This document shows, in pieces, positions 1 to 46,594 of a stretch of DNA of 46,594 nucleotides (position 1 is its first letter; every line of letters begins with the position of its first letter). A program made the translations under genes and the position numbers. The notes under the pieces were generated by a model, which saw nothing but the letters and a program-made list of their open reading frames with translations, was not told the origin of the DNA and searched no databases. Location of the stretch: the NCBI GenBank assembly GCA_902526175.1, contig CABZJY010000011.1:1-46594 (forward strand). The letters run 5' to 3'. This stretch comes from an uncultured Alphaproteobacteria bacterium (GTDB lineage Bacteria > Pseudomonadota > Alphaproteobacteria > Methylaequorales > Methylaequoraceae).

Positions 1-693
1 CTTAACAACTTTCTTTACCCTTTTTTCAGGATAAATATTGTAGTAACAGTGACTGTTAACAGGGCATTTTTCACATAAGGGATTTTTTGGTCTACAAATT
101 AGAGAACCTAAATCCATCAACGCCTGACAATACGAGCCATTGTTTTTCTTTGGTGTAAGATTTTGAGCTACGGTATTTAATTTTTTTTCAAAGGTTTTAT
201 TTGCAGGATTTAATTTCATAGATCTTGATATAATTCTCTTTATATTCCCATCTACAACTGCTTTAGTACTGTCGTACAAAATTGCGGAAATTGATGCAGC
301 TGTATACTTCCCAATTCCTGGTATTTTTATTAATTCTTCATAACTTTTAATAGGGTAATTTTGTTTAATTGCATTAATTGCCTTAAACATATTTTTTGCT
401 CTTTGATAATACCCTAATCCCTGCCAGTTAAACATAATTTCATCTAAAGAAGCTTTAGATAAGGAATTAAATGTAGGCCATTTTCTTAAAAATTTATAGA
501 AATAAGGTATAACTGTCTTAACACCAGTTTGCTGTAGCATGATTTCACTTAACCATACACAATAAAAGTTTTGATATTTTTCTTCTCTCCATGGAAGTTG
601 TCTTTTATGAACTTGGTACCAATTCAAAATTTTATTTTGCCATATATGGCTATTTTTTAAACTTATATTGTCTATTTTATTATTTTTGAGCAT
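1..693 (-). CDS. mutY: A/G-specific adenine DNA glycosylase MutY (3' end beyond window)
   Basis: Base-excision repair enzyme that removes adenine mispaired with 8-oxoguanine. Reading the minus strand from ATG 693-691 gives 231 codons open to the window edge. Visible are SEIMLQQTGV, which carries the catalytic Glu, the helix-hairpin-helix IPGIGKYTAASI, VVDGNIKR with the catalytic Asp, and the iron-sulfur cluster pattern C-x6-C-x2-C-x5-C (CRPKNPLCEKC...C) close to the edge. The C-terminal 8-oxoG-recognition domain lies outside the window. It is divergent from dciA with only 10 bp between the start codons, a common alphaproteobacterial arrangement. Family assignment is secure. Confidence 0.96.
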   Translation of the reverse strand, partial: MLKNNKIDNISLKNSHIWQNKILNWYQVHKRQLPWREEKYQNFYCVWLSEIMLQQTGVKTVIPYFYKFLRKWPTFNSLSKASLDEIMFNWQGLGYYQRAKNMFKAINAIKQNYPIKSYEELIKIPGIGKYTAASISAILYDSTKAVVDGNIKRIISRSMKLNPANKTFEKKLNTVAQNLTPKKNNGSYCQALMDLGSLICRPKNPLCEKCPVNSHCYYNIYPEKRVKKVVK

Positions 694-696
694 AAT
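668..696 (+). promoter_or_regulatory. Predicted leaderless promoter of dciA-smc-atp operon
   Basis: TTGTCT (668-673), a 17-nt spacer and CATAAT (691-696) resemble a sigma70 promoter. The -10 box ends 7 nt before the dciA ATG at 704, so transcription would begin at or next to the start codon. It lies inside the first codons of mutY. No Shine-Dalgarno is visible. The prediction rests on consensus match and spacing only. Confidence 0.45.
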
Positions 697-703
697 ACTT
701 AAA

Positions 704-1018
704 ATGGTAAAGAGAACTAATAAAACAAAGTCTATTTCTTCGATTATACCTAATGTTCTTGGTCCTGTTAAAAAAAAAAGTAATAAAATTTTGGAGATTA
801 AACTTAACTGGAACAAAATATTAAATGATGATCTTTCTAAATTTAGCTTCCCAAATAAAATATACAAATTTAATAACAAAAAAACTCTTGAAATATCTGT
901 AGAAGAAGAAAAGTTATTAGAGATCAGTTATAATTCGGATTTTATAATGAGAGAAATTAATAGATTTTATGGACACGAACATATAGAATTGATTAAGTTT
1001 AAAAAAATATTGTATTAA
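704..1018 (+). CDS. dciA: DUF721 family protein, DciA-like (probable DnaB helicase loader)
   Basis: A 104-residue basic protein of the DUF721/DciA family. DciA proteins help load the replicative helicase DnaB in bacteria lacking DnaC/DnaI. The N-terminal segment SIIPNVLGPVKKKSNKILEIKLNWNKIL has the family's usual spacing before a Trp (LNWNKIL), followed by a KH-like alpha/beta region. The assignment leans strongly on context: mutY-DUF721-dsbA-smc is a conserved alphaproteobacterial order. I start at ATG 704; an in-frame TTG at 668 would run back into mutY and add a non-homologous stretch. Sequence divergence is high, so the function is inferred from family and synteny. Confidence 0.75.
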   Translation: MVKRTNKTKSISSIIPNVLGPVKKKSNKILEIKLNWNKILNDDLSKFSFPNKIYKFNNKKTLEISVEEEKLLEISYNSDFIMREINRFYGHEHIELIKFKKILY

Positions 1019-1034
1019 ATTAAGTAAGGTTCAT

Positions 1035-1640
1035 ATGAATTTAAAATACATTTATTTATTTATTTTTGTTTATAACTTTTTTTATACTGAACTAGTTTCA
1101 GAGAATATTGTTGATACTATCGAAGCTTTAGAGGAAAAATCTCTTGGCGAACCGGACGCTCCAATAAAAATGATTGAGTTTGCTTCACTTACCTGTGGGC
1201 ATTGCGCTAGATTCCACAATGAAGTTATGCCTGCAATTAAAGAAAAATATATAAACAATGGGAAAATATTTTTTATCTACAAAGATTTTCCTTTAGATAA
1301 ATTTGCTTTAAAGGCATCGATTATATCAAGATGCTCAGGTAACAAAAATTATTTCAGTTTTTTAGATGTTTTTTATAAAAAGCAGGCAAGTTGGACTAGG
1401 TCTCAAGATCCATTCAAGTCTTTACTCAAAATTGCTAAAGTAGGGGGACTTAAAGATGAAGAAATTAAAGTGTGTGTTGGAAATAAATCTATCGAAGATG
1501 GATTACTAAAAGATAGACTTAAATCCTCAAAAAAATACGATATAACCGCAACGCCAACAATTTATCTTAATGGTAAAAAATATACTGGAGATTTAACACT
1601 CGAAGCACTTGAACTTAAGATTAATTCTCTACTTAATTAG
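1035..1640 (+). CDS. DsbA-family thiol:disulfide oxidoreductase
   Basis: Periplasmic thioredoxin-fold protein of 201 residues expected to introduce or shuffle disulfides in exported proteins. An N-terminal hydrophobic segment (about residues 5-20) looks like a signal peptide or anchor. The active site is C54-G-H-C57 within FASLTCGHCARFH, and the cis-proline loop is ATPT (P174). The CGHC pair and the DAPIKMIEFAS lead-in match the alphaproteobacterial thioredoxin_4 type DsbA that sits between DUF721 and smc. It lies 16 nt after dciA and 8 nt before smc, so it is probably co-transcribed. The electron-accepting partner (DsbB) is not in the window. Confidence 0.9.
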   Translation: MNLKYIYLFIFVYNFFYTELVSENIVDTIEALEEKSLGEPDAPIKMIEFASLTCGHCARFHNEVMPAIKEKYINNGKIFFIYKDFPLDKFALKASIISRCSGNKNYFSFLDVFYKKQASWTRSQDPFKSLLKIAKVGGLKDEEIKVCVGNKSIEDGLLKDRLKSSKKYDITATPTIYLNGKKYTGDLTLEALELKINSLLN

Positions 1641-1648
1641 TTACTAAA

Positions 1649-4600
1649 TTGTTTAATATAAAAAAATTAAAAATTTCAGGCTTCAAATCTTTTCCCTACC
1701 CATTAGAGATTGATATTCCTGAAGGAATTACTGGTATTATTGGACCAAATGGTTGCGGCAAATCAAATATTTTTGAAGCAATTCGATGGGTGATGGGCGA
1801 AAGTTCATCAAAAAGTTTAAGGTCCTCCTCTATGGAAGAACTAATATTTAGCGGAACAGATAATGTTCCTGAAAAAAATATTGCCGAGGTAACTGTTGAT
1901 CTTGAAATTAATGAAGAAAATAAAAAACAATTTGGTGATGACAAACTCATTGTATCCCGACATCTTGAAAGAGGTGTTGGTTCATTTTACAAAATTAATA
2001 ATAAGGATGTTAGAGCAAAGGATATTAGTATACTTTTTTCAGACTCCGGATCAGGTCCGAGATCAAGTTCTATAATAAGTCAGGGAAATATTGACCAAAT
2101 AATAAATTTTAAACCCCTAGAAAGAAAAATTATTCTTGAGGATGCTGCTGGTATATCTGGTTTACAAACTAGAAGGCATGACTCAGAATTAAAACTAAAT
2201 GCAACAGAAAAAAATTTAGAGAGGATCGGTGATAATATATCAATATTAGAAAAGCAAAAACAATCACTCAAAAGACAATCACGGCAAGCTGAAAATTATC
2301 AAAAAATCTCAGATCAAATAAAATATAACCAAAAAAAATTATTCTACATTCAATGGAAAAACTCAAGTATACAAAAATCTTCATTTCTAAAAAATACCAA
2401 GATTTTTGAAAATAAAATAAAAATTATTGAACAAGAATTAGATAAACTAAGCGCAGCATCCAATGACATTAAAGTTAATTTTGAAAAATGCGAATTAGAG
2501 AAATTAACTTTAGATAAAAAAATGAATAAAATTATTCTTGAAAAAGAAACAGTAGTTAATAAAAAACAAAATTTAGCATTGAGAAGAACCGAGGTACAAA
2601 ATTTTTTACTTTCACTTGAGAATGATCAAACCCGTGAACACAAACGAATTCAGGAAATAAGGAAAAATATTACAGAACTTAATAAATTAATTGTCGACTC
2701 AAATAATTCTGACAATTTAAAAAAAAGTCTTGATTCCGAACTTGCAAATGAAGCAAATCTTAACGAAAAAATATCTAAGCTAGAATCAATTCTTTACTCT
2801 GAGATCCAGCTGACACTTGGTGAAGAATTTAAAAAAGATAATTTTATTGAATCAAATGTAATACTGAATAAAAAAAAAAAAGAAATTGAAAAGGAATTAG
2901 AAAAACTCTCAGTACAAATAAAAATAAAGAAAAATAAAACAAATATCAAAATTCTCAAAGATTTAGAAAATAACATTAATGGTATATCCTTTAAGATTAA
3001 ATTGTTGAAGAATGATAGACTAGAAAATGAAAAAAAACTAAGAATTATTGAAAGAGATATCGAAAAGAGATCAAAAGACCTTGATGTAATTTTCAACAAT
3101 TTAACAAGAAACAAAGCAGAACTTAATACACTTAAGAAATTTGCTCAAGATATAGATAATTCAAAAAGATCCATAATCAATTTGATAAAAATTAAAAATG
3201 GTTATGAAAAAGCAGTTTATACTGTATTAAATTATGACTTAGATGCAGAACTTTCAGAATCAAAAAAATACTGGGTAGAAAAATACAACCATGAATTGCC
3301 AGATCTACCAAAATCAATTGATCGATTATCAAATTATGTAAGTGGACCAAAACAATTGGATCAAATTTTATCCCAAATTGGTGTAGTTAAAAAAAAGATT
3401 GACGGATCTCGTGCCAGTAGAGACTTGAAAGTAGGACAATATATAGTTTCTACTGAAGGATATGTTTGGAGATGGGACGGTTTATTCTCAGAAAAAGAAA
3501 CTGAAATTAGTAAATGGTTTAGTCAAGGCCAAAAAATACGTGAATTAGAAAAGAATATTTTGATTTTAAATAGTAAGATGTCAGAATGTAAAAAGAGTCT
3601 TGATAAAATTAAAATACAAAAAAATGGACTAATAAATAATGATTTAGAGTTATATAAAAATCAGCAAAATTTTCAAAAAAATTTAGATAAAGAAAATATA
3701 AAACTAGCTCAACAAAAAAACAAAGTTTTGGTTGAACAGGCCTTTATAGACAAATTGATTGAAAGACAAAACTTACTTTTAGATCATAAGAAAAAAGTTA
3801 CCGGGGAAATATCTGATATTGAGGATAAACTAAAATTAGGCACATCAAAACCAAGTGAAAAAAATCAGACACAACTAACACTTGATAATCTTAAAGATCA
3901 AATTAAGAAAAAAAGAATATATATTAACCAAATAAACCAAAAAATTTTGAGTATGGAGATAAAGGCAAACCATTATGAAAAAAATTTAGAAGAAAATCTT
4001 AATAGAGAAAAAGAATCAATAAACCAGTTAAATAACTACGAAAAAAGAATTACAAAACTTCGACATGAAAGACAAAACTTAGATGATCAACCTGACAACT
4101 TTGATCAAAAGATTAACTCTATTGTTGCAGAAATTCAAATGTTGCAGAACAAAATTGATAAAAACAACAATCATATTGAACTTAACAATAGCAGACTAAA
4201 TCAAAATAATGAAAAAATTAGAACACTTAACAACGAAAAAAATCAAATAAATAATCAGAAAATTAGACTTGAAGAAAATACTCGTTTCCACAAAGACAAA
4301 CTTACAGAAATTGAGGAAAATATTAGAAAAACTTTCGGAATTCATCCTACTCAAATGGAAAAAGATTTTGATAGTGATAATAAAGATAGTTCTGAATCAA
4401 AGGATTTTAGAGAAGTAGAGAAAGTTATTGAAGATTTAATAAATAAAAGAAACCTAATAGGACCAGTAAATTTAAGGGCTTATATTGAACAAAAAGAAGT
4501 CAGTAAAGAATTAGAGGGCATGATATCTGAGAGAGATGATATAATGCTTGCAATAAAAAAACTAAGAAAAGCTATCACTGAAATTAACCAAGAAGGAAAA

Positions 4601-5083
4601 AGAAGATTATTAAAAGCATTTGATAAAGTAAATGAAAATTTTTCTAAATTATTTAAAAAATTCTTTATTGGAGGAGATGCGCATCTTGAATTAGTTAATT
4701 CTGATGATCCATTACAAACAGGAATCGAAATATATGCTAAACCTCCGGGTAAAAAACTTTCAAGCATCAGTTTGTTATCTGGAGGTGAGAAAACACTTAC
4801 GGCAATATCTCTTATTTTTTCAATATTTCTTATTAAACCATCGCCAATATGCATCCTTGATGAAGTAGACGCAGCTTTAGATGATGAAAATGTTGGAAAA
4901 TTCTGTGAAATTTTGAATGAAATCAAAAATCAAACTAGAACCAAATTTCTTATAGTAACTCACCATAAAATAACAATGTCAATGGTCGATAAGATTTATG
5001 GAGTAACTATGAATCAAAAGGGGATATCAGATGTGGTTTCGGTGAGTTTTGATGACAATAGAGATTATCAAGAAGCAATTTAA
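1649..5083 (+). CDS. smc: Chromosome partition protein SMC
   Basis: Condensin ATPase for chromosome compaction and segregation, 1144 residues, the normal length. Order of parts: Walker A GPNGCGKSN (32-40), first long coiled coil, hinge around 500-630, second coiled coil, ABC signature LSGGEK (1043-1048) and Walker B ICILDEVDAALDD (catalytic E1072). The coils are extremely lysine/asparagine-rich with many A-runs. The start is TTG at 1649, placing MFNIKKLKISGFKSF at the N-terminus as usual; no ATG is near. No scpA/scpB gene is in the window. It sits between a dsbA-like gene and atpI and ends 1 nt before the atpI ATG. Confidence 0.98.
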   Translation: MFNIKKLKISGFKSFPYPLEIDIPEGITGIIGPNGCGKSNIFEAIRWVMGESSSKSLRSSSMEELIFSGTDNVPEKNIAEVTVDLEINEENKKQFGDDKLIVSRHLERGVGSFYKINNKDVRAKDISILFSDSGSGPRSSSIISQGNIDQIINFKPLERKIILEDAAGISGLQTRRHDSELKLNATEKNLERIGDNISILEKQKQSLKRQSRQAENYQKISDQIKYNQKKLFYIQWKNSSIQKSSFLKNTKIFENKIKIIEQELDKLSAASNDIKVNFEKCELEKLTLDKKMNKIILEKETVVNKKQNLALRRTEVQNFLLSLENDQTREHKRIQEIRKNITELNKLIVDSNNSDNLKKSLDSELANEANLNEKISKLESILYSEIQLTLGEEFKKDNFIESNVILNKKKKEIEKELEKLSVQIKIKKNKTNIKILKDLENNINGISFKIKLLKNDRLENEKKLRIIERDIEKRSKDLDVIFNNLTRNKAELNTLKKFAQDIDNSKRSIINLIKIKNGYEKAVYTVLNYDLDAELSESKKYWVEKYNHELPDLPKSIDRLSNYVSGPKQLDQILSQIGVVKKKIDGSRASRDLKVGQYIVSTEGYVWRWDGLFSEKETEISKWFSQGQKIRELEKNILILNSKMSECKKSLDKIKIQKNGLINNDLELYKNQQNFQKNLDKENIKLAQQKNKVLVEQAFIDKLIERQNLLLDHKKKVTGEISDIEDKLKLGTSKPSEKNQTQLTLDNLKDQIKKKRIYINQINQKILSMEIKANHYEKNLEENLNREKESINQLNNYEKRITKLRHERQNLDDQPDNFDQKINSIVAEIQMLQNKIDKNNNHIELNNSRLNQNNEKIRTLNNEKNQINNQKIRLEENTRFHKDKLTEIEENIRKTFGIHPTQMEKDFDSDNKDSSESKDFREVEKVIEDLINKRNLIGPVNLRAYIEQKEVSKELEGMISERDDIMLAIKKLRKAITEINQEGKRRLLKAFDKVNENFSKLFKKFFIGGDAHLELVNSDDPLQTGIEIYAKPPGKKLSSISLLSGGEKTLTAISLIFSIFLIKPSPICILDEVDAALDDENVGKFCEILNEIKNQTRTKFLIVTHHKITMSMVDKIYGVTMNQKGISDVVSVSFDDNRDYQEAI

Positions 5084-5084
5084 A

Positions 5085-5375
5085 ATGAACGATGAAAGAA
5101 AATCATTTCAACAAAGACTTGCTTCTCATAAAAAAAAAACTAATAGCAACAATTTAAACAGTAAAAAAAACTCTAAACAAAATATCAATGCACTTGGGCT
5201 TGGGTTTAAGTTAGCAACAGACTTTGTTGTAACTATTGTTGTGGGTTGTTTGATTGGTCTAGGGATAGATAAGCTATTTGAAACTAAGCCTACTTTTTTT
5301 TTAATTTTTTTGTTTTTAGGTATTGCAGGAGCTTTTCTAAATATATATCGTACTGTATTGAATTTAAATAAATAG
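5085..5375 (+). CDS. atpI: ATP synthase accessory protein AtpI
   Basis: Small membrane protein (96 residues) of the AtpI family that opens F0 operons and assists c-ring assembly or Mg2+ handling. It has a charged N-terminus rich in Lys/Asn (1-35), then two transmembrane helices (about 45-62 and 70-88), with the loop GLGIDKLFETKP between them as in alphaproteobacterial AtpI. The chosen start is ATG 5085, 1 nt after the smc stop; the upstream in-frame ATG at 5049 overlaps smc and adds unrelated residues. It is followed 7 nt later by atpB. Weak sequence conservation is normal for this family, and the context makes the call firm. Confidence 0.88.
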   Translation: MNDERKSFQQRLASHKKKTNSNNLNSKKNSKQNINALGLGFKLATDFVVTIVVGCLIGLGIDKLFETKPTFFLIFLFLGIAGAFLNIYRTVLNLNK

Positions 5376-5382
5376 GTAAATC

Positions 5383-6123
5383 TTGGCAAGCCCTTTAGCA
5401 CAATTTGAAATAAAAGAAATAATTCCAATAGTTGTATCCAATTATAATATTTCCTTAACTAACTCAGCTTTAGCAATGATTTTTACAGCTGCGATTATCT
5501 TGCTTTTTCTTTTTTTAGGATTAAGAAATTTGAATATAGTACCAAGTAAATTACAAGTAGCTGTTGAATTAAGCTATGAATTTATTGCTGGAATGATCAA
5601 AGATAATATTGGTAAAGAGGGACTTAAATATTTGCCCTTTGTGATGACCCTATTCCTTTTTATTCTTATTGGTAATCTTTTCGGAATGTTACCATATAGT
5701 TTTACATGGACTAGTCACATTATAGTGACATTCGCAATTTCTTTTTTCATTTTTTTATCTGTTACATTTATAGCTATTTTTAAACATGGCTTGATAAAAT
5801 TTTTGGGATTCTTTGCACCTGCAGGTGTCCCAAAACTTATGCTATTTTTGTTAATTCCGATTGAAATTATATCATACATATCAAGACCAATAAGTTTATC
5901 AGTGAGATTATTTGCGAATATGATGGCAGGACATACACTTCTCAAAGTAATTGGAGGATTTGTATTTGTTCTAGCTGCTAACTCATTTATTATAGGGGGT
6001 ATTATTCCCTTAGCTTTTTTGATAGCCCTAACAGGGCTTGAAATAGTAATTGCTTTTTTGCAAGCTTATGTATTTGCAATATTAACTTGTTTATACATCA
6101 ATGATGCAATACATTTGCATTAG
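5383..6123 (+). CDS. atpB: ATP synthase F0 subunit a
   Basis: Proton-channel subunit of the F0 motor in the inner membrane, 246 residues. The N-terminus MASPLAQFEIKEI is typical of alphaproteobacterial subunit a. The essential arginine is R175 in SVRLFANMMAGH, and helix 5 carries E220 and Q227 (LTGLEIVIAFLQAY). Several hydrophobic helices are evident. Start codon TTG at 5383; the conserved N-terminus begins exactly there, and no ATG is available upstream after the atpI stop. It is followed by a 36-nt gap and atpE. Confidence 0.97.
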   Translation: MASPLAQFEIKEIIPIVVSNYNISLTNSALAMIFTAAIILLFLFLGLRNLNIVPSKLQVAVELSYEFIAGMIKDNIGKEGLKYLPFVMTLFLFILIGNLFGMLPYSFTWTSHIIVTFAISFFIFLSVTFIAIFKHGLIKFLGFFAPAGVPKLMLFLLIPIEIISYISRPISLSVRLFANMMAGHTLLKVIGGFVFVLAANSFIIGGIIPLAFLIALTGLEIVIAFLQAYVFAILTCLYINDAIHLH

Positions 6124-6145
6124 TTAATTATTTATAACTTTAAAT

Positions 6146-6151
6146 TAGGAG
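6146..6151 (+). promoter_or_regulatory. Strong Shine-Dalgarno of atpE
   Basis: TAGGAG lies 8 nt before the atpE ATG at 6160. Most genes in the window have weak or no Shine-Dalgarno, so this near-consensus site stands out. It fits the need for many c subunits per complex from a polycistronic mRNA. Confidence 0.75.
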
Positions 6152-6159
6152 AATTTTAA

Positions 6160-6387
6160 ATGGATATTGAAGCAGCAAAACTTTTGGGAGCTGGTATTGC
6201 GGTTCTAGGTGTTATAGGTTCGGGTATCGGAATTGGAAATATTTTTGCAGCCTTTATTTCTGCCGTTGGAAGAAATCCGGGTGCTAGAGAACATGTTTTT
6301 ACGATGACAATGTTGGGATTTGCACTAGTTGAAGCTTTAGCATTATTTGCACTAATTATTGCTTTACTACTATTGTTTGTATTTTAG
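6160..6387 (+). CDS. atpE: ATP synthase F0 subunit c
   Basis: Proteolipid that forms the rotating c-ring, 75 residues in two helices. The helix-1 glycine motif GSGIGIG (20-26), the polar loop RNPGAR (38-43) and the ion-binding carboxylate E58 in FALVEALALFA are all visible. Ala follows E58 and there is no Gln/Ser/Thr sodium signature, so a proton-driven enzyme is expected. It has the strongest ribosome-binding site of the F0 genes. The neighbours atpB and atpF' confirm the call. Confidence 0.98.
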   Translation: MDIEAAKLLGAGIAVLGVIGSGIGIGNIFAAFISAVGRNPGAREHVFTMTMLGFALVEALALFALIIALLLLFVF

Positions 6388-6392
6388 TATTT

Positions 6393-6974
6393 ATGAAGTT
6401 AAGAAGAATCAATTTTTTTTTATTCATAATCATTTTTTTAAAACAGCCACTTCTGTTGTTGGCGGCTGATGAAAAAGGAGGTATGCCTCAACTTGATCCA
6501 AGCTCATATTCTTCACAGGTTTTCTGGTTGATAGTTGTGTTTTCCATTTTGTTTGCTCTAGTTAACTACGTTTTTATACCAAAAATTATTAAGGTTAACT
6601 CAGAGCGTAAAAAGATTATAAATGAAAATATTACTACAGCTGAAAAAAATAATAAAATCATAGAAGACTTAAATAATAAGATCGAAGAAAATATTTCGAA
6701 AGCTCAGCTTGAATCTGAAAAAATATTCAAAGTATCATACGAAAAAAATATGCAGTTTTTTAATAATGAGATAAAGGCTCAGATGAAAATTTTCGAAGAT
6801 AAAGAAAAAAAAATATTGGCTGAAATAGCTGCTAAAAAAAATGAAGTAGAAAAAAATCTTGAAAACTATTGTATCACTATATCCGATAATATTTTCAATA
6901 ACATACTAAAGAAAGATGAAAAGATTTCTAAAGAAAATTTTAAAAAATTAAAAGGAAATTTCCATGCCAACTAG
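6393..6974 (+). CDS. atpF': ATP synthase F0 subunit b' (AtpF')
   Basis: Peripheral stalk subunit, 193 residues. A signal-like hydrophobic stretch (about 7-24, ending LLAAD) precedes the GMPQLDPSSY motif, and the true membrane helix follows at 43-62 (VFWLIVVFSILFALVNYVFI). The remainder is a long charged coiled coil. GMPQLD ahead of the helix is typical of alphaproteobacterial b'. It begins 5 nt after atpE and overlaps atpF by 11 nt, implying translational coupling of the b'/b pair. Confidence 0.93.
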   Translation: MKLRRINFFLFIIIFLKQPLLLLAADEKGGMPQLDPSSYSSQVFWLIVVFSILFALVNYVFIPKIIKVNSERKKIINENITTAEKNNKIIEDLNNKIEENISKAQLESEKIFKVSYEKNMQFFNNEIKAQMKIFEDKEKKILAEIAAKKNEVEKNLENYCITISDNIFNNILKKDEKISKENFKKLKGNFHAN

Positions 6975-7449
6975 CATGCTCGAGGATTCAACTTTTTGGG
7001 TTGCATCATCATTTATTATTTTTATTTTGTTAACCTTAAAACCTCTGAAAGAATTTTTTAACACTTCGTTAGAAAACAAAATTGATTTGATTACAAAAGA
7101 AATAGATGAATCATCACAGCTTAAGGATCAATCCATTAAGATTCTTGAAGAGATAAAACAAAAACAAAAAGATTCAGATATTTTAGTAAATAAGATCATT
7201 GAAGATTCAAAAATAAATACAATTGAGTATGAAAAAGATCTGAAACAAAGACTTAAATCCACACTTGAAAAAAGAGAAATAAATTTTCAACAAAGAATAA
7301 ATAACGAAATTTCAAAAGCTGAACAAGATATTAAAGAATTAATTATTGAAACATCTATATATGTTACTCAAAAAAGAATAGAAAAAAATATTCGCACCTC
7401 AGATAATAATAATATTATTTTAAATTCTTTAAAAAAAATAAATTTTTGA
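6964..7449 (+). CDS. atpF: ATP synthase F0 subunit b
   Basis: Second stalk subunit, 161 residues, with one N-terminal membrane helix (about 8-26, FWVASSFIIFILLTL) and a long charged helical tail that would dimerise with b' and reach F1. The start codon lies within the last 11 nt of atpF'. The F1 genes (atpHAGDC) are not in the window, as expected for Alphaproteobacteria, where F0 and F1 are separate operons. Divergence is high, but position, length and topology leave little doubt. Confidence 0.9.
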   Translation: MPTSMLEDSTFWVASSFIIFILLTLKPLKEFFNTSLENKIDLITKEIDESSQLKDQSIKILEEIKQKQKDSDILVNKIIEDSKINTIEYEKDLKQRLKSTLEKREINFQQRINNEISKAEQDIKELIIETSIYVTQKRIEKNIRTSDNNNIILNSLKKINF

Positions 7450-7458
7450 TTATTTCTT

Positions 7459-8397
7459 ATGGCGGTTCATACTGTACTAGAAGAACATGAAATAAAAAAA
7501 ATTTTGAATTTATATGATGTTGGTGAACTAATTGAGTATAAAGGTATTACTGAAGGAATAGAAAATACAAATTACTTTTTAAAGACTAATAAAAAAAAGT
7601 ATATTCTTACAATTTTTGAAAAAAGAGTAAAACAAAGGGATCTACCTTTCTATCTTGATCTTATGGATCATATAAAGTCCAAAGGAATCAATTGTCCAAG
7701 ATCGCTGCTCAGCATACAAAAAAAAAGATTACAATCAATTAAAAAAAAAAAATTAGCAATCTTTACTTTTATAGATGGCAAATGTCTTAAACATTGGAAT
7801 AAAGATATTTGCTACTCAGTGGGTAAAAAACTGGCTAAATTACATCGATTGAGTGCAAATTTTCATAAAGAAAAAAATAATGACTTCAGCATTAATAAAT
7901 GGGTGAAAATATTTGAAAAATTAAAAAAAAAAGTTCACAGTTATTTTCCGGAAACTGATTCAATAATTTCTAAGGAATTAAATTTTCTTAAAGAAAATTG
8001 GTTAAAAAATTTACCAAAAGGTATTATCCATGCAGATTTATTTCCTGATAATATACTTTTTGAAAATAATAAAATTTCTGGAATTATAGATTTTTATTTT
8101 TCATGTACTGATTTTTTTGTTTATGATTTAGCAATAACAATAAATGCTTGGTGTTTTAATAAAAATAAATTTCAACATAGTTTTTTCTCTTCATTAGTAA
8201 ATGGTTATCAGTCTGAAAGAAAATTAACAAACCAAGAAAAAAAAAAATTAAATATTTCCTTACGTGGTGCAGCAATAAGATTTTTATTGACTAGGCTTTT
8301 AGATTTTTATAAAGAAGAAAAAAATTTTTTAAAAAAGGATCCATTAGATTTTTTAAATATTCTTTCTTTTCATATTCGTAATGATTTAAAATGTTAG
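7459..8397 (+). CDS. thrB: Homoserine kinase, type II (APH-fold)
   Basis: Phosphorylates L-homoserine for threonine synthesis; cytosolic. The 312-residue protein has the aminoglycoside-phosphotransferase fold used by alphaproteobacterial ThrB rather than the GHMP fold. The catalytic loop is HADLFPDN (H191, D193, N198) and the metal-binding Asp is in GIIDF (D211); TEGIENTNYF near residue 31 is the nucleotide-loop equivalent. It starts 9 nt after atpF and overlaps rnhA by 7 nt, so it is in the same operon. Its pathway partner thrC is found separately at 11892-13280, at the end of the cytochrome oxidase operon. Confidence 0.92.
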   Translation: MAVHTVLEEHEIKKILNLYDVGELIEYKGITEGIENTNYFLKTNKKKYILTIFEKRVKQRDLPFYLDLMDHIKSKGINCPRSLLSIQKKRLQSIKKKKLAIFTFIDGKCLKHWNKDICYSVGKKLAKLHRLSANFHKEKNNDFSINKWVKIFEKLKKKVHSYFPETDSIISKELNFLKENWLKNLPKGIIHADLFPDNILFENNKISGIIDFYFSCTDFFVYDLAITINAWCFNKNKFQHSFFSSLVNGYQSERKLTNQEKKKLNISLRGAAIRFLLTRLLDFYKEEKNFLKKDPLDFLNILSFHIRNDLKC

Positions 8398-8831
8398 AAA
8401 ATAATACTATTAACATTTACACAGATGGGGCTTGCTTAGGAAATCCCGGCCCTGGTGGATGGGCATATCTATATTATTTAAATGATAAAAAGGTCTTTTC
8501 TTCGGGTAATGAAAACAATACAACTAATAATAGAATGGAATTAACAGCCGCTATAAAATCACTCCAAAATATATCGAATGCACACCACGTCATTTTGCAT
8601 ACGGATAGTAAATATTTAATTAATGGGGCAAAAGAATGGTTAGAAAAGTGGAAGCATAATAATTGGAAAAGTAGTTCAAATCAGAAAGTAAAAAATATTG
8701 ATTTGTGGCAAAAATTGGATAAACTTCTACAATCTCATGATGTTGAATGGACTTGGGTAAAAGGTCATAGCGGAAACAAATTTAATGAAGAGGTCGATGA
8801 AATGGCAAGAAACGAAGCAAACCTTTTATAA
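8391..8831 (+). CDS. rnhA: Ribonuclease HI
   Basis: Degrades the RNA strand of RNA:DNA hybrids (R-loops, primers). All four catalytic carboxylates are present: D12 (IYTDGACLGNPGPGG), E50 (NRMELTAA), D72 (HTDSKYLI) and D136 (VDEMAR), with H126 in VKGHSGN. Length 146 residues is normal. The basic protrusion (KWKHNNWKSS, about 87-96) is retained. thrB-rnhA adjacency is typical of Alphaproteobacteria. The 3' end overlaps the convergent peroxiredoxin gene by 6 bp. Confidence 0.98.
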   Translation: MLENNTINIYTDGACLGNPGPGGWAYLYYLNDKKVFSSGNENNTTNNRMELTAAIKSLQNISNAHHVILHTDSKYLINGAKEWLEKWKHNNWKSSSNQKVKNIDLWQKLDKLLQSHDVEWTWVKGHSGNKFNEEVDEMARNEANLL

Positions 8832-9305
8832 TTCTAAAATTACTTTTTCAGCTTTACTATTTAATAACCCAGCCCCATTTTCATCAAATATATGTGTTAT
8901 AACAGAATTGTCTATAACCATTGCAAATCTAGATAATCTGATACCTAGACCCACAGCAGATAAATCTATTTCAAACCCTGATTTTTCGAGAAAGTTATGG
9001 TCATAATCTGACAAAAAATCAATATTTTTTGCACTATTAGCATCTAACCATTTTTCAAGTACAAAAGGATCATTGACTGATATAAATATTATTTTCTGGA
9101 TACCCTTACTTACAAAATCATCGAACAATTTAACATATCCAGGTAAATGTTGTTCAGAACATGTTGGTGTAAATGCACCCGGAACTCCAATTAATAAAAC
9201 CTTTTTATCTCCAATTAAATTTAAAAATTTAACTTTTTCAGGACCATTTTCATTAATTATATAGACATCTACATTGTCAATTTTATCATTAACTTTATAT
9301 TTCAT
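8826..9305 (-). CDS. Peroxiredoxin, Prx5-like, single cysteine
   Basis: Thiol peroxidase reducing H2O2 or alkyl hydroperoxides, 159 residues. The peroxidatic cysteine is C49 in VPGAFTPTCSEQHLPGY, the Prx5 signature. C49 is the only cysteine in the protein, so it must be recycled by an external thiol such as glutathione (gshA is present at 20653) or a thioredoxin/glutaredoxin. Its start codon shares one base with the dsbD-like stop (TAATG), so the two are translationally coupled. No signal peptide, so probably cytosolic. Confidence 0.95.
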   Translation of the reverse strand: MKYKVNDKIDNVDVYIINENGPEKVKFLNLIGDKKVLLIGVPGAFTPTCSEQHLPGYVKLFDDFVSKGIQKIIFISVNDPFVLEKWLDANSAKNIDFLSDYDHNFLEKSGFEIDLSAVGLGIRLSRFAMVIDNSVITHIFDENGAGLLNSKAEKVILEL

Positions 9306-11275
9306 TATTTTACCTCATTAATAGCTTCAATTATTTTTTTTTTGGATAATAATTCTCCTAAAACAATACCTTCTTTATTTTTTGGTCCATAAACTATATT
9401 TAAAGGTATACCATACTTATTAAAAGTTTTCATATAGTTTTGAATTTCTATATTTTTATTTGTCCAATCAGCTTTAAATAATTTTACATTGTTTTCTTTA
9501 AAAAAAGATCTCATTTGTTTTTTGTCAAGTGTTGAAATTTTGTTAATCTTACACGTTACACACCAATCAGCAGTTACATCAACAAAAACTATATTATTTT
9601 TTTCAATCATTTCTTGTAAAATATTTTTCTCATATTTTAACCACATTTCGTCATTTTGTTCTTTTTTTGGGAAAATTATAAAACTAGAAATTAATAATAG
9701 TAAAATAGTTAAAATATTTTTACTTAGTTCTAATTTTGAGATGTAAAATCCAAATCCACCTACAAGAATAAATATAAAATACAATGCAGTTGAATTTAGA
9801 TTCATCAAACTTAATAGCCATAGTCCTGTTAGTAATACTAACATACCCAAAATATATTTCATTTTAATCATCCATAACCCGGGTTTAGGAAAAATGTTTA
9901 ATACGTTCGGGGAAAGTACTATTAAAAAATAAGGAATACTAAATCCTGTACCTAATGCAGTAAATATCAAAACTGTATACAAATCATTCTGCGTGAAAGC
10001 AAAACTTATAGCAGTTCCTAAAAAGGGTGCAGAACAAGGAGTTGCGAGAGCAGTTGAAATTATTCCAGTGAAGAAAGCAGAAATGTATTTATTTTTGAAA
10101 TCAACATTATTTAGTCTATTAAATATTGATGGCATAAAAATCTCAAAGAATCCTATTAAATTGAGTGAGAAAAAAAATAGTATAAGTGCAAATATTAACA
10201 AGAATTCAGAACTCTGAAATTGTATACCCCATCCAACTTCATTTCCTAACATCCTTAACAAAATTATTACAATGCTTAAAAAAATAAATGAAAAAATAAT
10301 CCCTGCTGCTGTTGCTAATGAATAAAAGAGGATTTTATCTTTATCATCTTTATTTAGGTTAATTAGTGAGTAAATTTTTAATGATAAAACAGGAAGAACA
10401 CAGGGCATAAAATTCAAGATGATTCCACCAATAAATGCTATCATTAACATGAAGATTATTGATTGATGATTTTTTTTATTTCCAATATTAATATTCAAAA
10501 TATTTGAATTTCCATTTGTTTTATTGACTATAAGAACTTCTAATTTATCTTTTAATTCAAATTTACTATTGGAAACTAAAAGAATTTGTGAATTAAATTT
10601 TCCTACAGGAATAATTCTATAATCAAATTCATGGTTTTCAGAAAAAGTAAAGATATCCAACGCTTGATTTTTGTTGTCAAAGTATTTTAGATTAATTTTT
10701 ATCTTTTTTTCCCCTATATCTATTTCTTGAATTTCGAAAAAACTATCTTGTTTAATGGGATTTTGGGTTATAGCAACAGCTAGAATGCTTTTATTGTTCT
10801 CACTAATATTCCTAGGATTATAGTTGATTACTCTTTTTTCGTTTATAGGTATGCAAATATGCTTACAAACTAAATAATTGATATTTACTTCAGTTCTAAA
10901 ATCTTGATTAGTATCTATTACATCTAACTTTACTGGAAAAATTACCTCATTCTCATAACCTATTGTCTCAATATCTGAATCAAAATATCTTTTTGGTGGA
11001 GGATATAAAATTTCGTGTTTTTTTATATTTTTATTGTCTAAAAATTTTAGAGAAATAGTTTCTCCAGAGTCACCAGGATTCTTCCAATAAGTTTTCCATC
11101 CAGGTAATAAATTTATTTTAATACCAAAAAATAAGTCATTTTCAAATTTTAATAATTTTTCATCATTTAAGGTTGATAAACTACTATACTTATCCGTTGT
11201 TAGAATTTCTAAATTAGCGTTAACAACATTCTTTATTAGAATTAGAAAAAAGGTCAGTATAAAAAATTTCTTCAC
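9305..11275 (-). CDS. DsbD/ScsB-like membrane thiol:disulfide reductase
   Basis: Moves electrons from cytoplasmic thioredoxin across the membrane to periplasmic thiols. Three parts are seen in 656 residues. A signal peptide (1-20) and periplasmic N-terminal region carry the pair C137-x3-C141 (LVCKHICIP). The membrane domain (about 272-535) has C292 in FMPCVLPV and C414 in ATPCSAPF. The C-terminal thioredoxin domain has WCVTC (C572/C575). The long N-terminus with CKHIC resembles alphaproteobacterial ScsB more than enterobacterial DsbD. Start is GTG at 11275. Divergent from yqgE across 48 bp; the peroxiredoxin is coupled downstream. Confidence 0.9.
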   Translation of the reverse strand: MKKFFILTFFLILIKNVVNANLEILTTDKYSSLSTLNDEKLLKFENDLFFGIKINLLPGWKTYWKNPGDSGETISLKFLDNKNIKKHEILYPPPKRYFDSDIETIGYENEVIFPVKLDVIDTNQDFRTEVNINYLVCKHICIPINEKRVINYNPRNISENNKSILAVAITQNPIKQDSFFEIQEIDIGEKKIKINLKYFDNKNQALDIFTFSENHEFDYRIIPVGKFNSQILLVSNSKFELKDKLEVLIVNKTNGNSNILNINIGNKKNHQSIIFMLMIAFIGGIILNFMPCVLPVLSLKIYSLINLNKDDKDKILFYSLATAAGIIFSFIFLSIVIILLRMLGNEVGWGIQFQSSEFLLIFALILFFFSLNLIGFFEIFMPSIFNRLNNVDFKNKYISAFFTGIISTALATPCSAPFLGTAISFAFTQNDLYTVLIFTALGTGFSIPYFLIVLSPNVLNIFPKPGLWMIKMKYILGMLVLLTGLWLLSLMNLNSTALYFIFILVGGFGFYISKLELSKNILTILLLLISSFIIFPKKEQNDEMWLKYEKNILQEMIEKNNIVFVDVTADWCVTCKINKISTLDKKQMRSFFKENNVKLFKADWTNKNIEIQNYMKTFNKYGIPLNIVYGPKNKEGIVLGELLSKKKIIEAINEVK

Positions 11276-11288
11276 AATAAAAGCTTAA

Positions 11289-11317
11289 TTGATTAATTTG
11301 TTTAAAATTGCCATAAT
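11289..11317 (+). promoter_or_regulatory. Predicted leaderless promoter of yqgE
   Basis: TTGATT (11289-11294), a 17-nt spacer and CATAAT (11312-11317) lie in the dsbD/yqgE gap. The -10 box ends 6 nt before the yqgE ATG (11324), so the expected transcription start coincides with the start codon. No Shine-Dalgarno is present. Confidence 0.45.
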
Positions 11318-11323
11318 TATATA

Positions 11324-11887
11324 ATGAAAAAGAAAAATTATCTTAAAGGAAATATAATTTGTGCATTACCTCAATTAAAGGATCTTTTTTTTACAAAAAG
11401 TTTAATATATTTAACTCACCATAATCATGAAGGTGCAATTGGAATTGTACTTAATTATAAAATCATGAATGTATCTGGAGATGACCTTTTTGAAAAACTA
11501 AATATTGTAAATAAAAATAAAAATAAAAACTTCTCCTTACACATAGGTGGTCCCCTTAGTCAAAATAATGGCTTCATACTTCACTCTAAGGAATATAAAA
11601 AAAAAGATACTATAAAAATTACACAATCAGTAAACCTTACTTGTACTACAAAAATAATAGAGGATATTGCAAAAAATATGGGCCCAAAAAAATATTTTAT
11701 TTCTCTAGGTTATGCAGGTTGGGGACCTGGGCAACTTGAGGAAGAGATTATAAATAATAGCTGGATAAAGATTAAAGAAGAACTTGATCTAATATTTGAT
11801 GTGGAAGCTGAAAAAAAGTGGGATAAAGCTATAAAAATAACTGGAATTGACTTTTCAAAATTTTCCTCTTATTCAGGTAAAGCCTAG
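11324..11887 (+). CDS. yqgE: YqgE/AlgH family protein
   Basis: A 187-residue protein of the YqgE/AlgH (DUF179) family, whose biochemical role is not settled. Conserved features seen: the opening KGNIICALPQL, THHNHEGAIGIVLN, HIGGPL, and the family hallmark SLGYAGWGPGQLEEEI with NNSW after it. It appears to be a monocistronic gene: divergent from the dsbD-like gene and convergent with thrC, with 4 bp between the two stop codons. The head has no Shine-Dalgarno and may be leaderless. Confidence 0.93.
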   Translation: MKKKNYLKGNIICALPQLKDLFFTKSLIYLTHHNHEGAIGIVLNYKIMNVSGDDLFEKLNIVNKNKNKNFSLHIGGPLSQNNGFILHSKEYKKKDTIKITQSVNLTCTTKIIEDIAKNMGPKKYFISLGYAGWGPGQLEEEIINNSWIKIKEELDLIFDVEAEKKWDKAIKITGIDFSKFSSYSGKA

Positions 11888-11896
11888 ATATCTAGG
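11883..11896. terminator. Palindrome at yqgE/thrC convergent ends (possible bidirectional terminator)
   Basis: CCTAGATATCTAGG is a perfect 14-bp palindrome containing both stop codons (TAG of yqgE on plus, TAG of thrC on minus). On the plus side six T follow at 11902-11907. The stem is short and A/T-rich, so terminator strength is doubtful. Confidence 0.35.
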
Positions 11897-13280
11897 TAGA
11901 ATTTTTTGTAATAAATTCCTCGAGGTCCTTTATACTATTTTTAATTACTGTATATTTTTCTTTTTTAGCCATTATTTTAATTAAGTCAGAAGGTAGTTTA
12001 AGATTTTTTTTAGTCGACTTGTTTACCGTATCTAAAAACTTTGCGTGATGAGCAGTTGACAAAAAGATTATTTTTTCATTAATTTTATTATAAGTTCTCC
12101 CGACTTTAATTCCAACTGCGGTGTGCGGATCAATTACAATTTTATTTTTAAAATAAATATCTTTAATTACATCTTGTGTTGCCTTGTCATTTATTTTACC
12201 TCCATAAAAATTTAATAAGATTTTGTTTAATAGTTTTTTGCTTACAACAAATTTTCCTTCTGTTTCAAGAGATTGATACAACTTATTTAGTTTTAAACTA
12301 TTTCTCTCAAGATAATAATCCATTAATCTTTCAAAATTACTTGACACCTGTATATCCATACTTGGACTCAAGGTTATTTTTGTCTTTTTTTTTTCCATAC
12401 AACCAGAAGAAAAAAATCTAGTTAAAACATCATTAGAATTAGATGAAACAACTAATTTTTTAATTGGAAGTCCCATTAATTTTGCAACGAATCCAGCATA
12501 TACATTCCCAAAATTTCCTGTAGGTATACTAAAAATAACTTGTTCACCTTTCTTACAAGTTTTTAGGTATGCCCAAAAATAGTAAACAATTTGGCCCATA
12601 ATTCTTACCCAATTAATAGAATTTATTGCTGCTAAGTTTAAAGATTTTTCTTTACTATTTTTTTTAAAAAATTGTTTTACAAGCGCCTGACAGTCGTCAA
12701 AATCCCCTTTCACTGCAATATTAAAAACATTACTTTTTTCAATTGTAGTCATCTGTTTTCTCTGTATCTCACTTACCTTTTTGTAAGGAAAAAGGATAAA
12801 TATTTTTATAGATTTGGATTTTGAGCAACCATGAATGGCTGCAGAGCCTGTATCACCAGACGTTGCACCAAGTATAATAAGTTGTTTTTTTTTCTTTTTG
12901 AGAATGTATTCGTATATATTTCCTAGTAGCTGAAGAGCAAAATCTTTAAAAGCATAAGTTGGTCCGTTATAAAGATTTAGTATAAACTCGTTCTCTCTAA
13001 GTTTACTTAAATTAATAATTTCTTTTGAAGAGAAATTTGAATATGTATTATGACAAATTTTTTGATAGTCTTTTAATGGAATTGATTTGCCAATAAAATC
13101 CTTTGTAATTTTGTAGGCTAATTCACTATATTCAAGTCCTCTAAAATTAGAAAAATCCTTATGATTAAAATTAGGGAATTTTTCAGGAATATATAGTCCA
13201 CCATCATTTGCTAACCCATTAAGTACTACCTTCTCGAAACTAATTGATGATTCTCCACCTCGCGTTGAGTAATATCTCAT
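11892..13280 (-). CDS. thrC: Threonine synthase
   Basis: PLP enzyme converting O-phosphohomoserine to threonine, 462 residues. The N-terminus MRYYSTRGGE and the DGGLYIPE segment are characteristic of the long bacterial ThrC. The PLP lysine is K112 in NGPTYAFKDFALQLLG, and the phosphate-binding stretch ATSGDTGSAA is present. I use ATG 13280; a longer frame opening at 13349 would overlap surf1 by 67 bp and adds non-homologous residues. It begins 2 nt after surf1, so it is the last gene of the cytochrome oxidase operon. Confidence 0.96.
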   Translation of the reverse strand: MRYYSTRGGESSISFEKVVLNGLANDGGLYIPEKFPNFNHKDFSNFRGLEYSELAYKITKDFIGKSIPLKDYQKICHNTYSNFSSKEIINLSKLRENEFILNLYNGPTYAFKDFALQLLGNIYEYILKKKKKQLIILGATSGDTGSAAIHGCSKSKSIKIFILFPYKKVSEIQRKQMTTIEKSNVFNIAVKGDFDDCQALVKQFFKKNSKEKSLNLAAINSINWVRIMGQIVYYFWAYLKTCKKGEQVIFSIPTGNFGNVYAGFVAKLMGLPIKKLVVSSNSNDVLTRFFSSGCMEKKKTKITLSPSMDIQVSSNFERLMDYYLERNSLKLNKLYQSLETEGKFVVSKKLLNKILLNFYGGKINDKATQDVIKDIYFKNKIVIDPHTAVGIKVGRTYNKINEKIIFLSTAHHAKFLDTVNKSTKKNLKLPSDLIKIMAKKEKYTVIKNSIKDLEEFITKNST

Positions 13281-13282
13281 CT

Positions 13283-14002
13283 CTACTTTATTTTTCTGAT
13301 ATTTGCAGCTAAATATACCCCCACAAGGCCAACTGCAATTAAGAACCATGTTATGGCATATTGTAAATGATTATTTCTAATGTATATCCTCGTTTGGTTT
13401 CCTAACGGATACCCGTTAGGACCATCATTAGTTGCTTCTAAATAAAAATTATCTCTAAACTTTAGTTTGGTAAATTCTGACATTTTTAAAGGTTCTACAA
13501 AAAACCAAAAATTATTCTCAAAATCATTATCTGGTTGAAATTTTCCTTTTTTGCCAGGAAGTCTTATTACAGCTTCAATTTTTTGAGAATCATGTACCTC
13601 GTATTTTTTTCTTAATTCTCTATTTTTTAGTTTTAATGGAATCCAACCTCTGTCAAAGATAATATAATCACCATTTACGAGTTCGAATGGAATAAGAAGA
13701 TGATACCCATTATTTCCATTTTTACTCAAAGCTGGCATAAACATTTCTAATTCATTAATAAATTTTCCTTCGATTTTTACTCTCAAAAATTCATTTTTTT
13801 CAGGATATTCAACACTTTCTAACAAAACACTGTCTGATTCAAACATATTAATTCTTTGTTCAATTAGTTTCTCTTTCCACTCTAGCCTAATAATCTGCCA
13901 ATAGCTAAGTGAAAGCAAAATTAACAATGCGATAATTGAAACAAAAGTTGAAAAGACTTTAGGCTCAAAAATGTACTTATGGTTATTAAAACTAAAATAC
14001 AT
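13283..14002 (-). CDS. Surf1 family cytochrome oxidase assembly protein
   Basis: Heme a delivery/assembly factor for aa3 oxidase, 239 residues. Topology is the standard Surf1 pattern: one membrane helix near the N-terminus (about 18-36), a periplasmic domain, and a second helix near the C-terminus (about 215-232). Seen motifs are LSYWQIIRLEWKEKLI after helix 1, IFDRGWIP in the centre and NNHLQYAITWFLIA before helix 2. It sits directly downstream of coxC (9 nt), as in many Alphaproteobacteria, and directly upstream of thrC. Confidence 0.95.
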   Translation of the reverse strand: MYFSFNNHKYIFEPKVFSTFVSIIALLILLSLSYWQIIRLEWKEKLIEQRINMFESDSVLLESVEYPEKNEFLRVKIEGKFINELEMFMPALSKNGNNGYHLLIPFELVNGDYIIFDRGWIPLKLKNRELRKKYEVHDSQKIEAVIRLPGKKGKFQPDNDFENNFWFFVEPLKMSEFTKLKFRDNFYLEATNDGPNGYPLGNQTRIYIRNNHLQYAITWFLIAVGLVGVYLAANIRKIK

Positions 14003-14011
14003 TATTAAAAT

Positions 14012-14833
14012 TTAAATGGACACCCACCAATATACAAATGCAAACAAAAATAACCATACGACGTCAACAAAGTGCCAATACCATGCTGCAAATTCAAAAC
14101 CAAGATGTTTTTCGGGTTTAAAATGTCCAGAAAGTCCCCTTATAAAACAAACAAGTAAGAAAATAGAACCAATAATTACATGTGCACCATGAAATCCTGT
14201 TGCCATATAGAACGTAGAAGGATAAATACCCTCATCTATTTTAAAATCAGCAACCATGTATTCATAGGCCTGAAAACCTGTAAAAATTATACCTAGCATT
14301 ATAGTCAAAAAAAGAAAAACCAAGAAATTTTTTCTGTCATTGTTTCTTAGTGCGTGATGTGCCCAAGTAACAGTTCCACCAGATGCTAATAGAATTAATG
14401 TATTCAGTAAAGGAATACCAAATGGCTCTATTAATTTGATATCCTCAGGAGGGAAAATACCGTTTATAGCATCCATTCTTCCGGTTAATTCCGGACTATC
14501 TGCACCTGGGTATAAAGCTACGTCAAAGAATGCCCAAAACCACGCTGCAAAAAACATAACCTCAGAAGCTATAAATAGTAACATGCCATATCTTAATCCA
14601 ATTTGAACAACTTGATTATGAAAACCTCCTTTTTCTGACTCAATTACAACGTCTCTCCACCAAAGAATACTTGCAAGCGTTACTGCACCCGCGCCAATAA
14701 AGAATAGCAGGGAACCTTCGTCATTCATTGCCATGATTGCGCCCCATGCCATTAATAAACAAGCCATTGAAGTAACTAAAGGCCACGGACTAGGATCAAC
14801 TAAGTGGTAAGGATGCTTATTATCTGAACTCAT
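14012..14833 (-). CDS. coxC: Cytochrome c oxidase subunit III
   Basis: Seven-helix subunit of the aa3 oxidase, 273 residues, the usual length. Identifying stretches are KHPYHLVDPSPWP at the N-terminus, SEVMFFAAWFWAFF with the conserved Glu in the lipid cleft, TVTWAHHAL, GFHGAHVIIG and the C-terminal AWYWHFVDVVWLFLF. It begins 2 nt after the ctaG stop with no visible Shine-Dalgarno, so it relies on translational coupling. Part of the cox operon between ctaG and surf1. Confidence 0.98.
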   Translation of the reverse strand: MSSDNKHPYHLVDPSPWPLVTSMACLLMAWGAIMAMNDEGSLLFFIGAGAVTLASILWWRDVVIESEKGGFHNQVVQIGLRYGMLLFIASEVMFFAAWFWAFFDVALYPGADSPELTGRMDAINGIFPPEDIKLIEPFGIPLLNTLILLASGGTVTWAHHALRNNDRKNFLVFLFLTIMLGIIFTGFQAYEYMVADFKIDEGIYPSTFYMATGFHGAHVIIGSIFLLVCFIRGLSGHFKPEKHLGFEFAAWYWHFVDVVWLFLFAFVYWWVSI

Positions 14834-14835
14834 TT

Positions 14836-15372
14836 TTAATTATTATTATTTTTAATATACATAGTATACGAAAGTGTCAATTCATCAATAGATTTCATAT
14901 TTTTGTCACTAACAATTTCTGGATCTATAAAAAAAGAGACTGGCATTTCTACTTCTTGTCCAGGTTTGAAAACCTGTTCTTCAAAACAGAAACATTCTAT
15001 CTTATTGAAATACTGACCCACTGTAAGAGGCGTAACATTAAATGTAGCTGTACCAATAACTTCTTTATCTGACAAATTTTTAGCTTTGTAGAAAACGAGT
15101 TTATTTTCTCCAATTTTAGTTTCTATTTTTCTTGATATTGGTTCAAAAATTAATGGTGAAGGTTTCTCTACAGAAGAGTCAAGTCTTACATGAACAACTT
15201 TATCCAATACAGCTAGATTATTCTTACTACTAATCATTGGCGTTCCAGCAAAACCTGTTACTTGACAAAATAGTTTATATAGTGGAACTGATGCATAGCT
15301 GAGTCCTATCATAAATAATACAAAGGAGACTAGATATGTGACTTGTATTTTGAAACTCTTTTTTTTAAGCAT
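14836..15372 (-). CDS. ctaG: Cytochrome c oxidase assembly protein CtaG (Cox11)
   Basis: Membrane-anchored copper chaperone that delivers Cu to the CuB site of subunit I. There is one N-terminal helix (about 12-29) and a periplasmic beta domain. The copper ligands C127 and C129 are in IECFCFEEQ, and the conserved C36 is in LYKLFCQVTGF. Length is 178 residues from ATG 15372. A GTG at 15384, abutting the coxF stop, would add four residues; I prefer the ATG, which has GTGGA upstream. Position between coxF and coxC is typical. Confidence 0.95.
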   Translation of the reverse strand: MLKKKSFKIQVTYLVSFVLFMIGLSYASVPLYKLFCQVTGFAGTPMISSKNNLAVLDKVVHVRLDSSVEKPSPLIFEPISRKIETKIGENKLVFYKAKNLSDKEVIGTATFNVTPLTVGQYFNKIECFCFEEQVFKPGQEVEMPVSFFIDPEIVSDKNMKSIDELTLSYTMYIKNNNN

Positions 15373-15384
15373 AAGATTTTCCAC

Positions 15385-15477
15385 TTATAACTTTATAATT
15401 GTTATTAAATAAAATAGTACTACAAGAGAAAACAAAGCTAGTCCAAGTACAATGTTTTTTTTTTTGTGTTTATCCAT
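15385..15477 (-). CDS. coxF: CoxF-like 30-residue membrane protein
   Basis: A very short gene filling the ctaB-ctaG gap exactly. ATG 15477 starts a lysine-rich head (MDKHKKKN), followed by a single hydrophobic helix of about 20 residues (IVLGLALFSLVVLFYLITII) and a terminal KL. Its stop codon abuts the next possible start. Many Alphaproteobacteria encode a small, poorly conserved one-helix protein (CoxF) at this position. The role in oxidase assembly is not established. The reading frame runs through an 11-nt A-run (T-run 15455-15465), so it is sensitive to slippage or sequencing error. The call rests on position, topology and tight packing. Confidence 0.7.
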   Translation of the reverse strand: MDKHKKKNIVLGLALFSLVVLFYLITIIKL

Positions 15478-15480
15478 TTA

Positions 15481-16395
15481 TTAACCTTTAGTCAGTTTTT
15501 CTACTACTAAAATTATAAAGTAAAAATATAGATATAATATGCTAAACTTAAAAAGTTCTGAGGCCTTTTTTTCTGTACTACTGTCATCACAAACTAAAAT
15601 TCTGTATGAAAACAAAAGAAAAATTATGTTAATTATTGCACCAAATACTAAGAACTGTTCTTTAGCAAAACCGTAGTAGTATGGTAGTAGAGATACAAAA
15701 AAAAGTATCAAGGAGTATAATAAGATTTGTTGTTTGGTTTCTTTTTGACCTTTAACTACAGGTAGCATTGGAATATTTGCTTTAGAATATTCTACATCCT
15801 TGTATAAAGCTAACGCCCAAAAGTGAGGGGGAGTCCAGAAAAAAATAGTTAAAAATAATAACATTGGATACAGGCTTAACTCCCCAGTAACGCAAACCCA
15901 ACCAATTACTGGTGGGAACGCTCCCGCAGCACCCCCGATAACAATATTATGGTGTGTTCTCCTTTTCAACCACATAGTGTATATTAATATATAGAAAATT
16001 ATTGATGACGCTAAAAGAAAGGCAGCGAAATAATTTGTTGCTAATCCTAGTAATAATACCGACAACAAACCTAACACGATTCCAAAACCAAGAGCATTAC
16101 TTGAAAATATTGCTCCCCTCGGCACAGGTCTATTTTTTGTCCTATTCATTAAAGAATCTATATCTTTATCATACCACATATTTATTGCACCGGATGCACC
16201 AGCACCCATAGAGATGCAAATAATTGCAACAAATGACAGAAAAGGATGGATATTTCCTGGGGCTAATATCAAACCACATATCGAGCTGAATACAGCTAGG
16301 ATCATCACTCTTGGTTTGAGCAAACTAATATAGTCTTCAACAGAACTATCTTCTTTTCTGAATGAATCTGTATTATTTAAAGAATCAACTTTCAC
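15481..16395 (-). CDS. ctaB: Protoheme IX farnesyltransferase (heme O synthase)
   Basis: Membrane prenyltransferase that adds farnesyl to heme b, the first step to heme a. 304 residues, multiple helices. The prenyl-diphosphate-binding motif N-x3-D-x3-D is N72...D76...D80 (NMWYDKDIDSLMNRTKNRP), and the second conserved loop is YKDVEYSKANIPMLPVV. The N-terminal YISLLKPRVM is typical. Start appears to be GTG 16395. Heme A synthase (ctaA) is not in the window. The gene lies between coxA and coxF in the operon. Confidence 0.97.
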   Translation of the reverse strand: MKVDSLNNTDSFRKEDSSVEDYISLLKPRVMILAVFSSICGLILAPGNIHPFLSFVAIICISMGAGASGAINMWYDKDIDSLMNRTKNRPVPRGAIFSSNALGFGIVLGLLSVLLLGLATNYFAAFLLASSIIFYILIYTMWLKRRTHHNIVIGGAAGAFPPVIGWVCVTGELSLYPMLLFLTIFFWTPPHFWALALYKDVEYSKANIPMLPVVKGQKETKQQILLYSLILFFVSLLPYYYGFAKEQFLVFGAIINIIFLLFSYRILVCDDSSTEKKASELFKFSILYLYFYFIILVVEKLTKG

Positions 16396-16413
16396 GATCC
16401 TTAACCAAAACCA

Positions 16414-17976
16414 TTATTTAATCCTTGGCAATTCATCAAACGAATGAAAAGGAGGTGGTGAACTTAACTTCCACTCAAGCGTTGTTGCACCTTTTCCCCA
16501 AGGATTATCTTGAGCTTTTCTAGATTTAACAAAAGCCTCTATAACAACAAAGACAAAGAAAAACGCTGAAAAAACAGATATGTAAGCCCCATAACTTGCT
16601 ACAGCATTCCAGCCAGCAAATGCGTCTGGGTAATCAGGTATTCTCCTTGGCATTCCTGCTAGTCCAGAAAAATGCATAGGGAAAAAAGTTACATTTACAC
16701 CAATGAAAGTGATCCAAAAATGGATTTTTCCAAGAAATTCATTATATTCTCTCCCTGACATTTTACTAAACCAATAATAAAATCCGGCATAAATTGAAAA
16801 TAGTGCTCCCATTGACATCACGTAATGAAAGTGTGCAACTACATAATATGTATCGTGAAGTGCAACATCGATACCTGTGTTTGCAAGTACAACGCCAGTT
16901 ACACCACCTAAGGTAAACAAAAATATCATTGCTATTGCGAACAACATAGGGGTTTTAAATTCAATAGATCCTCCCCACATCGTTGCGATCCAACTAAATA
17001 TTTTTATTCCAGTTGGAACAGCTATCACCATTGTTGCTGCGAGAAAGTAAGCCCTAGTATCAACATCTAAACCAGTTGTATACATATGGTGAGCCCAAAC
17101 AACAAAACCAACAACACCTATTGCGGCCATTGCATAGGCCATTCCCAAATAACCAAATATTGGCTTTTTAGAAAATGTTGAAATAATGTGACTAATCATT
17201 CCAAATCCAGGAAGTATTAAAATATAAACTTCGGGGTGACCAAAAAACCAAAATAAATGTTGGAATAAAACGGGATCTCCTCCAAGTTCAGGATTAAAAA
17301 AAGCAGTACCAAAATTTCTGTCTGTTAACATCATAGTTATCGCCCCAGCTAAAACTGGAAGAGAGAGGAGCAGCAAAAATGCTGTTATTAATATTGACCA
17401 AGCAAATAATGGCATTTTATGCATTGTCATTCCTGGGGCTCTCATATTAAAAATTGTAGTAATGAAATTGATAGCACCTAAGATTGAAGAAGCTCCTGCT
17501 AGATGCATAGATAATATGACCATATCAACAGCTGGGCCTCCATGACCGGAGGTGGAAAGTGGTGCATACATAGTCCAGCCAGGGCCAGCACCATCACCTA
17601 CAAATCCAGACCCAATTAGTAATATTATAGACGGAACTAATAGCCAGAAACTTAAATTGTTCATTCTTGGAAAGGCCATGTCTGGAGCGCCAATTAAAAG
17701 TGGGACAAAATAATTTCCAAAACCACCTACCATAGCAGGCATTATCATGAAAAATATCATAAGAAGGCCGTGCGAGGTAATCCAAACATTATATCTCTGA
17801 TAATCATCGCCCAATAACTGCATTCCAGGTTCAGCTAATTCCATTCGAATGAGCAAAGAAAAAATTCCTCCAATTAAACCAGCAATTATAGCAAAGATGA
17901 TGTAAAGAACACCAATATCCTTATGGTTTGTTGAAAAAAGATATCTCTTAAAAAAAGATGGTGCGTGATCAGACAT
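16414..17976 (-). CDS. coxA: Cytochrome c oxidase subunit I (aa3-type)
   Basis: Catalytic heme-copper subunit, 520 residues, 12 helices. All ligands are present: H69 (heme a), H247 cross-linked to Y251 with channel E249 (GHPEVYI), H296/H297 (CuB), H382 (heme a3) and H384 (heme a). D-channel residues D99 (GAPDM) and N106/N107, and K325 (PTGIKIF) of the K-channel, mark an A1-type proton-pumping oxidase. A strong AAGGAG Shine-Dalgarno precedes the ATG. Confidence 0.99.
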
Positions 17977-17984
17977 AATATAAA

Positions 17985-17990
17985 CTCCTT
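17985..17990 (-). promoter_or_regulatory. Strong Shine-Dalgarno of coxA
   Basis: The minus strand reads AAGGAG, 8 nt before the coxA ATG at 17976. This is the same spacing as at atpE. Most other genes here have no such site, suggesting boosted initiation for this abundant subunit. Confidence 0.75.
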
Positions 17991-17996
17991 AAAAAA

Positions 17997-18803
17997 TTAT
18001 TTCGCTGCAATGTTATCGTTCTTAAATTTGTCATTTGCAAACTCAGTTTTAGCAAATTCGAGCCAATCAGCAAATTCTTGTTCTGATACGGCTTTTACTG
18101 AAATCGGCATAAACCCATGACCATAACCACATAACTCAGAACACTGTCCGTAGTACATGCCTGGCTCTTTAACATTAAAATATGTTTCATTTAGTCTACC
18201 TGGTATAGCATCGGTCTTAACTCCGAACGAGGGCATAGCCCATGAATGAATAACACCAGTAGGATCACTTGTAATTAGCACCTTAATGTTTTTATTAATT
18301 GGTACAACAAGAGGGTTATCAGTAGCTAACAATCTAGGCTGATCCTCGCTTAGCTCATCATCAGTTAACATAATCGCATCAAACTCAATGTTTTCATGAT
18401 CAGGATACTGATAACTCCAGTACCAAGTATAGGCGGTAGCTTTGACCGTCATATCAATATTAGAGAAATCATTCTGTTTATAGAGTAATCTGAATGATGG
18501 TATCGCAATAACAACAAGTAGAAGAACAGGTATTAATGTCCATGCTACTTCAAGAAGAGAGTTGTGCGTTGTTTTACTTGGTTTCTTATTTACTTTTGCA
18601 CTGAATCTTACACATACATAAGCGAGTAGTACAAAGACAAAGACGGTAATAAATGTTATGATCCAAAAAACCATATCATGAAGACTAATCAATTCTTCCA
18701 TCAAAGGTGAAGCTGGTTGTTGGAAACTAAGTTGCCACTTTTCGGGTTGTCCCCCGGCATAACCTAATACAGGGAAAAGTAAAAATGATAAAAATCTAAA
18801 CAA
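17997..18803 (-). CDS. coxB: Cytochrome c oxidase subunit II
   Basis: Subunit carrying the CuA electron-entry site, 268 residues. There is a signal peptide (1-16, FLLFPVLGYA), two membrane helices (about 42-66 and 85-104), and a cupredoxin domain. CuA ligands are complete: H186, C221, E223, C225, H229 and M232 (GQCSELCGYGHGFMPI), with the aromatic electron-entry patch TWYWSYQYP. There is no fused cytochrome c domain. The start is TTG 18803 with AGGA upstream; no ATG is available in frame. First gene of the oxidase operon. Confidence 0.98.
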   Translation of the reverse strand: MFRFLSFLLFPVLGYAGGQPEKWQLSFQQPASPLMEELISLHDMVFWIITFITVFVFVLLAYVCVRFSAKVNKKPSKTTHNSLLEVAWTLIPVLLLVVIAIPSFRLLYKQNDFSNIDMTVKATAYTWYWSYQYPDHENIEFDAIMLTDDELSEDQPRLLATDNPLVVPINKNIKVLITSDPTGVIHSWAMPSFGVKTDAIPGRLNETYFNVKEPGMYYGQCSELCGYGHGFMPISVKAVSEQEFADWLEFAKTEFANDKFKNDNIAAK

Positions 18804-18845
18804 AATCCTAAATCCTTTATTGTAAATTAACCAAATACATTCTAA

Positions 18846-18874
18846 ATTATAATTAATATAATTAATAATATAAA
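18846..18874 (-). promoter_or_regulatory. Predicted promoter of the cox operon
   Basis: On the minus strand TTTATA (18874-18869), a 17-nt spacer and a perfect TATAAT (18851-18846) precede coxB. The expected transcription start near 18839 gives a leader of about 36 nt. The -35 box overlaps the left arm of an inverted repeat at 18873-18911. Confidence 0.4.
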
Positions 18875-18911
18875 AAAAACAATTGTAGCTTATTAAAAAA
18901 ATTGTTTTTTT
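18873..18911. repeat. 12-bp inverted repeat in the coxB/tldD divergent gap
   Basis: AAAAAAACAATT (18873-18884) and AATTGTTTTTTT (18900-18911) are perfect reverse complements separated by 15 nt. The element sits just upstream of the predicted cox -35 box and 17 nt before a TATAAA (18928-18933) that could serve tldD. It may be an operator or a pair of A-tract (UP-element-like) sites, but chance is not excluded in such A/T-rich DNA. Confidence 0.35.
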
Positions 18912-18940
18912 ACTACAAATAAATATTTATAAAATACAAA

Positions 18941-20341
18941 ATGAAATCGTTAGATAACAATTTAGATCCAAAATTATTAAGTTCACTTGTTGATAAGACT
19001 ATATCAGACTACGATGATGGTGAATTATTTATTGAAAAGATGATTTCTGAACACTTTTCTTATGACAATAATAAGCTCAAAACCGCAAGCTTTGATACCG
19101 AACAAGGGTTTGGACTGAGAGTTATTAATGGTGATAAAACGGGTTTTTCTCATAGTACCGATTTAAATGTAGATTCAATTAAAAATTCTATAAGAGCAGT
19201 CAAATCAGTTAAGTCAGGCAAGAATATTTTTCTAGCTTTACCACAACAAACAAATAAAAAATTATATTCAGATTCCAATCCTATAGAATTAAAGGAATTC
19301 AGGTCTAAAGTTTCTTTGTTAGAAAAAATAAATGCTTATGCAAGAAAACTTGATAATAACGTAAGTCAAGTTTCAATAACACTTGCTGGAAATTACCAAA
19401 AAGTGCAAATCTTTAAAATTAATGGACAGATTTATACAGATTCAAGACCTCTAGTTAGACTTAATGTAAGTGTAACTGTAAAAAATAAAAATAAAATTGA
19501 GACTGGTTCTTATGGCTTTGGTGGAAGAGATATGTATTCCCTGATATTTAAGAATGATTCTTGGAAAAACGCTGTAAATACTGCATATAAACAAGCGCTA
19601 ATTCGATTAGAGGCAAAAGCTGCACCAGCTGGTGAACAAACTGTTGTTCTTGGTTGTGGATGGCCTGGAATATTATTACATGAAGCTGTAGGACATGGAC
19701 TGGAAGGAGATTTTAATAGAAAAAAAACATCTGCATTCCATAATTTGGTGAATAGTAAAGTCGCTTCAGAACAAATTACAATTGTTGATGACGGCACACT
19801 TTTAAAGAAAAGAGGTTCACTTAGTATTGATGATGAAGGTACACCCACACAAAATACAGTATTAATTGAAAATGGTATTTTGAAAAATTTTATGCAAGAT
19901 AGGCTTAATGCTAGGTTGATGGGAAAAACACCCACGGGAAACGGGAGAAGAGAAAGTTTTAGCAGCATACCTATGCCAAGAATGACAAACACTTACATGA
20001 TAAATGGGAACTATCATCCGGATGAACTTATTAAATCTACAAAAAAAGGTGTTTATGCAACTCAATTTAGTGGAGGACAAGTTGATATTACTTCAGGAAA
20101 ATTTGTCTTCAGTGCATCTGAAGCCTATGAAATTAAAAACGGTAAAATAGGAAAACCTTTAAAAGGTGCAACACTAATAGGAAATGGACCTGAAATTCTC
20201 AAAAAAGTCTCTATGGTTGCAAACAATATGCAAATCGATAATGGTATTGGCACTTGTGGTAAAGATGGTCAAAGGGTTCCGGTAGGGGTTGGTCAACCTA
20301 GCCTCAAAATAGACAACCTGACAGTTGGTGGCACGGTTTAG
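18941..20341 (+). CDS. tldD: Metalloprotease TldD
   Basis: Catalytic subunit of the TldD/TldE heterodimeric protease, which trims unfolded peptides and, in other bacteria, matures modified peptides. 466 residues. Zinc site H247-E248-x3-H252 in LLHEAVGHGLEGDF, and the conserved third-ligand cysteine C439 in GIGTCGKDGQ. The C-terminus DNLTVGGTV is family-typical. The inactive partner pmbA (tldE) lies 3.5 kb downstream at 23858. No candidate modified-peptide precursor is visible here. It overlaps the convergent chorismate mutase gene by 4 bp. Confidence 0.97.
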   Translation: MKSLDNNLDPKLLSSLVDKTISDYDDGELFIEKMISEHFSYDNNKLKTASFDTEQGFGLRVINGDKTGFSHSTDLNVDSIKNSIRAVKSVKSGKNIFLALPQQTNKKLYSDSNPIELKEFRSKVSLLEKINAYARKLDNNVSQVSITLAGNYQKVQIFKINGQIYTDSRPLVRLNVSVTVKNKNKIETGSYGFGGRDMYSLIFKNDSWKNAVNTAYKQALIRLEAKAAPAGEQTVVLGCGWPGILLHEAVGHGLEGDFNRKKTSAFHNLVNSKVASEQITIVDDGTLLKKRGSLSIDDEGTPTQNTVLIENGILKNFMQDRLNARLMGKTPTGNGRRESFSSIPMPRMTNTYMINGNYHPDELIKSTKKGVYATQFSGGQVDITSGKFVFSASEAYEIKNGKIGKPLKGATLIGNGPEILKKVSMVANNMQIDNGIGTCGKDGQRVPVGVGQPSLKIDNLTVGGTV

Positions 20342-20350
20342 TCAGGTTGT
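20313..20350. terminator. Inverted repeat spanning tldD / chorismate mutase stops (bidirectional terminator-like)
   Basis: ACAACCTGAC (20313-20322) and GTCAGGTTGT (20341-20350) form a perfect 10-bp stem around an 18-nt loop holding both overlapping stop codons. One wobble and one A-T pair extend it. On the minus strand TATTTT follows; on plus only TTTG, so it is more terminator-like for the minus-strand operon. The two arms are the last coding bases of two different genes. Confidence 0.45.
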
Positions 20351-20640
20351 TTGTGAATCTTATCAAAGTTCTCTTTCTCAAATTCGATAAAGTTACTTAT
20401 CATTAACCTCCAAATTTTTTCTATTAGTTCAGGTGAAATCGCCTTAAGTTCAGATTTCTTCCTCAATTTGTTTATTATATACTTTATTCTAACTTCATCA
20501 ATTATTTGTTCCTTTGTCTTATGTTTTACGGCCTCTATCACAAGATCTTGTCTTTTAAAAATCAGATTTAAAATTTCTTCATCAATCTTATCAATTTGAA
20601 TCCTTACCTCTTCAATTGAATTAAATTTTTTTTTCATCAT
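20338..20640 (-). CDS. Chorismate mutase, AroQ type (stand-alone)
   Basis: Converts chorismate to prephenate for Phe/Tyr. It is a single AroQ helical domain of 100 residues, with residues matching the E. coli enzyme positions: R13 in VRIQIDKIDEEIL, R30, K39, D48 and R51. It is not fused to prephenate dehydratase or dehydrogenase. Two ATGs stand side by side (20640 and 20637); either could start. It is last in the rsmE-gshA transcript, 12 nt after gshA, and its 3' end overlaps tldD. Confidence 0.85.
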   Translation of the reverse strand: MMKKKFNSIEEVRIQIDKIDEEILNLIFKRQDLVIEAVKHKTKEQIIDEVRIKYIINKLRKKSELKAISPELIEKIWRLMISNFIEFEKENFDKIHKQPD

Positions 20641-20652
20641 TTATCCTTAAGG

Positions 20653-21993
20653 CTATTTGCCGAAATAATTTTCTTTGTAAATAAAATCAACATTTTTCTC
20701 CCACATATCATAATACATTTTTTTCCAAATTTCTGCTTGAGATTCACCTTTATTTAAAATTTCAAATAGTGGGTCTAAAAAAATTGACTCATTTTTGTTA
20801 GAGTTTTTTATATTCCTTCGGTCTAACCCTTGTTTTGATCTATTTAAAAGCTCTTTAATAAAAACTTTTAAATTTTTTCCATCTGGTGTTTTAGCTTGCA
20901 AGCCAACACTTGCTACTTCATCATAAAATTTTACTATCTGATTAATATTCCATTTAGTAATAATATCTGACAACTCCTCTAGGTTTTTTTGATCATACAA
21001 TAAACCAACCCAAAATGCTGGGAGTGCGCAAACATTTGACCATGGACCTCCATCAGCCCCTCTAAATTCTAAATATTTTTTTAGCCTCACTTCAGGAAAA
21101 ATCGTTGTTAAATGGTCTTCCCAATCTTTCATTGTAATTTGGAATGATTCAAAAGGTTTTTTTTGATTTATGAAATCTCTAAATGAACACCCAGAAAAGT
21201 CATAATAATGTTCATTTCTTTTTATGAAGTACATTGGGACTGATAGTGCATAATCAACATAACTCTCAAAAGAAAAACTCTCGTCAAATACCATAGGAAG
21301 TACTCCACATCTGTCATTGTCTGTATTTTTCCATACCCATGATCTATAGCTTAAAAATTTTGATAATTTTCCTGAAAAAAACGGAGAATTTGCATACAAA
21401 GCAATAACAGCAGGTTGAATAGCTAAACTGACTCTGAATTTGTTTTTCATATCAATTTCTGACTCATAGTCCAAGTTTGCTTGAATTGTTGTAGTTCTAT
21501 GCATCATATCAAGACCGTGCTTACCTTTTTTTGTCATATAATTTTTCATAATTTTATATCTTGCCTTTGGGACGGTTTCAATATCATCAAGATCCCATTT
21601 TGGTAAAAATCCAATCCCCATGTAATCAATATCTAAAGGATCTGAAACCAAACTTAGTTCACTGTGATGTGAGTTAACCTCCCTACACGTCTCAAAAAGG
21701 TTGCACAAAGGTGCTCCTGATAATTCAATTTGTCCTCCGGGTTCTAGAGAAATACTCGATAAATTTTTCTTTAAACCAATAATTAAGTCATTTTCTGTAA
21801 CTTTTGCCCAACCAAATTTCTCTTCAAGAGACTTAAAAATAACTTGAATATCTTGAAAATTTATTGGTTTGAGATTTTTTTTTCGAAAACCAAATTTTTC
21901 ATGTTCTGTTCCAATTTTCCAATTTTCCTTTTTTTTACAACCACTTTCAAAAAATTTAACTAATTTCTCTTTTGTAATATCAGAATTATTCAT
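20653..21993 (-). CDS. gshA: Glutamate-cysteine ligase (plant/alphaproteobacterial type)
   Basis: First and rate-limiting step of glutathione synthesis. 446 residues of the family shared by Alphaproteobacteria and plants, distinct from the E. coli type. Motifs seen: IGTEHEKFGF (E30, E32), SLEPGGQIELSGAP, MHRTTTIQANLDY, YRSWVWKNTDNDRCG and EFRGADGGPW. The start overlaps rsmE by 8 nt. gshB is not in the window. Glutathione would be a plausible reductant for the 1-Cys peroxiredoxin at 8826. Confidence 0.96.
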   Translation of the reverse strand: MNNSDITKEKLVKFFESGCKKKENWKIGTEHEKFGFRKKNLKPINFQDIQVIFKSLEEKFGWAKVTENDLIIGLKKNLSSISLEPGGQIELSGAPLCNLFETCREVNSHHSELSLVSDPLDIDYMGIGFLPKWDLDDIETVPKARYKIMKNYMTKKGKHGLDMMHRTTTIQANLDYESEIDMKNKFRVSLAIQPAVIALYANSPFFSGKLSKFLSYRSWVWKNTDNDRCGVLPMVFDESFSFESYVDYALSVPMYFIKRNEHYYDFSGCSFRDFINQKKPFESFQITMKDWEDHLTTIFPEVRLKKYLEFRGADGGPWSNVCALPAFWVGLLYDQKNLEELSDIITKWNINQIVKFYDEVASVGLQAKTPDGKNLKVFIKELLNRSKQGLDRRNIKNSNKNESIFLDPLFEILNKGESQAEIWKKMYYDMWEKNVDFIYKENYFGK

Positions 21994-22705
21994 TGATTAT
22001 CTCCATTTGCATCGCTTTTAGGCAAGATAATGAAAAAATAGCTGCTGTGTCTGCTTTGAGAATACGAGCCCCAAGAGAAACTTTTCTGCAATTATCTAAA
22101 CCTGAGAAAATATTTCTCTCATTTTTTGACCAGCCACCAACTGGACCAATTAGAATTGCAAATTTTTTTCTTTTGATCTCTTTCAATGAGTAAGATATTG
22201 GATTTGTAGAGTTTTTTTCATCACATAAAATAATTTCTCTGTCGTTACTGATAATTTCAAAAAAATTCTGTATTTCTAAAATCTCCATGATCTCAGGTAT
22301 AATTAAACCATTTGATTGCTCAACAGATTCTATTGCTATCTTTTGTAATCTGTTTCTATTAAATTTGTGCTTATGAGAGAATTCAGTAATTAGGGGAAAA
22401 ATTTTTTTAACACCAATTTCAGAAACTTTTTCAATAAGAAAATTAACATTTCTTGGCTTTACTAAAGAAAAACATACCCAAATGTCTTGAATATCTAACT
22501 CTTGTTTTCTAACACATTCTTCTGGTATAAGACAATTTTTATAAAATTTTGCTGTCCATTCTCCAAAAGATGGATTGAAAATAAAAAATTTTTGATTATT
22601 ACGAACTTTCATTACATTTTGTAAGTAATGAATTTTATCCTTAGAAATTTTTATTTCGACGCTTTTGGTAATTTCTGATTCGACGTATAATCTGATGTTA
22701 GACAT
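21986..22705 (-). CDS. rsmE: 16S rRNA (uracil1498-N3)-methyltransferase
   Basis: SPOUT-class rRNA methyltransferase, 239 residues. An N-terminal PUA-like domain contains the DKIHYLQNVMKVRNNQ stretch, and the C-terminal knot has LIGPVGGWSKNE and SLGARILKADTAA, the RsmE signatures. Head of the rsmE-gshA-chorismate mutase unit, divergent from ubiA over only 26 bp. There is no Shine-Dalgarno, and a -10-like TATAAG ends 5 nt before the ATG. Confidence 0.95.
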   Translation of the reverse strand: MSNIRLYVESEITKSVEIKISKDKIHYLQNVMKVRNNQKFFIFNPSFGEWTAKFYKNCLIPEECVRKQELDIQDIWVCFSLVKPRNVNFLIEKVSEIGVKKIFPLITEFSHKHKFNRNRLQKIAIESVEQSNGLIIPEIMEILEIQNFFEIISNDREIILCDEKNSTNPISYSLKEIKRKKFAILIGPVGGWSKNERNIFSGLDNCRKVSLGARILKADTAAIFSLSCLKAMQMEIINE

Positions 22706-22710
22706 AAATT

Positions 22711-22739
22711 CTTATAATTTAACCTTTAAAAATGTACAA
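22711..22739 (-). promoter_or_regulatory. Predicted leaderless rsmE promoter, overlapping the ubiA -10
   Basis: On the minus strand TTGTAC (22739-22734), 17 nt, TATAAG (22716-22711), then 5 nt to the rsmE ATG. On the plus strand the same bases hold TATAAT (22713-22718), 13 nt before the ubiA ATG, so both -10 boxes share the TTATAA core. The ubiA -35 is poor. Confidence 0.4.
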
Positions 22740-23610
22740 ACTATTTATAAATAAATTCATATTTTTCATAGAACTAGGCAGATATAACAAACTTTACGGT
22801 GCCTTTCTATTAATGTGGCCATGTTACTGGGGTAGCTTGATCAATCACCCAATTGATTTAGTTGTCATTAAAAATTTAATTTTATTTTTTTTAGGTTCAA
22901 TTGTAATGAGAGGAGCTGGATGCACAATCAATGATTTGATTGATGCTCCTTTAGATCTTAAAGTAAAGAGGACAAAAAACAGACCACTCGCATCAGGCGT
23001 TTTGTCAAAAAAGGAAGCTATATATTTCCTAATCATCCAATTGTTTTTTGGATTATTAATTGTTATTAACTTTGATTTTTACACTATTTTGTTAAGTCTA
23101 TTTATTATTCCTTTTGTTTTTTTGTACCCGCTTGTAAAAAAATTTTCAAATTACCCTCAGTTTTTTTTAGGTATAGTTTTTAATTGGGGTGCCATAATAT
23201 CTTATTACGCTTTACACCAGTCAATCACAATAGGTTTGTTAAGCTTGTATTTTGCGGGTGTATTTCTGACATTAGGGTATGATACAATATATGCTTTTCA
23301 AGATATAGAAGATGATACTAAGCATCACATAGGTTCAGTTGCAAAAAAAATTAGAAACTATCCCAAACGTATGCTAACCTTTTTTTACATGGTCAGTAGT
23401 AGTCTTTTTATGTTAAGTTTTTATTTTTTTGAAATTAATAAATACTTTTTTTTTTCTACAACTATTCTAATCATTTTTCACTTTTTTAATCAAATTAAAA
23501 ACTTTGATTTGAAAAGAAAGGATGGTTTTTTAAAAATATTTATATCAAACGTAGGTCTTGGAGGGACTATTTCGTTTTGTTTGTTACTTCACAGTATTTA
23601 CTTCTTTTGA
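22732..23610 (+). CDS. ubiA: 4-hydroxybenzoate polyprenyltransferase
   Basis: Attaches the polyprenyl tail to 4-hydroxybenzoate in ubiquinone synthesis; integral membrane enzyme of 292 residues. First aspartate motif N67-D68-x2-D71-x3-D75 (INDLIDAPLDLKVKRTKNRP), second around 185-196 (YDTIYAFQDIEDD). The N-terminus GRYNKLYGAFLLMWPCYWG is UbiA-specific and separates it from the related CtaB at 15481. Divergent from rsmE; 3' end overlaps the convergent DUF4170 gene by 13 bp. Confidence 0.95.
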   Translation: MYKLFINKFIFFIELGRYNKLYGAFLLMWPCYWGSLINHPIDLVVIKNLILFFLGSIVMRGAGCTINDLIDAPLDLKVKRTKNRPLASGVLSKKEAIYFLIIQLFFGLLIVINFDFYTILLSLFIIPFVFLYPLVKKFSNYPQFFLGIVFNWGAIISYYALHQSITIGLLSLYFAGVFLTLGYDTIYAFQDIEDDTKHHIGSVAKKIRNYPKRMLTFFYMVSSSLFMLSFYFFEINKYFFFSTTILIIFHFFNQIKNFDLKRKDGFLKIFISNVGLGGTISFCLLLHSIYFF

Positions 23611-23783
23611 ATTATTGTAAACCGATAAAAACAATTGTCAACGTTTTGCCATGAATGATAATCCCATTTTTGTTTAGCTTCTGAATATTTCTTGAATGGA
23701 CCATACTTTTCTAATTTTTGTCCTTCAGCTAACTCTTTAAATTTTGTATCTTTATAAATACCACCAACTACCCAAAAACTCAT
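23598..23783 (-). CDS. DUF4170 family small protein
   Basis: A 61-residue protein opening MSFWVVGGIYKDTKF with a GPFKKYSEAKQKWDYHSWQNVDN body, matching the DUF4170 family of Alphaproteobacteria. Its function is unknown. In many relatives it lies beside the inositol-phosphatase-family gene and lipid A genes. Here it is on the opposite strand, divergent from pmbA and converging on ubiA, which it overlaps by 13 bp. No membrane segment or signal peptide. Confidence 0.85.
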   Translation of the reverse strand: MSFWVVGGIYKDTKFKELAEGQKLEKYGPFKKYSEAKQKWDYHSWQNVDNCFYRFTIIQKK

Positions 23784-23785
23784 TG

Positions 23786-23814
23786 TTTACAATTATCCTT
23801 TTAACCTTTGTAAT
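23786..23814 (+). promoter_or_regulatory. Predicted promoter of pmbA-lipid A operon
   Basis: TTTACA (23786-23791), 17 nt, TGTAAT (23809-23814), each 5 of 6 to consensus. Expected start near 23821, giving a leader of about 37 nt before the pmbA ATG at 23858. Unlike several other heads in the window, this one is not leaderless. Confidence 0.45.
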
Positions 23815-23857
23815 TTTTATATATATACATAATATCATCTTAATTAGAGTAAGTGTA

Positions 23858-25198
23858 ATGAATAAGAATTTTGTACTGGATATTATTAAAAAATTAAAAA
23901 ACAAAGGTTGTGATCAATGTGATGTATTCCTTATTGACAGTTTATCGATGTCATCCACACAAAGATTAGGTAAATTGGAAAAGAATGAAAGATCAAATAG
24001 TTTAGAAATTGGGTTAAGAGCTATAATAGGTAAAAAACAGTCAATAATTTCCTCAACAGACATTAGTGAAAAAAATATAGATAGACTAATATCAAAAGTT
24101 TTTGAGATGGCTACCTTTGTTCCTGAAAATCAGCATTGTGGTCTTGCTAGTGAAAATCAGATCCATTCATTTAGTAAAAAAGACCAACTTAAGCTCGAAG
24201 TTTTTGATAAACAAACACCAACATTTGAAAAACTAAGCAAAACTGCCTCAATACTTGAAAATGGTGCTCTTAGTAATAAAAAAATTACCAATTCGGAAGG
24301 CGCTGAAGTTTCCTGGACTAAGCTCAGCTGTATTTTAGCAGGTTCAAATGGAGTATTTCAAGAATATGAAAAAACTGTTTCTAGTTATATTCTGTCAGTT
24401 CTAGCTGGTGAGGGTAAAAATATGGAAAAAGAATATGACTACAAATCAAAAATTTTTTTTTCTGAACTTGGTGATTTTAGTTCTATTGGGAAAAAATGTG
24501 CAAGTAGAGCAATTAAAAAACTTGGTTCTAGAAAAATTAAAACCTGCAAAACAGATGTATTATTTGACTCAAGAGTTTCATCCAGTTTGATCAATAATTT
24601 AGCGTCTGCAGCTAATTCTAGTCTAATCAGCAAAGGAACTAGTTTTTTAAAAAATAAGATTGAAAAAAAGGTTTTTAATTCTTCAATAAATATTATTGAT
24701 AACCCTCTTATGAAGAAAAACCTAAAATCTAAAATTATGGATTGTGAGGGTATTAAATCAGAGAAAAAATTCTTGGTTGAAGATGGAGTACTAAAATTCT
24801 TCTTTAATAATTTAGATTATTCGAGACAACTAAATCAAGTAACTACAGGTCATGCGTCTAGAGCAGCTTCATCACTTCCCAGTCCTTCTCCTTCTAACCT
24901 ATATCTAGATAAAGGAAATGATTCTAAAAAAGATATTATTAAATCACTAAAAAGAGGGTTTCTAGTAACTGAACTAATGGGTAGTTCAATTAATATTTCT
25001 AATGGAGATTACTCAAGAGGAGCGAGTGGTTTTTGGATTGAAAATGGTGAGATAGCTTATCCAGTATCTGAAGTTACTATTGCAGGAAATCTTCTCAATA
25101 TTTTTCAAAACCTTTTACCTTGTAGTGATTTAGAATTTAACTATTCTACTAACGCTCCATCTTGCCTAGTAAACAATTTAACAGTTGCTGGGGTTTAA
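23858..25198 (+). CDS. pmbA: TldE/PmbA, non-catalytic partner of TldD
   Basis: Second subunit of the TldD/E protease, 446 residues. It has no HExxxH motif, as expected for the PmbA/TldE branch; it retains the TGHASRAASSLPSPSPSNLY region and the C-terminal NNLTVAGV that parallels NLTVGG in TldD. ATG 23858 is chosen: a longer frame from 23744 adds a hydrophobic, non-homologous stretch that crosses the promoter region and overlaps DUF4170. First gene of the operon through lpxK. Confidence 0.94.
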   Translation: MNKNFVLDIIKKLKNKGCDQCDVFLIDSLSMSSTQRLGKLEKNERSNSLEIGLRAIIGKKQSIISSTDISEKNIDRLISKVFEMATFVPENQHCGLASENQIHSFSKKDQLKLEVFDKQTPTFEKLSKTASILENGALSNKKITNSEGAEVSWTKLSCILAGSNGVFQEYEKTVSSYILSVLAGEGKNMEKEYDYKSKIFFSELGDFSSIGKKCASRAIKKLGSRKIKTCKTDVLFDSRVSSSLINNLASAANSSLISKGTSFLKNKIEKKVFNSSINIIDNPLMKKNLKSKIMDCEGIKSEKKFLVEDGVLKFFFNNLDYSRQLNQVTTGHASRAASSLPSPSPSNLYLDKGNDSKKDIIKSLKRGFLVTELMGSSINISNGDYSRGASGFWIENGEIAYPVSEVTIAGNLLNIFQNLLPCSDLEFNYSTNAPSCLVNNLTVAGV

Positions 25199-25201
25199 AA
25201 C

Positions 25202-25981
25202 GTGGCCCTGATTGATGATGAACTTGTAAACCTTTCAATCAAAGCAATCAAAAAAGCTGGTGAAATAGCATTAGATTACAGCAAAAAAGATATTACATTT
25301 GAATATAAATCTAAAAATCAGCCTGTAACAAAAGCAGATCTTGAGATTAATAACTTTCTAAAAGGATTTTTTCAAAATCTTACACCAATGTTTGGATGGA
25401 TTTCTGAAGAGTCAGTTGATAATAAATCAAGATTTAAAAATGATTTATTTTGGTGTGTTGACCCGATTGATGGCACTAGGTCCTTTATTAACAAGAAACC
25501 TGAATACAGTATATCTGTAGCCCTAATTGACAAAAAAAAACCAATTTTTGGAATAGTTTATAACCCAAGTACTAATGAAAATTTTTATGCTATTAAAAAA
25601 AAAGGTGCTTTTTGCAATGAAAAAAAAATTACTGTAGGTGAGACTAACGATCTAGAGCGTGCAACAATCGCAATAAGTAGTTCTGAGTCTGACAAATTAG
25701 AAAAAAAAAAATTGCAGATTAAAGATGTTGAAAAGATTGGCTCAATAGCATACAAAATTGCACTAGTAGCAAAAGGTAAAATTGATGCAACCTTGAGTTT
25801 TACTAGAAAAAGTGATTGGGATATAGCTGCAGCATCACTAATCCTTGAGGAAGCAGGTGGAAAAATTTCACTTATTAACGGCGACCAAATTAGTTATAAT
25901 ACAAAAGACTTAAAAATTCCTTCATTAATTTCAGCAAATAAAATCATTCATAAAAAATTCTGTGATATAATATGTAATTAA
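25202..25981 (+). CDS. Inositol-monophosphatase-family phosphatase (SuhB/CysQ-like)
   Basis: Metal-dependent sugar- or nucleotide-phosphatase, 259 residues. Metal ligands are E70 (WISEES), D87/D90 (CVDPIDGT) and the Asp of SDWDIAAA, with PVTKADLEIN upstream. Whether it acts on inositol-phosphate, 3'(2'),5'-bisphosphate (CysQ) or another substrate cannot be read from sequence. Its place between pmbA and msbA is common in Alphaproteobacteria. Start is GTG 25202, 3 nt after pmbA. Confidence 0.88.
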   Translation: MALIDDELVNLSIKAIKKAGEIALDYSKKDITFEYKSKNQPVTKADLEINNFLKGFFQNLTPMFGWISEESVDNKSRFKNDLFWCVDPIDGTRSFINKKPEYSISVALIDKKKPIFGIVYNPSTNENFYAIKKKGAFCNEKKITVGETNDLERATIAISSSESDKLEKKKLQIKDVEKIGSIAYKIALVAKGKIDATLSFTRKSDWDIAAASLILEEAGGKISLINGDQISYNTKDLKIPSLISANKIIHKKFCDIICN

Positions 25982-26000
25982 TTAAAGGAAAGTATTTAAT

Positions 26001-27773
26001 TTGTTAAAAACTAAAAATAAACCTTCTAAAGAAACAACCAAATATCTTCTAAAAAGACTAGTAAGAAACTACGTCAAAAAACATTTTTCAAAATTATTTT
26101 TAGCTTTCTTATGCATGGTAATTGTTGCTTCTGCTACTGCAATTAATGCTTGGATGATGCAACCAGTTTTAGATGATATTTTTTTAAATAAAAATTTGGA
26201 AATGTTAATGATTCTTCCAGTTGCGATACTTTTAATTGCAATTTTTAAAGGAATGGCAGCATATTTTCAGTCAATTTTAATGAATTTTATAGGTTTTAGA
26301 ATCGTAGCTGATGTTCAATCTGAAATGCTAAATTCATTATTAAAAAGTGATTTAAGTTTTTTTGACTCCACAAATTCAGGAACACTTGTTTCAAGATTTT
26401 TAGCTGATGTAGGTTCTCTGACAAGAGGCGTTCACACTGTTCTAACAAATATTGTAAAAGATATCCTGACAGTAATTTTCTTAGTCTCGGTTATGTTTTA
26501 CCATGATTGGAAACTTGCCATATTTGCATTTGTTGTGTTCCCAATCTCTATATTTCCAATTGTAAGAATTGGTAAGAGAATCCGAAAAATCTCAACCCAA
26601 ACTCAAGAAAGTTTTGGTGATTTAAGTTCTAAGTTATCTCAACTTTTTATGGGAATTAAAACAGTCAAATCATTTAATATGGAAAATTATGAAAAAAAAA
26701 ATATCGGAAATACTATTGAGGGTATTTTTTTTCTTACATACAAAGCTAACAAAATTAGTTCAATTGCTAGGCCACTCATGGAAACACTTGGTGGTTTTGC
26801 AGTTGCAGGTATTATATGGGTTGGAGGTAGTCAAGTAATCGCCGGGGAGACAACACCAGGTACTTTTTTTTCATTTATAACAGCACTTATTATGGCATAC
26901 CAACCAGTAAAATCTCTTGCTGGTCTGAACGCCACATTACAAAATGCTATGGCAGCAGCACAAAGAGTATTTTTTATAATAGATAATAAAACTAATATCT
27001 CTGATATAGGTAATGATGACATAGGTATTTTACATTCTCAAAAAATTAAAAATATTTACTTAAAGGACATAAATTTTAAATATCCTTCATCTAAAAGACT
27101 TATATTGAAAAATATTTCAATCATGTTTGAACATGCAAAAAAAACGGCAATAGTTGGTCCATCGGGTGCAGGCAAAACTTCGCTTTTAAATCTTTTACCT
27201 CGTTTTTATGACTTACAAAGAGGAGAGATATTAATTAATGATACAAATATAAAGACATTTAGTCTCAAGGATTTGAGGAATTTTTTTTCACTGGTAAGCC
27301 AAGATGTAGTTTTATTTGATAATACAATTAAATATAATATCCAATACGGTTCTCCTAATAAAAAATTGGGTGAAATAATTAGTGCATCTAAGAAAGCTGG
27401 TTGTCACGGATTTATTTCAAAACTACCAAATGGATATGAAACAGAAATTGGAGAAAATGGTGTTATGCTTTCTGGTGGTCAAAGACAAAGACTATCAATT
27501 GCAAGGGCATTTTTGAAAAATGCACCATTTCTTTTACTTGATGAAGCAACTTCTTCTCTTGATACTGAGTCAGAATCAAAAATTCAAATCGCTCTGGATA
27601 AATTGATGATTGGTAAAACAGTTCTTATTATTGCTCACAGATTATCTACTGTCAAAAATTCTGATCAAATTATAGTAATGAATAATGGATTAGTTGTAGA
27701 TAAAGGATCTCATTCAAAACTTATAAAGACGTCTATTTTATATAAAACACTCTACAAAAATCAACTAAGGTAG
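26001..27773 (+). CDS. msbA: ABC transporter, MsbA-like lipid A/LPS flippase
   Basis: Half-size ABC exporter of 590 residues: six-helix membrane domain (about 35-330) fused to an ATPase domain with Walker A GPSGAGKTS (about 386), signature LSGGQ (490-494), and Walker B LLLDEATSSLD (D514, E515). Directly followed by DUF374, waaA and lpxK, so flipping of lipid A-core is the likely job, although a general lipid/multidrug role is possible. Start is TTG 26001 with AAAGGAA 12 nt upstream; no better start is in frame. Confidence 0.92.
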   Translation: MLKTKNKPSKETTKYLLKRLVRNYVKKHFSKLFLAFLCMVIVASATAINAWMMQPVLDDIFLNKNLEMLMILPVAILLIAIFKGMAAYFQSILMNFIGFRIVADVQSEMLNSLLKSDLSFFDSTNSGTLVSRFLADVGSLTRGVHTVLTNIVKDILTVIFLVSVMFYHDWKLAIFAFVVFPISIFPIVRIGKRIRKISTQTQESFGDLSSKLSQLFMGIKTVKSFNMENYEKKNIGNTIEGIFFLTYKANKISSIARPLMETLGGFAVAGIIWVGGSQVIAGETTPGTFFSFITALIMAYQPVKSLAGLNATLQNAMAAAQRVFFIIDNKTNISDIGNDDIGILHSQKIKNIYLKDINFKYPSSKRLILKNISIMFEHAKKTAIVGPSGAGKTSLLNLLPRFYDLQRGEILINDTNIKTFSLKDLRNFFSLVSQDVVLFDNTIKYNIQYGSPNKKLGEIISASKKAGCHGFISKLPNGYETEIGENGVMLSGGQRQRLSIARAFLKNAPFLLLDEATSSLDTESESKIQIALDKLMIGKTVLIIAHRLSTVKNSDQIIVMNNGLVVDKGSHSKLIKTSILYKTLYKNQLR

Positions 27774-27778
27774 AGTTG

Positions 27779-28438
27779 ATGATTTTTAAAAAGTTTTTAA
27801 GATTACACTTAATGCAAAGTTTTTTATCTTGGATAATTTCCTTATATATTAAAATTTGCTACCATAGCTCTATTTGGTTAGTAAAAGATAACCACATAGT
27901 AGAAAAAATAGTTTCAAAAAAGAAAAGGATTATCATATGCTTTTGGCACGGAAACTTATTGATGACACCACTTTGTTGGAATTTCAACAAACAATTTTAT
28001 ATGCTTATATCCTCACATCCAGACGGAAGGCTAATCTCAAAGGCAGTATCATATTTCCAAATCAAAACAATTTCTGGATCATCATCAAAAAATACATTAA
28101 GCTCAACAAAAAAAATACTAAAGTTAATTAATGAAAATAAAGTAATCGGAATTACACCAGATGGGCCTCGAGGACCGAGAATGGTCGTTAAAAAAGGTAT
28201 TTCTTCTCTAGCAAAGTCTACTAATGCTGTTATTTTGCCACTAAGCGTTGGTGCTAAATTTAAAAAAAATATTAAATCTTGGGATAGATTTGCTTTTGTA
28301 TTTCCATTTAATAAGTTTGGAATAGTTTGGGGTAATCCAATTTTTTGGGATGATAATAAAACATATGATAATCACTCAAAAGAAATTGAGAATGAATTAA
28401 AAAGGATCACTAAACTTTCTGAAACATTTGTAAATTGA
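27779..28438 (+). CDS. DUF374 lysophospholipid-acyltransferase-like protein
   Basis: A 219-residue protein of the DUF374/LPLAT-like family, with CFWHGNLLM (family catalytic-like His), SSHPDGRLISKAV and ITPDGPRGPRMVVKKG (substrate phosphate loop). A hydrophobic N-terminal helix anchors it. In Alphaproteobacteria this gene usually sits between msbA and waaA; a role in lipid A acylation or processing is presumed, not proven. ATG 27779 is preferred; TTG 27776 directly before it is also possible. Confidence 0.88.
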   Translation: MIFKKFLRLHLMQSFLSWIISLYIKICYHSSIWLVKDNHIVEKIVSKKKRIIICFWHGNLLMTPLCWNFNKQFYMLISSHPDGRLISKAVSYFQIKTISGSSSKNTLSSTKKILKLINENKVIGITPDGPRGPRMVVKKGISSLAKSTNAVILPLSVGAKFKKNIKSWDRFAFVFPFNKFGIVWGNPIFWDDNKTYDNHSKEIENELKRITKLSETFVN

Positions 28439-28439
28439 T

Positions 28440-29705
28440 ATGTTAATTAATCTGTATTCCTTATTTTCAAATATATTGTATTTACCAATTCTACTATTCT
28501 TTATTTTTAGATTTTTTTTATCTAAAGAAACGCTTAGAAGCTTAAACGAAAAATTTGGTTCATATAAACAAATAAAGCCTTATAAAAAAATCATTTGGAT
28601 TAATGCAGTTAGTATAGGAGAATCTCTTTCTGTATTACCTATAGTTGAAATGATCTCTAAAAAATATCCAGATTATAGAATACTTATTACAACCAGCACA
28701 CTAACCTCTGCTTATATAGTAAAGAGGAGATTTCCAAAAAATATTATTCATCAGTTTACACCTATTGATATTCAGTTTGTTGTAAGAAGATTCTATAAGT
28801 ATTGGAAACCAGATATTGGTTTTTTTTTGGAGTCCGAATTTTGGCCTAATTTACTAAATGAAGCAAAAAAAAGAGATCTTAAACTTATTTCATTAAATTC
28901 AAGAATATCGAAAAAAACTTTCAATCATTGGTCAAAAGTTCCGAATACTGCAATAACTTTACTGAGTAGTTTTAAAATCTACTTTGCTCAAGACAAGACT
29001 TCTGAAAGTAGACTCAAAATGATAGGAGTAAAAGAAGTTTTAAATTACGGAAATATAAAGTTTCTATCTAAAAAACTTCCTATTAACAAAAAAAATTATG
29101 AGACTTTCAAAAAAAATCTTAAAGAAAAAGAAATAATTCTTTTAGCCAGTAGCCACCCTGGTGAGGAAAGCAAAATTATTCAAGAATTTAAAACTCTTAA
29201 ACAACAAAAGAAAAATTTATTTCTTATTATAGCTCCAAGACACCCCGAAAGATGCGGAGAGATTGAATATTTTTTTAAATCTAACAATTTAAATTTTTCT
29301 AAGAGGTCAACTTCAAATCATATCTCAGTGAACAAAGATTGTTTAATTGTAGATACCTTTGGAGAGTTGGGAATATTCTACAATCTTGCAAAAATAGTCA
29401 TTATGGGTGGATCCTTTATTCCTCATGGAGGACAAAATCCAATTGAAGCTTCTCATTTTAACTGCTGTATAATAATTGGTCCACATTATGAAAATTTTTA
29501 CGACACAGTTGAAAAATATAAAAAAAAGAAAGGAATCATTCAAGTTGGAAGTTTCAATGAACTTACAATGATAATTAAAGACCTATTAAATAATCCAAAT
29601 AAAAGGAAAACTTTTATGAAAAATAATAATTTAGTACGTAATCTTGAAAAAAAAAAGGTTGAAAATATTTGGAGTAAAATAGATAAAATAATTGAGAAAT
29701 TATGA
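28440..29705 (+). CDS. waaA: 3-deoxy-D-manno-octulosonic acid (Kdo) transferase
   Basis: Transfers Kdo from CMP-Kdo to lipid IVA at the inner membrane. 421 residues with an N-terminal anchor (about 5-27), the NAVSIGES motif carrying the conserved Glu, LESEFWPNLL, APRHPER, and GGSFIPHGGQNPIEA in the C-terminal GT-B domain. Starts 1 nt after DUF374 and overlaps lpxK by 4 nt (ATGA). With lpxK and msbA it shows that the organism makes a Kdo-lipid A outer membrane. Confidence 0.96.
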   Translation: MLINLYSLFSNILYLPILLFFIFRFFLSKETLRSLNEKFGSYKQIKPYKKIIWINAVSIGESLSVLPIVEMISKKYPDYRILITTSTLTSAYIVKRRFPKNIIHQFTPIDIQFVVRRFYKYWKPDIGFFLESEFWPNLLNEAKKRDLKLISLNSRISKKTFNHWSKVPNTAITLLSSFKIYFAQDKTSESRLKMIGVKEVLNYGNIKFLSKKLPINKKNYETFKKNLKEKEIILLASSHPGEESKIIQEFKTLKQQKKNLFLIIAPRHPERCGEIEYFFKSNNLNFSKRSTSNHISVNKDCLIVDTFGELGIFYNLAKIVIMGGSFIPHGGQNPIEASHFNCCIIIGPHYENFYDTVEKYKKKKGIIQVGSFNELTMIIKDLLNNPNKRKTFMKNNNLVRNLEKKKVENIWSKIDKIIEKL

Positions 29706-30673
29706 ATTTTTTATCACCAAAATTCTGGTATACTAGGAACTCAATTAGAAGTATTCTGCTTTATCCATTATCTAACATCTACCATTTCTTATTCTTACTT
29801 ATAAGAGCTATAAAAAATGAAAAAAAAATTGCAATTCCAGTGATTTGTGTTGGAAATATTGTTTTAGGAGGAAGCGGTAAAACACCTATTGTAATGTATC
29901 TGAGAGGAATTTTATTTCATAAATTTAAAAAAATTTTTGTTCTTATGAGAGCATTTAATTCACAGCAGAAAAAAAGCTGTATTTTAAGCGCAATCCACAC
30001 TGTTAAAGATGTAGGTGATGAGCCACTTTTGCATTTCAAACAAGGACCTGTTTGTGTGTCTAATAATAGAATAGAAGGGGCTGATCTATGTATTAAAAAT
30101 AATGCTGATTTAATTATATTAGATGATGGTTTTCAAAGTAAACATTTATTCAAAGATTTAAATTTTCTTGTTATTGATGGTAATCAAAAATTTGGTAACA
30201 AAAAGATTTTTCCTGCTGGCCCTTTAAGAGAAAGTATTAATTCAGCTTTTAAAAGAACAAACGCAATCATCTTAATTGATTTTGTGAACAAAAATGATGG
30301 TTTCTTTAAAAATTATAAAATTCCATGTTTTTATGCTTATAAGAATTTAAAATTAGATAAATTAAGGTCAAAGAAAATAATTGCTTTTTGTGGTTTAGGC
30401 TATCCTGATAATTTTTTTAAACACCTAAGAGGATTAAATCTCATACTTCATAAAAAATTCATTTTTGGAGATCATCATATTTATAAAAAAGAAGAAATAG
30501 AAGAAATGATCTCAATGTCAAAAAAACTCAAAATTGATTTGGTAACTACAGAAAAAGATATTATAAAAATTTCAAAAAAATATCATAAAAACATCAAGGT
30601 TGCTAAAGTTTCCATTAAGATGCAATCCGAAAGAAAATTTCTCAACTTTACTCTAAAACATTTAAATCAATAA
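29702..30673 (+). CDS. lpxK: Tetraacyldisaccharide 4'-kinase
   Basis: Membrane-associated P-loop kinase that adds the 4'-phosphate of lipid A. 323 residues; Walker A GNIVLGGSGKTP (51-62), LMRAFNSQQ, the catalytic-metal motif ILDDGFQSKHL, and FPAGPLRES. The start codon overlaps the waaA stop (ATGA). The 3' end overlaps the convergent M23 peptidase gene by 26 bp. Last gene of the pmbA-lpxK operon. Confidence 0.96.
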   Translation: MNFLSPKFWYTRNSIRSILLYPLSNIYHFLFLLIRAIKNEKKIAIPVICVGNIVLGGSGKTPIVMYLRGILFHKFKKIFVLMRAFNSQQKKSCILSAIHTVKDVGDEPLLHFKQGPVCVSNNRIEGADLCIKNNADLIILDDGFQSKHLFKDLNFLVIDGNQKFGNKKIFPAGPLRESINSAFKRTNAIILIDFVNKNDGFFKNYKIPCFYAYKNLKLDKLRSKKIIAFCGLGYPDNFFKHLRGLNLILHKKFIFGDHHIYKKEEIEEMISMSKKLKIDLVTTEKDIIKISKKYHKNIKVAKVSIKMQSERKFLNFTLKHLNQ

Positions 30674-31466
30674 AAGTCTCTGGATCTACAGGAACATTTT
30701 TTAAATAAATTCCCCAATGAAGATGCGGGCCAGTGGCTCTTCCCGTCATTCCAACACTACCTACTAAATCACCTTTACTAACTAATTGATTTTCAGAAAT
30801 AAAAATTTTTTCAAGATGAGCAAAGATCGAAATTAACCCTAAGCCGTGATCAATAATTACAGTGTTTCCTGTAAAAAACATATTATCAAATATTTTTTTT
30901 ATTTTACCATCAGTTGGAGCATAAATCTTCGTCCCTTTTTTAGCAGCAATATCTAATCCATAATGGGGTCGTTTTGCCTTTCCATTAAGTATTCTTTGAC
31001 TTCCAAATCTTCCTGAGACCCTTCCTTCTACTGGAATGAGAAATTGATCAGAAAATAATTTATTATTTATATCTAAGTTTTTAACTTTTTTTAATTCATC
31101 ACTTTCCTTCAGAATTTTTTTCATATCCTTTTGACTAGGCTCAACTTTTCTTGTGGGTAAATTATTAATTTTTTCTATTTTATATTTTTTTTTTTTTACC
31201 TTAAATATTTTCTCCTCTTCACCTATTTTTATCTTAATAATCTCATCATGCTTCCTCCCAAAGGCATACACAAAATAGTTATCACTTGATAGCTTTATCT
31301 TTAAATCATTAATTTTAACTTGCTCACCGTTATTAACAATTCCATATATCATCCCGCCTTCACAGAAACATCCTAAAATATCGAAATTAAAGTTATTGCT
31401 ATTTGATAATTTTGGTAAAATAATAATAAATTGCAGAATCAAAAAATTAATTAATTTTTTTTGCAT
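30648..31466 (-). CDS. M23 (lysostaphin-like) metallopeptidase, exported
   Basis: Predicted periplasmic peptidoglycan endopeptidase or its regulator, 272 residues. N-terminal signal (1-22), a beta-rich middle region with a C33-x-C35 pair (LGCFCEGG), and a C-terminal M23 domain with all zinc and catalytic residues: H168 and D172 (HYGLDIAA), H217 (IFAHLEK), H248 and H250 (GPHLHWG). The intact site suggests a true enzyme. It overlaps xseA by 20 nt, so it is co-translated with it; alphaproteobacterial xseA is often next to such a peptidase. Confidence 0.92.
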   Translation of the reverse strand: MQKKLINFLILQFIIILPKLSNSNNFNFDILGCFCEGGMIYGIVNNGEQVKINDLKIKLSSDNYFVYAFGRKHDEIIKIKIGEEEKIFKVKKKKYKIEKINNLPTRKVEPSQKDMKKILKESDELKKVKNLDINNKLFSDQFLIPVEGRVSGRFGSQRILNGKAKRPHYGLDIAAKKGTKIYAPTDGKIKKIFDNMFFTGNTVIIDHGLGLISIFAHLEKIFISENQLVSKGDLVGSVGMTGRATGPHLHWGIYLKNVPVDPETFIDLNVLE

Positions 31467-32787
31467 CTATTTTTCCATCATAAAATTCTATTTTAAATTC
31501 CTCTAGTTTTTTTATTTCTTCGGATTTAGTTATTACTTTGGTTTTTTGCCAAATTACTGTGTATCCTCTAGCTAATATTCTTTTATAAGATAACGAATCT
31601 AAAAGTTTTTTTTTTTCTGAAATATTAGCTTTTTTCTCTAAAAGAATTTTTTTAGTTTCTTTTTTAATATTACTAAATGTATTCTCAATATTAAGTCTAA
31701 AAATTTTGATTTTTTGAAACATTGACTCAATTTTAAACTCCTGGCCTAATTTTTTAATAAGCAACTTTTTTTTAATTAAGTTCTCTTTTATACTACTTTC
31801 TAGCTTTACCTCAGTAAGATCTAATTTTTGGAAATTATATTGTATAGAGTTTTCGAGATTTGGTAGTCTACCTACTTTTTCAGATAGCTTGATTTTTAGT
31901 TGATCAATCAAACCAGAAACAAGACTCTCAAAATAATTATTTTTTTCTTGAAATTTCTTATAAAGTTCACTTCTTACAGGAACTGCCATTTCAGCAGCAG
32001 CAGTTGGTGTTGGTGCTCTTAGATCTGCAGCAAAGTCACAAAGAGTAACATCAGATTCATGCCCGATAGCAGAAATAATTGGGATTTCAGATGCATAAAT
32101 TGCTTTTACCAAGGGTTCTTCATTAAATGGCATTAAATCCTCAAGATCGCCTCCCCCTCTAGCAATAATAATTAAATCAACTATCTTAGAAATATTTTTA
32201 TTTTTCTTCCAAAGATTAAATTCCTTTATACTTTCAATAATCTCATTTAATGCTAAACGTCCTTGAACATGAACAGGATACAAAATTATTTCTATTGGGA
32301 ATCTTTCTTTTATCCTATGTATTATATCTTTAATTACTGCTCCTGTTGGTGAAGTAATTACTCCTATTCTTCTGGAATAAAGTGGTATTTTTTTTTTCTT
32401 GTTTTCATCAAAATAACCTTCTTTTGAAAGTTTTTTTTTCCTTTCATCTAAAATTCTGAGTAATTCGCCCTCTCCTTCAAGTTCTATATTTTCTACTACA
32501 ATTTGGTATTTTGATTGGGGTGAATAAGTCGTTATTTTTCCTGATACAAAAACCTTTTTACCTTCAACTGGAAAAAAACTTAACCTAGGAACTTTTGTTT
32601 TCCAACAGACAACTGAAATCGTTTCGAATTGATCTTTTAAAGTTAAGTATACATGCCCTGATGAATGCGTTTTAAGTTGGGATATTTCACCGAGAACCCT
32701 TACTCTTGATATTGATTTCTCAAGAATTTTTTTTATTGAATTATTTAATTCAGAGACAGAAAGATGTTTGTTTGGGATATAAGTCAT
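31447..32787 (-). CDS. xseA: Exodeoxyribonuclease VII large subunit
   Basis: Single-strand-specific exonuclease subunit, 446 residues. N-terminal OB-fold (SRVRVLGEISQLKTHSSGHVYLTLKD), then the catalytic domain with GVITSPTGAVIKDI, IARGGGDLEDLMPFN and SAIGHESDVTLCDFAADLRAPTPTAAAE, then a coiled-coil tail and a short C-terminal segment. xseB is not in the window. The head has no Shine-Dalgarno and a -10 box 6 nt from the ATG. Confidence 0.97.
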   Translation of the reverse strand: MTYIPNKHLSVSELNNSIKKILEKSISRVRVLGEISQLKTHSSGHVYLTLKDQFETISVVCWKTKVPRLSFFPVEGKKVFVSGKITTYSPQSKYQIVVENIELEGEGELLRILDERKKKLSKEGYFDENKKKKIPLYSRRIGVITSPTGAVIKDIIHRIKERFPIEIILYPVHVQGRLALNEIIESIKEFNLWKKNKNISKIVDLIIIARGGGDLEDLMPFNEEPLVKAIYASEIPIISAIGHESDVTLCDFAADLRAPTPTAAAEMAVPVRSELYKKFQEKNNYFESLVSGLIDQLKIKLSEKVGRLPNLENSIQYNFQKLDLTEVKLESSIKENLIKKKLLIKKLGQEFKIESMFQKIKIFRLNIENTFSNIKKETKKILLEKKANISEKKKLLDSLSYKRILARGYTVIWQKTKVITKSEEIKKLEEFKIEFYDGKIDAKKIN

Positions 32788-32793
32788 GCAATA

Positions 32794-32822
32794 CTTATAT
32801 CAATATTAATATTTAGTTACAA
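32794..32822 (-). promoter_or_regulatory. Predicted leaderless promoter of xseA
   Basis: On the minus strand TTGTAA (32822-32817), a 17-nt spacer and TATAAG (32799-32794) end 6 nt before the xseA ATG at 32787. The expected start site coincides with the start codon. The box arrangement matches those at dciA, yqgE and rsmE. Confidence 0.45.
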
Positions 32823-32838
32823 AAAAAAAGGATTAATT

Positions 32839-34107
32839 TTGAATATACTCGTTTTAGGTTCAGGTGCTAGAGAACATGCAATTTGTTGGGGAATAAAAAA
32901 ATCTCCTAAATGCAAAAAAATATTTTGTATTCCTGGTAATTCAGGAATAAGCAAAATTGCAAAATGCGTTGATCTTAATCCCCAAAAAAAAAATACTATA
33001 TATAAATTTTGTAAAATAAATAAAATAGATCTTGTAGTAGTTGGACCTGAGAATTTACTTGAAATCGGTATTAGTGATTATTTAAAAAAAAAATTTATTC
33101 CAGTTTTTGGTCCAGAAAAAAGAGCATCCAGATTAGAAACCTCAAAATTATATGCAAAGAAATTTCTTAAAAGAAATAATATTCCTACAGGTGACTATTC
33201 CGAATTTTCAAAAATTAAAGAATCTATAAAATGTATTAGTAACAGAGAACCACCGTATGTAATTAAAGTGGATGGTCTTGCTTCAGGCAAAGGAGTGATG
33301 ATTTGTAGAGATATAAATTCTGCAAAAAAAGTTCTAGAAGATATTTTTGTGAAGAAAAAATTTGGAGAAGCTGGTAAAAAGATTATTATTGAAGAATTTT
33401 TAGAAGGCTTTGAGATGAGTTTTTTTACTTTTCTAGATGAAAGTGGTTCACTTGATCTTGGGTATGCTTTAGATCACAAAAAGCTTTTTAATAACGATAA
33501 GGGGCCAAATACTGGAGGAATGGGTGCATTTGCACCCTCTAAACTTGTAAGCAAAGAATTACTAAAAAAAATTAAACACCAAATTATTGTCCCCACTATT
33601 AATAGTTTAAAAAAAGAGAGAATAGTGTATAGAGGTATTATCTTTTTTGGGTTAATTATCACTAAGAGTGGTCCTAAAGTTATAGAGTATAATGCAAGAT
33701 TTGGTGACCCTGAATGTCAAACTCTTATACAAAGACTTGATTCAGATTTATTGGAGATTTTGCATGCAACTGCTAATGATAAGGTTAAAAACTGTAAAAT
33801 AAAATTATCTCAAGATTATTCAATTTGTGTTGTATTATCATCAAAAGGATATCCTGGGAAATTTGGTATTAATAAATTAATTCCTAATTTAGAAAAACTA
33901 AAGGATACAAAGAATATAAATATCTTTCATGCAGCCACTACTAAAAAAAATGAAAAGTACTTTTCAAATGGAGGAAGAGTTCTTTCAATTACTTCTAGAC
34001 ATAAAAACTATAAGAAAGCTAGACAAAATGCTTATAATTATTTAAAGAAAATCAATTGGAAATATGGTCATTATAGAGATGATATAGGAGAAAAGAATAT
34101 TAAATAA
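32839..34107 (+). CDS. purD: Phosphoribosylamine-glycine ligase
   Basis: Second step of purine synthesis (GAR synthetase), an ATP-grasp enzyme of 422 residues. Motifs: MNILVLGSGAREHAICW, PYVIKVDGLASGKGV, GPNTGGMGAF, NARFGDPECQ. The start is TTG 32839, which gives the canonical N-terminus and has AAAGGA 7 nt upstream. A longer frame from ATG 32764 adds 25 hydrophobic residues and overlaps the divergent xseA, so I reject it. The stop lies 1 bp from the convergent tadA stop. Confidence 0.96.
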   Translation: MNILVLGSGAREHAICWGIKKSPKCKKIFCIPGNSGISKIAKCVDLNPQKKNTIYKFCKINKIDLVVVGPENLLEIGISDYLKKKFIPVFGPEKRASRLETSKLYAKKFLKRNNIPTGDYSEFSKIKESIKCISNREPPYVIKVDGLASGKGVMICRDINSAKKVLEDIFVKKKFGEAGKKIIIEEFLEGFEMSFFTFLDESGSLDLGYALDHKKLFNNDKGPNTGGMGAFAPSKLVSKELLKKIKHQIIVPTINSLKKERIVYRGIIFFGLIITKSGPKVIEYNARFGDPECQTLIQRLDSDLLEILHATANDKVKNCKIKLSQDYSICVVLSSKGYPGKFGINKLIPNLEKLKDTKNINIFHAATTKKNEKYFSNGGRVLSITSRHKNYKKARQNAYNYLKKINWKYGHYRDDIGEKNIK

Positions 34108-34108
34108 T

Positions 34109-34564
34109 TTACCTTAATTGTTTAAAAAAATCCTTTAGCATTTTTGAGCATAAATCCTCTTCAAATCCTCCGAAAAAAACGTATTTTGATTCAGAGTAAA
34201 AAAAATTTTCTTTTGTAGTTAATTTTTTTTTTCCTCTAAATTTAGAGTTATAGGCTCCAAAGAAAATATTTTTTATTCGTGTAAATTTAATTAATGATTC
34301 ACACATTTGACAAGGTTCTAAAGTTACATACAAACTACTTTTATTGAGTATTAAAGTTTTTTTTTTTTTGCATGCATCCCTAATAGCCATTATTTCTGCA
34401 TGAGCTGATGGATCATTCTTTCTAATACAAGAATTGAAACCTTTGCCAATACATTTATTATTCTCATCAAAAATGACACATCCGATTGGGACATCATTAA
34501 ATTTCAAGGATTTTTTTGCTTGCTTAATAGCCATTTTCATTCTTATTTTAATAATATTTTTCAT
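34109..34564 (-). CDS. tadA: tRNA(Arg) adenosine-34 deaminase
   Basis: Makes inosine at the wobble position of tRNA-Arg(ACG). 151 residues with the deaminase zinc site H55-A-E57 (SAHAEIMAI) and P84-C85-x2-C88 (LEPCQMCESL), and FNDVPIGCVI near the N-terminus. FTRIKNIFFGAYNSKFR is typical of TadA. A 13-base A-run encodes KKKK (66-69) in frame. Monocistronic, convergent with purD and divergent from the C26 amidotransferase gene. Confidence 0.95.
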   Translation of the reverse strand: MKNIIKIRMKMAIKQAKKSLKFNDVPIGCVIFDENNKCIGKGFNSCIRKNDPSAHAEIMAIRDACKKKKTLILNKSSLYVTLEPCQMCESLIKFTRIKNIFFGAYNSKFRGKKKLTTKENFFYSESKYVFFGGFEEDLCSKMLKDFFKQLR

Positions 34565-34603
34565 AAAATTTAATATATTGCAGATTAAAAGTCTTTAGTA
34601 GTT

Positions 34604-34609
34604 TATAAT
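34604..34609 (+). promoter_or_regulatory. Possible -10 box for the C26-rluB-rsmD unit
   Basis: Perfect TATAAT in the 78-bp tadA/amidotransferase gap. TTGCAG lies at 34578 but with a 20-nt spacer, too long for a good -35, so only the -10 is proposed. It would give a leader of about 27 nt to the ATG at 34643. Confidence 0.3.
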
Positions 34610-34642
34610 AGGTTATTTTTTTTAAATAAGTATTTTTGATTT

Positions 34643-35362
34643 ATGTCACACCCAATTATAGGAATTACTCTCGATCAAGAAAACAAGAAATCTTATTCTG
34701 TTTATCCATGGTATGCAGCAAGAAAAAACTATGCCAGCTCAGTTTCAGATTTTGGAGGTACTCCAATTTTTTTACCTCATGAAATCAATCAAATTAAAAA
34801 ATATTCAAAAATAATTAATGGTTTAATTATTACAGGGGGGGCATTCGATGTTAACCCAAATTTTTATGGAGAAAAAATAAATTCATCAAAAGTTTTATTA
34901 AAAGAAGAAAGAACTCTGTTTGAATACAAATTAACAGAATTATGCATTAAAGAAAATATACCTATTCTAGCAATCTGTGGGGGAGAGCAATTACTAAACG
35001 TTGTTCTTGGTGGATCGTTATTTCAAGATATAAATGATCAAATATCAACAGATATAGAGCATGAACAAAAGAATCCGAGAAATGAGGGCAGTCATAAAAT
35101 TAAAATTTTTGAAAATACAAAATTATACTCAATCGTAAATACCAATCAAATGTTTGTTAATTCAGCACACCATCAATCAGTTAAAAAATTAGGTAAAGAT
35201 TTGATAGTTAACGCGACATGCTCGGATGGCGTTATTGAAGGTATTGAACATAAAAGTCATAAATTCTGTTTAGGGGTTCAATGGCACCCAGAATTCTTGA
35301 TAGATCAAGGTGACAAAAAAATCTTTTCAGCATTTATAAAAGCATCTAGTATAAACGTATGA
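34643..35362 (+). CDS. Peptidase C26 / class I glutamine amidotransferase-like hydrolase (PuuD family)
   Basis: Gamma-glutamyl hydrolase-type protein of 239 residues. Catalytic triad: C112 in LAICGGEQLLNVVLGG, H215 and E217 in GVQWHPEF. The nucleophile elbow reads CGGEQ rather than the CRGxQ common in PuuD-type enzymes. No putrescine-degradation genes are nearby, so a gamma-glutamyl-GABA substrate is only a family guess. ATGA overlap with the downstream rluB-like gene shows it is in the same operon. Confidence 0.85.
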   Translation: MSHPIIGITLDQENKKSYSVYPWYAARKNYASSVSDFGGTPIFLPHEINQIKKYSKIINGLIITGGAFDVNPNFYGEKINSSKVLLKEERTLFEYKLTELCIKENIPILAICGGEQLLNVVLGGSLFQDINDQISTDIEHEQKNPRNEGSHKIKIFENTKLYSIVNTNQMFVNSAHHQSVKKLGKDLIVNATCSDGVIEGIEHKSHKFCLGVQWHPEFLIDQGDKKIFSAFIKASSINV

Positions 35363-36117
35363 AAAAAAAAGTTGAGAGAGTTGCAAAACTTATTTCTCAT
35401 TATGGTTTTTGTTCAAGAAAAGAAGCAGAGAATTTTATAATTTCTGGAAAAGTTAAAATTAACGGAAGAATTAATAAGCAATTTGTTTTTGATTCAAAAA
35501 AAATTAAAACCATACAAATCAACAATAAAATTTTATTAAAACCTTTTTTTAAAGTTTGGGTTTTTAATAAACCTAATGGCTATATATGTTCAAATGCAAG
35601 ACAAGGAAACAAAAAAATAATTTTTGATTTATTCCCTAAAAATTTTCCAAGAGTTGTAAGTGCAGGAAGATTAGATTTAAATTCGGAGGGATTACTACTT
35701 CTTTCTAATAATCCTGAATTTACGAGCTATTTAGAAAATCCCCAAAATAAAATTCAAAGGAAATATAATGTTAAAATTTCTGGAAAAATTACGGAAGACA
35801 TTTTACTAAAAACAAGAGAAAAAATGATTATTAAAAATACTATATATCAACCTATCATTTTAAAAAGAATAACTAATAAAGAAAATAATAATTTTGTAGA
35901 AATAACCCTTTTTGAAGGAAAAAACAGAGAAATCAGAAAAATATTAAATCATTTTGGATTAATGGTTAAAAAACTTAAACGTCTTGAATTTGGTCCTTTT
36001 AAACTTGGAAATTTGCAGATTGGTGATTTAATTGAAATTAAGAAAGAAGTTTTAGAAAAGAAATGTAAAATATTAGGTATAAAAATTGAGAATTTTAAGT
36101 GGAATATACAAGGGTAG
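35359..36117 (+). CDS. rRNA pseudouridine synthase, RluB/RsuA family
   Basis: Isomerises a uridine in 23S (RluB-like) or 16S (RsuA-like) rRNA. 252 residues: S4 RNA-binding domain at the N-terminus (VAKLISHYGFCSRKEAENFI) and catalytic motif GRLDLNSEGLLLLSNN with D106. The C-terminal GKNREIRKILNHFG is family-typical. RluB versus RsuA cannot be settled by eye, though the position before rsmD favours an RluB-like role. Overlaps the upstream gene by 4 nt and rsmD by 32 nt. Confidence 0.92.
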   Translation: MKKKVERVAKLISHYGFCSRKEAENFIISGKVKINGRINKQFVFDSKKIKTIQINNKILLKPFFKVWVFNKPNGYICSNARQGNKKIIFDLFPKNFPRVVSAGRLDLNSEGLLLLSNNPEFTSYLENPQNKIQRKYNVKISGKITEDILLKTREKMIIKNTIYQPIILKRITNKENNNFVEITLFEGKNREIRKILNHFGLMVKKLKRLEFGPFKLGNLQIGDLIEIKKEVLEKKCKILGIKIENFKWNIQG

Positions 36118-36640
36118 AAAATTATCTTCTCCAAAGAAAAATAATATTAGACCGACCTCTGAGAAAACGCGAGGCGCAATATTTGATATGCTTAATTCTT
36201 ACTTCGAAAAAAATAAAATTATTTCAAATAATTTTGTAGTCCTTGATTGTTTTTCAGGTACAGGTGCTTTCGGAATTGAAGCAATTTCTAGAGGTTCCCA
36301 AAAGGTTATTTTTTCTGATAGCTCAAGTTATTCTTTAAAACTTACAAAAAAAAATTTAAATATTTTGGAGATAAGTGATAATTTTGAGATAGTAAAAGTT
36401 GATTATACCAAAAAATTTTCATTTCCTACAGAAATAGACCTTTTTTTTATGGATCCTCCATATAAAGATAAAATAATTGAAATCTCTTTAAATAACCTCC
36501 TTAAAAGTAACTGGTTAAAAGACAACTGTTGGGGTGTAATTGAAACAAATATCTCTAACCTTGAATTTCAAAATTTTAAAATTAATGTTGTAAAAAAAAA
36601 AAAATTTGGACAGTCATTTATTTATTTTATTAAATTATAA
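36086..36640 (+). CDS. rsmD: 16S rRNA (guanine966-N2)-methyltransferase
   Basis: SAM-dependent rRNA methyltransferase, 184 residues. MRILSGIYKGRKL at the start, RPTSEKTRGAIFDML, the SAM motif DCFSGTGAFGIEA (54-66) and catalytic DPPY (123-126) are RsmD hallmarks. The start is TTG 36086 inside the end of the rluB-like gene, with TTAGG upstream. The stop codon is 1 bp from the convergent mutL stop. Confidence 0.95.
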   Translation: MRILSGIYKGRKLSSPKKNNIRPTSEKTRGAIFDMLNSYFEKNKIISNNFVVLDCFSGTGAFGIEAISRGSQKVIFSDSSSYSLKLTKKNLNILEISDNFEIVKVDYTKKFSFPTEIDLFFMDPPYKDKIIEISLNNLLKSNWLKDNCWGVIETNISNLEFQNFKINVVKKKKFGQSFIYFIKL

Positions 36641-36641
36641 A

Positions 36642-38393
36642 TTATTTCCTACCAAAGAGTTTTTCAATATCTTCAATTTTAAGTTCTATATATGTAGGTC
36701 TTCCATGATTGCATTGACCTGAATATGGTGTATTTTCCATACTTCTAAGTAAATTATTCATCTCCTCAACTTTCATTTCTCTTCCTGATCTAATCGATCC
36801 ATGACATGCCATTGTTGAACATATTTTATTTATTTTATCTTCTAAAATTTTAATTGAATCAAGATCTGTAATTTCATTTATTATATCTGTAGTTAATTCT
36901 TTGATATTACAACCTGCCAAAATAGATGGAATTTCTCTGACTACAATAGAATCTTTACCGAATTTATCCAACACAAGGCCAAATTCTTTTAAATAATCTT
37001 GCTTTTCTTCAACAACAGTTATTAGGATTGGATCTACTCTAATTACTTCTGGAATTAATAAAATTTGCGAACTAATTGATTTTGAGTAGAAATCTTTTTT
37101 CATTTTTTCATATACAATTCTTTCATGTGCGGCGTGTTGATCAATTAATATAATTCCATTTTGTGATTGTGAAATTATGTAATTTTCATGGAATTGTCCT
37201 TTAGCAAATCCTAAAGGATTTAAAGAAAATTGATTTTTATGATCCTCAGATGTATATGAATTATTTTTAATTTGAGAAAAATCTTTTGTTTCGTTTCGTT
37301 TATCAGTTTCTTTTTCAAAATTTATTTGAGACTGTATGTTACTTGAAAGTGTTTTTAATGTTTTTTCCGAATTGATATTTGTGGATAAATGTCCAGCCTT
37401 TGCAAGCCTTTTTTTTACAGTATAAATAAGTGATTTTCTGAGAAAGTTTGTATCTTTAAATCTTACTTCATTCTTATTAGGGTGAACATTTATATCAATG
37501 TCGCCATATGGTAAATTTAAAAAGAGTATAAGTTGTGGATGTCTGTCGTATGCCATAAAATCTCTATAGGCAAACCTGATTCCTTGATTAATTGTATTAT
37601 CACTAATTACCCTTTTATTTACAAATATAAATTGATTGGATTTATTAGAATTATGAAAGGTTGGTAATCCAATAAAACCTCTTAAACTCAAGTTTTGGAT
37701 TTTATCATTTAATAATAAGAGATTAGAAAAAAAATTTTCACCAAAAAAATCGATTATTCTCTTCCTCAATAACATGTCAAAATTTTCTTCTTTTCCACAT
37801 GTCGTTTTGAAAATAATTTTATCGTCAATGATTAACTCAAAATTAATCGTTACATTCGACAAAGCCAACTTTTGTACTATTTTTTTTATCAAAAAGTTTT
37901 CATACTTTTCACTTCTTAAAAAATTTAATCTTGCTGGTGTAGAAAAAAAAATATCTTTTACGATAATTGTTGTACCAACTTTTCTATTTACAGGCCTAAT
38001 CTCTGAAACATTCCCAGAGTCTACACATATTTCATATCCACAATCAAAGTCTTCTGTTCGAGATATGATTTTCATTTTTGACACTGCTCCTATTGAAGAT
38101 AATGCTTCTCCACGAAATCCTAAGGTACTAATTTTGTTTAGGTTATTATCAAAAATTTTCGAGGTTGAATGTTTTTGAACAGATATTTTCAAATCAGAAT
38201 TTATAATACCGTGTCCATCATCAATTACGGTTATTTCGGCTTTACCTCCTCTACGTATTTGAAGCTTGATATTTTTAGCTTTAGCGTCGATACTATTCTC
38301 TACAAGTTCTTTTACTGCTGAAGCAGGTCTTTCTAAAACTTCACCTGCAGAAATCTTATTAATTAAAGATTTTGATAATAGTCTAATTTTCAT
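36642..38393 (-). CDS. mutL: DNA mismatch repair protein MutL
   Basis: GHKL ATPase that couples MutS recognition to excision, 583 residues. N-terminal ATPase motifs: E29 in SAVKELVENSIDA, DDGHGI, GFRGEALSSIG. The C-terminal domain keeps the latent endonuclease motif DQHA-x2-E-x4-E (418-429) and the metal-site motifs MACHGSI and CNHGRPT, so it should nick DNA itself, as in organisms without MutH. It overlaps pgi by 11 nt and is the last gene of the ileS-mutL run. Confidence 0.97.
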   Translation of the reverse strand: MKIRLLSKSLINKISAGEVLERPASAVKELVENSIDAKAKNIKLQIRRGGKAEITVIDDGHGIINSDLKISVQKHSTSKIFDNNLNKISTLGFRGEALSSIGAVSKMKIISRTEDFDCGYEICVDSGNVSEIRPVNRKVGTTIIVKDIFFSTPARLNFLRSEKYENFLIKKIVQKLALSNVTINFELIIDDKIIFKTTCGKEENFDMLLRKRIIDFFGENFFSNLLLLNDKIQNLSLRGFIGLPTFHNSNKSNQFIFVNKRVISDNTINQGIRFAYRDFMAYDRHPQLILFLNLPYGDIDINVHPNKNEVRFKDTNFLRKSLIYTVKKRLAKAGHLSTNINSEKTLKTLSSNIQSQINFEKETDKRNETKDFSQIKNNSYTSEDHKNQFSLNPLGFAKGQFHENYIISQSQNGIILIDQHAAHERIVYEKMKKDFYSKSISSQILLIPEVIRVDPILITVVEEKQDYLKEFGLVLDKFGKDSIVVREIPSILAGCNIKELTTDIINEITDLDSIKILEDKINKICSTMACHGSIRSGREMKVEEMNNLLRSMENTPYSGQCNHGRPTYIELKIEDIEKLFGRK

Positions 38394-39639
38394 TGTTTAA
38401 AAATTTTATTGCAAGTTTTTTTCCTTCTTCAACAGCAGGTTGATCAAAGGGGTTTATCTTTAACAAATAACAGGTATAAATTGTTTCTATAAAAAAACAC
38501 ATTATTAAACTTCCAAGTGTTTCTTCATCGATTTTATTTAATTTAATTAGTCTTAGAGGAATATTTTTATTTTTAATTGTTTGATAAGTCGCCTTCATTT
38601 CCGCAAATAACAAATCACCTAATGTTTTTTTATGTAAACTTTCAGATAAATTTATTTTATTTATATGACAATTAAGCTTATTTGATTTTAATGGTTTTTC
38701 CATCCCAATAATTGTAAAAAATTTATCTTTAGGTCCATCAAGGTAAAGTTGAAGCTGGCTATGTTGATCAACAGTGCCAACTGCATTAATTGGAGTAGAT
38801 CCGTGTCCATTTTTACCAATTGATTCCGCCCATAGTTGTCGAAACCATAAAGAAAAATTTTGAAGAGAGTCAAGATAAGTAAATAATACATTCATATTGA
38901 AATTATTTTTTAATAGCTGTGCATGAATCAGAGAGGACTTTGTAGGTGGAAAATCGTTGGGGTTATCCAATTTTAGTAATTTATTTAATACTTTTTCACC
39001 ACCATTCAAAATATTTTCAATCTTAATATCATTTAATTTTACAGGGAAAAGTCCAACTATAGAAAAAACAGAATATCTTCCACCTATATTTTTGTCATGT
39101 TCAACAAATTCTAAATTTAGCTTTTCTTGAATTAATTTTAGTGTACTCTTTTTTTTTTCCGTGATTACAAGAGTTCTCTGCCTAATTAATTTATTTTCTT
39201 TTTTAAAGTGATTAAGTAAAAGAAAAAACTGTGACAAAGTTTCAATAGTTTCTCCAGACTTAGAAATTACTATTAGTCCTGTAACTTCATGATTTAGAGT
39301 TGTTAGTAGTTTTTCGATACTTGATGGATCAACATTTTCTACATAATGGATTTTCTTTTTTCCGCTAAATATGGAATCTATCATTTTTGATCCAAGCGTT
39401 GACCCACCTGTCCCCACAATAATTATATCTTTACAATCACAAAAAATGGACAATTTACTATCAATAGCCTTAATTTTTGATCTATCTTTTACAATTGAAA
39501 TACAATCTAATTCATCGCTATGAAAATCTTTGAGAAATTTTCTGTGAACATTAATTAAATCTTCTTCATCGTAGTGTCTTTTTTTCAAATTTTTGGAAAT
39601 ATTTGAAAAACTAAAATTTATGTCTTCAATCGAAATCAT
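38383..39639 (-). CDS. pgi: Glucose-6-phosphate isomerase
   Basis: Interconverts glucose-6-phosphate and fructose-6-phosphate. 418 residues, a short member. Motifs: IIIVGTGGSTLGSKM, VISKSGETIETL (SIS-like sugar-phosphate loop), KNIGGRYSVFSIVGLFP, LWAESIGKNGHGSTPI and GTVDQHSQLQLYLDGP. ATG 39639 is preferred; a TTG at 39648 is also possible. The start lies inside the 3' end of the upstream M16 gene. Its presence points to upper glycolysis or gluconeogenesis. Confidence 0.93.
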   Translation of the reverse strand: MISIEDINFSFSNISKNLKKRHYDEEDLINVHRKFLKDFHSDELDCISIVKDRSKIKAIDSKLSIFCDCKDIIIVGTGGSTLGSKMIDSIFSGKKKIHYVENVDPSSIEKLLTTLNHEVTGLIVISKSGETIETLSQFFLLLNHFKKENKLIRQRTLVITEKKKSTLKLIQEKLNLEFVEHDKNIGGRYSVFSIVGLFPVKLNDIKIENILNGGEKVLNKLLKLDNPNDFPPTKSSLIHAQLLKNNFNMNVLFTYLDSLQNFSLWFRQLWAESIGKNGHGSTPINAVGTVDQHSQLQLYLDGPKDKFFTIIGMEKPLKSNKLNCHINKINLSESLHKKTLGDLLFAEMKATYQTIKNKNIPLRLIKLNKIDEETLGSLIMCFFIETIYTCYLLKINPFDQPAVEEGKKLAIKFLNNEN

Positions 39640-40921
39640 TCCCAACAACTAAAAAAAATAAATTTTCAGACTGAAAAATTTCTCTGGCTACCCTATTAAC
39701 CTTTTCCAAAGTCAGATTATCTATAACTTTATTTCTTTTTTCAAAATAATCAATACTTAGTCCATACAATTGAACTGCATTTAATAAACTGGAGATTGTT
39801 GAAGTACTTGCATAATTTCTCGTGAAAGAGCCTTTATAGTATGTTTTTGCTTCATTTAATTCTTCCTGGCTTATTCCATTAATACTCATTTTTTTCCATT
39901 CACTCTTTACCAATTTAATGGTCTCATTTACAGACTCATTCTTTGTTTGAAAACCTCCCAATAAAATATCATTATTTCTATGAGAAATAAAATATGAATA
40001 TATAGAATAAGTTAACCCCCTCCTCTCTCTAATATTTTTATATAAACGAGATTGAAAACCTCCTCCACCCATTACATAATTACAGATTCTTGCTGCAAAA
40101 AAGTCTTCACTTTTTCTTGGTAAACCCCTCTGACCAAATACAACAGCTGATTGAGGTGTTTTTTTTTCAACAAACTTTATACCACTTTCAAATGTATCTT
40201 TTTTAGGGATTTCTTTTATATTTTCACTTGATTCTGGAAGTAAACCAAAAGAATCATCAATAAGTTTTATTGCATCATCTTGATCAATATCTCCAGATAT
40301 CGACAAAATAAGATTTTTTCTTGTTACAAAATTTTTAAAAAAAAAATTTAATTCATCAAAATTAACTTTCCTTAAACTATCCAAATTTCCATCGTCATTT
40401 CTGGAAAATTTATGTCCTTTAAAAAAATTATTATAAAATTCTGTGCTTGCAGTATCAGAAATATTTGAATTATTAATTTTGTAACTTGCAATTAATTGAT
40501 TTCTAATTTTTTCAATTTCATTTTTGTCAAATCTTGGTTTAAGAAAAACTAATTTGAGCAAATCAAAAGATTTTTCTTTATTTTCTGAAACTGTTTGAAA
40601 TTTGCCAGAAAATAAATCTTTAGTACTTGAAAAACGCAGTTTCATTCCAAGAGAATTCATCGTTTTTTGAAAATTTACTGAATTTAAATCTCCGGCTCCT
40701 TCATCTAAAATAGATGCAAGAAAAGTAGAAGTACCCTCTTTACCGTCTAGATCATAAAAAGCACCGCCTACAAATCCAAAATCTAAGCTTATAATCGGTA
40801 CTGAGGTGTCTTTAACATACCAAAACTTTATACCTTTTTTAGTTCTCAGTTCAATTGGTTCAAACCCAAAAACATCACTACTAAAAAAAGCTATTACAAA
40901 AAAAAATAAAATCTTTCTCAT
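39626..40921 (-). CDS. M16 family protein lacking the zinc motif (non-catalytic partner)
   Basis: Exported protein (signal 1-19) of 431 residues with the M16 two-domain fold. The zinc motif HxxEH is missing: the aligned stretch reads TFLASILDEGAG. It keeps the substrate-binding RERRGLTYSIYSYF region. Such proteins pair with a catalytic M16 partner, as in MPP and bacterial heterodimers. It begins at the stop codon of the upstream catalytic gene (1-nt overlap), implying equal synthesis. Substrate unknown. Confidence 0.9.
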   Translation of the reverse strand: MRKILFFFVIAFFSSDVFGFEPIELRTKKGIKFWYVKDTSVPIISLDFGFVGGAFYDLDGKEGTSTFLASILDEGAGDLNSVNFQKTMNSLGMKLRFSSTKDLFSGKFQTVSENKEKSFDLLKLVFLKPRFDKNEIEKIRNQLIASYKINNSNISDTASTEFYNNFFKGHKFSRNDDGNLDSLRKVNFDELNFFFKNFVTRKNLILSISGDIDQDDAIKLIDDSFGLLPESSENIKEIPKKDTFESGIKFVEKKTPQSAVVFGQRGLPRKSEDFFAARICNYVMGGGGFQSRLYKNIRERRGLTYSIYSYFISHRNNDILLGGFQTKNESVNETIKLVKSEWKKMSINGISQEELNEAKTYYKGSFTRNYASTSTISSLLNAVQLYGLSIDYFEKRNKVIDNLTLEKVNRVAREIFQSENLFFLVVGNDFD

Positions 40922-42231
40922 TATTTTAGCATACCTGTTACAAAATTTTTATTTTCTAAAAATCTATTTAAGGCTTCGTTTACTTTTTCAATACTAAGTT
41001 CATTAATTCTTTGATCCCAGTTTTCAAGATCTTCAAGTTTAATACCTACCGATAATGCCTCGCCAATAATTTGGGCTGGCTTTCCAATTCCATCTTGCTG
41101 ATAGATAAAATTATAATAGTATTCCTTTTTTTTTCTATTAAAGTCATCCGGACTAATACCTTTTTTTATCACATTTTTTAAAACGTTATTAATTTTTATA
41201 TCTATATCTTTTGGTGATAAATTTTTATTAGGTATAGCATAAAAATAAATATTGCCAGGACCTTTTGTTAAGCCCTGATAATATCCCCCCACTGCAGCAA
41301 AAATTTTTTGCTTAGTCACCAGTTCTTGATATAATATACTTGTTTTACCCCCAGCAATAATTTCTAACCCAATATCTAATGCAAGCCCGTCATCTATAGA
41401 TTCTGTTAAGGAAATTGTTTTATACAGCTTTTTCCAAATTGGTTGCTCTACATTTGGGTGCTCATGATTAATCTGTATTCTTGTTTTTAATGGCGGATCC
41501 ACAAGATAGTTTCGTTTTTGTTTAACTTTATTAGATTTAATTTTACCAAAGAATTTTTTTGTTATTCTTTTTGCATCTTTTATTTTTATATCTCCTGATA
41601 GAACCAAAACAGCATTAGATGGATCATAGTATTTGTTGTAAAACTCAAATATATCCTCGTATGTCAGGTTTTCAATTTCATGTTTCCACCCAATAATAGG
41701 TGTTCCGTAAGTATGATTAGGAAATAAACTCTTCCTCATTGACTCGTCAAGTACTGATGACGGGGAGCTATCAATTCTCTGGCTTCTTTCTTCTAAGATA
41801 ACGCTTTTCTCAGTTTCAACCTGTTTCTTTGACAAAACTAGATTTTTCATTCTATCAGCCTCCATCTCCAAAATTTTTTCAATTTTTTCTGAGGGAATAA
41901 TTTGATAATAAGCAGTGTAATCAAAACTTGTAAATGCATTTTCAGTCCCTCCATTTTTTGAAATGAAGTCTGAGAATTCTCCGTTTTTAAATTTTTTTGT
42001 ACCTTTAAACATTAAGTGCTCTAGAAAATGCGCTAGCCCACTCTTCCCATATGTTTCGTCAACTGATCCAACATTGTACCATATCATACTTGAAACCACT
42101 GGAGCCCTATGATTCTCAACTACAACAACTTGCATACCATTTTGAAGTTCAAAACTCTTGGAATCAAAAAGTTTGGCTTGAATCTCACAATAAAATGCAG
42201 AAATTAAGATCAAAAATGAAAATAGAAACAT
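40921..42231 (-). CDS. M16 family zinc metallopeptidase, catalytic
   Basis: Exported peptidase of 436 residues (signal 1-19). Inverted zinc motif H68-F-L-E71-H72 with the distal ligand E148 at the expected 76-residue spacing (VILEERSQR), preceded by GSVDETYGKSGLAHFLEHLMFKGT. Related to bacterial processing peptidase-like M16B proteins; cleaves unfolded peptides. Coupled to the inactive partner at 39626, so probably a heterodimer in the periplasm. Confidence 0.95.
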   Translation of the reverse strand: MFLFSFLILISAFYCEIQAKLFDSKSFELQNGMQVVVVENHRAPVVSSMIWYNVGSVDETYGKSGLAHFLEHLMFKGTKKFKNGEFSDFISKNGGTENAFTSFDYTAYYQIIPSEKIEKILEMEADRMKNLVLSKKQVETEKSVILEERSQRIDSSPSSVLDESMRKSLFPNHTYGTPIIGWKHEIENLTYEDIFEFYNKYYDPSNAVLVLSGDIKIKDAKRITKKFFGKIKSNKVKQKRNYLVDPPLKTRIQINHEHPNVEQPIWKKLYKTISLTESIDDGLALDIGLEIIAGGKTSILYQELVTKQKIFAAVGGYYQGLTKGPGNIYFYAIPNKNLSPKDIDIKINNVLKNVIKKGISPDDFNRKKKEYYYNFIYQQDGIGKPAQIIGEALSVGIKLEDLENWDQRINELSIEKVNEALNRFLENKNFVTGMLK

Positions 42232-42855
42232 TTATTCAAGTATTGGAACCTGATCTATATTTAACAATTCCCCCTCGGAACCAGTTGTCAAATCAGAATA
42301 GTCTTTTTCGCGGTTTGTATTTTTATAATATTGTTCTCTAGATTGATATGATTGATTAAGATTGCTGTTAGGCATGTATCTTCTCGAAAAATTGTAACCT
42401 TTATCGATTGGGGGTCTATAGTACAAATTGTTTCCTTTAAACTCCCTAACAGATTGACCATAAACCCATTCTCCAATTGTGAATTTTTTCATGTTTCTAA
42501 ATTTTTCTATTGAATCAGATGGAGATTTAGAAGATCGTAATATAGCTGGAGGGCTCACAAAATTTTGAACTTGAGGTTGAACAAACTGATTGTTACTTGT
42601 ACCTTGTTGCTGATCAAAAACCGACATTTCATTAACTTTGTCATTTTTGAAAGAATTGGTGGCAGAACTGACAGGCATTTCCTCAAAATTTGGAGGTAAC
42701 ATAATATCTGGTGTATCAATGACCATTGAGTCATCAAATGATTGTTTTTTAAGCCCTGAAAGCTCTTCAATAGTATCACAACTTGTTATAGGTAAAATTA
42801 ACAAGAACATTAGAAATATAAATTTAATCAGTTTAATACCTTTAATCAAAATCAT
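42232..42855 (-). CDS. DUF3035-like lipoprotein
   Basis: Predicted lipoprotein of about 207 residues: signal peptide with lipobox PITSC (Cys near residue 26), then SGLKKQSFDDSMVIDTPDIMLPPNFEEMP, which resembles the opening of alphaproteobacterial DUF3035 proteins (GL-K-PDEF...PL-LPP-F). The rest is low-complexity, Asn/Gln/Ser-rich. Start uncertain: ATG 42855 is preferred, 42870 possible; both overlap the upstream lipoprotein gene. Role unknown. Conserved position beside lspA and M16 genes suggests an envelope job. Confidence 0.7.
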   Translation of the reverse strand: MILIKGIKLIKFIFLMFLLILPITSCDTIEELSGLKKQSFDDSMVIDTPDIMLPPNFEEMPVSSATNSFKNDKVNEMSVFDQQQGTSNNQFVQPQVQNFVSPPAILRSSKSPSDSIEKFRNMKKFTIGEWVYGQSVREFKGNNLYYRPPIDKGYNFSRRYMPNSNLNQSYQSREQYYKNTNREKDYSDLTTGSEGELLNIDQVPILE

Positions 42856-43495
42856 CACATTCATATCCACCTGACATATAATCTTTTACAACACGAATAC
42901 AATTATTTTCTATGCCAAAGAGTTCCATTTCTTGGTCTTCAGTTAAAAATTTGGATTGAGGTTGATTTTGAATATTGTTCAAGGGAGGAGAATAATTTTG
43001 AATATTAGAGTTTCTATTCATATAATCATAATTTGCACCATAAGAATAAGGAACATTTGGGTTACTTTCAATTGAATATTGAGGAAAGGGAGGTGGAGGA
43101 GGGGCAGGCATAGGTGTGCCGTTAGGCGTTACTGAAAAATATTGTCTTGCACTCCTGTATATTGGGGGCTGTGGATAGTATCCATAATTAGGTTGAATAG
43201 GTTGTTGTTCAATAAACTGTTGGTTGGGTTGTACAAAATCTTGATTTATCTGATTTGTTGTTGGTAAAGCAAACTCAGGAACTTCCACTGCCTCTTCTAC
43301 AATTATGGCCTGTTCTTGTTCTGGCTCATCTTCTTCCCAAAAGGCAACAGAATCATAAAAATATTCACTTGCTTCACTTATGGATTCAACAGTTGAATCA
43401 AAAGTCGATTCAATAGATGAACACGAGTTCAAAAAAGATACCAAAAAAATTAATGCAAAATATCTAGATGTAGCCCTAATCATTGAAAATAACAT
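42842..43495 (-). CDS. Pro/Gln/Tyr-rich lipoprotein of unknown function
   Basis: Predicted lipoprotein of 217 residues with lipobox FLNSC (Cys 25 from ATG 43495; an ATG at 43483 is an alternative). After a short acidic segment (WEEDEPEQEQ) comes a long disordered stretch rich in Pro, Gln, Asn and Tyr (PQPPIYRSARQYF, PMPAPPPPPFPQY). The C-terminus has a short folded-looking piece with two cysteines (NNCIRVVKDYMSGGYECDDFD). I do not recognise the family. Its stop overlaps the downstream lipoprotein start, so the two are coupled. Confidence 0.7.
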   Translation of the reverse strand: MLFSMIRATSRYFALIFLVSFLNSCSSIESTFDSTVESISEASEYFYDSVAFWEEDEPEQEQAIIVEEAVEVPEFALPTTNQINQDFVQPNQQFIEQQPIQPNYGYYPQPPIYRSARQYFSVTPNGTPMPAPPPPPFPQYSIESNPNVPYSYGANYDYMNRNSNIQNYSPPLNNIQNQPQSKFLTEDQEMELFGIENNCIRVVKDYMSGGYECDDFD

Positions 43496-43582
43496 TTAAT
43501 ATACAAAATATTGTCTCTTTTAAATAACAAACCTATATATTTAGTATTAATATCATTAGTTATCTACTTTTAAAAGGACATT
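43496..43582. other. 87-bp spacer between lspA and the lipoprotein genes
   Basis: The longest gap inside the ileS-mutL run. It holds A/T-rich sequence with the palindrome CTTTTAAAAG just after lspA and a TATATT on the minus strand close to the lipoprotein start, but no -35 at good spacing. An internal promoter is possible; I cannot place one with confidence. Confidence 0.3.
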
Positions 43583-44062
43583 TTACTTTTTTAAGAACAC
43601 AGTTTCATTTAAATTATATATGATATATATCATAACTCCAATTGTTATTGAGGCATCAGCAACATTAAAGGCTGGCCAGTGGTATCCTTTATAATGAAAA
43701 TCAATAAAATCAATTACATATGATTGATATATTCTATCAATACCGTTTCCTAGTGCTCCACCTAAAATCAATGACAAGGTAAACTTTTCATAAGCTTTAC
43801 AACTTTTTGCCAGCCAGAATATCAACACCATTGATATTGCTAATGATATTAGGCCTAAAAAAAATGAGATATTTAGGTTAGATAACAAACCAAAACTAAT
43901 ACCTTTATTAGTTACAAATACAAGATTTAGAAATGAAAAAATTTCAATTCCATGAATTAGTTCGGCATAAAAAACTACAGCCATATACTTTGTAAATTGA
44001 TCAACTGAGATTATGAATATAGATAAAAGAAAAAAAAGCAAATTATCCCTTAGAATGTGCAT
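43583..44062 (-). CDS. lspA: Lipoprotein signal peptidase
   Basis: Cleaves lipoprotein signal peptides after lipidation; four-helix inner membrane aspartyl peptidase, 159 residues. Conserved GALGNGIDRIY, catalytic D118 (VIDFIDFH) and D136 (AFNVADASI). I choose ATG 44062, preceded by AAAGGTG; a TTG at 44089 would extend it by nine residues into ileS. It overlaps ileS by 20 nt. The next two genes downstream encode lipoproteins, its natural substrates. Confidence 0.95.
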   Translation of the reverse strand: MHILRDNLLFFLLSIFIISVDQFTKYMAVVFYAELIHGIEIFSFLNLVFVTNKGISFGLLSNLNISFFLGLISLAISMVLIFWLAKSCKAYEKFTLSLILGGALGNGIDRIYQSYVIDFIDFHYKGYHWPAFNVADASITIGVMIYIIYNLNETVFLKK

Positions 44063-46594
44063 CGTAACACCTTTTACATATTGCTCCAATCAAGTTTTTC
44101 TTATTAAATAGCTTCCAACATCTATCACACTTCTCGCCATCAAATTTATCAACTTTGATATAAATTTTAGAATTTTTTTCATTTATTAAATTTATAAATT
44201 TTTTATCCTTCTGTTTTACAATCTCAACAGATGACGATATTAGGACTTCTTCGAGATTAATTTTTTTCAAAACAAACCTATACTTTTCCTCTTCCGCACA
44301 TATTGAAACCTTTGCCTCAAGGCTTGATTTTATTATTTTATCCTCTCTCATCTTTTCAATACAGTGACTTACAGTGTGCCTTATGTCATTAATTATTTTC
44401 CAATTATTTTCTAATTTTAAATCATTCCACAACTGATGTGGTTCAAAAAAACTCATCAGATGGCAACTTATTGTGTCTTCTTGGATTATTTCTTTTCTCC
44501 AACATTGCCATGCTTCTTCGGTAGTAAATGGTAACAACGGGGAAAGCCAGCTAACTAAATTGTAGAAAACATCTACAAGAACTGTCCTGACAGCTTTTCT
44601 TGATGATGAATCTTTTGATTCACAATACAGGCAATCTTTTCTTATATCAAAAAAAATTGTTGATAGGTCTTGGTTACAAAAATTTGAAATTTCTTTTAGT
44701 GCTTGATGAAAATTGTAATTTTTGTAACTTGAAATTATTTTCTTATTTAATGTGTAAAGCCTATGCCTGATAAATCTTTCTAATTCAGGTAATTCATTAT
44801 GTTCAACTCTTTCACTTGAATCCCAATCTTTTAAATTACCTATAATAAATCTTAAGGAGTTTCTTATTTTTCTATAATTCTCTGATTGTCTATCTAAACT
44901 CTCATAACTTATTTTTAAGTCTTCATTGTAATTACTGCTTGCAACCCATAATCGTAATATATCTGCTCCATATTTTTTAATAATGTCCTGAGGAGAGATT
45001 ACATTGCCAAGTGATTTAGACATTTTTTTCCCGTTCTCATCAAGAACGAATCCATGCGTTAAAACACTTTTAAAGGGACTTTGATCATAAATTGCACATG
45101 ATTCTAATAATGATGATTGGAACCATCCTCTATGCTGGTCAGATCCTTCAAGGTATAAATCAGATTTTTGATTTAAACCCTTATTTTTGAGTACGAAAAC
45201 ATGACTACTACCTGAATCAAACCAAACATCAAGGATATCTGTAACTTTTTCATATTGTTCTGAATCAAACTCGCTACCCAAAAAATTTTCTTTTGGTTCT
45301 GAGAACCAAGCATCCGCTCCTTTTTCTCTAATTATAGATATTATTCTGGAATTAAGATTTTTATTAATTAAAGGCTCAAATGTTTTTTTATCTATGAATA
45401 TTGTTATTGGAACACCCCATGATCTCTGCCTGGAAACACACCAATCTGGCCTATCCAAAACCATGGAACGAATTCTGTTTTTACTTGAAGATGGTATCCA
45501 ATTTACTTTTTCAATTTCCTTTAATGCTTTTTTTCTCAGCTCCTCCTTATCCATAGAAATAAACCACTGTGAAGTAGTTCTAAAAATTAATGGTGCTTTT
45601 GATCGCCATGAATGAGGATAGCTGTGCAAAAAATCATTAACGCAAATTAAATTATTACTTTCTTCAAGTTTCTCAATAATAGGTTTATCAGCTTTAAACA
45701 CATGAATTCCTGAAAACTCTGGAACGGTTTTTTCAAATATTCCGTTATACATTACAGTTTTAGGAATACTCAAATTATTTTTTTGACCAATTTCAAAATC
45801 TTCTATTCCATGCCCTGGTGCAATATGGACGAACCCTGTTCCAGTATCATCCGTGACGTGAAAACCCTCAATTAAAGGAATTGTATGGTCATATCCTAGC
45901 CCTGCTAAAGGATGAGAACATAAAATTTTTTTTAATTCAGAGCCTGAAATTTTGTCTTCTATTTTATAATTCTTGATTTTATTTTGATCAGAGAAATTCT
46001 TAAAAAGTTTCTTTGAAAATATCAGGCTGTCTCCTTTATTTAATTTGAAATTAGGGTAGTCCTGCATGAAAGTAATTATTTGGTATTCTATTGAATTAGA
46101 GTAAGCTATTGCAACATTCCCAGGAAGAGTCCAAGGTGTAGTCGTCCAAATAACAACTGAACAATTTTGTAATCTCGAATTTTCATTTTTCTTTATTGGA
46201 AATTTTACAAAAATTGATTTTGAGTTCTTCTCTAAGTACTCTATTTCAGCTTCTGCAAGTGCAGTTTTTTCAACAACTGACCACATTACTGGTTTTTTTC
46301 CTAAATATAATATACCTTTTTCAAGAAATTTAAGTAATTCTGAAACAATTGTTGCCTCAGCATCATGATGCATGGTTGTGTATTTGTTTTTCCAATCGTA
46401 ATCAAGTCCTAATCTGATAAACTCCTCACATTGTATATCAATCCATTTTTTAGCAAAATTTCTGCATTCTTCTCTAAAACTTATTACATCAATATCTTCC
46501 TTTGATTTTTTTTTTTTTCTATAATTTTCCTCTACCTCCCATTCAATAGGTAATCCATGACAATCCCATCCTGGAACAAAGTTTACATTAAATC
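44043..46594 (-). CDS. ileS: Isoleucyl-tRNA synthetase (5' end beyond window)
   Basis: Charges tRNA-Ile. The minus strand is open from the right edge to the stop at 44043, 850 codons. Seen: VPGWDCHGLPIEW downstream of the missing HIGH region, the editing domain with WTTTPWTLPGN, GSDQHRGWFQSSL, the KMSKS loop (GKKMSKSLGN) and the C-terminal zinc finger CDRCW...CKRC. An ATG at 46373 is internal, not the start: 73 more codons with clear IleRS homology lie upstream. A 13-base A-run (T-run 46506-46518) encodes lysines in frame. ileS-lspA adjacency is widespread. Confidence 0.98.
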   Translation of the reverse strand, partial: FNVNFVPGWDCHGLPIEWEVEENYRKKKKSKEDIDVISFREECRNFAKKWIDIQCEEFIRLGLDYDWKNKYTTMHHDAEATIVSELLKFLEKGILYLGKKPVMWSVVEKTALAEAEIEYLEKNSKSIFVKFPIKKNENSRLQNCSVVIWTTTPWTLPGNVAIAYSNSIEYQIITFMQDYPNFKLNKGDSLIFSKKLFKNFSDQNKIKNYKIEDKISGSELKKILCSHPLAGLGYDHTIPLIEGFHVTDDTGTGFVHIAPGHGIEDFEIGQKNNLSIPKTVMYNGIFEKTVPEFSGIHVFKADKPIIEKLEESNNLICVNDFLHSYPHSWRSKAPLIFRTTSQWFISMDKEELRKKALKEIEKVNWIPSSSKNRIRSMVLDRPDWCVSRQRSWGVPITIFIDKKTFEPLINKNLNSRIISIIREKGADAWFSEPKENFLGSEFDSEQYEKVTDILDVWFDSGSSHVFVLKNKGLNQKSDLYLEGSDQHRGWFQSSLLESCAIYDQSPFKSVLTHGFVLDENGKKMSKSLGNVISPQDIIKKYGADILRLWVASSNYNEDLKISYESLDRQSENYRKIRNSLRFIIGNLKDWDSSERVEHNELPELERFIRHRLYTLNKKIISSYKNYNFHQALKEISNFCNQDLSTIFFDIRKDCLYCESKDSSSRKAVRTVLVDVFYNLVSWLSPLLPFTTEEAWQCWRKEIIQEDTISCHLMSFFEPHQLWNDLKLENNWKIINDIRHTVSHCIEKMREDKIIKSSLEAKVSICAEEEKYRFVLKKINLEEVLISSSVEIVKQKDKKFINLINEKNSKIYIKVDKFDGEKCDRCWKLFNKKNLIGAICKRCYDAHSKG

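Follow-up and report, generated by a model that had tools for sequence, protein, structure and literature searches.

Promoter-like elements within the first codons of mutY suggest a very short or missing leader for the dciA-smc-atp run in a family of Alphaproteobacteria

Background

Leaderless mRNAs and the gene neighbourhood of dciA have both been described in Alphaproteobacteria. For Caulobacter crescentus, 375 leaderless mRNAs were reported, corresponding to 9.6% of coding sequences, and 75.4% of starts were given as lacking a Shine-Dalgarno sequence (PMC4117421); for Sinorhizobium meliloti, the number of reported leaderless start sites was 171 (PMC3616915). The location of dciA between mutY and trx-smc in Alphaproteobacteria has also been reported (PMC5109545). 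Finally, bidirectional promoters of Escherichia coli were described as pseudo-symmetric, overlapping -10 elements with starts about 18 bp apart (PMC12825309). Gene order and alphaproteobacterial leaderless mRNAs are already known, and the mechanism considered below is of a known kind. Among the literature matches listed, no start-site map with leaderless mRNAs was present for Pelagibacter, nor did a limited search list a start-site map for a lineage like the present one.

The stretch of DNA analysed here, referred to as the window, covers 46,594 nucleotides of a genome with a G+C content of about 29%. Its dciA gene is preceded by promoter-like elements which, like those of the leaderless mRNAs of Caulobacter and S. 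meliloti, predict a start at or beside the A of the ATG, would make a Shine-Dalgarno sequence unnecessary and would belong to a minority class. Unlike the cases presented in these two reports, the present one is deduced from sequence, and its promoter core would lie in the codons of a divergent neighbour. The window shares with the published mutY|dciA-trx-smc locus a dciA gene that lies beside a divergent mutY and upstream of a thioredoxin-fold gene and smc; compared with that locus as described, the window's family has start codons that overlap or almost touch, with atpI, atpB and two atpF-like genes downstream of smc (seen in five relatives whose fetched stretch reaches them). As in the E. 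coli bidirectional promoters, two divergent promoters may share one DNA region, but with a candidate mutY start located within dciA the transcripts would overlap, unlike in the arrangement given in that report. If these readings are right, a DNA-repair gene would hold the control of the head of a run with a helicase-loader gene, smc and ATP-synthase F0 genes, and a family of small AT-rich genomes would start some of its heads leaderless.

Results

Organization of the dciA run

The window had been described as carrying an operon headed by dciA, and the genes from dciA to the second atpF-like gene do share one strand, as follows.

1..693, minus strand: mutY, 5' part (the gene runs off the left end of the window), ATG at 693-691, Pfam HhH-GPD (MutY type)
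704..1018, plus strand: dciA (PF05258), identified from a Pfam score of 24.0 bits (exactly the cut-off), the family alignment and gene order
1035..1640, plus strand: dsbA-like thioredoxin-fold gene, Pfam DsbA-like thioredoxin
1649..5083, plus strand: smc, Pfam SMC, TTG start
frame 5049-5375, plus strand: atpI, Pfam AtpI
5383-6123, plus strand: atpB, Pfam AtpB
6160-6387, plus strand: atpE, named by reading, between atpB and the first atpF-like gene
6393-6974 and 6964-7449, plus strand: two atpF-like genes, Pfam

The atpF-like genes are followed by those of an APH-fold kinase and of RNase H (Pfam). Gene mutY adjoins dciA in all 23 family loci, and the dsbA-like gene and smc were found downstream of dciA in seven of seven sampled genomes, the window's included. 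Six further genera were sampled for the order dciA, dsbA-like gene, smc, atpI, atpB, two atpF-like genes, kinase, rnhA and algH (704-8831 and 11324-11887 in the window), and five of them keep it; the stretch fetched from the remaining one (G013) stops within smc. The apparent TTG start of smc (window 1649) lies 8 nt past the end of the dsbA-like gene.

Promoter-like elements in front of dciA

Two pairs of boxes had to be considered upstream of dciA.

668..673, plus strand: TTGTCT, candidate -35 of a leaderless start, coinciding with mutY codons on the opposite strand
691..696, plus strand: CATAAT, candidate -10, with 7 nt from its end to the dciA ATG
656..661, plus strand: TTTAAA, -35-like partner of the rival -10
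678..683, plus strand: TATTAT, rival -10, with 20 nt to the dciA ATG; the leader would be of about 14 nt

The start codon of dciA is the ATG at 704-706, and 17 nt separate TTGTCT from CATAAT; box coordinates, spacer, 7-nt gap and start codon are all as given in the preliminary description. CATAAT is composed of the mutY start codon (CAT on the plus strand, 691-693) and of AAT, the first three bases of the 10-nt intergenic gap. With 8.1 bits, TTGTCT-17-CATAAT was the top site at gaps of 0-30 nt before dciA in the window, as it was in G001, the second genome of the window's genus. These bit scores were based on fixed E. coli sigma-70 frequencies, a consensus that the real elements may not resemble; a de novo two-block motif search, which yielded T-rich -10 models, was set aside in their favour. 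Leaderless heads are expected to carry a -10 box that ends some 6 nt ahead of the start codon, and the dciA head does so, the gap being 7 nt in the window and 6 nt in G001. TATTAT scored 4.7 bits in the window and its counterpart in G001, a perfect TATAAT (6/6) at gap 19, scored 7.8 bits. Within 150 nt of the window's dciA, one other site reached at least 7 bits, at gap 40.

The significance of the box pair was estimated in several ways. Between positions 600 and 9300, both strands together contained 55 promoter matches at 9 or more of 12 positions, as against 52.3 (sd 7.5) in shuffled sequences. Over a sampled 779 kb of the genome, pairs with at least 5/6 and at least 4/6 matches at gap 5-9 were present in front of 8 of 194 divergent heads and 7 of 303 starts inside operons, compared with 201 of 24,985 ATGs taken without distinction; from these counts, the dciA pair stands above a random ATG but is unremarkable on its own. 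When the sequence was shuffled with the mutY protein and start codon preserved, 17.5% of draws scored as high as the window.

The absence of a Shine-Dalgarno sequence, also part of the preliminary description, was confirmed: neither AGGA nor GGAG nor GAGG occurs in the 20 nt upstream of dciA, and none precedes dciA in any of the 23 family loci. At -17 to -4, these motifs were found before 15 of 194 divergent heads (two control intervals of equal length gave 6 and 2 of 194) and before 45 of 303 internal starts (19 and 19 in the control intervals). Since only 15/194 divergent heads carry such a motif, its absence from dciA has little weight. The CCTCC of the 16S rRNA tail is intact.

Comparison of the mutY/dciA gap within the family

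The family comprised 32 genomes, of which the 23 with a dciA match were used and the 9 without one were left out. Some dciA starts were chosen by hand: the downstream ATG was taken in G022, and in G010 and G017 (genus g10) the second ATG served for the window score and the extended -10 test and the first ATG for the start spacing and two-box counts. The start codons of mutY and dciA were -2 to +22 nt apart at all 23 loci and overlapped by two bases at nine. Because of this spacing, any promoter lying close to the dciA start necessarily overlaps mutY at all of these loci, which supports the earlier placement of the promoter inside the first mutY codons. The dciA promoter is probably buried in mutY.

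Conservation of both boxes, which had been named as one test of the proposal, did not extend beyond one genus: TTGTCT-17-CATAAT was present at 2 of 23 loci, those of G000 and G001, both from genus g1, and is unchanged between the window and G001. At 15 of the 23 loci, no two-box site of at least 7 bits was found within 150 nt of dciA.

A more widespread element was an extended -10 (TGnTAnnnT-like) at gap 0-30, present at 21/23 loci (8/9 genera) versus 13.4 expected from synonymous codon shuffles holding the mutY protein constant, a comparison to be read with the knowledge that the pattern was formulated post hoc, after viewing the alignment, and that the loci are related by descent. Its gap to dciA is exactly 6 nt at all 13 loci of g7, g10 and g12 and 8-27 nt at eight others, with gaps of 8 in g6, 11 (and 20) in g4, 23 in g8, 26 in g9 and 27 (and 17) in g3. 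At the 13 gap-6 loci, the mutY protein alone makes an extended -10 likely (null 0.79-0.86); the surprise in this test comes from g3, g8 and g9 (null 0.07-0.27). The window's own genus has no extended -10 at gap 0-30. By eye, several of these boxes use the same mutY codons (Y-x-I), which correspond to TATTAT 678-683 in the window and to TATAAT in G001, therefore leaving two readings of the window's head, in which either CATAAT gives a leaderless start or TATTAT gives a leader of about 14 nt. Synonymous change at the mutY N-terminus was mildly low, 27 of 325 alignment windows being as low or lower in g7 and 24 of 325 in all 23 loci.

A conserved leaderless-type head at algH

A further head of the window served as positive control for the leaderless geometry.

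11324..11887, plus strand: algH/yqgE (PF02622)
11289..11317, plus strand: algH promoter TTGATT-17-CATAAT, with TGC directly before the -10 hexamer and 6 nt to the ATG

In 26 of 26 full-length orthologues from 10 genera, [C/A]ATAAT ends exactly 6 nt before the ATG and is directly preceded by TG plus one base. A TTGA[A/T][A/T] -35 box lies 17 nt upstream of the hexamer at 23 loci and 16 nt upstream at three. These counts leave out partial hits (G031, G028), second copies (G012, G003) and further weak hits that lacked a locus (G027, G014), and the algH start of G002 was re-anchored by hand to the second ATG. Outside the family this geometry was not found: of the 28 class loci fetched, 6 had a box matching 4/6 or better at gap 5-8 of any candidate start. 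The literature matches listed held nothing relevant on a leaderless algH. Judged on its sequence conservation, the algH head is a convincing conserved leaderless-type promoter and the firmest result of this analysis, outside the coordinates of the earlier proposal; leaderless translation could be tested cleanly on this conserved head.

Recurrence and distance preferences among heads

According to the preliminary description, the dciA geometry recurs at three other heads of the window, which were not named. With at least 5/6 and at least 4/6 box matches at gap 5-9 as the standard, this holds for algH; no other non-internal head called in the window reached it. Weaker sites precede the heads at 32787 (6.8 bits), 18941 (5.1) and 22705 (4.8), none of which showed a conserved box at leaderless distance when inspected by eye in up to five relatives. 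Likewise, of the 30 divergent heads in the window's genome for which three or more orthologous starts existed, algH alone had sites reaching 5.5 bits in at least three genomes; 22 had no genome at this level, five had one and two had two.

The distribution of two-box sites over 12 distance bins was then examined in seven family genomes, where 508 divergent heads were compared with 874 internal starts on uncurated gene calls (a script took ORFs of 80 codons or more from their first ATG). As mutY runs off the contig, neither it nor dciA of the window itself enters these counts, but copies from relatives can be included. Two distances before divergent heads stood out among the 12 bins. Sites of at least 7 bits at gap 5-8 were found at 19/508 divergent heads versus 9/874 internal starts (P=0.0007), and at gap 21-24 at 15/508 versus 5/874 (P=0.0005). 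With a threshold of 8 bits, the figures were 7/508 versus 5/874 (P=0.11) and 6 versus 1 (P=0.012), respectively. Six of the 19 cases at gap 5-8 were algH, and without them 13/502 versus 9/874 remained (P=0.025), which is not significant given 12 bins.

Single-box signals were less consistent. TAnnnT was in excess at exactly gap 6 in G000 (26 vs 14.1) and G014 (17 vs 7.2), an excess not repeated in the five other genomes pooled (15 vs 14.2), and neither TAnnnT nor core hexamers at gap 5-8 showed reproducible enrichment when five further genomes were considered. Relative to internal genes, TATTAT was enriched upstream of divergent heads 4.4-fold in the window's genome and 4.7-fold in G014, and CATAAT 3.5-fold and 2.1-fold. 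A genome-wide leaderless habit was rejected as a strong claim, the single-box signals being irreproducible and the two-box excess modest. From the distance counts, leaderless heads look like a small minority in this family, and short leaders look at least as common.

Discussion

How the dciA run may be started

We incline to the view that the dciA run is driven by a sigma-70-type promoter core located in the first codons of mutY. From this core, RNA polymerase would start 0-20 nt before the dciA ATG, so that the leader of the message would be absent or very short and translation would begin without a Shine-Dalgarno sequence; the same promoter alone may feed smc and the F0 genes. Box function, the exact start and the mode of translation are what we infer here, beside the observed box positions and distribution, start spacing, gene order and algH precedent. 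TTGTCT-17-CATAAT would place the start at 703 or 704, with a leader of one base or none, and TATTAT 678-683 is the next candidate, with a start near 690.

Leaderlessness of dciA is plausible but unproven, and the strict form of it, with a start at 703/704 from TTGTCT-17-CATAAT, is given somewhat less than an even chance. Besides scoring highest at gap 0-30 in the two g1 genomes, this pair has the same -10 hexamer as algH in the window's genome, at nearly the same spacing, and 13 of 23 relatives carry an extended -10 at gap 6. On the other hand, the pair is restricted to one genus, its gap to the ATG changes from 7 nt in the window to 6 nt in G001, and half of its -10 box is dictated by the mutY start codon.

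A start near 690 from TTTAAA-16-TATTAT (656-683), producing a leader of about 14 nt, again devoid of a Shine-Dalgarno sequence, appears rather doubtful to us. TATTAT is the hexamer with the higher enrichment at divergent heads (4.4x and 4.7x, versus 3.5x and 2.1x for CATAAT), G001 has a 6/6 TATAAT at the corresponding place, the mutY codons involved match, by eye, those of the box in other genera, and its gap of 20 adjoins the preferred gap of 21-24. The bin of gap 17-20 itself is nevertheless without excess (5/508 vs 4/874), no TG precedes TATTAT, and its score in the window is 4.7 bits versus 8.1 for CATAAT. A promoter deeper in mutY, or boxes that are AT-rich chance matches while the true elements differ from the sigma-70 consensus used, would agree with the chance-level number of 9-of-12 matches in the region and with the 15/23 loci devoid of a two-box site of at least 7 bits within 150 nt of dciA, but is unlikely in view of the extended -10 at 21/23 loci and of the single other site of at least 7 bits, at gap 40, within 150 nt of the window's dciA.

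A candidate mutY promoter within dciA

Around the intergenic gap, the window's strongest site faces the opposite direction.

743..771, minus strand: TTAACA-17-TATAAT, candidate mutY promoter within dciA codons, 11/12 match, 49 nt before the mutY ATG

It is the sole mutY site of at least 7 bits within 150 nt in the window (gap 49, inside dciA), and an identical pair is present in G001. In g6, g7, g10 and g12, a TTGAAA-like box combined with TATAAT or TATATT, with a spacer of 16 or 18 nt, was found in dciA 5-14 nt before the mutY start at 15 of 15 loci. No site of at least 7 bits was found for mutY in g3, g8 and g9, and g4 had only a distant one (gap 98). Altogether, 17 of 23 loci have a site of at least 7 bits within 60 nt of the mutY start. 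Shuffles preserving the DciA protein reached the scores of these 17 loci in 6-38% of draws, and the mutY promoter is for this reason considered a lead only.

If the mutY site is real, the two transcripts would overlap over both start codons and joint occupancy of the promoters would hardly be possible. By extension, the mutY and dciA promoters might stand face to face, each in the opening codons of the other gene, with both N-termini shaped by promoter function and with expression of mutY and of the dciA run mutually exclusive, because only one polymerase could be accommodated at a time and the transcripts would be antisense to each other across the start codons. This arrangement as a whole seems to us quite improbable. 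A symmetric shared -10 with starts 18 bp apart was not noticed at mutY/dciA on inspection by eye.

Among the best 80 loci of a named genome collection, mutY identity was at most 46%, and a viral scan returned 10 mutY-like loci. Elsewhere in the window, xseA and purD (31447-34107) are divergent and their called starts overlap by 24 nt.
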